Shown here one piece after another: positions 1 to 34,508 of a stretch of DNA of 34,508 bases. Under the pieces are notes generated by a model that saw only the letters and a list, made by a program, of their open reading frames with translations, was not told the DNA's origin and did no database searches. The stretch covers positions 1-34,508 of the forward strand of contig JAFVTX010000018.1 of NCBI GenBank assembly GCA_017503015.1. Direction: 5' to 3'. The first letter of the stretch is position 1, and each line of letters opens with the position of its first letter. Made by a program: the position numbers and the translations under genes. Origin of the DNA: Fibrobacter sp. (GTDB lineage: Bacteria > Fibrobacterota > Fibrobacteria > Fibrobacterales > Fibrobacteraceae).

Positions 1-1441
<1,441 letters not shown>

Positions 1442-1483
1442 AAGGATTTGTAATGGAGTTCACTTCGATGAAAGGACGTAAAG

Positions 1484-2128
1484 ATGATTCAATGCCTAAA
1501 TTGCAGAGGTTGCCCTAGAATTGGACCATTATCATTGACGGGTGCTTGGCAAAATTGGGGTGATGAATACAACAAAATAGTTAATGAATTTGATTCAATT
1601 AAATTGTTGATTGTTGGAGAGTCTCCTTATGAAGAACGAGCCACAGGAATAGCATTCTGCAAACCGACATGGTTTGAATTATTGGACAACAAATATTCTG
1701 CATAACCTCTTTTTTGCAGCTTAGGAATAAAATTAGGAAATGCAGCGTATGATGTCGAGCAATATCCTTCGCCTGATAAATTCTTCATTAAACTTGCGCA
1801 AAATTATGGCGTAGTATTTGTAAATGCGTGTAATGCTCAAAAACATCGAAACGAAATTTCAAAAACATGGCTAAGTAAAGCCAATTACTCGATTTTGTGT
1901 GGATGCAAAGCTCAAAAATTATCATCGGCTGATGCAACTCATTTTCATGTCATTCATCCATCTTCATACAATGAAAATGTAAATCGAACTGAATGGGAAA
2001 ATGCATGGGGGCATCATGAATCTCTTCTGAATGTGATTAAAAGTAAAAACTCAAATGCAGAAGAAGAAATTCGTGGATTGGTTGGTTTAATCAATGCGGG
2101 CTTGTGTAGTGAGGAGCTTACGCGTTAG
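1484..2128 (+). pseudogene. Uracil-DNA glycosylase superfamily-like gene interrupted by one in-frame TAA
   Basis: Two open stretches (1484-1705 and 1706-2128) share one frame and are separated only by TAA at 1703-1705. Read through, they give a ~214-residue protein. Near the N-terminus is a CxxCxxC cluster (C4, C7, C10), then LLIVGESPYEE, which resembles the UDG water-activating motif (GQDPYH or GEAPGE). After the stop come VVFVNACNAQKH, ILCGCKAQK (like the UDG WGxxAQ strand) and HVIHPSSYNEN (like the UDG HPS loop). All superfamily landmarks are in the expected order, so the call is a UDG-like fold of unknown subtype. AAAGGA just upstream of 1484 can serve as ribosome-binding site. A single base change, for example CAA to TAA, would explain the break; sequencing error or readthrough are the alternatives. 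The gene is A+T-rich compared with most of the window. Confidence 0.6.
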
Positions 2129-2215
2129 GGATAGTGACCCCTTGGGGCCGAGACTACAGGCTCGGTGAGCGAAGCGAGTATAGCCCGACCCCGTAGGGGG
2201 AACGCCCATAAACAA
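2129..2215. repeat. Structured G+C-rich intergenic segment, probable repeat family
   Basis: Between the UDG-like gene and the terminator lies a G+C-rich stretch with short self-complementary parts: a CCGAG/CTCGG stem at about 2142-2159, a GCGAAGCGAGTATAGCCCGA segment, and CCCC/GGGG pairs on both sides. It has no open reading frame. The segment GGTCGGGCTA (as read on the minus strand here) also occurs at 29074-29083, in the lemA/htpX gap, which suggests a shared dispersed element. Confidence 0.35.
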
Positions 2216-2221
2216 AGAAGA

Positions 2222-2250
2222 ACCTCGGTTCATCACCGAGGCTTTCTTTA
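2222..2250. terminator. Bidirectional intrinsic terminator between convergent genes
   Basis: A 7-bp perfect stem, CCTCGGT (2223-2229) and ACCGAGG (2235-2241), has a 5-base loop. It is flanked by AAGAAGAA on the left and CTTTCTTT on the right, so either transcript ends in a U-rich tract. It separates the plus-strand UDG-like gene from the minus-strand acyl-CoA dehydrogenase gene. Confidence 0.7.
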
Positions 2251-2255
2251 AAGGG

Positions 2256-2282
2256 AGATCCCCGGTCAAGCCGGGGATGACA
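2256..2282 (-). repeat. REP-like palindrome, copy A
   Basis: Ten bases beyond the acyl-CoA dehydrogenase stop lies GATCCCCGG-TCAAG-CCGGGGAT followed by GACA. It is a long G+C-rich hairpin of the same family as the copies at 7985, 24362 and 32165. Its outer sequence (TGTCATCCCC ... GGGGATCTCC) is shared by all copies, while the inner stem bases vary in pairs. Confidence 0.7.
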
Positions 2283-2292
2283 TCCTGCGGGC

Positions 2293-4005
2293 TTAAGCCT
2301 TCCTGTAGCTCTCCATCGCTTCCACATTTACGCTCTTCACGAAGTTGTAGTGCTTGGCGACTTCGGCTTCGGCGAGGTTCAGGTACACCTTCATGCTCTT
2401 TTCGAACAGTTCGGGTGCCTTGGTGGCGTCGCGGAGCATGAGCTGGCTCATCACGCAGTTGGCGGCGAGTTCGTACAAGTGACGGCTGCAGAGGTCGGTG
2501 AACTCGTTGTTGTTCGCGGCCTTCACGACTTCGATTGCCTCGTTGAACTTCGCGTCCATGGCCTTCGCGCGGGCCTTGAGGCTCTCGTATTCGGCGGCCA
2601 CTTCGCCCGCTTCCAGTTCCTCGAGCATCTGGCTGTAGGTGCCGGTGGTGATGTGCGGGAGGGCGGCAACCGTCTGCAGCTGCGTCGTGCCTTCGTAAAT
2701 GGAGGTGATGCGTGCATCGCGGTAGAGGCGCTGGCAAGCGTATTCGAGCATGTAGCCGGAACCGCCGTGAACCTGGATGCTGTCGTAGGCGTTCAGGTTG
2801 GCGTATTCGGAGTTCATACCCTTGGCGAGCGGCGTGCAAGCGGAGGCGAGCTTCTGGTAGAGCTTGAGTTCCGCCTTCTCCTCGTCAGTGAGCTTGCGGG
2901 TGCGCTCGATGTCCTCGAGGCCCTTGTAGATGTCCACGTAGCGGGCTGTCTGGTACAGGAGTGCGCGGCCTGCGTCGAGGCGTGCCTTGATGTTCGAAAT
3001 CATTTCATAGACGGCGGGGAAGTTCACGATGGCCTGGCCGAACTGCTTGCGGTCCTTGGCGTAGGCGAGAGCTTCGTTGTAGGCCATCTGGCTGATGCCC
3101 ACGGACTGTGCGGCAATGCCGAGACGTGCACCGTTCATGAGAGCCATCACGTACTTGATGAGGCCGAACTTGCGGCGGCCACAGAGTTCCGCCTTCGCGT
3201 TCTTATAGACAAGTTCGCAGGTCGGGCTTCCGTGGATGCCGAACTTGTTTTCGATGCGGCGAACGTTCACGCCGCCGTCGCGCTTGTCGTAAATGAACAT
3301 GGAAAGGCCGCGGCCGTCGTGGGTGCCTTCTTCGGAGCGGGCGAGCACCAGGTGGATGTCGCTGTCGCCGTTGGTGATGAAGCGCTTCACGCCGTTAAGG
3401 TACCAGCACTTGTCTTCTTCGCTGTAGGTAGCCTTGAGCATCACGCGCTGCAGGTCGGAACCGGCATCGGGTTCGGTCAGGTCCATGGACATCGTCTCGC
3501 CGGCGCACACGCGCGGGATAAAGCGGGAACGCTGGTCTTCGTCGCCGAATTCATACAAGGTCTCGATGCAGTCCTGCAGGGACCAGATGTTCTCGAAACC
3601 GGCGTCTGCAGAGGCGATCATTTCGTTGATGGCCGTGTAGGCGGTAATCGGGAAGTTGAGGCCGCCGAAGCGGCGCGGCATCGTGACACCGTTGAGGCCA
3701 GCCTTGCGGGTGGCTTCCAGGTTCTCGTAGGTCTTGCTTGCGTAACGCACGCGGCCGTCTTCGCAGTGGGGGCCTTCGGCGTCCACGTCTTCGGAGTTCG
3801 GGAAGATGGTGTTCGCGGTGATGTCGCCAGCGACTTCGAGCACGCGGTTGTAGCTGTCTATCGCGTCGGCGTAGTCTTCCGGCGCGTAGTCAAAGCTGTC
3901 CTTGTCGGCGTAGCCGTTTTCCTTGAGCTCCACGATGCGCTGCATCAGGGGAGAACTTTCAAGGTTGAACTTAATCTCTGGATGGTCTGTGTAAAAATTC
4001 GCCAT
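2293..4005 (-). CDS. Acyl-CoA dehydrogenase family protein (570 aa, long form)
   Basis: This flavoenzyme oxidises an acyl-CoA to the enoyl-CoA and passes electrons to ETF. Visible landmarks are MDLTEPDAGSD (residues 174-184, flavin and substrate contact), KRFITNG (207-213), RKQFGQ (319-324), QVHGGSGYMLEY (411-422) and SIYEGTTQLQ (435-444), whose Glu438 is in the position of the catalytic base of medium-chain acyl-CoA dehydrogenase. At 570 residues it is longer than the classical ~380-residue enzymes, with an N-terminal extension and a ~130-residue C-terminal helical extension as in the ~590-residue group. The start at 4005 is preceded by GGGAAAGG at good spacing. It lies downstream of etfB-etfA on the same strand, so its electron acceptor is very likely that ETF. 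The substrate cannot be read from the sequence. The gap to etfA contains an inverted-repeat element. Confidence 0.9.
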   Translation of the reverse strand: MANFYTDHPEIKFNLESSPLMQRIVELKENGYADKDSFDYAPEDYADAIDSYNRVLEVAGDITANTIFPNSEDVDAEGPHCEDGRVRYASKTYENLEATRKAGLNGVTMPRRFGGLNFPITAYTAINEMIASADAGFENIWSLQDCIETLYEFGDEDQRSRFIPRVCAGETMSMDLTEPDAGSDLQRVMLKATYSEEDKCWYLNGVKRFITNGDSDIHLVLARSEEGTHDGRGLSMFIYDKRDGGVNVRRIENKFGIHGSPTCELVYKNAKAELCGRRKFGLIKYVMALMNGARLGIAAQSVGISQMAYNEALAYAKDRKQFGQAIVNFPAVYEMISNIKARLDAGRALLYQTARYVDIYKGLEDIERTRKLTDEEKAELKLYQKLASACTPLAKGMNSEYANLNAYDSIQVHGGSGYMLEYACQRLYRDARITSIYEGTTQLQTVAALPHITTGTYSQMLEELEAGEVAAEYESLKARAKAMDAKFNEAIEVVKAANNNEFTDLCSRHLYELAANCVMSQLMLRDATKAPELFEKSMKVYLNLAEAEVAKHYNFVKSVNVEAMESYRKA

Positions 4006-4017
4006 AATGCCTTTCCC

Positions 4018-4175
4018 GGTAATCTCTAATAATCATTTTCAAAAATTTGGCTGCGACACTTCGTGCAAGTTCGTCTCTCGACTTGGTAAAGACTTCCAGT
4101 ATTCACCAAGTCTCGTTCCTGCTTGCGCTCGGTCTCGCTCAAATTTTCTTTATCAAAGCATTTTTAGAGATTACC
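4018..4175. repeat. 158-bp element bounded by perfect 12-bp terminal inverted repeats
   Basis: GGTAATCTCTAA (4018-4029) and TTAGAGATTACC (4164-4175) are exact reverse complements and form the outer ends. Between them the arms continue as an imperfect inverted repeat: AAATTTGG.. near 4042 against ..CAAATTTT near 4145, and an inner stem GACTTGGT/ACCAAGTC around 4080-4112. No coding potential is seen. It fills almost the whole gap between etfA and the acyl-CoA dehydrogenase, ending just before the etfA stop codon. It may be a MITE-like mobile element or a large structured leader or attenuator. No obvious target-site duplication is visible. Confidence 0.6.
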
Positions 4176-5201
4176 TTACTTGTTGTTTGCCTTGTAATAC
4201 TTGATCATCTTCGGGATGACCTCTTCGACGGTGCCGTTGATCACGTAGTCAGCGATAGCGTTGATCGGGGCGTCGGGGTCGGAGTTCACGGAGATGATGA
4301 TTCCTGAATCCTGCATGCCGGCGAGGTGCTGAATCTGGCCGGAAATACCGCAGGCGATATAGACCTTCGGGCGTACGGTCACGCCGGTCTGGCCAATCTG
4401 GCGGTCATGATCGGCAAAGCCCGCGTCGATAGCGGCACGGCTTGCGCCCACTTCGGCGTGGAGTTCCTTCGCCAGTTCGAACAGCATGTCGAAGTTTTCC
4501 TTGGAGCCCATGCCGTAACCACCGGCCACCACGATGGGTGCGCCCTTGAGGTTGTGCTTGGCCTTTTCCACATGGCGTTCCAGCACCTTGACCACGTATT
4601 CCGTTTCCGGCACGTACTTGGCCACATCGTGCTTGATGACTTCGCCCTTGTAGTTCGAGTCCACGATTTCCTTCTTCATCACGCCTTCGCGCACCGTCGC
4701 CATCTGCGGGCGGTGTTCCGGGTTCACGATGGTAGCAACGATGTTGCCGCCGAACGCCGGGCGAATCTGGCAGAGCTGGTTTTCGTAGAACTTCTTCACG
4801 CCGCCGATGCTCATTTCGAAGCTGTCGATTTCGAGTTCGGTACAGTCGGCGGTAAGGCCGCTGTGCATGGCGCTGGAAATGCGCGGGCCGAGGTCACGGC
4901 CAATCACCGTTGCTCCCAGCAAGCAAATCTGCGGCTGCTCTTCCTTGAAGAGGTTCACCACGAGAGAAGCGTGCGGGTTGGTGGTGTAGGGGAAGAGCCC
5001 TTCGGCATCAAACACATGGACCTTGTCCACACCGTAGGGGAACACCTGCTTTTCGATTCCGTCGAGTCCCTTGCCTGCGCAGATGCATTCGAGCTGAACG
5101 CCGAGCGTGTTGGCGAGCTTGCGGCCCTTGGACAAAAGTTCGAGGGAAACATCGACAACGGTCGTGCCCTCAATTTCGCAATATACAAATACGTTATTCA
5201 T
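4176..5201 (-). CDS. etfA: Electron transfer flavoprotein, alpha subunit
   Basis: EtfA binds FAD and, with EtfB, carries electrons from acyl-CoA dehydrogenases. The 341-residue product has the N-terminal alpha/beta domain (MNNVFVYCEIEGTTVVDVSLELLSKGRKLA...) and the diagnostic C-terminal FAD-binding block VYIACGISGQIQHLAGM, then SVNSDPDAPINAIADYVI, about 60 residues from the end. Length is normal for the family. The ATG at 5201 lies 3 bp after the etfB stop, so the two are co-transcribed and probably translationally coupled; no clear Shine-Dalgarno is seen. The acyl-CoA dehydrogenase follows after a 170-bp gap. Confidence 0.95.
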   Translation of the reverse strand: MNNVFVYCEIEGTTVVDVSLELLSKGRKLANTLGVQLECICAGKGLDGIEKQVFPYGVDKVHVFDAEGLFPYTTNPHASLVVNLFKEEQPQICLLGATVIGRDLGPRISSAMHSGLTADCTELEIDSFEMSIGGVKKFYENQLCQIRPAFGGNIVATIVNPEHRPQMATVREGVMKKEIVDSNYKGEVIKHDVAKYVPETEYVVKVLERHVEKAKHNLKGAPIVVAGGYGMGSKENFDMLFELAKELHAEVGASRAAIDAGFADHDRQIGQTGVTVRPKVYIACGISGQIQHLAGMQDSGIIISVNSDPDAPINAIADYVINGTVEEVIPKMIKYYKANNK

Positions 5202-5204
5202 AGG

Positions 5205-6086
5205 CTAGCCAATAATCTTCCCGTCTAAAAGTTCCTTGATAAGTCCTTCGACGTCGGCGTCGCTTGCGGTGAGCGTGCGGCTTTCCTTCGCCTTGAACAC
5301 GATGTTCTTGACAGCCTTCACGTTCGTCGGCGAACCGGCCTTACCGATCTGGGCAGGGTCTGCGTCGATGTCGGCGGCACCCCACTGCGGAATGTTCAGG
5401 TAGGGCTTCTTCGCGATGAGGGCTTCGTACTTTTCGGCATCTTCCGGCTTGCGTTCGGCAACCACCGTAGCGTTCTTGAACTTCATGAGGCGCTTTGCGT
5501 TGCGCGGACGGCACGGGGCCGCACTTCCGTTCACGGTCACGACCAGCGGGAGCGGTGCTTCCACCGTTTCCACGCCACCGTCGATGTGGCGGCGGATCAC
5601 GACCTTACGGGCCTTTTCGTCGAGGGAGAGAATTTCTTCGGCGTAGGTCACCTGGGTGAGGCCGAGCTTTTCTGCAATCTGCGGACCGACCTGTGCGGTA
5701 TCGCCGTCGATAGCCTGGCGGCCACCGAGGATAATGTCGTAGTCGCCAATCTTCTTGACGGCCTGGGCGAGTGTGTAGCTCGTAGCGAGAGTGTCAGCAC
5801 CACCGAGCGGGCGGTCCGTCACCACGAAACCTTCGTCGGCGCCGCGGTACAGAGCTTCGCGGACGACTTCGGCAGACTTCGGGAGACCCATGGTCAACAC
5901 AGAGATGGTGGAACCCGGGAACTGGTCCTTCAAACGAAGGGCTTGCTCCAGGGCGTTCAGGTCTTCGGGGTTGAAGACCGCGGGCAATGCGGCACGATTG
6001 ATGGTTCCCTGCTCCGTCATGGCATCGGGGCCCACGTTTCGTGTATCAGGTACTTGCTTAGCAAGCACAACGATTTTAAGACTCAT
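5205..6086 (-). CDS. etfB: Electron transfer flavoprotein, beta subunit
   Basis: The 293-residue product begins MSLKIVVLAKQVPDT, the standard EtfB start, so I use ATG at 6086 rather than the upstream in-frame ATG at 6134. Family landmarks include NPEDLNALEQALRLKD, REALYRGADEGFVVTDRP, DIILGGRQAIDGDTAQVGPQ and PCRPRNAKRLMKFKNA. EtfB partners EtfA in the ETF heterodimer and carries the nucleotide-binding site for AMP or, in bifurcating ETFs, a second FAD; which applies here cannot be judged. First gene of the etfB-etfA-acd unit. The leader is A-rich (ACAAAAAACAAAT) without a Shine-Dalgarno, as is common in Bacteroidetes-type bacteria. Confidence 0.95.
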   Translation of the reverse strand: MSLKIVVLAKQVPDTRNVGPDAMTEQGTINRAALPAVFNPEDLNALEQALRLKDQFPGSTISVLTMGLPKSAEVVREALYRGADEGFVVTDRPLGGADTLATSYTLAQAVKKIGDYDIILGGRQAIDGDTAQVGPQIAEKLGLTQVTYAEEILSLDEKARKVVIRRHIDGGVETVEAPLPLVVTVNGSAAPCRPRNAKRLMKFKNATVVAERKPEDAEKYEALIAKKPYLNIPQWGAADIDADPAQIGKAGSPTNVKAVKNIVFKAKESRTLTASDADVEGLIKELLDGKIIG

Positions 6087-6365
6087 ATTTGTTTTTTGTT
6101 TATGGTTTAGATGTTTGCTCTGTACAAGATACATTTATTTGATGGTGTGGCTACCGGGCAAAGCCTATATTTACCTTGCATGTGTCTTATCTCTTTTTCT
6201 GAGCGGAACACCGGTAATCTCTACTGAGTGGATGTAAGAATCACGTAGCATTTTTGACAAGAACGCCGGCGCAACACCCGTTTTTGCTCAGGGGAGGTCG
6301 CCGGACAAAAGCTTAAGCAGAAATTGGGCTATATTTAGTGCAAGTTATTCTCGAATGGAGAAACG
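6087..6365. other. Divergent intergenic region between etfB and a lipoprotein gene
   Basis: This 279-bp gap holds the promoters for two divergent genes. A TATATTT box at 6330-6336 lies 29 bases before the lipoprotein ATG. The sequence CCGGTAATCTCTA at 6211-6223 is identical over 13 bases to the left end of the 158-bp element (4016-4028). No open frame with support is present. A TTGACA at 6254 has no matching -10 box. Confidence 0.5.
6330..6336 (+). promoter_or_regulatory. TAnnTTT promoter box for the 6366 lipoprotein gene
   Basis: TATATTT sits 29 bases upstream of the ATG, the same arrangement as for several other genes in the window. No good -35 match is seen. Confidence 0.4.
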
Positions 6366-7199
6366 ATGAACATATTGCGTGGATTTTGTGTTACGGCGCT
6401 CACCTGTTGCGCGCTTGCATTTTTGGCGTGTTCCGGCAACGAAAGTGCTGGCAAGACGGCCGAAAACCAGCCGATAGGCAACCTTTCCGAAAAACTTGTT
6501 GGCAAGTGGATCCATGCCGAAACCGATGGTGCTCCCGTGCTCACCAACCAGAAGTCCGTGAGAACCTTTGCCCTTGAAGATTCTGTCATGAAGGTTTACA
6601 ACAGCATGGCCCTGAACGATGTGGGTGCATGGTGGGAACACAAAAAGAACATGGATATCGCCATAGACGGCAACCGGATAATCCTGAAGGCGAAATACGA
6701 CAACGGCAAGTCTGTCACTACCGAAATGATGGTGACCGCTATTACCGACAAGGACATGCGCTTTGACGCCAAGACCACCTTGTTCAATGACGGCGAAGCT
6801 TATGCAGAAATTGCCCCGCGGCACGAACGGTTTGTTCGGATAGAAAAGGATTATAGCCAGGAAATACTTGGTGTTTGGGAAGGCCATGTCACCAGTGAGC
6901 AATCCGCCTACGACGACCACAAACAGCATCGCTGGGAATACAGGGACGATGGTACCTATTCTTATATGGGTCTAACTGGAGATGGCGAGTGGGAAGACGA
7001 TGTCAATTCCAAGGGAGATTACTTTGTGGATGGCAACTTACTCTGCACCCGCTGGAAAAATGTGGGAGACAGTACGGAACACCGTGAATGGTGGGAAATT
7101 GAATCTATTGAAAACGACGTGATGAACTGGACCGCTCTCCGCAAAAGCGAAAATGATTCCCTTTATACGGCAACCTTCAGCATGCACCGCGTCCAATAG
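6366..7199 (+). CDS. Predicted lipoprotein with two lipocalin-like repeats
   Basis: The 277-residue product starts with a lipoprotein signal, MNILRGFCVTALTCCALAFLAC, giving lipid attachment at Cys22. The mature part seems to hold two similar modules. Each starts with a 'LVGKWIH' (about 44-50) or 'ILGVWEGHV' type strand, as in lipocalin-like beta-barrel domains, and each ends in a 'MRFDAKTT' or 'MNWTALRK' type strand. GGAG at 6357-6360 gives a ribosome-binding site. It is divergent from etfB and not clearly in an operon with pyrH, 72 bp downstream. Ligand and role are unknown. Confidence 0.75.
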   Translation: MNILRGFCVTALTCCALAFLACSGNESAGKTAENQPIGNLSEKLVGKWIHAETDGAPVLTNQKSVRTFALEDSVMKVYNSMALNDVGAWWEHKKNMDIAIDGNRIILKAKYDNGKSVTTEMMVTAITDKDMRFDAKTTLFNDGEAYAEIAPRHERFVRIEKDYSQEILGVWEGHVTSEQSAYDDHKQHRWEYRDDGTYSYMGLTGDGEWEDDVNSKGDYFVDGNLLCTRWKNVGDSTEHREWWEIESIENDVMNWTALRKSENDSLYTATFSMHRVQ

Positions 7200-7237
7200 T
7201 TGACACTTCTTGTAACCAGCAACTCTAATACATACAA

Positions 7238-7271
7238 CCTAACCCCTAGATCCTAACCCCTAACCCCTATT
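7238..7271 (+). repeat. Heptanucleotide repeat (CCTAACC-type) directly before pyrH
   Basis: CCTAACC-CCTAGAT-CCTAACC-CCTAACC-CCTATT runs with a 7-base period up to the ATG at 7272. It replaces a normal ribosome-binding site: no purine-rich Shine-Dalgarno is present. It resembles the 7-base-period runs at 8076 and 20451, though the unit sequence differs. Confidence 0.7.
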
Positions 7272-7976
7272 ATGAAATTCAAACGCATTCTTCTCAAACT
7301 CAGTGGCGAAGCCCTCGCAGGCGAAAAGGGCCACGGTATCGATAACCAGATTCTCTCCGACATGGCAGAGGAAATTGCCTCCATCGTCAAGCAGGGCGTG
7401 CAGGTTGCCCTCGTGATTGGCGGCGGTAACCTCGTCCGCGGCATTTCCGCATCTGCTGGCGGCATGAACCGCGCCCAGGGCGATGCCATGGGCATGCTCG
7501 GCACCGTGATGAACGGCCTCGCCATGCAAGATGCTTTGGACAAGCAGGGAATCGACTCCGTAGTGATGTCCGCTATCCGCATGGAACCGGTCTGCGAATT
7601 CTTCGACCGCCGCAAGGCACTCAAACTCCTCTCCGCGGGCTCCGTCGTCATTTTCTCCGCCGGTACGGGCAACCCGTTCTTCACCACAGACAGCTGCGCC
7701 GCTCTCCGTGCCATCGAGAGCGAGTGCGATGTCATCATGAAGGCCACCAAGGTGGACGGCATCTACACCGCAGACCCGGTGAAGGACCCGACCGCGACCC
7801 GCTTCGACGACATCAGCTACAAGGAAGTCATTTCCCGCGGACTCAAGGTCATGGATACCGCAGCGGTCGCCCTCTGCATGGAAAACAACATGCCCATCTT
7901 CGTGTTCAAGATGGAAAAGGGCAATTTGACCCGTGCCGCCATTAATGGCGACCTCGGCACCCTGGTCCACTGCTAA
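7272..7976 (+). CDS. pyrH: Uridylate kinase (UMP kinase)
   Basis: PyrH phosphorylates UMP to UDP in pyrimidine nucleotide synthesis. The 234-residue protein is of normal length and shows the amino-acid-kinase fold signatures: [11 protein letters not shown] (5-15), [10 protein letters not shown] (48-57), [13 protein letters not shown] (128-140), and [17 protein letters not shown] (157-173). It opens the conserved pyrH-frr-uppS-cdsA-dxr-rseP block. The start at 7272 follows a heptamer repeat rather than a Shine-Dalgarno. Downstream a REP-like hairpin (7985-8010) may end or attenuate the transcript before frr. Confidence 0.97.
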
Positions 7977-7984
7977 CCCTCTTC

Positions 7985-8010
7985 GTCATCCCCGGCTTGA
8001 CCGGGGATCT
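7985..8010 (+). repeat. REP-like palindrome, copy B, after pyrH
   Basis: GTCATCCCCGG-CTTGA-CCGGGGATCT forms an 8-bp or longer G+C stem and is followed by TT. It lies 8 bases past the pyrH stop in the same orientation, relative to the upstream gene, as copy A after the acyl-CoA dehydrogenase. It could act as a terminator, although the T-run is short. Confidence 0.7.
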
Positions 8011-8075
8011 TTACGCGGTACTTTCTAGAGATTTTTACTTATATTTAATTTCAGAACGAAACATTAACCTTTTAC

Positions 8076-8101
8076 CTAGTAACTAGTAACTGATAACTAC
8101 T
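8076..8101 (+). repeat. Heptanucleotide repeat (CTAGTAA-type) directly before frr
   Basis: CTAGTAA-CTAGTAA-CTGATAA-CTACT runs with a 7-base period into the frr ATG at 8102. As before pyrH, it occupies the place of the ribosome-binding site. Confidence 0.7.
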
Positions 8102-8635
8102 ATGGCAGACTACACCGAAAAAATGGACAAGGCCATCGAGGCCACCGAACGAGAATTTTCCAAGATCCGCGCAGGCCAGGCTAGCCCCGCGATTCTGAAC
8201 GATGTGCGCATTGACTACTATGGCACGCCCACCCCGATTTCTCAGGTGGCAAAGATTTCCGTGCCCGAACCCCGCATGCTGCTGGTGACCCCTTGGGAAA
8301 AGCAGCTGGTCGATACCATCGACAAGGCGATCCTCGCCGCAAACATCGGCGTGACCCCCATGAAGGATGGCAACTGCATCCGCGTGACGCTCCCCATCCT
8401 TACCTCTGAACGCCGTCAGGAACTGGCCAAGGTGGCCCGCAAGCACGCCGAAGAAGGCCGTGTGGCTATCCGCAACATCCGTCGCGACGCCAACGATGCC
8501 ATCAAGAAGAACAAGGACCTGCCCGAAGACGAAGTCAAGAAGCAGCAGGACGAAATCCAGAAGGCCACAGACAAGTATATCGCAAAGATTGACGCTCTCC
8601 TTGCCGAAAAGGAAGCGGACCTCCTGAAGGTGTAG
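8102..8635 (+). CDS. frr: Ribosome recycling factor
   Basis: RRF splits post-termination ribosomes together with EF-G. The 177-residue product has the classic layout: helix 1 (EKMDKAIEATEREFSKIRAG), the DVRIDYYGTPTPISQVAKIS strand block, WEKQLVDTIDKAI, and helices with RRQELAKVARKHAEEGRVAI and RRDANDAIKKNK. Length is slightly below the usual ~185. ATG at 8102 is chosen because MADYTEKM matches family starts; it follows a heptamer repeat. A TATATTT box at 8040-8046 upstream suggests frr may also have its own promoter, separate from pyrH. Confidence 0.97.
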   Translation: MADYTEKMDKAIEATEREFSKIRAGQASPAILNDVRIDYYGTPTPISQVAKISVPEPRMLLVTPWEKQLVDTIDKAILAANIGVTPMKDGNCIRVTLPILTSERRQELAKVARKHAEEGRVAIRNIRRDANDAIKKNKDLPEDEVKKQQDEIQKATDKYIAKIDALLAEKEADLLKV

Positions 8636-8647
8636 TCCGGAGCGGCA

Positions 8648-9358
8648 GTGGCTAACCAGCTGAGACATGTGGCCATCATCATGGACGGCAACGGGCGTTG
8701 GGCCCGTAGTCGCGGTTTGGAGCGTTTTCTGGGGCACCGCAAGGGGACCCAGGCCACCATCGATGCCGTTGAAGTAGGTGTGAACCTCAAGCTGGAACAC
8801 ATGACGCTTTACGTGTTCAGTTCCGAGAACTGGGGCCGACCCAGCAAGGAAGTGGATTACCTGATGAACCTCCTCATCGAGATGGTGGTAAAGGAAATCC
8901 CCGACCTCATGGAAAAGAACGTGAAGCTCACGGTCATCGGTAACATGGATCGCCTACCCGAAAAGCCACGGGCAAGTCTCCAGTCTGCCATCGACAAGAC
9001 GGCAAACAATACGGGCATGCAGTTGAACCTGGCCATCTCGTACGGTGGACGGCTCGAAATCGTGGATGCGGCGAAGGCCATTGCCGCGCAGGTGCAGGCG
9101 GGTAAGCTCAAGGTCGAGGATATCGACGAGACCGTATTTGCAAAGAATTTGTACTTAAAGGGCGCTCCCGATCCGGATTTGGTCATCCGCACCGGCGGTG
9201 AATTTAGGCTTTCGAACTACCTGCTCTGGCAGGCGGCCTACAGCGAGTTCTATGTGACGGATACGCTTTGGCCCGACTTTACCAAAGAGGAGTTCCTGAA
9301 GGCTGTGGAGTTTTTCAAAACCCGCGAAAGAAGGTTTGGGAAGGTGTTGCATGAGTAA
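8648..9358 (+). CDS. uppS: Undecaprenyl diphosphate synthase (isoprenyl transferase)
   Basis: UppS extends farnesyl diphosphate with cis-isoprene units to make the lipid carrier for peptidoglycan and glycans. The 236-residue product has the catalytic block IIMDGNGRWARSRG (Asp13), the LYVFSSENWGRP segment, and the C-terminal signature DLVIRTGGEFRLSNYLLWQ with YVTDTLWPDF. The start codon is GTG at 8648, 12 bases after frr. The stop overlaps the cdsA start by 8 bp, showing tight operon coupling. Confidence 0.96.
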   Translation: MANQLRHVAIIMDGNGRWARSRGLERFLGHRKGTQATIDAVEVGVNLKLEHMTLYVFSSENWGRPSKEVDYLMNLLIEMVVKEIPDLMEKNVKLTVIGNMDRLPEKPRASLQSAIDKTANNTGMQLNLAISYGGRLEIVDAAKAIAAQVQAGKLKVEDIDETVFAKNLYLKGAPDPDLVIRTGGEFRLSNYLLWQAAYSEFYVTDTLWPDFTKEEFLKAVEFFKTRERRFGKVLHE

Positions 9359-10232
9359 TCTGGCTCAGCGTTTGATAACGGCGTTTATCGCCATTCCGAT
9401 AGTGTTCTTTTTGCTGTGGTTCAGCGACTACAGCCGTATCGGGCTTATGTGCTTCTTGGCTGGCGTGGGCGCCTGGGAATGGGCGGGTATGGCATCCAAG
9501 ATGTACAAGGGGCCGGACACCCGCTATCTTTCTTTTGCGTCGTCCTTGGCTTTGACCCTGGCATGGACGCTCTCCAAGGGCGGCTATTTCGGGCTTCCTG
9601 CCGTACCATACGTGGTGGGCATGACTTTCCTGGTGATTTTTGCCATCTACATCGGTGTGGCCTACGCCAAGGTGGAAATTGACCATCTGTTCCCCTGGCT
9701 GGTGATGCAGTTGGGAGCTCCGCTATACGTGGGCCTCTGGGGCGGCATGAACGTGCTCATGATGGGCAACGGTCAGGGCCTGGAACATTGCTATGCCTTT
9801 ATCCTGGTGATGACTTCTGTGTGGATGTGCGACACGGTGGCCTATTTCTTCGGAAAATTCGCCGCTGGCAAGGGCCCCTTCGGGCGTCACCCCTTTGCAC
9901 CCAGCATCAGTCCCAAGAAAACTTGGGAAGGAAGCGTCGCTGGTTCTATCGCCACCATTGCCTGGGTGGCCTACTGGGCCAAGTGCAGCGCCGCCCTCAG
10001 CTGCTTTAGTGTAGAAATTGACTGGACCCGGGCCGTTATTCTCGGCGTGCTCGTCACGGTGGCGGGCCAGGCCGGCGACCTCTTGATGAGCGCCCTCAAG
10101 CGCTGGAGCGGAACCAAGGATTCCGGCAACTTGTTCGTGGGTCATGGCGGAGTGCTTGACCGCTGCGATTCGTTCTACCTCGCGGCTCCTGCCCTTTACC
10201 TGCTCATGGATTTTTTCAAGAATATTGCTTAA
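9351..10232 (+). CDS. cdsA: Phosphatidate cytidylyltransferase (CDP-diacylglycerol synthase)
   Basis: CdsA makes CDP-diacylglycerol, the branch point of phospholipid synthesis, in the inner membrane. I choose ATG at 9351 (MSNLAQRLITAFIAIP), which overlaps the uppS stop by 8 bp; an in-frame TTG at 9336 would add five residues inside uppS. The 293-residue product is mostly hydrophobic with several membrane spans. It carries the family signature SALKRWSGTKDSGN-LFVGHGGVLDRCDSF (247-275), including the metal-binding KD and the GGxxDRxDS pair. SPKKTWEG (187-194) is also typical. Confidence 0.95.
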   Translation: MSNLAQRLITAFIAIPIVFFLLWFSDYSRIGLMCFLAGVGAWEWAGMASKMYKGPDTRYLSFASSLALTLAWTLSKGGYFGLPAVPYVVGMTFLVIFAIYIGVAYAKVEIDHLFPWLVMQLGAPLYVGLWGGMNVLMMGNGQGLEHCYAFILVMTSVWMCDTVAYFFGKFAAGKGPFGRHPFAPSISPKKTWEGSVAGSIATIAWVAYWAKCSAALSCFSVEIDWTRAVILGVLVTVAGQAGDLLMSALKRWSGTKDSGNLFVGHGGVLDRCDSFYLAAPALYLLMDFFKNIA

Positions 10233-10244
10233 TAGGTGGACTTT

Positions 10245-10661
10245 ATGAAATCCAAGTTTCTTGTCGGGGCGTGCGCTTTGGTGATGGCCCTTGGGTTTAC
10301 CGCATGTGATGACAGCAGTTCTGCAAGCTCTGATACGGGTACGACGACTACGGAACTCGGTGATGGCGACAAGGGTAATGACAAGAATGCCGACAAGCCG
10401 GGCGACATCTGCGGAGCCAAGCCCGAAGCGGGTTGCAACTTCAAGAAAGAAGACAAGGTCTGGAAGTTCATATACAAGGACTGGAATTACATTGACATTT
10501 ACACATGGACTGATGATTCCACTGTTGAATTCAAGGAATGCATGAACGCCTACCACATGGATAGGAACGATTCGACCTACACGAATGTGACTCGCGACGA
10601 AATGTTCGAGAAGGTGATGGCTGATTGTGAGTCCTTCGCTGATACCGAAGGCGGAAACTAA
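10245..10661 (+). CDS. Small predicted lipoprotein between cdsA and dxr
   Basis: The 138-residue product begins MKSKFLVGACALVMALGFTAC, a lipoprotein signal with the lipidated Cys21. A Ser/Thr/Asp-rich linker (DDSSSASSDTGTTTTELGDGDKG) follows, then a compact cysteine-containing domain (C-GAKPEAG-C, plus two later Cys) rich in aromatic residues (WKFIYKDWNYIDIYTW). The linker style is common in Fibrobacter surface lipoproteins. ATG at 10245 is preferred over GTG at 10236 because AGGTGG at 10234-10239 is a ribosome-binding site for it. It lies 12 bp after cdsA and 12 bp before dxr, so it is co-transcribed with an otherwise housekeeping operon. Function unknown. Confidence 0.75.
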   Translation: MKSKFLVGACALVMALGFTACDDSSSASSDTGTTTTELGDGDKGNDKNADKPGDICGAKPEAGCNFKKEDKVWKFIYKDWNYIDIYTWTDDSTVEFKECMNAYHMDRNDSTYTNVTRDEMFEKVMADCESFADTEGGN

Positions 10662-10673
10662 GGAATTGTGATT

Positions 10674-11819
10674 ATGAAAAACGTTGTTCTTTTGGGCGCT
10701 ACCGGTTCTATCGGAACCTCTAGCGTCGATGTGATTTTGCAACACTCCGATATTTTCAAGCTGTATGCCGTTGCCGCCAACAGCAGTGTGGCGAAGGTGG
10801 CCGAAATTGTGCGCAAGTTCAAGGTGGAACGCGTGTGCATGTTCGACCCGAATGCAGCGAAAGAGTTGGAAAAGGAATTGGGCATGCCTGTGCTCGCCGG
10901 CATGGAAGGCCTGTGCGAACTGGCCGCCGACCCCAAGGCCGATATCATCATCAACGCCCTGATGGGTGCTGTGGGTTGCCTTCCCACCATTACCGCTATC
11001 GAACACGGAAAGTATGTGGCCCTTGCCAACAAGGAAACCATGGTCATGGCGGGCCCTGTCATTTGGGACAAGTTGGCGGAAAACCCCAAGTCATTCATTA
11101 CGCCGATTGATTCCGAACACAGCGCCATTTTCCAGTGCCTTTCCGGACGCCCCGAAAAGGAAGTGGAATTTTTGGAAATTACCGCTTCTGGAGGACCTTT
11201 CCGGGAATGGCCTATTGAAAAGTTTGAATCCATCACCGTGGCCGACGCCCTGAATCACCCGGTGTGGAGCATGGGCAAGAAGATTACCATCGACTCTGCT
11301 TCCATGATGAACAAGGGCCTGGAAGTTCTGGAAGCCCATTTCTTGTTCCACATTCCTTACGAACAGATCAAGGTGGTGGTTCACCCCCAGTCCATGGTGC
11401 ATTCCCTGGTGCAGTTCCGGGATGGTTCCTTGATGGCTCAGCTGGGCGCACCCGACATGCGCATTCCTATCCAGGTGGCGCTTACCTGGCCCGACCGCCT
11501 GCCGCTGGAGACCAAGCGTCTGGACCTGCCGACGCTCGCGAAACTCACCTTCTTCGAGCCGGACTTTAACAAGTTCCGCTGTCTCGCCCTGGCATTTGAA
11601 GCGGGACGTCGTGGCGGTATTGTTCCGGCCATGATGAACGCTGCCAACGAGGTGCTGGTTGATGCCTTCCTCAAGGGAAACCTGAAGTTTACCGACATCC
11701 CGAAGCATGTGGAAACCATAATGGCGGGCGCTCCCACGGTTTCTGGCCACCTGACCCTGGACCAGGTTCTCGAAGCCGACGCCGAAGCCCGCAAATTGAC
11801 CGCTGCGCTTATAAAGTAA
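10674..11819 (+). CDS. dxr: 1-deoxy-D-xylulose 5-phosphate reductoisomerase
   Basis: Dxr makes 2-C-methyl-D-erythritol 4-phosphate, the second step of the MEP isoprenoid pathway, which feeds UppS. The 381-residue product shows the NADPH motif LLGATGSIGTSSVDVI (residues 6-21), ANKETMVMAGP, the active-site PIDSEHSAIFQCL and ITASGGPFREW, and IDSASMMNKGLEVLEAHFLF. ATG at 10674 follows AAGGA with proper spacing; GTG at 10668 in the same frame is less likely. A 154-bp gap with a tandem 18-bp repeat separates it from the cellulase gene. Confidence 0.96.
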   Translation: MKNVVLLGATGSIGTSSVDVILQHSDIFKLYAVAANSSVAKVAEIVRKFKVERVCMFDPNAAKELEKELGMPVLAGMEGLCELAADPKADIIINALMGAVGCLPTITAIEHGKYVALANKETMVMAGPVIWDKLAENPKSFITPIDSEHSAIFQCLSGRPEKEVEFLEITASGGPFREWPIEKFESITVADALNHPVWSMGKKITIDSASMMNKGLEVLEAHFLFHIPYEQIKVVVHPQSMVHSLVQFRDGSLMAQLGAPDMRIPIQVALTWPDRLPLETKRLDLPTLAKLTFFEPDFNKFRCLALAFEAGRRGGIVPAMMNAANEVLVDAFLKGNLKFTDIPKHVETIMAGAPTVSGHLTLDQVLEADAEARKLTAALIK

Positions 11820-11826
11820 CTGTTTT

Positions 11827-11862
11827 GTTACAATAAGGGCAAAAGTTACAATAAGGGCAAAA
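11827..11862 (+). repeat. Perfect tandem duplication of an 18-bp unit after dxr
   Basis: GTTACAATAAGGGCAAAA occurs at 11827-11844 and again, exactly, at 11845-11862, starting 7 bases after the dxr stop. No stem-loop is seen in it. It is followed by an A-rich tract and a CGGCACAATGGGCACAGA stretch. Confidence 0.85.
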
Positions 11863-11940
11863 AACAAAAAAAACGGCACAATGGGCACAGATGTGTCCAA
11901 AAAAGTGGCTCATGCTGCTCCTTTCCCGCTCTTTTGAAAA

Positions 11941-11947
11941 TACATTT
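11941..11947 (+). promoter_or_regulatory. TAnnTTT promoter box for the GH9 gene
   Basis: TACATTT lies 26 bases before the ATG at 11974, with AAGGAG at 11961-11966 as a strong ribosome-binding site. It supports independent transcription of the cellulase gene inside the dxr-rseP gap. No clear -35 box. Confidence 0.4.
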
Positions 11948-11973
11948 AAAAGAGTAAGATAAGGAGTTCTTCT

Positions 11974-13827
11974 ATGGTCCGTTTTGGCTTAAAACAGTGC
12001 GCCCCCGTGGTCGCTCTTTTGGTCTTTTCGCTAGCCTCTGCTGCGAGTGCCGCCACCGCCTACATTAACCAGGTCGGTTATCGTGTGGGTGATGTGAAGG
12101 AATTCACGTTGTTCGAAGGCTCCGGCAATGTGGAAATTGTCGATGCCAGTGGCAAGACTGTATTGACAGTAACTCCGAGCGAAGCTTCGAGTTGGTCCCC
12201 TAGCGGCCAAAATGTATCCCGTGTGAGTTTTACGGACTTGAACACTCCTGGTACATATTCCATCAAGGTGGGCGGTCAGGTGGTCCGTTCTGACTTGAAG
12301 GTTACTGATAAGCCTTTTGAAGATGTGGCGAAGGCAAGTCTCAAGTGGTATTATTACCAGCGTGCCTCCATGGCTCTAGAAGAAACCTACGCGGGTCAAT
12401 GGAAACGTGCTGCGGGTCATACGAATCCCTCTGCAAGGCTTCACAACTCCACTGGAGCTTCGGGTTCAATCAATTCCAGCAAGGGCTGGTACGATGCCGG
12501 TGACTATGGTCGCTATATTGTAAACTCGGGCATTTCTACCTACACGCTCCTTTCTTTGTACGAGCACTTCCCGGATTATTTCAAGACGCTCAAGTGGAAC
12601 ATCCCTGCCGATGGAAACCTGCCGGACCTGCTTGCCGAAATCAAGTATAACTTGGACTGGATGCTCACTATGCAGGCGAGCGACGGCGCAGTTTACCACA
12701 AGTTGACTACACTGCAGTTCCCGGGTGACGTGATGCCCAATAAAGATACGGAACAACTCTATGTTATCGGTAAGGGTACTGCCGCCACGTTTGATTTTGC
12801 CGCTGTGATGGCCGTGGCCGCCCGCGTGTACAGGCCCTTCGATGCTTCTTACGCAGATAAGTGCCTGGAGGCTGCCAAGAAGGCCTATGCTTGGGGTGCA
12901 CAGAATCCGAACGTTCGATTTACCAATCCCTCCGATGTCGGTACGGGAGACTATGCCGACGGCTCCCTCGGCGATGAAAAACAGTTTGCAGGAACGGAAC
13001 TTTTTATTACCACGGGAGAAGCCTCTTACAAGACGAGTGGTGCCTCGGTAAATGTTCCGGGCTGGGCTGATGTCTCGGGCCTGGCTACATACGGCATGGC
13101 AACACATGCTACAGAATTTGGAGGCTCTGCTCAGTCAGCAAAAGATAGCTTGCTCAAAACTGCGAACAATTTTGTAACAAGGACTGCTTCGGGTTTTGGG
13201 GTTGTGATGGCATCGAATGACTTTGTATGGGGTTCGAATGCGGTAGCGGCTAATCAGGGTGTGTGGCTCTTGCATGCCTATTATCTGACTGGTGATAAAA
13301 AGTATTACGAAGCAGCTGTAAAAGTTTTGGATTATTTGCTTGGCAAGAACCCGCTTGACATGTCGTTCGTGACGGGATACGGTGCCAAGTCTCCGAAAAT
13401 GCCTCACCACCGCCCGAGTACGGCTGACGGTGTGATGGATCCTGTTCCCGGTATGATTGTGGGAGGTCCGCAGCCCGGTGGTCAGGATATTACTTCTGAT
13501 TCCTGGGGTTGTAGCAATTACAAGACTGGCAAGCCTGCGACAACCTATACGGATAACCGCTGCAGCTATGCTACAAACGAGGTTGCCATCAACTGGAATG
13601 CTCCCTTTGCCTATTTGGCAGGGGCCATAGAGGCGCTCCATGCAGGGTATGCCCCGAGTTTTGCTGTAGATAGAGTGGCCTGGGAAGGCGGCACAGCAGC
13701 AATTAAGCCTGCAATTGTCCGTCCATCGAATGCCGAACAGGGCCAGCGCCTGCGTTTTGCTGACCAGATGCTCTATGTTGAGAAGAACGGTAAGCGTTTT
13801 GACTTGAAGGGCCATAGGCTGCACTAA
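11974..13827 (+). CDS. Secreted glycoside hydrolase family 9 cellulase
   Basis: The 617-residue precursor has a signal peptide (MVRFGLKQCAPVVALLVFSL..ASA, cleavage near residue 27), an N-terminal Ig-like CelD_N-type domain (about 28-108: YINQVGYRVGD...YSIKVGG) and a GH9 (alpha/alpha)6 domain. Catalytic features are visible: GWYDAGDYGRY with Asp174 and Asp177 (water activation), the FVTGYGAKSPKMPHHRPS signature (His near 478), and NEVAINWNAPFAYLAGA with Glu536 as proton donor. The last ~55 residues end in a basic conserved-looking tail (LYVEKNGKRFDLKGHRLH) like those on Fibrobacter exported enzymes, plausibly a sorting signal. Endo- or exo-activity on beta-1,4-glucan is inferred from the family. 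It sits between dxr and rseP with its own ribosome-binding site and terminator, so it is a passenger in a housekeeping block. Confidence 0.93.
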   Translation: MVRFGLKQCAPVVALLVFSLASAASAATAYINQVGYRVGDVKEFTLFEGSGNVEIVDASGKTVLTVTPSEASSWSPSGQNVSRVSFTDLNTPGTYSIKVGGQVVRSDLKVTDKPFEDVAKASLKWYYYQRASMALEETYAGQWKRAAGHTNPSARLHNSTGASGSINSSKGWYDAGDYGRYIVNSGISTYTLLSLYEHFPDYFKTLKWNIPADGNLPDLLAEIKYNLDWMLTMQASDGAVYHKLTTLQFPGDVMPNKDTEQLYVIGKGTAATFDFAAVMAVAARVYRPFDASYADKCLEAAKKAYAWGAQNPNVRFTNPSDVGTGDYADGSLGDEKQFAGTELFITTGEASYKTSGASVNVPGWADVSGLATYGMATHATEFGGSAQSAKDSLLKTANNFVTRTASGFGVVMASNDFVWGSNAVAANQGVWLLHAYYLTGDKKYYEAAVKVLDYLLGKNPLDMSFVTGYGAKSPKMPHHRPSTADGVMDPVPGMIVGGPQPGGQDITSDSWGCSNYKTGKPATTYTDNRCSYATNEVAINWNAPFAYLAGAIEALHAGYAPSFAVDRVAWEGGTAAIKPAIVRPSNAEQGQRLRFADQMLYVEKNGKRFDLKGHRLH

Positions 13828-13853
13828 ATATAAGCGTTGTTGTATTTTACTTT

Positions 13854-13880
13854 GGCGGGTATAACCCGCCTTCTTTTTTC
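13854..13880 (+). terminator. Intrinsic terminator after the GH9 gene
   Basis: GGCGGGT (13854-13860), loop ATA, ACCCGCC (13864-13870), then TTCTTTTTTC: a perfect 7-bp G+C-rich stem with a U-tract, 26 bases after the cellulase stop. It lies 15 bases before the rseP start, so rseP needs either readthrough or its own promoter. Confidence 0.9.
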
Positions 13881-13894
13881 TACATTTTGCCTTG

Positions 13895-15274
13895 ATGGAA
13901 TCTATTCTTGACAATGTTTTGATGTTTGTGCTGGGCCTTATCGGGCTGAGTTTTCTCGTGACCATTCACGAGCTGGGCCATTTTTTGGTGGCCAAGTGGA
14001 ACAATGTCAAGGTAAACACTTTCAGCATCGGCTTTGGCAAAAAACTGATTAAGTTCCGCCACGGCGAAACGGAATATTGTCTGTCGGCCATACCCTTTGG
14101 CGGTTATGTGGCCATGGCGGGGGAGAACCCGGACAAGCTTAAAGAAGGCCAAGTTCCCGACGAGCGGGATTTTGTAGCCAAGTCGGTGGGCGCCCGTGCG
14201 GCCATCGCCTTTGCGGGACCTTTCATCAACATCGTTTTTGCCTTTTTGCTTTTGATGGTGCTCTACATGGTGGGTGTCGAAGAGGCCGACAACAAGAACC
14301 TTATTGTGGGCTTTGTGGCAAACGATTCTTCGGCAGAAATTGCGGGCATTCAGCCTGGCGATACCATTACCGCTATGAACGAAAAGCCCACCCAGGGCTG
14401 GGACGATTTTCGGGAACAGATTGGCGTGAGCCTCGGTGCAGAGGTGGTGCTGGAAGTCCATCGGGGTGGCGCTCCGCTGAACATTACCGTGGTGCCGCAG
14501 GAACTGGTGATTCCTGCCCAGGATTCTACGGGCAAGCCCATCAAGATGGGCATTGGCGATATCGGGATTTACCCCCGCAACCGCGTCATGGTACGGCTTC
14601 CGCCAGTGGCTGGCTCTGCCGCCGAAAAAGCCGGAATTCTCCAGAATGACACCATTTTTGAGATTAACGGTGAACACATTTCCCGCTACGAAGAAGTGGT
14701 GCGTATTATTGACGGGAGCAAGGGCGAGCCTGTAAACATTACGGTCATTCGAAACGGCGATACCCTTACCAGGGAACTCACCCCAGTCTATAATGAAGAA
14801 TACGACCGTTATATGGTGGGAATCCAGATGGGCTACGTGCTTTTCCGCGAGACAAAGATTGTGCGCCGTGGCCCTGTCGAAGCCTTTACGAAAACTTGCG
14901 CCACCAGCTGGAAAATGACCACCAGCATCTTCCGCTATTTCAAGCGTATGTTCCAGGGACAGGTCAAGGTCGACGCGTTCTCGGGCCCGGTTTCCATTGT
15001 GGCCGTGATGGGTAACGTTTGGATGAGCGGCTTCCAGGACTTCTTGATGCTTTTGGCCCTTATCAGTATAAATTTGGGAGTGATGAACCTGCTGCCCCTG
15101 GCTATTACCGACGGCGGGCTCCTAATGTTCCTCGGAATTGAAAAACTCAGGGGAAAACCCCTTTCTACCAAGACCCAGAGCATTATCCAGAATGTCGCCG
15201 CCGCCTTCTTCATCAGCTTCTTCGTGTTCATCACGATTCTGGATTTTAGCAAGCTTTCGCTTTTTTTGAAATAA
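13895..15274 (+). CDS. rseP: RIP metalloprotease RseP (site-2 protease family)
   Basis: This inner-membrane zinc protease cleaves transmembrane substrates such as anti-sigma factors and signal-peptide remnants. The 459-residue product has HELGH (25-29) in the first membrane helix, a long periplasmic region with two PDZ domains (around SSAEIAGIQPGDTITAMNEKP and SAAEKAGILQNDTIFEINGEH), and the C-terminal NLLPLAITDGGLLMF containing the third zinc ligand Asp406. ATG at 13895 is preferred to the in-frame TTG at 13892. No strong Shine-Dalgarno is seen. In many bacteria it directly follows dxr; here the cellulase gene lies between. Confidence 0.95.
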   Translation: MESILDNVLMFVLGLIGLSFLVTIHELGHFLVAKWNNVKVNTFSIGFGKKLIKFRHGETEYCLSAIPFGGYVAMAGENPDKLKEGQVPDERDFVAKSVGARAAIAFAGPFINIVFAFLLLMVLYMVGVEEADNKNLIVGFVANDSSAEIAGIQPGDTITAMNEKPTQGWDDFREQIGVSLGAEVVLEVHRGGAPLNITVVPQELVIPAQDSTGKPIKMGIGDIGIYPRNRVMVRLPPVAGSAAEKAGILQNDTIFEINGEHISRYEEVVRIIDGSKGEPVNITVIRNGDTLTRELTPVYNEEYDRYMVGIQMGYVLFRETKIVRRGPVEAFTKTCATSWKMTTSIFRYFKRMFQGQVKVDAFSGPVSIVAVMGNVWMSGFQDFLMLLALISINLGVMNLLPLAITDGGLLMFLGIEKLRGKPLSTKTQSIIQNVAAAFFISFFVFITILDFSKLSLFLK

Positions 15275-15288
15275 ATTTCAAATTTTAC

Positions 15289-15323
15289 TTGACATTTTGT
15301 GTCGTCGTGTCGATACTATATTT
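15289..15323 (+). promoter_or_regulatory. Promoter of sbcDC
   Basis: TTGACA (15289-15294) is followed after 17 bases by GATACT (15312-15317) and after 22 bases by TATATTT (15317-15323). Either reading gives a plausible promoter, 45-50 bases before the sbcD start. AGGAGA at 15360-15365 is the ribosome-binding site. Confidence 0.5.
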
Positions 15324-15368
15324 ACAGGCGGGCTATTTTGGCCCAATTCCTGCGAATAGAGGAGAAAC

Positions 15369-16643
15369 ATGAAGTTTATACATACGGCAGACTGGCACCT
15401 GGGCAACTTGATGCACGACATCGACCGCCAAAAAGAAACCGAGCAGTTCCTCGCCTGGCTCAAGAAACGCATCGTAGAACTCGGGGCGCAGTGCCTCGTA
15501 ATCTCAGGCGACATCTTCGATACCACCAACCCGCCCATCGAGGCGCGCAGGCAGTATTTCCGGTTTCTCGCCTCCCTGCTCGAAACAAACTGCAAGAACA
15601 TCGTCCTCATCGGCGGCAACCACGATTCCGGGGCCCTTTTGGATGCCCCGCGCGATCTGCTCGATGCCCTCAATATCCAGATGGTGGGCTCCCTCGGGGA
15701 ACGCCCCGTAGAGGAACTCGTGAAGGAACTGACGGATGCCAGCGGGAACGTCGTGGGCATCAGCGCCGCAGTCCCGTATGTACGCGAAACGGAACTGCGC
15801 CGTTTCAAGCCCGAAGACGCAGTGGATTTCACCCAGAGTACATACTCGGGCATGTACCGTGCCGTTTACGATGCCGCCGAAAAATTGCGCGCCGGCCGCG
15901 ACATCCCCATCGTGGCAACGGGCCACCTGTACGCCTCCAGGCTGGAAGGTCGCCCCGAAAACGACGAGGGCAGGGACGCGAAGGAACACGGCATGCGCGA
16001 CATCGTCGGGAACCTCGGGACAATCCCCGTCTCCGTTTTCCCGGAAGGCCTCGACTACGTGGCCCTCGGGCATATCCACTACACCACCATGGTGGCGCGC
16101 AACCCGAAGGTGCGGTACTCGGGCTCGCCGTTCGTGCTCGGATTTGACGAAGCAAGCATCCCGCACCATATCCTCTGTGTCGACCTGCAGAAGGGCGCAG
16201 AACCCGCCGTGCAGAAAATCGAGACCCCGCAGTACTTCAAGTTCCTGCGCGTATCGGGCTCTGTCGCGGATATCGTCATGCAGCTGAACCAGCTGAAAAA
16301 TGCGCCCGCAGAAAAGCCCCTGAAGGTGGAAGTCGTGTACGACTACGCTCCGGGCGTGAGCATCAACGAGGCGCTCGAATCCGTGCTGGAAGGCGCCCCA
16401 TTCGAGGTCGTGAGCAAGAAGGTGAAACGCGCCGACACCCTTGCGGCGGACGCCTTCTCGGACGATACGCTCGAATCGGTCGACGTCCTTACCGACGAAG
16501 AAGTTTTCAAGCGTCTCGTGATGAGCAAGACGGGTGCGCCCGAAATGGACGAAAGTATCCAGAAGACCCTCGATGAATACCTCCCGCTTTTCAGGCAGGT
16601 GGTCGAAGAAGTCAACAACGAAACCGGCAGCGAGGAGGCCTAA
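15369..16643 (+). CDS. sbcD: Exonuclease SbcD (Mre11-type subunit)
   Basis: SbcD is the metallophosphoesterase nuclease of the SbcCD complex, which opens hairpins and processes palindromic DNA and double-strand breaks. The 424-residue protein has the five phosphoesterase motifs: HTADWHLG (Asp8, His10), VISGDIFDT (Asp48), IGGNHDSG (Asn84, His85), a VATGHLYAS histidine near 186, and ALGHIHYTT near 233. The C-terminal part carries the capping and SbcC-binding regions. It starts with a clear AGGAG site and its stop is 3 bp before sbcC. The complex may matter here because the genome is rich in palindromic repeats. Confidence 0.95.
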   Translation: MKFIHTADWHLGNLMHDIDRQKETEQFLAWLKKRIVELGAQCLVISGDIFDTTNPPIEARRQYFRFLASLLETNCKNIVLIGGNHDSGALLDAPRDLLDALNIQMVGSLGERPVEELVKELTDASGNVVGISAAVPYVRETELRRFKPEDAVDFTQSTYSGMYRAVYDAAEKLRAGRDIPIVATGHLYASRLEGRPENDEGRDAKEHGMRDIVGNLGTIPVSVFPEGLDYVALGHIHYTTMVARNPKVRYSGSPFVLGFDEASIPHHILCVDLQKGAEPAVQKIETPQYFKFLRVSGSVADIVMQLNQLKNAPAEKPLKVEVVYDYAPGVSINEALESVLEGAPFEVVSKKVKRADTLAADAFSDDTLESVDVLTDEEVFKRLVMSKTGAPEMDESIQKTLDEYLPLFRQVVEEVNNETGSEEA

Positions 16644-16646
16644 TAC

Positions 16647-19600
16647 ATGAAGATTCTGAAAGTCGAATTCGAAAATATCAACAGTCTCGCCGGCAAGTGG
16701 TGCATCGACTTTACCGACCCCTCCTACAGCGAACTGGACCACAGCCTTTTCGTCATCAGCGGAAAGACGGGCATGGGCAAGACGAGCATTCTCGACGCCA
16801 TCACGCTCGCCCTCTACGGCGCCACTCCGCGCCAGGGAGTAATCTACAACGGCAACGGCGGTAATGCCGTCATGACATCGGACAAGGGCACCTGTTTCGC
16901 CCGCGTCACGTACCGCTGCCGCAAGGGCACCTACGTATCGGAATGGAACCAGCGCCGCGCACGCGACAGGGCCGATGGCAACCTGCAAAACGCGCAGGGC
17001 AAAATCTGGCGCATCGAGAATCCGCAAGACCCGATCTTTGCGGACAATACCGGCAGGAACAGCGAACTGGCCAGGGCGAATGCCGAAATCATCCAGCTGG
17101 ACTACTCGCAGTTCTGCCGTTCCATCATGCTCGCGCAGGGCGAATTCAGCAAGTTCCTCACCAGCGAAGAGAAGGAACGCGCCGACATCCTCGAAAAACT
17201 GAACGGCACCGAAAAGTACCGCCGCATCGGAAAGAAGGTGGGTGACCACCGGCGCGAGGCGAAAGCGGCAAAGGACACTTCGCAGGCGGCATTCGATGCG
17301 TTGAACAACACCATGCCCAAGGCCGAGGACATCGAGAAGGACAAAGCCCTGCTTGCAGAAGTCGCGGACAAGGAAAAGGCCCTCACGGACAAGAAGAAGG
17401 ATCTCGAAGCCCGTATCGCCTGGCGCAACTCGATGAACGAAAGCGCCCGCAGCCTGGAAAGCGCAGAAACCGAACTTGCAAAAGCGAACAAGGACAAGAG
17501 CGAATTCGCCGGCAACGAGAAGCGGCTTGCAGATGCCGAGAAGGCCCGCGAATGCGCGACGCTGCATACGGAACTGCAGGGATTCCGCAAGCACGAGGCA
17601 GACGACAAGGCGAAACTCGAAAATTTGCAGAAGCAGCTCCCGCAGGTGGCAAGCGACCTGAAATCCGCGGGCGATAACAAGGCCATCGCCGAAAAGGAGA
17701 AGACGGCCACCGAGCAGTTTATCGCCGAAAACGAAGCGCTCTGGAACGAAATCCGCATGCTCGACCAGAACGTGAAAAATGCGACCAGCGTGAAGGCCGA
17801 AGCCGAAAACCGCAAGGCCACCGCCGCACAGTCTCTCTCCGAGGCAGAAGCGGAACTGAAAAAGGCGCAGGATGCCATCAAGTCGCTCGAACCGCAGGTC
17901 GAATCCCTCGCACAGACCCAGGAAGCGAACGCGAAGGACGCGGAACTTGCAGGAATTATCCCGCAGAGCGAAACGCTTATCGCAAGCATCCGCGGGTTCG
18001 ACAAGAAAATCGCCGACGAAGAGAAGGCGAAAAAGGCGTTCGCAGATGACTTGAAAAAAGCAGAAGAAGGTCTCAATGACGCAAACGCGCTCAAGCAGGA
18101 ACTTCTCGAACAGCAGAACGAACTTTTCCGGAACGACGTGCTCGCGCTCGCCAACGTCATCCAGAACCACCTGGAAGAGGGCAAGGCGTGCCCGGTCTGC
18201 GGCTCTACGGAACACCCCGCCTGCGGACACTCGAACGAAACGGTCGTCGATGAATCCAGCGTGACAAGCACCGCCGAAAAGATTCGCGAACTGAACACGA
18301 AGTTGCAGGACGCAGATGCGAAACTCGGGCAGTACGAAAATGCCAAGAGCCGCGCGTTGACCGCCGGGAATGCGGCAAGCGAAAACATCGAATCGCTGAA
18401 CAGCCAGAAAAACGAGGCAAGCGAAAAGGTGGCGGAACTCTGGAAGCCCTGGGCTGAATTTGACCTTACAAACGCGGACAGCACCCTTGCCGACCTGAAA
18501 TTGCGCCTGCAGCAGTTCACCGCAAACAAGACCAAGTTTGATAAACTTTCGAATGATCTTGCCATCGCCCGCAACAACGTGGAACTGTACGGCAAGAAGG
18601 TCCAGCATGAACAGGACCATCTCGAAAAGGAAACCGCAACCCTCGATGATGTCTCCCGCAGGCTGGATGAACTCCGCAGTTCCCGCAACGAGAAGTTTGG
18701 CGACAAGGACGTGGAAGCCGTTGCGAAGGAAGCGACTACCAGCAAGACCGCAGCCGCCAACAAGTACGACGCTGCCGACAAGGCGTTCCGCAATATCGAA
18801 AACAGGCACAACGAACTCAATACGCAAATCGCGGCGCTCAAGGGTTCACTCGAAAAGACCGCGGGCGAGATTAAGACCGCAAGCGAAAAGTTCGTGAACG
18901 CAATCGCCGCGAAGGGTTTCGCCGACGAAGCCGCCTTCCAGGCCGCATTACTGCAGGAAGCCGAATTCACGAAGTTGCAGAACGAAAAGAAGCGTATCGA
19001 CGGCGCCATCGCTACCGCAACCGGCAAGAAGCAGGCGGCAACCGAGGCCCTCGAAAAACTGAAGGCGGAACGCTCCGACGAGACGCCCCTGCAGGCCCTT
19101 ACCGAGGGGAAGGCTGCCGTCGAAAAGGAACTCGGCGAACTGCAAGGCTCATCGGGTGCGGCACGCGCCCGCGTGAAAGCCTATACAGAAAACGTCGCCC
19201 AGTTGCAGATTCTGCAGAAGGATCTCGACGCGAAGAAGGCGGAACTTTCCCGCTGGGAGGCGATGGGCGAATGGTTCGGCGTAATGGACGGCAGCGACTT
19301 CGCCACCTTCGTGCAGGGGCTTACCTTCAAGTCGCTCCTGAAGCTTGCCAACAAGCACCTGGCGATTGTCAAGGACCGCTTCAGGCTTGTCGCCGAAGGG
19401 AACCTCGGTTTCAAGGTGGCCGATTCTGAATTCGGCAACGACCGCCGCATCTCGAACCTCTCCGGTGGCGAGAAGTTCCTGGTGAGCCTCTCGCTCGCCC
19501 TCGGGATAGCCGACTTCGCGAGCCGCAACGTGCGCGTGGAATCGCTCTTCATGGACGAAGGCTTCGGCACGCTGGACGACGACACCCTGGAAGACGTGAT

Positions 19601-19763
19601 GTACTGCCTCCGCTGCCAGCAGCGCGAAGGAAAGATGCTCGGAATCATCACCCACGTGGAATCGGTGGTGAACAGCATCAGCCAGAAAATCATGCTGGAG
19701 CGCAGTACCAGCCAGAAGGGCCACAGCACGATAACCGGCCCCGGCGTCACACGGGTAGCATAA
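16647..19763 (+). CDS. sbcC: Exonuclease SbcC (Rad50-type ATPase subunit)
   Basis: The 1038-residue SMC-like ATPase pairs with SbcD. The N-terminal Walker A is GKTGMGKTS (39-47), and the Q-loop region follows (LAQGEFSKFL). Two long Ala/Glu/Lys-rich coiled-coil arms flank the zinc hook CPVC (Cys515, Cys518), seen within KACPVCGSTEHPAC. The C-terminal half has the ABC signature NLSGGEKFLVSLSLALG (from ~937) and Walker B SLFMDEGFGTLDDDT (from ~966). Length is normal. It forms a two-gene operon with sbcD and ends at a bidirectional terminator. Confidence 0.96.
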   Translation: MKILKVEFENINSLAGKWCIDFTDPSYSELDHSLFVISGKTGMGKTSILDAITLALYGATPRQGVIYNGNGGNAVMTSDKGTCFARVTYRCRKGTYVSEWNQRRARDRADGNLQNAQGKIWRIENPQDPIFADNTGRNSELARANAEIIQLDYSQFCRSIMLAQGEFSKFLTSEEKERADILEKLNGTEKYRRIGKKVGDHRREAKAAKDTSQAAFDALNNTMPKAEDIEKDKALLAEVADKEKALTDKKKDLEARIAWRNSMNESARSLESAETELAKANKDKSEFAGNEKRLADAEKARECATLHTELQGFRKHEADDKAKLENLQKQLPQVASDLKSAGDNKAIAEKEKTATEQFIAENEALWNEIRMLDQNVKNATSVKAEAENRKATAAQSLSEAEAELKKAQDAIKSLEPQVESLAQTQEANAKDAELAGIIPQSETLIASIRGFDKKIADEEKAKKAFADDLKKAEEGLNDANALKQELLEQQNELFRNDVLALANVIQNHLEEGKACPVCGSTEHPACGHSNETVVDESSVTSTAEKIRELNTKLQDADAKLGQYENAKSRALTAGNAASENIESLNSQKNEASEKVAELWKPWAEFDLTNADSTLADLKLRLQQFTANKTKFDKLSNDLAIARNNVELYGKKVQHEQDHLEKETATLDDVSRRLDELRSSRNEKFGDKDVEAVAKEATTSKTAAANKYDAADKAFRNIENRHNELNTQIAALKGSLEKTAGEIKTASEKFVNAIAAKGFADEAAFQAALLQEAEFTKLQNEKKRIDGAIATATGKKQAATEALEKLKAERSDETPLQALTEGKAAVEKELGELQGSSGAARARVKAYTENVAQLQILQKDLDAKKAELSRWEAMGEWFGVMDGSDFATFVQGLTFKSLLKLANKHLAIVKDRFRLVAEGNLGFKVADSEFGNDRRISNLSGGEKFLVSLSLALGIADFASRNVRVESLFMDEGFGTLDDDTLEDVMYCLRCQQREGKMLGIITHVESVVNSISQKIMLERSTSQKGHSTITGPGVTRVA

Positions 19764-19769
19764 TTGGGG

Positions 19770-19792
19770 TAGGCGCTTCGGCGCCTATTTCT
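19770..19792. terminator. Bidirectional terminator between sbcC and the glycosyltransferase gene
   Basis: TAGGCGC-TTCG-GCGCCTA (19770-19787) has a 7-bp stem with a stable TTCG tetraloop, followed by TTTCTTT on the plus strand. The minus-strand glycosyltransferase stop codon (19785-19787) is built from the last bases of the stem, so that gene ends inside its own terminator. Confidence 0.8.
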
Positions 19793-21071
19793 TTAGGCAC
19801 TTTTCGTAGGCTTGGACTTGTCGCTCGATAATGCCGTCCCAGGTGAAGCATTTGGCGATGCGCTTCTGGGCGCCGGCGAGTAAGTCCCTTACGAGGCCGG
19901 CGTCCGAGGAGAGCTTCTTGAAGGCGCTGGCGAGGGCTTCCGGGGACTTTTCAGGGACCAGGATGCCCGAGACGCCGTCAACGACTACGTCGGGAATTCC
20001 TCCGACGTTGCTGGCGACTACGGGGAGGCCAAGCTCCATCGCTTCGATGAGCACTACGCCCAGGCCTTCGGTATCGCCCTTGCTATCGACGATGGCGGGG
20101 AGCGTAAAGACGTTGGCGGTCTTGTATTCGTTTGCAAGTTCCTTTGGCGAAAGCTTGCCTGTAAAGATGATTTCGGCAGATTCCGGTGGCATGCTGGCGG
20201 CTTGCTTCTTCAATTCTTCCGTCAGGTCTCCCACGCCCACGATGCGGATTTCGAACTGGTCCCTGGGCAGGTACTTGGCGGCTTCGATGAGGTAGCAGAT
20301 GCCCTTGCGCTCGATGTGCCGCCCTACGAACAGGATCTTGAATTTGCCGTTTATGGCGTGAGGTTCGGGGGTTTTAGGGGAGTCTCCCCTAGGTGAGGGG
20401 GTAGCGGAAGCCGAGGCTGGAGCGAGGGGGAGGCTTCCCCCTTCCACTGCCTCTCGCCTCTCGTCTTTCGTCTTTCGTCTTTCGTCTAGAGTAGTCCCGT
20501 ACGGACTCCATTCCACATCGACATTCCGGATGGCCTTGATCTTGCCGGCGGTAAAGCTGGAGTTGGCGAACACGGCCTGGGCCTGCCCGATGGCGAATTT
20601 CAGGAGGGGTTTCACCCATTTCTTTTTGCGGATGAGCAAAAGTTCCGCCCCGTGAAAATTCAGCACCAGCGGAATTTTGAACAACTTAGCAGCTCCGAGG
20701 GCGATGTAGGCGTGGGGGAATGGCCAGTGGGCGTGGATGATGTCAGGGCGCCACTTGCGGCAGATGTGAAGGCACTTGAAAAATCCGCTGATGATGTAGG
20801 GGATGGCGAGGAGTTGTAGCCAGGGCTTGCTTGCCATCTTGGAGGGTGCGCCTTCTTCGTGGGTGAGCATTTCTAGGCTTGCGGGGGCGTAGCGGAAACG
20901 GTTCACCGGCACACCGTCGATTTCGTGGGATTTCAGCCCCTTGTAGGCGGGGGCGAGAACCTGCACCTGTAGGCCAGCCTTTTTCAGGTGGGCGATGGAG
21001 GTGCGCAGCCAGGGGACTTCGGCGTCTTCGTGGAACCGCGGATAGACGGAGCCAATGACCAGGACTTTCAT
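19785..21071 (-). CDS. Family 4 glycosyltransferase with an in-frame repeat insert
   Basis: The 428-residue product has the two Rossmann-like domains of GT-B enzymes. The N-terminal domain runs from MKVLVIGSVYPRFHED through HAHWPFPHAYIALG and LNFHGAE. The C-terminal domain starts at FKILFVGRHIERKGI (244-258) and has the GT4 acidic pair E335-x7-E343 (EGLGVVLIEAMELGLPVVAS) that contacts the sugar nucleotide. Between them, residues 195-237 (LDERRKTKDERREAVEGG ... SPKTPEPHA) are low-complexity and are encoded by repeat DNA. They lie in the linker between the domains, where an insert would be tolerated. The donor and acceptor are unknown; surface polysaccharide synthesis is likely. It follows the 152-residue gene by one base, so both are co-transcribed. 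Confidence 0.88.
   Translation of the reverse strand: MKVLVIGSVYPRFHEDAEVPWLRTSIAHLKKAGLQVQVLAPAYKGLKSHEIDGVPVNRFRYAPASLEMLTHEEGAPSKMASKPWLQLLAIPYIISGFFKCLHICRKWRPDIIHAHWPFPHAYIALGAAKLFKIPLVLNFHGAELLLIRKKKWVKPLLKFAIGQAQAVFANSSFTAGKIKAIRNVDVEWSPYGTTLDERRKTKDERREAVEGGSLPLAPASASATPSPRGDSPKTPEPHAINGKFKILFVGRHIERKGICYLIEAAKYLPRDQFEIRIVGVGDLTEELKKQAASMPPESAEIIFTGKLSPKELANEYKTANVFTLPAIVDSKGDTEGLGVVLIEAMELGLPVVASNVGGIPDVVVDGVSGILVPEKSPEALASAFKKLSSDAGLVRDLLAGAQKRIAKCFTWDGIIERQVQAYEKCLKK
20369..20488 (-). repeat. Repeat cluster inserted in frame in the glycosyltransferase gene
   Basis: The block contains the palindrome AGGGGAGTCTCCCCT (about 20378-20392), a GGAAGCCGAGGCTGGAGCG stretch, a second hairpin GGGGGA-GGCT-TCCCCC (about 20426-20441), and a 7-base-period run at 20451-20485 (CTCTCGC, CTCTCGT, then CTTTCGT three times). 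The block has no stop in the gene's frame. Its base pattern looks like intergenic repeat DNA, not like the surrounding coding sequence. Confidence 0.75.
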
Positions 21072-21072
21072 C

Positions 21073-21531
21073 TTAGGTTCCCGTCTTGGCGGCTTCGCTT
21101 TCGTCCTGGATGCAGGCGGGGTAAACGATGGGGCGCACGGCGTTGGGCAGAATCAGGGAGATGGCGCTGAATTCGCGCCTCTGGGCAATCTGCTCGATAC
21201 GGCCACGGACGCGGTTCCAGCCTTCCAGCTTGGAGTCCAGCAGCAGCATGCCCAGACCGGAGTTGTTCTCCAGGAACCCGATGATGTCGCTTCCGCGGCT
21301 GTTCTTGGTCAGGGATTCCAGGAACACTTCCCAGAAGATTTCGTTCTGCTCGTCGGTCTTGAGCATTTCTTTGATGGTCTTGAAGTCAAATTCGAGGTAA
21401 ACGAAGGAACTCTTATCCTCGTCGCTGCGGATAATTTCTTCTTGACAGCGCCTTTCGAATATTTCCGCGGTGTAGATGGAAATATTAAAACGGCATTTTC
21501 GAATAATTTCGAAGAGGGTTTCCTTCATCAT
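21073..21531 (-). CDS. Hypothetical protein, possible degenerate GGDEF-like domain
   Basis: The 152-residue soluble protein has a pattern reminiscent of a GGDEF fold that has lost its active site: FERRCQEEIIRS, then a FVYLEFDFKTIKEML strand-helix, SRGSDIIGFLENNSGLGMLLLDS and GWNRVRGRIEQI. No GGDEF or inhibitory RxxD site is seen, so no cyclase activity is expected. Two adjacent ATGs (21529-21531 and 21526-21528) could start it. It is the first gene of an operon with the GT4 gene, one base apart, and may regulate that enzyme. Its start is only 28 bp from the divergent DUF4954 gene. The fold assignment is a guess from the pattern. Confidence 0.5.
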   Translation of the reverse strand: MMKETLFEIIRKCRFNISIYTAEIFERRCQEEIIRSDEDKSSFVYLEFDFKTIKEMLKTDEQNEIFWEVFLESLTKNSRGSDIIGFLENNSGLGMLLLDSKLEGWNRVRGRIEQIAQRREFSAISLILPNAVRPIVYPACIQDESEAAKTGT

Positions 21532-21559
21532 CGCCCATAATTTAGTCTATTTTTAGGGC

Positions 21560-23431
21560 ATGCAAAGATTGTTGAAGTTGAAAAAAGTGCTGAAGGCAAG
21601 CGATTTGTCGTCGCTGGCCGAAAATTTCAGGGCCATCAAGGCGTCTGTCGCGAAATTGCGCAACCTGACCGCCGAAGAGGTTACCACCCTGGAAAAAAAC
21701 GGCAACCGTTGCGAGGACTGGAACCGTGTACTGGTGGAGCCCAATTTTGACCCCGCCCGCGTGCAGCGCTCCGTGTTCATGGGCGATGTCCGCCTGCCCG
21801 CTTTTTACGGCACTCTTCTTTTGCCCGGCGACGTTTCGTTCCCTACGGGAATTTACGACAGCCTGGTCCACAACTGCATCGTGGAAAACGCCCTGGTCTA
21901 TAAGGTTTCCATGCTCTCTAACGTGCTGGTGCGGAGCAGCGCCGTGGTCCACAACGTGGGGACTTTGGTCAGCAGCGGCAAGATCAACTTCATGATCGGT
22001 TCTACCATGTCGGTGGGTAACGAGATGGGCGGTCGGGAACTTTTCGTGTTCCCGGACATTACCATGGACCTGGTGGAGGCGCAACTTTTCCACAAGGCGG
22101 AATCCGATGTGCAGCAGTCCTTCGAGGAACAGCTGAAAAATTTCCGCGAAGAAATTTCGCTCCCCTTTGGCGTGGTTGGCAAGGGCGCGGTGGTGAGTAA
22201 CACCAATATTGTGCGCAACAGCTGGATCGGTGCCCACGCCCGCGTAGAAGGGGCGGCCAAGATCCGCAATACCATTATCCTCAGCTCCCTGGAAGAATCC
22301 ACCCACATTTACGATTCCGTGATTATCGAGAATTCTGACTTGCAGATGGGCGTGAAGGTCCATACCGGCGCGGAGGTTCAGCGCTCCGTGCTGATGAGCC
22401 GGTCGAAGGTGGGCTGCAAGGCTATCGTGAAGTCTTCCATTGTGGCGCCCTGCTGCCATATCGAAGAGGGCGAGGTGAACAGCTCCTACATGGGGCCCTT
22501 GACCCAGATGCACCACCATTCCCTGCTGATTGCGGCCCTGTGGCCCGACGGTTGCGGAAACCTGGGCTATGGCGCCAACGTAGGGAGCAACCACACGGGA
22601 CGCATGCCTGACCAGGAAATTATGCCCGGCCAGGGAATGTTCTTTGGTCTTGGGGTAAACGTGAAGTTCCCCGCCAACTACAGGGAATCTCCCTTTACCC
22701 TGATTGCAAGCGGTGTGACCACCATGCCCCAGAGGGTCAAGTTCCCCTTCTCCCTGATTCGCTCCGGTGACCCGCAACTGATGGGAGTGCCTGCCCGCCT
22801 GAACGAGATTTTGCCCGCCTGGAATTACGCCCGGAACGCCTACGCCCTGGACCGCAACATCTACAAGTATGCCCAGCGGGGCAAGGGCGCTGTGCCCAAT
22901 TCCTACTTTAGCCTTTACGGGGCGGAAACGGTTCACTATGCGTTTGACGCATACTGCCGCTTGCAGGTGAACCAGGTTCAAGACGTTTATACCAAGGAAC
23001 ACATCGACGGCCTGGGCGAAAACTTCCTGCGGGAACGGGTCCGCCAGAAGGCCCTGAAGACCTACGGGGAATACCTGGAACGCTACGTGCTGGACCAGAT
23101 GATAGCCCTGGTGGAAAACGACGCCTCCCTGGCGCTGCAGCCCCCGCGGGAACTCCGTCGCCTGCTTTCGGGCGACCTGAACCGGGAAGTTTCGCGGGTG
23201 GTGCCTATGCCAGCTACCTTTGATGAACTGGTCAAGCGCTACCGCACTCTGGAAAAGGAATGGTTCGACGGCGTGGCCCACGGGCTTGACAAGGACATTG
23301 CCCGCGGCAAGGAAATCTTCGACGATTACGAGAGCGCTCACCCTATCGACAAGAATTTTGCCGAATGGGAGAAGAACCGCTTCGAGGAATCTGTGAAACG
23401 CCTGAGCGCCGTGCTGAAAAACCTGGGCTAG
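21560..23431 (+). CDS. DUF4954 family protein (left-handed beta-helix, nucleotidyltransferase-like)
   Basis: The 623-residue product matches the DUF4954 family: LTAEEVTTLEKNGNRCEDWNRVLVEPNFDPARV (about 36-70), then SVFMGDVRLPAF and a long series of short hydrophobic repeats (VVGKGAVVSNTNIVRNSWIGAHARVEGAAKIRNTII...). Such repeats form the left-handed parallel beta-helix seen at the C-terminus of sugar nucleotidyltransferases. A histidine-containing block, MGPLTQMHHHSLLIAALWPDG, and NLGYGANVGSNHTGR follow, then an alpha-helical C-terminus. Biochemical role is unknown; an enzyme or scaffold in sugar metabolism is an inference. A TATTTTT box 5 bases before the ATG suggests a very short leader. 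It overlaps nothing and is followed after 6 bp by the small M48-like gene. Confidence 0.82.
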   Translation: MQRLLKLKKVLKASDLSSLAENFRAIKASVAKLRNLTAEEVTTLEKNGNRCEDWNRVLVEPNFDPARVQRSVFMGDVRLPAFYGTLLLPGDVSFPTGIYDSLVHNCIVENALVYKVSMLSNVLVRSSAVVHNVGTLVSSGKINFMIGSTMSVGNEMGGRELFVFPDITMDLVEAQLFHKAESDVQQSFEEQLKNFREEISLPFGVVGKGAVVSNTNIVRNSWIGAHARVEGAAKIRNTIILSSLEESTHIYDSVIIENSDLQMGVKVHTGAEVQRSVLMSRSKVGCKAIVKSSIVAPCCHIEEGEVNSSYMGPLTQMHHHSLLIAALWPDGCGNLGYGANVGSNHTGRMPDQEIMPGQGMFFGLGVNVKFPANYRESPFTLIASGVTTMPQRVKFPFSLIRSGDPQLMGVPARLNEILPAWNYARNAYALDRNIYKYAQRGKGAVPNSYFSLYGAETVHYAFDAYCRLQVNQVQDVYTKEHIDGLGENFLRERVRQKALKTYGEYLERYVLDQMIALVENDASLALQPPRELRRLLSGDLNREVSRVVPMPATFDELVKRYRTLEKEWFDGVAHGLDKDIARGKEIFDDYESAHPIDKNFAEWEKNRFEESVKRLSAVLKNLG

Positions 23432-23437
23432 CTCCCG

Positions 23438-23998
23438 ATGGATTATCCTGTGCTTTTGTTTGCGTTGCTTGCGCTGGAGATTGCGGCGCGGGCTGTGCTG
23501 GAAATTCGCGAGAGGCGCGTAACCCAGTTGCGTGGCGGTGTGCTTGCGCTTTTGCGCTTGATTCCCCTGCTGAACGACATTTTACCCCTGCCCGAAAGTA
23601 GGCGGGAGGTGCCCGAAGACCGTTTTGTGGAAGAGCATGAAAAGGCCCATCGTGAATTGAAGCACGGGATTCTGCGGAACCTGCTGAAGGTAATCCTGCT
23701 GTGCCTTGCAGTTGGATTCCTGCTGTTTTTGGTGGTGCGTCTTGGACTACCCTGGTGGCAGTCCGTGCTGTGGCTCCACCTGGCGGCAATTCCCTTCAAG
23801 CTGTTTTTCCACTGGTCCTGCTGGGGGCAGGAATTTGAGGCCGACAACTATGCCTACAAAAAGCTTGGCAAGAAAATGGCCAAAGACGCCATGCGCGAAC
23901 TTGTCGCAAGGGAGATTCCCTACACGCCCCTGTTTGCGCTAATTTATCGGGAACACCCTACGGCAGCCCTCCGCAGCCAGAGACTGCTGAACAAGTAG
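23438..23998 (+). CDS. Minimal membrane M48-type zinc metallopeptidase (186 aa)
   Basis: The protein has the zinc motif HEKAH (67-71) and, in the expected place, a third-ligand motif EFEADNYAYKKLG with Glu132 three residues before Ala-Asp. The C-terminus (EHPTAALRSQRLL) matches the M48 HP...R ending. Hydrophobic segments lie at about 3-20 and 88-130, so the active site faces one side of the inner membrane. At 186 residues it is far shorter than HtpX-type proteins (the window's other M48 protein has 348). It lies 6 bp after the DUF4954 gene and is surely co-transcribed. Its stop is 3 bp from the convergent symporter stop. Substrate unknown. Confidence 0.7.
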   Translation: MDYPVLLFALLALEIAARAVLEIRERRVTQLRGGVLALLRLIPLLNDILPLPESRREVPEDRFVEEHEKAHRELKHGILRNLLKVILLCLAVGFLLFLVVRLGLPWWQSVLWLHLAAIPFKLFFHWSCWGQEFEADNYAYKKLGKKMAKDAMRELVAREIPYTPLFALIYREHPTAALRSQRLLNK

Positions 23999-24001
23999 GT
24001 T

Positions 24002-25408
24002 TTACACCGGTGAGCGTTCCCGCCCAACCGCAAGCACTATCCCGTTCACCACAAAAGCAGCAATCATCAAGATGTCGCCGGTATGGCCGCCCAAGGGCCC
24101 CGGCAAAGCGGGGCAGAGTTTCCCGGCCAGGGCGAGAACACCTCCTGCCACAATGGCCAACGCTACGAATTTCGGCTTTGCCTTGAGACCCAAGAGCCCC
24201 CACAAGATGGGGACGGTGAACGCTCCCGCATAAACGGCAAGAGCGAGCAGCAGTGTCCCGATGATGTCGGTAAATACCAGCGCCAGCAGGAGCGCCACGA
24301 TTCCGTTCAACAAGATGACGACGCGGGCTTTTGTAAGCGGTGTCATCCCCGCGTCCTTCATTGTCATCCCCGCGCAGGCGGGGATCTCCTTATCAGTTGA
24401 ACCAAGACGAATCAGCCCGCATATAATCACCGAACTGCTCAATAGCGTGGTGTCCGCACTGGAGAGCACCACGCTCAAAAGCGCCAGCGCAATCAGGGGT
24501 ATCAAGGGCTGCGGCAGAACCGCATTGGCGATGGCGGTAATGCGGGCCCCCTGCACATCGCCGAGGCCCACGCCATAAACCGCCAGGAACCCGATGACAA
24601 AGGCCACGGGCACAAGGATTGCTGCCGCCGTGAAGATGGCCTTTTTCGCCGTGGCCGAATCCTTGGCGCAGAACATGCGGCTGAAAATGTCGGGCCCTGC
24701 CGTATAGGTGGTGCCGTAGGTGAGTATCAGCAGGAACAGGTCGAGGGGAGAAAAGTTCGTGTTGAAGGGGAAGGCGGGGGCACCCTGTAGGATTGCAGAA
24801 AGCGACGGTGCGGCATTTGCAGGATTTCCGCCGAAAAGGGCGAACCCTGCCAGAACCACAAGCCCGAGGACAATCAGGCAGGCCTGCAGAAAGTCCGTCC
24901 GCAAAATGGAAAGCTGCCCCCCTGCAAGGGTGTATCCCGTAAAGACCGCCGCGGCCACAATTGCCGCCGCGGTATAGCTGAGAGCCGTGAAAGTCATCAG
25001 GAGTTTTGCCGCCGCAATGATTTGGGCGGCAACAATGCCGGTCCACGCGACCGGTATCACCAAGGATGCTACTAGTCGCGGGCCCTTGCCGTATAGCGAT
25101 TCCACCAGGTCGGGGAGGGCGTATTTCCCGTGTTGGTAGGCGCGGCCTGCAAAGGGAATCAGGGCCAATAGCCCGAGGGCCCCCACAAGCATGAACCAGG
25201 TGGCGGCCCCACCCAGCCTGGCGCCGGAATCAATGGCTCCAATCACAGCCGACCCGCCTAGAATGGTCGCCACAAGGCTCCCTGCAACAGCTTTAGCCGA
25301 AGCTCCCTTGCGCGCCACGAAAAAGTCGGGAATGTCCTTCACGTGCCGCGCACTTCGGGCGGCAATAAAGATCAAAAAAATGAGGTAGACAATAAGAGCA
25401 ATATTCAT
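24002..25408 (-). CDS. Sodium:solute symporter family transporter with an in-frame REP insert
   Basis: The 468-residue protein is almost wholly hydrophobic, with about 13 membrane helices. It has SSS-family features: a DFFVARKGASAKAVAGSLVATILGGSAVIG start (cf. the sodium-site region after TM1), then GGQLSILRTDFLQACLIVLG, TYTAGPDIFSRMFCAKD and LLSVVLSSADTTLLSSSVI. The solute cannot be read; proline, pantothenate, acetate and sugars are all known in the family. Residues ~340-356 (KEIPACAGMTMKDAGMT) are encoded by the REP-like repeat and sit in a loop between helices. ATG at 25408 is the only good start; TATCTTTG (read on the minus strand, about 25445-25452) may be its promoter box. Confidence 0.87.
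   Translation of the reverse strand: MNIALIVYLIFLIFIAARSARHVKDIPDFFVARKGASAKAVAGSLVATILGGSAVIGAIDSGARLGGAATWFMLVGALGLLALIPFAGRAYQHGKYALPDLVESLYGKGPRLVASLVIPVAWTGIVAAQIIAAAKLLMTFTALSYTAAAIVAAAVFTGYTLAGGQLSILRTDFLQACLIVLGLVVLAGFALFGGNPANAAPSLSAILQGAPAFPFNTNFSPLDLFLLILTYGTTYTAGPDIFSRMFCAKDSATAKKAIFTAAAILVPVAFVIGFLAVYGVGLGDVQGARITAIANAVLPQPLIPLIALALLSVVLSSADTTLLSSSVIICGLIRLGSTDKEIPACAGMTMKDAGMTPLTKARVVILLNGIVALLLALVFTDIIGTLLLALAVYAGAFTVPILWGLLGLKAKPKFVALAIVAGGVLALAGKLCPALPGPLGGHTGDILMIAAFVVNGIVLAVGRERSPV
24341..24389 (-). repeat. REP-like palindrome, copy C, inside the symporter gene
   Basis: A half copy (TGTCATCCCCGCG, 24341-24353) and a full copy (TGTCATCCCCGCG-CAG-GCGGGGATCTCC, 24362-24389) lie in the coding sequence. 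On the coding strand they give EIPACAGMT and DAGMT with no stop and no net frame change. Confidence 0.85.
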
Positions 25409-25461
25409 ATTGGACGACGTGGCAAACTGTTGCTACGTGGTGTCGCCAAAGATAGAAATTG

Positions 25462-26505
25462 CTAGAACTTCCTGCTGGCGATGAACATGACCATCCGCAA
25501 GTCCCATTCGCTATCGACCTGCTTTTGCAGCAGTTCTTCCGTGGTGGGGTAGCGGCGGTTTTCGAACACGCGGTCCCTTGAAACGACGGCCATCAGCATG
25601 CCGTTCCATTTTTCGCTAATCTTGACCGATGCCATGGGAGTGAGGCTTACGGTCTTGAATCCGGGATTGTAATCCTTGTAGGTGTCGTCAAAGTCGTAGG
25701 CGTGCTTGAAGGCGCTTACGGTGGCGGAGAACATGAACATGGGCACCCGCTTAAAGGGCAGCATGTAGATGAGGGTGCCGCCGTACTTGTACCTGAAACC
25801 GTTCACCATGTCCTGGCCCCCGGCCTTCCAGACCTGTTTGTCTTCGGCGCCGGTGTAGCCGGAGTAGGTGTATTCGGCCGTGCCTTTCAAGATAATCTTG
25901 GTCCAGTCGGACTTGGGGAGGAATACCATGAGAAGGGGAAATGTCAGGCCTGCCTTGAAGTTAACACCATAGACAAATTCTGTGAAGAAAATGTCCTGGT
26001 CATAGTCCCTTTTTTCGGGGTTGTAAACGCCCATGAAGGTTGCTGTCTCGCCATAGTTGATGGCCGTCCCTAATATAGGCTGTATGCCCAGTTCCAACGT
26101 GTGCAGCCAATTTATGGACGCTTCTGCCTGCGTGTTGATGCCTGCAAACCCTAAATCGCCACCGATTCCTGCCTTTACGGACAGGAGCGGGTTGATGTTT
26201 TTTTGCAGGTAGGCCTCGGTCCGCCATCCCGGCACAGAAAAGGCAATGAAGGGCCAGTTGTGCAGTGTCTTGGAATTCCTGAGGGAATTGTGGGGGAGTA
26301 CCAGCGTGATAATGGAAAAAGTGTTCTCGAAGGCGCTTGTGACTCCAGACGCGTCTGGTTTTGCGGCTGGCTTTTCCGGTGTGGTAGCTGCCGAATCGGG
26401 CTGTGCCACCGTCGTAGAATCTGAACCTTGCGCATTTGCATAGAATGGCAAGAGAATTGCCAATATCAATGCCTTAAAAACGTTGCAAGATAGCCGTTTG
26501 CACAT
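25462..26505 (-). CDS. Predicted outer-membrane beta-barrel-like protein
   Basis: Using ATG at 26505 the product has 347 residues and a clear signal peptide (MCKRLSCNVFKALILAILLPFYANA, cleavage near 25); the in-frame ATG at 26559 would spoil it. A Ser/Thr/Pro-rich linker (about 27-50) precedes many alternating polar/hydrophobic strands (ASINWLHTLELGIQPILGT, MFMFSATVSAF, VSLTPMASVKIS), and the last residue is Phe (ASRKF), as in BAM-inserted barrels. The family is not recognised. A TATATTT box at 26515-26521 lies only 9 bases from the ATG, so the mRNA may be almost leaderless. Confidence 0.65.
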   Translation of the reverse strand: MCKRLSCNVFKALILAILLPFYANAQGSDSTTVAQPDSAATTPEKPAAKPDASGVTSAFENTFSIITLVLPHNSLRNSKTLHNWPFIAFSVPGWRTEAYLQKNINPLLSVKAGIGGDLGFAGINTQAEASINWLHTLELGIQPILGTAINYGETATFMGVYNPEKRDYDQDIFFTEFVYGVNFKAGLTFPLLMVFLPKSDWTKIILKGTAEYTYSGYTGAEDKQVWKAGGQDMVNGFRYKYGGTLIYMLPFKRVPMFMFSATVSAFKHAYDFDDTYKDYNPGFKTVSLTPMASVKISEKWNGMLMAVVSRDRVFENRRYPTTEELLQKQVDSEWDLRMVMFIASRKF

Positions 26506-26514
26506 ACGCGGGTG

Positions 26515-26521
26515 AAAATAT
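26515..26521 (-). promoter_or_regulatory. TAnnTTT box just before the barrel-like gene
   Basis: On the minus strand TATATTT ends 9 bases before the ATG at 26505. If the start of transcription is about 7 bases downstream of the box, almost no leader remains. Confidence 0.35.
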
Positions 26522-26585
26522 AGATATTTTGTTCGTTTGTTCGTGCTCCGACATGCCATCTAGCAAGAACAATGGCCCTCTTTGG

Positions 26586-26617
26586 TTGGTCTTTTTCGAA
26601 CGTATTTTTGTATATTC
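26586..26617 (+). promoter_or_regulatory. Promoter of the BatD-like gene
   Basis: TTGGTC (26586-26591), a 19-base spacer and TATATTC (26611-26617) precede the ATG at 26636. AGAGG at 26626-26630 may aid ribosome binding. Confidence 0.4.
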
Positions 26618-26635
26618 TTATGTATAGAGGTTTGT

Positions 26636-27619
26636 ATGTTCCGTTTTTCAGCCTTTTTTGCCCTAGTTCTTGCTTTTATATGTGCCGTACCGGCCCTTGC
26701 CTTCGATGTCTCGGTCAAGGCCAACGTGGATAACGCCCAGGTGTTCGTGGGCGACATGTTCAATTACGAAATCCAGGTCACTGCTCCCGAAAACGCCATC
26801 GTGGATTTGCCCAGCTTTGTCGGGAATTTGGGCAGTTTCGAAGTAAAGGAGATGAAAAACGAGAAGGTCACCGAGGGCATGCCCAAGGGTTCCGCCAGGT
26901 TCGTGTGGCTTGCGACCCTCAACACCTTCGTGAGCGGAGACTTTCTGATTGCGCCCCAGCAGGTCCAGGCCGTTGTCGGTAGCGATACGGTCAAGGTCAA
27001 TACGGACCCCGTGGCGGTGAAGGTCTCCATGCGCACCACCGGCGAAGAGACGGATATTTTGGAGGCCGAAGACCCCCTGGACGACCCCAGGCTCCCGCAG
27101 TGGCTTTTCATCTTGCTCATTGTTCTCGGCGTGATTGTGCTGGTGGTTCTCGGCTGGTTCCTCCATAAAAAATTTGCGAAGGTGGGTGCGGCTCCCAGGC
27201 TTCCGCCCTACGAAGAGGCGGTGCTCGCCCTCAAGGAACTGCGCCAGAAGAACTATCTGGCCGAAGGCAATCAGGGCGACTACTTTATGGCCCTCGGGTT
27301 TATCGCCCGCCGTTACGTGGAACGCCGTTTCGAGGTGGACATTCTGGATGCCACCGTGGCAGAACTCAAGCAGAGAATGGCCCATGTGGCGGGGCTCCCC
27401 CAGGCCTACAAGGAATCCATGGTGACCCTTGCCGTAGAGACGGAGCCGGTGAAATTCGCCAAGATGAAACTTGAAGGTGAACGCTGCCGCTTCTGGGATG
27501 AATGGGCCGACCGCCTGCTGGAGGACACCAAGCCCACTCCCGAAGAGGAACAGGCCAAGAAGGATGCGCTGAAAGCCGCCATACGTGATGTGAAGGCGGA
27601 GCGCAAAAAGAAGAAGTAA
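26636..27619 (+). CDS. BatD-like single-pass membrane protein
   Basis: The 327-residue protein (ATG 26636, chosen because it begins a good signal peptide MFRFSAFFALVLAFICAVPALA) has an exported beta-sandwich region. Its opening (VSVKANVDNAQVFVGDMFNYEIQV) and GSFEVKEMKNEKV resemble BatD/oxygen-tolerance proteins. A membrane helix (PQWLFILLIVLGVIVLVVLG, about 153-176) is followed by a cytoplasmic helical part that ends in a Lys-rich tail (ERKKKK). BatD proteins usually lie with BatA/BatB and MoxR; none of these is in the window, so the role is uncertain. YggS follows after 2 bp. Confidence 0.7.
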   Translation: MFRFSAFFALVLAFICAVPALAFDVSVKANVDNAQVFVGDMFNYEIQVTAPENAIVDLPSFVGNLGSFEVKEMKNEKVTEGMPKGSARFVWLATLNTFVSGDFLIAPQQVQAVVGSDTVKVNTDPVAVKVSMRTTGEETDILEAEDPLDDPRLPQWLFILLIVLGVIVLVVLGWFLHKKFAKVGAAPRLPPYEEAVLALKELRQKNYLAEGNQGDYFMALGFIARRYVERRFEVDILDATVAELKQRMAHVAGLPQAYKESMVTLAVETEPVKFAKMKLEGERCRFWDEWADRLLEDTKPTPEEEQAKKDALKAAIRDVKAERKKKK

Positions 27620-27621
27620 AA

Positions 27622-28398
27622 ATGGAATTCACTCTCGAAGAAATGCGAACCCACCTTGCCGCTCTGGAGGCAAGAATTTCAAGTGCCTGCAAAATCGCAG
27701 GCCGTAGCCGTGAATCTGTCAAACTCGTTTGGGTGAGCAAGTTCCACCCGGCAGAGGCCGTAGAAAACGCCATCAGCCTGGGCGCAACCGACTTCGGCGA
27801 AAACCGGGTGCAGGAAGCGGAACTCAAGTTCTCTACTCCCCGCACTGCCCTTGACGGAAGCCGTGTCCGCTGTCATGTTATAGGTCCTGTACAAAGTAAC
27901 AAGCTCAAGAAGGCGGCCATCGTAGCCGACTGCATCCATTCCATCGCCAGCATGGAGGCGGTGGAAAAGCTGGAAAAGGTCTGCGCGGCACTCCCCGGAG
28001 AGAATGGCGCGGGCAAAATCCTGGACATTCTTTTTCAGGTAAACGCCGGCGAAGAAGAGACCAAGAGTGGACTGGACGTTCACGAAGCGGAGAATTTCTT
28101 GAACGGCCTGACAGCCCGCGGTGAAACGGCGTTCCCCCACCTCCGTTTCCGGGGGCTCATGACCATCGGCAAGAACACCGGCGTGGCCGAAGATTCCCGG
28201 GAATGTTTCGCTTTCCTCCGTAACCTTCAGCAAAAATTTTTGGCCAAGGGCGGCCTGTTCGCGAACTTTGACCAGCTTTCCATGGGCATGACCGGCGACT
28301 TGGAAGTCGCCATCGAAGAAGGCTCCACCATAATCCGCGTGGGCACCGCCCTCTTCGGCGAACGGGACTATAGTAAGCCCGTCAACGACCCTGTTTAG
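27622..28398 (+). CDS. YggS/PLPBP family pyridoxal-phosphate homeostasis protein
   Basis: The 258-residue product is a fold-type III alanine-racemase-like barrel. Conserved parts are KLVWVSKFHP with the PLP lysine Lys40, GATDFGENRVQEAE, CHVIGPVQSNKLKK (the usual HFIGxLQxNK), FRGLMTIGKN, LSMGMTGDLEVAIEEGSTIIRVGTALFG. Members balance free PLP and affect amino-acid levels rather than catalyse a known reaction. It starts 2 bp after the BatD-like gene. GPVQSN differs from the common GxLQxN, a mild variation. Confidence 0.93.
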   Translation: MEFTLEEMRTHLAALEARISSACKIAGRSRESVKLVWVSKFHPAEAVENAISLGATDFGENRVQEAELKFSTPRTALDGSRVRCHVIGPVQSNKLKKAAIVADCIHSIASMEAVEKLEKVCAALPGENGAGKILDILFQVNAGEEETKSGLDVHEAENFLNGLTARGETAFPHLRFRGLMTIGKNTGVAEDSRECFAFLRNLQQKFLAKGGLFANFDQLSMGMTGDLEVAIEEGSTIIRVGTALFGERDYSKPVNDPV

Positions 28399-28429
28399 GC
28401 CATATTTTTCGTTCTGTCCCCTTTTTGTC

Positions 28430-28456
28430 TTCCACGACTTGTTCGGGGATCTCCTT
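28430..28456 (+). repeat. Degenerate half-copy of the REP-like repeat
   Basis: After yggS, TGTTCGGGGATCTCCTTTTTT keeps the right-hand end of the family (GGGGATCTCC) but the left half (CTTCCACGACT) has decayed. The T-run after it could still give weak termination before lemA. Confidence 0.4.
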
Positions 28457-28459
28457 TTT

Positions 28460-28470
28460 TATATACATTT
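28460..28470 (+). promoter_or_regulatory. TAnnTTT promoter box for lemA
   Basis: TATATACATTT includes TACATTT (28464-28470), 27 bases before the ATG at 28498, with TTGTTC about 18-19 bases further upstream. Confidence 0.4.
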
Positions 28471-28497
28471 CCTTTGAACAACAGAAAGGAGAACCTT

Positions 28498-29058
28498 ATG
28501 ACTGTCGGAATCGTCGTTCTTGTAGTAGTGGTAATTCTTGTGGGCTGGTTCATCGCCATGTACAATGGCCTGGTGAAACTCCGCAACAACCGCGAAAACG
28601 CCTTTGCTAATATCGATGTGCAGCTCAAGCAGCGCTATGACCTGGTGCCCCAGCTGGTGGAGACCATCAAGGGGTATGCTTCCCACGAAAAGGAAACCCT
28701 TGAAAAGGTGACTGCCGCCCGAGCCGCCGCCATGAACGCCACCACCGTCGACGAGAAACTTGCCGCCGACAAGGCCCTGTCGGGCGCTCTTGCCGGACTC
28801 CGGGTTTCGCTGGAAGCCTACCCCGAACTGAAGGCCAACCAGAACTTCTTGCAGTTGCAGAACGAACTGGCCGACATCGAGAACAAGCTTTCCGCCGCCC
28901 GCCGCTTCTTCAATTCCACCACCCGCGAACTGAACAACGCCTGCGAGGTGTTCCCGAGCAACATCGTGGCGGGCATGTTCGGCTTCAAGCGCGCCCCCAT
29001 GTACGAGGCCACCGAAAACCGCGAGACCCTCAACAAGGCCCCCGAGGTGAAGTTCTAG
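28498..29058 (+). CDS. LemA family protein
   Basis: The 186-residue product has one N-terminal membrane helix (TVGIVVLVVVVILVGWFIAMYNGLVKL), then long helices with the family markers NRENAFANIDVQLKQRYDLVPQLVETIKGYASHEKETLEKVTAAR and ENKLSAARRFFNSTTRELNNACEVFPSNIVAGMFGF. ATG at 28498 follows a strong AGAAAGGAGAA site; the in-frame TTG at 28474 is rejected. LemA proteins are often encoded beside HtpX-type proteases, as here; their function is poorly defined. Confidence 0.93.
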   Translation: MTVGIVVLVVVVILVGWFIAMYNGLVKLRNNRENAFANIDVQLKQRYDLVPQLVETIKGYASHEKETLEKVTAARAAAMNATTVDEKLAADKALSGALAGLRVSLEAYPELKANQNFLQLQNELADIENKLSAARRFFNSTTRELNNACEVFPSNIVAGMFGFKRAPMYEATENRETLNKAPEVKF

Positions 29059-29234
29059 AGGTATGAGCGGTGAGGTCGGGCTACGCCCTTTGGGGGCGGC
29101 TTGCGATGCAAGCCTTTGAGCTAAAGTAGCGTGCTTTTGGTGCGGTTCTGAAAGCCTCATACCTCAAAGGGAACCCTGGAGCATAGCGATAGGGTGACCG
29201 CGCCCACACCTCAAAGCACCGAAGGCCGCTTTAT
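29058..29234. repeat. lemA/htpX gap with a 10-bp inverted repeat and direct repeats
   Basis: GAGGTATGAG (29058-29067) and CTCATACCTC (29156-29165) are perfect reverse complements 88 bases apart. ACCTCAAAG occurs twice (29161-29169 and 29208-29216). Between them lie a G+C-rich GGTCGGGCTACGCCC stretch and a GGCTTGCGATGCAAGCC hairpin (about 29099-29115). No open frame. It lies inside what should be a two-gene operon. Confidence 0.5.
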
Positions 29235-30281
29235 ATGAAATACGTCGGGCTCCAGACACAGATTTGGCGGAATAACCGCAATACGGTTATCCTGCTCTGC
29301 ATGTTTCCCGTGATTCTTCTCGGGATGGTTCTCCTGGCGATTATGACCCTGGATTTTTTCGGCTGGTTCTGTTGGGACGGAGCCTGCCCGCCGGGTCCTC
29401 AGGCCGCCACATTCCACTGGCCTATCATCTGGTACTATTTCAAGGACGCCATGCCCTTCACCCTTAGCATGACGGGGCTCTGGTTCATTATCGCCTACTG
29501 CACGAATACCGCCATCATCCGCCACATCACTCATGCGAAGCCGACGGAACGCAAGGACAACCTGCGGGTCTATAATCTGGTGGAAAACCTCTGCATCGCA
29601 GGGGGCATCGAAATGCCCCAAATCAACATCGTCGAAGACGACCAGCTGAACGCTTTTGCCAGCGGGGTGGATGTTCCGTCTTTCACAATCACGCTTACGA
29701 CCGGACTTATAGACAAACTAGATGATGCGGAACTGGCCGCCGTCATTGGGCACGAACTGACCCACATCAAGAATCGGGACACCCGCCTGATGGTGGTATG
29801 TATCGTATTCGTCGGGATTTTTGCGGCCATCCGGTCCATGGCCGTGCGAATGCTTATGGGGCTGCTCACCGGGCCCCGCCGCCGCACCACCAACCGCAGC
29901 AAAAAAAATGGCGGCGGCGGTGGCGCCATTTTCGGAATCATCCTGTTCTTGGTGGCGCTTATCATATGGAGCACCGTCGGGTATTTCTTCAGCTGGCTTA
30001 CCCGTATGGCCATTTCCCGCACACGCGAATACGTGGCCGATGCCGGCGGTGCCGAACTCTGTGGAGACCCTTTGGCCCTGGCCTCTGCCCTGCAGAAAAT
30101 TTCTGACAATCCGGGTCTTGACAATGTCCACCGGGGCGACGTGGCTCAACTCTACATAATACACCCCGACGAGGAATTCGACAACGACATGAAACTCTCG
30201 GGCTGGGTGGCCAAGGCGAATACCATGTTCTGCACCCACCCCGACACGCCAGAACGTATCAAAATTCTGAAACAGTTCTAG
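29235..30281 (+). CDS. M48 family membrane metallopeptidase, HtpX-like
   Basis: The 348-residue protein has two N-terminal membrane helices (about 18-42 and 70-92), the NLVENLCIAGGIEMPQINIVEDDQLNAFASG segment typical of HtpX, the zinc motif IGHELTHIKNRD (His173, Glu174, His177), two further membrane segments around a Gly-rich loop (RRRTTNRSKKNGGGGGA), and SRTREYVADAGGAELCG with the third ligand Glu265. The C-terminus ends with CTHPDTPERIKIL. It degrades misfolded membrane proteins in the model family. The longer Gly-rich insert and the extracytoplasmic WFCWDGACPPGP loop are unlike E. coli HtpX, so I leave the symbol blank. Confidence 0.92.
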   Translation: MKYVGLQTQIWRNNRNTVILLCMFPVILLGMVLLAIMTLDFFGWFCWDGACPPGPQAATFHWPIIWYYFKDAMPFTLSMTGLWFIIAYCTNTAIIRHITHAKPTERKDNLRVYNLVENLCIAGGIEMPQINIVEDDQLNAFASGVDVPSFTITLTTGLIDKLDDAELAAVIGHELTHIKNRDTRLMVVCIVFVGIFAAIRSMAVRMLMGLLTGPRRRTTNRSKKNGGGGGAIFGIILFLVALIIWSTVGYFFSWLTRMAISRTREYVADAGGAELCGDPLALASALQKISDNPGLDNVHRGDVAQLYIIHPDEEFDNDMKLSGWVAKANTMFCTHPDTPERIKILKQF

Positions 30282-30290
30282 AGGAAAATG

Positions 30291-30297
30291 TATATTT
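30291..30297 (+). promoter_or_regulatory. TAnnTTT promoter box for the 30319 lipoprotein gene
   Basis: TATATTT lies 21 bases before the ATG at 30319, with AGGTGG (30303-30308) between them. Confidence 0.4.
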
Positions 30298-30318
30298 CCT
30301 TTAGGTGGTGTCTACAGT

Positions 30319-31404
30319 ATGATTTACAATTCGTTGAAATACCTGTGGATGGGAATGGCTTTTTTGTGGATTGTCGGTTGCAATGGCGACGACTCTTACA
30401 TGTATCGGGATTATTGTGAATCTTATGGATGCAAGCCTTCTACCGAAGTTCTGCAACGGCCTACGTCTTTTGCGCTGGAACTGCAACTGAATGATTCTGC
30501 TGATTCGCGTGTGGCAAAACTCTATACGCTGGATTGTGATTTCCTTCCTGGAGAGGATTCGACAGAACTCAGTACGTTCTGCGTCGATAGTCTCAGGTAC
30601 GGCAAAAGCGATTCCCTAAGGCACTTGCCCCAAAGGAACAAGAATTCCTACGAGAGTTTTTATTCTCTGTACGTAAAGGACGATGGGTCTGTTCTAGAAA
30701 AGTTTGCCCGAATTCCCATAGATGACGACGACCATTTGCGTTTTACCCTGGTGGATCGCAAGAACAAGAAGAAAACTTTCGATGTGGACCTATCCGCCTT
30801 TATCAAGATGTATGAACTCCATGGTGACACCTTTGAATTTAAGTTTCCGGACAGCACCACTTTCACTGCCTTTACCCGCGATACTACATTCAGCGAGAAG
30901 GATTGTGCAGTTCCATTTACGAGTGAAAAATCGTATGAATGCTATGATTATTCCGTTTACGGTGACACCTATATGGATACGACCATCTATTGTATTCTGC
31001 AACCAGGCGATAGTTACGAAAATGTTTATCACTATATGACTACGTCAGAATTTTTGGGTGTGCATTTGAGCGATATCGGTGATTCTAACGCCTGCAAGTC
31101 GCAACGGTTCTATGCGAGCATTACAGAACAAAAACCATGGCTTATCTACTATGTCCAATGTGACAAGATTAGTCTGGACTCTTTGCCTGATTCGCTTTCC
31201 CTGAGCAATCTTTATTCCCGCCGGTTGATGAATGAATCTCTCCTGGACTCCCTGGGTGACCGAATGTACCGATGGAGCGAAGACCAGTCTGATTCCACAT
31301 GGGTTACCGGTCACCGTCATTCTTGGCACACCGTTACCCGCCTTGGTGAACAGGGCCCTGACAAAGAAGACGACTTCACGGTTTACACCATTTATAAGGA
31401 TTAA
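30319..31404 (+). CDS. Predicted lipoprotein of unknown function
   Basis: The 361-residue product starts MIYNSLKYLWMGMAFLWIVGC, giving a lipobox IVGC with Cys21. The mature part is rich in Asp, Ser and aromatic residues with scattered cysteines (for example LDCDFLPGEDSTELSTFC, CAVPFTSEKSYEC), perhaps forming disulfides after export. I recognise no domain. Base composition is A+T-richer than the neighbouring genes. The next gene starts 8 bp later, so the two are likely co-transcribed and may make an envelope pair. Confidence 0.7.
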   Translation: MIYNSLKYLWMGMAFLWIVGCNGDDSYMYRDYCESYGCKPSTEVLQRPTSFALELQLNDSADSRVAKLYTLDCDFLPGEDSTELSTFCVDSLRYGKSDSLRHLPQRNKNSYESFYSLYVKDDGSVLEKFARIPIDDDDHLRFTLVDRKNKKKTFDVDLSAFIKMYELHGDTFEFKFPDSTTFTAFTRDTTFSEKDCAVPFTSEKSYECYDYSVYGDTYMDTTIYCILQPGDSYENVYHYMTTSEFLGVHLSDIGDSNACKSQRFYASITEQKPWLIYYVQCDKISLDSLPDSLSLSNLYSRRLMNESLLDSLGDRMYRWSEDQSDSTWVTGHRHSWHTVTRLGEQGPDKEDDFTVYTIYKD

Positions 31405-31412
31405 GGCAGTTG

Positions 31413-32117
31413 ATGAAAAGGCTTATTTTCTTATTGATTGCACTTCTGGTGGTGTCTTCTTATGGAGAAGAATCGGTGTCTGGGCAACGGCGAAAGAGCA
31501 GTTTTTATTTTGACGCCACGGTAGGTATGGCTTTGCGCCACCTTGAGGCGGTGCAGATGGTTCACGACTATTCGGAGTCAAGTCCTGCTTGCCATTTTGA
31601 ACCTGACGGTCGTTATGTGTGTGGCGAGAAATCTTCTGGTGGCAAATATGGTTCCTATGAAAAAGATATTGGCTATACGGGTTTTGGCCCCCTTTTTTCA
31701 ATGCGGCTTGGCTGTTTGATAAAGGGTGTTGTTGCTCCTTTTGCAAATATCGAATTTGAAAGAACTGGCGGAAAGGTTCATGGGCGTGAAAAAGACGAAG
31801 ACGATGCCAAGCCAAGATCGGCCTTTTTGGGTGGTGGCCCTGGCGTCGCCATTTATCCTTTCAGCCATTCAGAAAGTGCAGCCAAGAATCTTTATATGGT
31901 TGCTACTGCAAATATGTTGTTGGGTAGCGGTGGCGGTATCGGTTTTTTGGGAGTCAATGTATTGTTTGAAGCGGGCTACCTTTTTCCTGTGTCGGAACGA
32001 CTTAATTTTGGCTTTGCCGCCGGGGCAGACCTTATTTCCCCCGGTGAAATTGATGATGATATTAACGATGATAGCGGCTATGCGGTATGGGTAGGCGTTA
32101 AGTTTGTGAGAAAATAA
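31413..32117 (+). CDS. Predicted outer-membrane beta-barrel-like protein
   Basis: The 234-residue product (ATG 31413; the TTG at 31410 in frame is less likely) has a signal peptide (MKRLIFLLIALLVVSSYG, cleavage near 18) and a pattern of glycine-rich amphipathic strands (SSFYFDATVGMALRHLE, PLFSMRLGCLIKGVVAPFANIEFE, GGGPGVAIYPF, LNFGFAAGADLIS, YAVWVGVKFVRK), as in small outer-membrane barrels. No family is recognised. It follows the lipoprotein gene directly and is followed by REP-like repeats. Confidence 0.65.
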   Translation: MKRLIFLLIALLVVSSYGEESVSGQRRKSSFYFDATVGMALRHLEAVQMVHDYSESSPACHFEPDGRYVCGEKSSGGKYGSYEKDIGYTGFGPLFSMRLGCLIKGVVAPFANIEFERTGGKVHGREKDEDDAKPRSAFLGGGPGVAIYPFSHSESAAKNLYMVATANMLLGSGGGIGFLGVNVLFEAGYLFPVSERLNFGFAAGADLISPGEIDDDINDDSGYAVWVGVKFVRK

Positions 32118-32123
32118 GCCCCG

Positions 32124-32193
32124 TTGTCATGCCCGTTTCCAACTTGTCATCCCCGCGCCCCTCACTTGTCATCCCCGCGCAGGCGGGGATCTC
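32124..32193. repeat. REP-like palindrome cluster, copy E (two half copies and one full copy)
   Basis: TTGTCATGCCCG (about 32124), CTTGTCATCCCCGCG (32143-32157) and CTTGTCATCCCCGCG-CAG-GCGGGGATCTCC (32165-32194) lie side by side. They fill the gap between convergent genes; the last bases abut the rarA stop codon. The full copy is nearly identical to the one inside the symporter gene. Confidence 0.85.
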
Positions 32194-33483
32194 CTAGCGG
32201 GCATTTCCCTTTTCCCGCTTAATCTGCTTTAGCTGCGCAAGCCTTTCTCCAAGAGCCTTTTCTTTTCCGTAGGGCTTTGGCTGGTAAATCTCGGTGCCTT
32301 CCAGCTGCTTGGGCAGATGTTCCTGTGCGGAATAAGCGCCCGGGCTGTCGTGGTCGTACTGGTAATCGACCCCGTAGCCTAGCTTTTCGCCCACCTTCGT
32401 CACCGAATTGCGGAAAGCCCGCGGCACGGGGAGCGTTCCCGTCTGCTTCACAATGGAGTCGGCCTTCATTCCGGCCAACTCCAGACTGTTGCTCTTGGGA
32501 GCAAGGGACAGGTAAACGGCCAGTTCGTCGAGGGCGATGAGTCCCTCGGGGATTCCCATAAAGTCGTAGGCCTCGCGAGCGGCGGTGGCCAGCAGCAAGG
32601 CGTTGGGGTCTGCAAGGCCGATATCTTCCATGCTCATGCGCATAAGACGCCGCAGAATAAACCGCGGGTCTTCACCGCCCTGCAGCATGCGGTGCAACCA
32701 GTAGAGGGCGGCATCCGGGTCAGATCCGCGTACCGACTTGTGCAGGGCCGAAATCAGGTTGTAGTGCTCTTCGCCGCTCTTGTCGTAGCGCAGGGGCTTC
32801 TTGTACTGGAATTCTTCCAGGAGTTTCTCGTCGATAACTTTGCGGTCGCCCAGGTTCTTGCCAATCCATTCGATCTGGTTCAGCAAAAAGCGGGCGTCAC
32901 CGTCGGACTGGGCGATGAGTTTTTCCACGACGGCGTCTTCGACTTCCACATCTTTCAGTTGCAATCCGCGAGGGTGGTCCCGCAGGGCGCTGAAAATCAG
33001 CGTGCGTAAATCTTCTTTGCTTAAGGGTGCAAAAAGAATCAGCTGGCAGCGGCTGAGTAACGCGCTGTTGACCTCGAACCCCGGGTTCTCGGTGGTGGCG
33101 CCAATGAGCGTCACCGTGCCGTCTTCCACGGCACCCAACAGCGCATCTTGCTGGCCTTTGTTAAACCGGTGGATTTCGTCGATAAACAGGATGGTGTCCT
33201 TGAACATGCCCTTCATCTTGCGTGCGTCGGCCAAAACTTCTTTCACCTCTTTCACGCCGCTGGCTACCGCAGATAAAGCCACGAAGGCTTTCTTGGTGTG
33301 CTGGCGGATTACGTGGGCGAGGCTGGTCTTGCCGCAACCCGGCGGGCCCCAGAAAATCATGCTGGGAACGTTGTCGTTCTCGAGACTCTTGCGCAATAGG
33401 CTCTGCTCGCCCAGAATCTTGTTCTGGCCCAGAAATTCGTCCAGGTTCTGCGGGCGTAGTCTTTCGGCGAGGGGCTGGTCCAT
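32194..33483 (-). CDS. rarA: Replication-associated recombination protein A (RarA/MgsA AAA+ ATPase)
   Basis: This clamp-loader-like ATPase acts at stalled replication forks. The 429-residue product opens with PLAERLRPQNLDEFLGQ, has Walker A FWGPPGCGKTS (44-54), Walker B ILFIDEIHRFNKGQQDALL (about 97-115), sensor 1 IGATTENPGFEVNSALLSRC, and the C-terminal tetramerisation part (RRLMRMSMEDIGLADPNAL, AREAYDFMGIPEG, YGVDYQYDHDSPGAYSAQEHLP). Length is normal. The thioesterase gene lies upstream on the same strand, 5 bp away, so both share a promoter. Confidence 0.96.
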   Translation of the reverse strand: MDQPLAERLRPQNLDEFLGQNKILGEQSLLRKSLENDNVPSMIFWGPPGCGKTSLAHVIRQHTKKAFVALSAVASGVKEVKEVLADARKMKGMFKDTILFIDEIHRFNKGQQDALLGAVEDGTVTLIGATTENPGFEVNSALLSRCQLILFAPLSKEDLRTLIFSALRDHPRGLQLKDVEVEDAVVEKLIAQSDGDARFLLNQIEWIGKNLGDRKVIDEKLLEEFQYKKPLRYDKSGEEHYNLISALHKSVRGSDPDAALYWLHRMLQGGEDPRFILRRLMRMSMEDIGLADPNALLLATAAREAYDFMGIPEGLIALDELAVYLSLAPKSNSLELAGMKADSIVKQTGTLPVPRAFRNSVTKVGEKLGYGVDYQYDHDSPGAYSAQEHLPKQLEGTEIYQPKPYGKEKALGERLAQLKQIKREKGNAR

Positions 33484-33488
33484 TAGGC

Positions 33489-33905
33489 TTAGGCGTCCTC
33501 GTTCACAAATTCAAACTTTGCAAAGCCCGAAGGCAGTTCCCGTGTGGGCCTGCCGTTTTTCAGCATGCAGTGGAGCGTAGAGCCCGTAGTGCAGAGCTTG
33601 CCGTTCACTGTCGCCTTGTACAAAAAGCGCACCCGGAGCCTGTCAACCCGGACCATGGTGGTCTCGATATCTACGAATTCGCCATAGTGGGTGGGGTTCT
33701 TGAATTGGACGTTCAGCTCCAGAACGGGGCTCGAAAAACCTTCGGCCTCCATGTCGGCGTAGCTTGCGCCCGCTTCGCGGAAATATTCGGTACGGGCCTG
33801 CTCGAACCACACGGCATAAACAGCGTGGTGCACGATTCCCATCTGGTCGGTTTCGGCGTAGCGCACGTCAATGCGTGCCGTATGCTTGAAAGTGCATGTT
33901 TCCAT
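33489..33905 (-). CDS. YbgC-like acyl-CoA thioesterase (4HBT hotdog)
   Basis: The 138-residue protein (ATG 33905; an in-frame ATG at 33926 would lie in the promoter) shows the hotdog signature VRYAETDQMGIVHHAVYAVWFEQARTEYF with the catalytic Asp20, then LELNVQFKNPTHYGEFVDIETTMVRVDRLRVRF. It would hydrolyse a small or medium acyl-CoA; the substrate is not known. No gene of the Tol-Pal system, a usual YbgC neighbour, is present. It is the first gene of a pair with rarA. TATATTT at 33912-33918 (minus strand) lies 6 bases from the ATG, implying a leaderless or nearly leaderless mRNA. Confidence 0.9.
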   Translation of the reverse strand: METCTFKHTARIDVRYAETDQMGIVHHAVYAVWFEQARTEYFREAGASYADMEAEGFSSPVLELNVQFKNPTHYGEFVDIETTMVRVDRLRVRFLYKATVNGKLCTTGSTLHCMLKNGRPTRELPSGFAKFEFVNEDA

Positions 33906-34008
33906 GGGCTTAAATATACAAATCATTGTTCAAAACATCGGTCATGAAGAAAGTTTTCTAAAAATGCCCTAAAGCAGCGAAAAATGCCCTTTTTTGCAAA
34001 TCAACAAC

Positions 34009-34040
34009 TTATCAACACTCCGCCCCCCTTTTGTGGACAA
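34009..34040. promoter_or_regulatory. Two DnaA-box-like sites in opposite orientation
   Basis: TTATCAACA (34009-34017) differs from the consensus TTATCCACA by one base. TGTGGACAA (34032-34040) is the reverse complement of TTGTCCACA, also one base off. They are 14 bases apart. They may bind DnaA, but two near-matches could also be chance in A+T-rich DNA. Confidence 0.3.
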
Positions 34041-34098
34041 AACTTTTGCGAAAAAAGGAAAAAATCGCAAATTTTTTTGCGTAAGTGCTTGATTTTTA

Positions 34099-34130
34099 TT
34101 GACAAAACCCACCAAATCTTATTAAATTTG
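34099..34130 (+). promoter_or_regulatory. Promoter of the tRNA-tuf operon
   Basis: TTGACA (34099-34104), then TTAAAT after 17 bases (34122-34127), overlapping TAAATTTG (34123-34130), an exact TAnnTTTG box. The first tRNA starts 36 bases further on, a normal distance for a processed leader. Confidence 0.6.
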
Positions 34131-34166
34131 GCTCACTCTATTATCTTTAGGGGTACTGGAGTGCGT

Positions 34167-34239
34167 GCCAAAGTAGCTCAGCTGGTAGAGCAGCTGATTT
34201 GTAATCAGCCGGTCGTAGGTTCGATTCCTATCTTTGGCT
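34167..34239 (+). tRNA. tRNA-Thr (anticodon TGT)
   Basis: Cloverleaf folds cleanly: acceptor GCCAAAG/CTTTGGC, D-arm GCTC-AGCTGGTA-GAGC, anticodon stem GCTGA/TCAGC with loop TTTGTAA (anticodon TGT), T-arm GTAGG-TTCGATT-CCTAT. CCA is not encoded. It reads ACA (and ACG by wobble). Confidence 0.95.
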
Positions 34240-34249
34240 CGAAACAAAT

Positions 34250-34332
34250 GCATCGTTGCCCGAGTGGTTAAAGGGGACGGACTGTAAATCCGTTGGCTCA
34301 CGCCTACCGTGGTTCGAAACCACGACGATGCA
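34250..34332 (+). tRNA. tRNA-Tyr (anticodon GTA)
   Basis: Acceptor GCATCGT/ACGATGC, anticodon stem ACGGA/TCCGT with loop CTGTAAA (anticodon GTA), a long variable arm typical of bacterial tRNA-Tyr, and T-arm CGTGG-TTCGAAA-CCACG. The second gene of the cluster, 10 bases after tRNA-Thr. Confidence 0.95.
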
Positions 34333-34377
34333 CGACCACAAGGCCCGCCAATGCGGCAACGTAACGGCAGGCCAAAT

Positions 34378-34449
<72 letters not shown>

Positions 34450-34473
34450 CTCACTAAACGGAGATAGAATAAA

Positions 34474-34508
34474 ATGGCAAAAGAACATTTTGATAGAAGC
34501 AAGCCGCA
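34474..34508 (+). CDS. tuf: Elongation factor Tu (N-terminal fragment, runs out of window)
   Basis: The frame starts ATG GCA AAA GAA and reads MAKEHFDRSKP, the standard EF-Tu N-terminus. GGAG at 34460-34463 is the ribosome-binding site. Only 11 residues and a partial codon are present; the 3' part is beyond the window. The position directly after a Thr-Tyr-Thr tRNA cluster is the well-known tufB context. The tRNAs and tuf are likely one transcript. Confidence 0.93.
   Translation, partial: MAKEHFDRSKP

Follow-up and report, generated by a model that had tools for sequence, protein, structure and literature searches.

The GT4 gene and its repeat-derived linker

The analysed stretch of DNA, hereafter the window, comprises 34,508 nucleotides of a 2.96-Mb Fibrobacter genome and carries on its minus strand a GT4 (GT-B fold) glycosyltransferase gene encoding 428 amino acids (19785..21071), identified by its open reading frame and by Pfam matches (PF13439 and PF00534/PF13692). 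The N-terminal GT-B domain (residues 27-180; 20532..20993, minus strand; PF13439) and the C-terminal one (residues 244-390; 19902..20342, minus strand; PF13692) are predicted with pLDDT values of 67-98 and 63-98 in ten-residue blocks, respectively. Pfam places the two domains at 27-180 and 233/244-402 of the protein, with an insert between them; reading frame, domain limits and repeat coordinates bear out the preliminary description of this DNA, in which a repeat block had been placed in frame between two GT-B domains. The closest solved chain by sequence is 5d00, a BshA. GT4 homologues are present in all 61 genomes searched, and near-identical loci were found in MAGs labelled Fibrobacter sp. 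and F. succinogenes. The gene is adjoined by sbcD and sbcC (15369-19763), which are oriented towards it; SbcD and SbcC are a nuclease pair that cleaves DNA hairpins, and their position beside a palindrome-bearing gene is probably a coincidence. Elsewhere in the window, positions 1-324 consist of a 45-bp tandem repeat in seven copies, the translation of which looks collagen-like, with glycine at every third residue.

The insert is composed of two repeats. On the plus strand, antisense to the gene, lies an element of about 77 nucleotides, here called E1 and belonging to its type 1 (20366..20443), with three hairpins (GGGGAGTCTCCCC; AGCC/GGCT; GGGGGAGGCTTCCCCC). It is accompanied at 20449..20488 (plus strand) by an array of the heptad CTYTCGT / ACGARAG, about five units long and ending in GTCTA; ACGARAG is the form on the coding strand. 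The two palindromes and the five-unit, 7-base repeat noted earlier were both recovered: GGGGAGTCTCCCC occupies 20377-20389 and GGGGGAGGCTTCCCCC about 20426-20441, and TRF resolved the array into 3.9 perfect copies of TCGTCTT (20461-20487) and 2.1 copies of GCCTCTC (20449-20463), which corresponds to about five units with one-base variation. The repeat origin of the block was confirmed, but not its unity, as E1 and the heptads are separate repeats. Together they are translated in frame as DERRKTKDERREAVEGGSLPLAPASASATPSPRGDSPKTPEP, residues ~196-237 (20361..20486, minus strand), a linker delimited by its absence from several relatives and by pLDDT. The passage of an open frame through a 7-base period had been regarded as surprising, which proved unfounded: ACGARAG contains no stop codon in any frame on either strand, so that uninterrupted reading through such an array is what one would expect. 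The only source of stops there is the TTAGACG end of the array, where a single frame of each strand is closed. Three heptads make 21 bases, or seven codons.

The flanking GT-B domains are under strong constraint, with dN/dS values of 0.07-0.12 (pairwise Nei-Gojobori). Values in the insert are higher and look relaxed, at 0.36-2.6 on very few changes and at 0.60-0.68 in two distant pairs of which the alignment is unsure. An AlphaFold model based on 34 sequences has a mean pLDDT of 84, and the sole stretch below 50, residues 196-231, lies inside the insert, which is thus predicted to form a disordered spacer of ~42 residues. A second tolerant loop, residues 284-302 (20166..20222, minus strand), runs in the model between helix 284-292 and strand 300-305 of the C-terminal domain; it is empty here and filled with repeats in many congeners.

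E1 and heptad arrays in the genome and the genus

BLAST of the block against its own genome gave 63 matches, and a covariance model of E1 gave 55. The model was built from 13 copies, and the window element, which it matches with E = 6.5e-14, is itself one of them; the BLAST matches are therefore the independent evidence. The heptad pattern has 42 matches at about 21 places, compared to none for a reversed control pattern. On these copy numbers, a chance origin of the block was rejected. Most catalogued E1 copies fall outside supported open reading frames, and blocks of palindromes and heptads recur at intergenic sites, as the preliminary description had supposed; many other copies exist in the genome. 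Matches to the E1 model were found in all 37 Fibrobacter genomes, with 2-57 in each of the 36 congeners, and in neither of two sister-family genomes; elsewhere in the phylum, a few genomes show matches, the best of which are in one distant family. Heptamer arrays of CCTAACC and CTAGTAA also occur in the window at 7238-7269 and 8076-8099, near gene borders, and Fibrobacter genomes seem to be rich in several heptamer families.

Copies of E1 measure 71-181 nucleotides, contain three hairpins and have a G-run and a C-run as their ends; one orientation ends in AGGGGGAGGCTTCCCCCTTT. Since six of the 15 predicted pairs are changed on both sides, E1 appears to keep its structure, and other repeats are often nested inside the hairpin loops of its copies. 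A known RNA family was rejected as the identity of E1, because the curated Rfam models gave only two matches to seven loci, both far below gathering scores. Mobilisation by a RAYT is likewise unsupported: the window genome has a single Y1 match (L142:1462-1686), an IS200-like fragment with an internal stop, and Y1 transposases occur in 11 of the 37 genus members and are absent from 26, whereas E1 is present in all 37. Target-site duplications were sought around nine E1 sites in five near relatives; three of the sites could be aligned, and they yielded neither a clean duplication nor a precise empty-site junction, as the intergenic sites compared differ by an indel of larger size, by truncation of the copy or by the presence of a different repeat. 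MITEs are marked by terminal inverted repeats and target-site duplications; if E1 is regarded as a putative MITE, its ends are the G-run and the C-run, and the few sites open to comparison show no duplication. Recombination of one repeat with another, instead of transposition, may also have spread E1.

In-frame E1 copies with Pfam support occur in at least six further genes of the window genome, or seven including the GT4 gene. These encode CoaBC (with heptads in addition), an RlmD-like methyltransferase, the HrpB helicase (with E1 and heptads at separate places), a GluQRS-like protein, an RlmL-like methyltransferase (E1 and heptads) and a TonB-dependent receptor (L186:2013-2170), in which two further repeats are nested in the loops of E1, all in frame. 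Of these seven hosts, four also contain heptad arrays. Five of the seven E1 copies, including that of the window, are antisense, reading GGSLPL...ATPS or similar, and two are sense. The count leaves aside candidate in-gene E1 copies at nine loci that lack Pfam support (L042, L049, L055, L067, L069, L174, L177, L185 and L187), and all gene-level statistics are based on retrieved loci. Two other candidate hosts were rejected, a SpoU gene with E1 and a ThrRS gene with heptads, as in both cases the repeat lies upstream of the likely start.

Two types of E1 can be distinguished by a short motif rather than by size: type 2 has GGGGCGTTGCGGGG in place of the GGGGTTTTAGGGG of type 1 and thereby loses a TAG/TAA. 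Among 39 typeable full copies, genes hold 6 of the 14 that belong to type 2 and 1 of the 25 that belong to type 1 (Fisher p = 0.005), a post hoc contrast on a small sample of copies gathered by similarity to known ones, hence non-random, which serves as a lead. Type 2 accounts for six of the seven in-gene copies, and the mean number of open antisense frames, out of three, is 2.6 in genes, 1.3 elsewhere and 1.1 in shuffles. These figures would fit a gene-dwelling type 2 subfamily, with heptads acting as frame adjusters, because a frame upset by an insertion can be restored when 7 bases are added or removed, and with the repeats adapted to genes; this reading as a whole is considered unlikely. 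The frame adjusters were tested by co-occurrence, a measure that the relatedness of the sequences confounds, and heptads are lacking from many E1 inserts.

The linker and the second loop in related species

The linker and the second loop were compared in 67 Fibrobacterota loci. Among the nearest relatives, independent assemblies (L074, L075, L076 and L098) carry an insert of the same kind as that of the window, so a mis-assembly was rejected. In other near relatives, L079 and L080, the insert is missing, as it is in L088; near relatives with short linkers have GT4 proteins of 395 residues. The linker is LEKGAGNTEPHAVNGK in L079, and those of F. intestinalis and the remaining outgroups are just as short; the linker sequence of the window was met in none of the distant genera. 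The homologues thus agree with the preliminary description, which had taken the linker to be an insertion.

The unit number of the array varies, as the insert of L077 is shorter than that of L076 by exactly three heptads, 21 nucleotides. Together with a unit that is not a multiple of three and with the position of the array inside a glycosyltransferase gene, this could recall the contingency loci of host-adapted bacteria, with the GT4 gene being turned on or off whenever slippage of a 7-base unit moves it into or out of frame. Such phase variation is, however, highly improbable here: all orthologous GT4 open reading frames read were intact, with no frame-broken orthologue among these loci, the sole difference in count between near relatives amounts to three units and stays in frame, and the arrays are short (4-5 units), imperfect and elsewhere mostly intergenic.

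Across about 50 further species of Fibrobacter, both sites, the linker as well as the second loop, are either empty or hold other repeats, which belong to at least eight families. The fillings include ACGARAG heptads, GTAGGAA and GGAATTC heptads and E1 of type 1 or type 2, and further pieces read CHPERSxAESKDL, CHCEEQGDEAIQ, NEREDNLKRRESQPCLHGYDRASKVG, TSRLQGECRNGKF and RTALSDSSLSAHG. Nine insert types were searched, as a concatenate, in seven congeners, and most were found to be repeated many times in their carrier genomes; among the matches listed, two of them, the GGCTCGA heptad and the LRHDEG piece, had no match beyond their own sequence. When the loci are placed on a tree built from the conserved domains, 37 of its 65 rows have a recognised repeat in the linker, whereas all 13 outgroup rows lack one. 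The fewest changes required are 9 for E1 and 11 for ACGARAG heptads in the linker, and 8 for any repeat and 7 for the CHPER piece in the second loop, counts that do not distinguish gain from loss and that depend on a weakly resolved tree and hand-made patterns; a further pattern, H4, was set aside as it also matches the unrelated GGTTCGAC.

The differences might instead reflect the decay of one ancient insert that diverged in place. The E1 of CoaBC, which is common to most congeners in one reading frame, and the partial remnants in L118 and a truncated copy in G002 would agree with this, but near relatives with and without GT4 inserts interleave on the tree, the inserts are unrelated to one another and mostly resemble dispersed repeats of their own genome, and the near species represented by the window and L078 have E1 of type 1 and type 2, respectively, at one linker site. 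A single old insertion can therefore be given very little credence, and new arrivals of repeats account better for these differences.

Turnover of the same sort is seen in the linkers of CoaBC and GluQRS orthologues (30 loci each in congeners), of which 27 and 15, respectively, contain a recognisable repeat by loose peptide patterns. This recurrence at the same linkers of three unrelated enzymes, and products that are charged and of low complexity, e.g., DERRETRDERR, raise the thought that linker length or charge is selected, with repeats as raw material rather than mere survivors. We consider such co-option very unlikely, since no length, charge or motif is kept across species, the GT4 linker ranging from 16 to 103 residues and often being empty, and since the dN/dS of the insert looks relaxed.

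Relation to known repeats and interpretation

The best reading, which we hold to be quite probable, is an invasion of tolerant loops comparable to that by Rickettsia palindromic elements (RPEs), with selection removing the insertions that break the frame. It starts from what the analysis shows directly, namely the dispersal of the repeats, their in-frame position, orthologues that are empty or differently filled, the strong constraint on the domains to either side and the disorder predicted for the insert. Small non-coding repeats, including E1, heptamer arrays and others, would multiply in Fibrobacter genomes, mostly between genes, and would at times move or be copied into them. A repeat arriving in a gene would usually destroy it and then be lost, and the survivors would be those in flexible, exposed linkers of which the combined length and frame leave the protein whole; selection on frame could in this way explain the pattern. 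The linker between the GT4 domains would be such a tolerant site and, from species to species, would thus have taken up repeats, lost them and taken up others of unrelated sequence, receiving one antisense E1 and one heptad array in the window genome, and the resulting spacer is probably near-neutral for the enzyme.

The likeness to RPEs, already drawn in the preliminary description, holds for behaviour: E1 is taken to work like RPEs. RPEs are dispersed palindromes that lie in frame at tolerated sites in many conserved genes (Ogata et al.; PMC3767692, PMC2229807), and orthologues carry them at the same locus (PMC3767692, PMC2229807). E1 is similarly a dispersed palindromic repeat found in frame in seven domain-supported conserved genes. 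However, Fibrobacter belongs to another phylum, and E1 is not filed as an RPE; in addition, a single site can be occupied in Fibrobacter by repeats of clearly unrelated families, heptamer arrays among them, and empty orthologues exist within the genus. GTAG- and CGTC-tagged REPs are short palindromes of many phyla, some of which lie in open reading frames, including those of tRNA synthetases and helicases, and the recB genes of two Xanthomonas species have a REP at about one same site (PMC3733652); that paper does not mention Fibrobacter. REPs of the GTAG kind are palindromes of 20-40 bp in which GTAG is terminal, whereas the GTAG of E1 is internal and E1, at about 75 nucleotides or more, has three hairpins and nested insertions, with no RAYT seen; E1 is not filed as a RAYT-driven REP. 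Correia/NEMIS elements of Neisseria form two size classes, an open-frame one in genes and a stop-rich intergenic one (PMC2229807), which by description resemble E1 of type 2 and type 1, although the E1 types are set apart by a short motif.

Dispersed short tandem arrays of heptamers are known in cyanobacteria as STRR. The TAACTGA repeats of Beggiatoaceae are likewise 7-base arrays at many intergenic sites and in some open reading frames (PMC4679880). TAACTGA in forward orientation is reported to have stops in all three frames and to be located mainly at the ends of reading frames (PMC4679880), whereas ACGARAG leaves every frame open and is located in the middle of proteins. The main text of the genome paper on F. 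succinogenes S85 does not describe such repeats, and the literature searched, which stopped short of most subscription papers, yielded no report of in-frame repeat inserts in Fibrobacter.

These findings extend the in-frame invasion of proteins by repeats to Fibrobacter, where the repeats sit in flexible joints of essential enzymes. For each such loop, dozens of related species offer versions that are empty or hold unrelated repeats, which amounts to a natural experiment. This comparison also bears on a question that was left open in a study of R. japonica, i.e., whether shared insertion sites are hotspots or reflect one diverged insertion (PMC3767692); in Fibrobacter, the sites in question are hotspots at which different repeats have inserted. 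A disordered linker in a protein of a rumen bacterium can thus be repeat DNA and need not be a sequence that evolved as such; linkers filled with repeats also point to natural sites that tolerate insertion.
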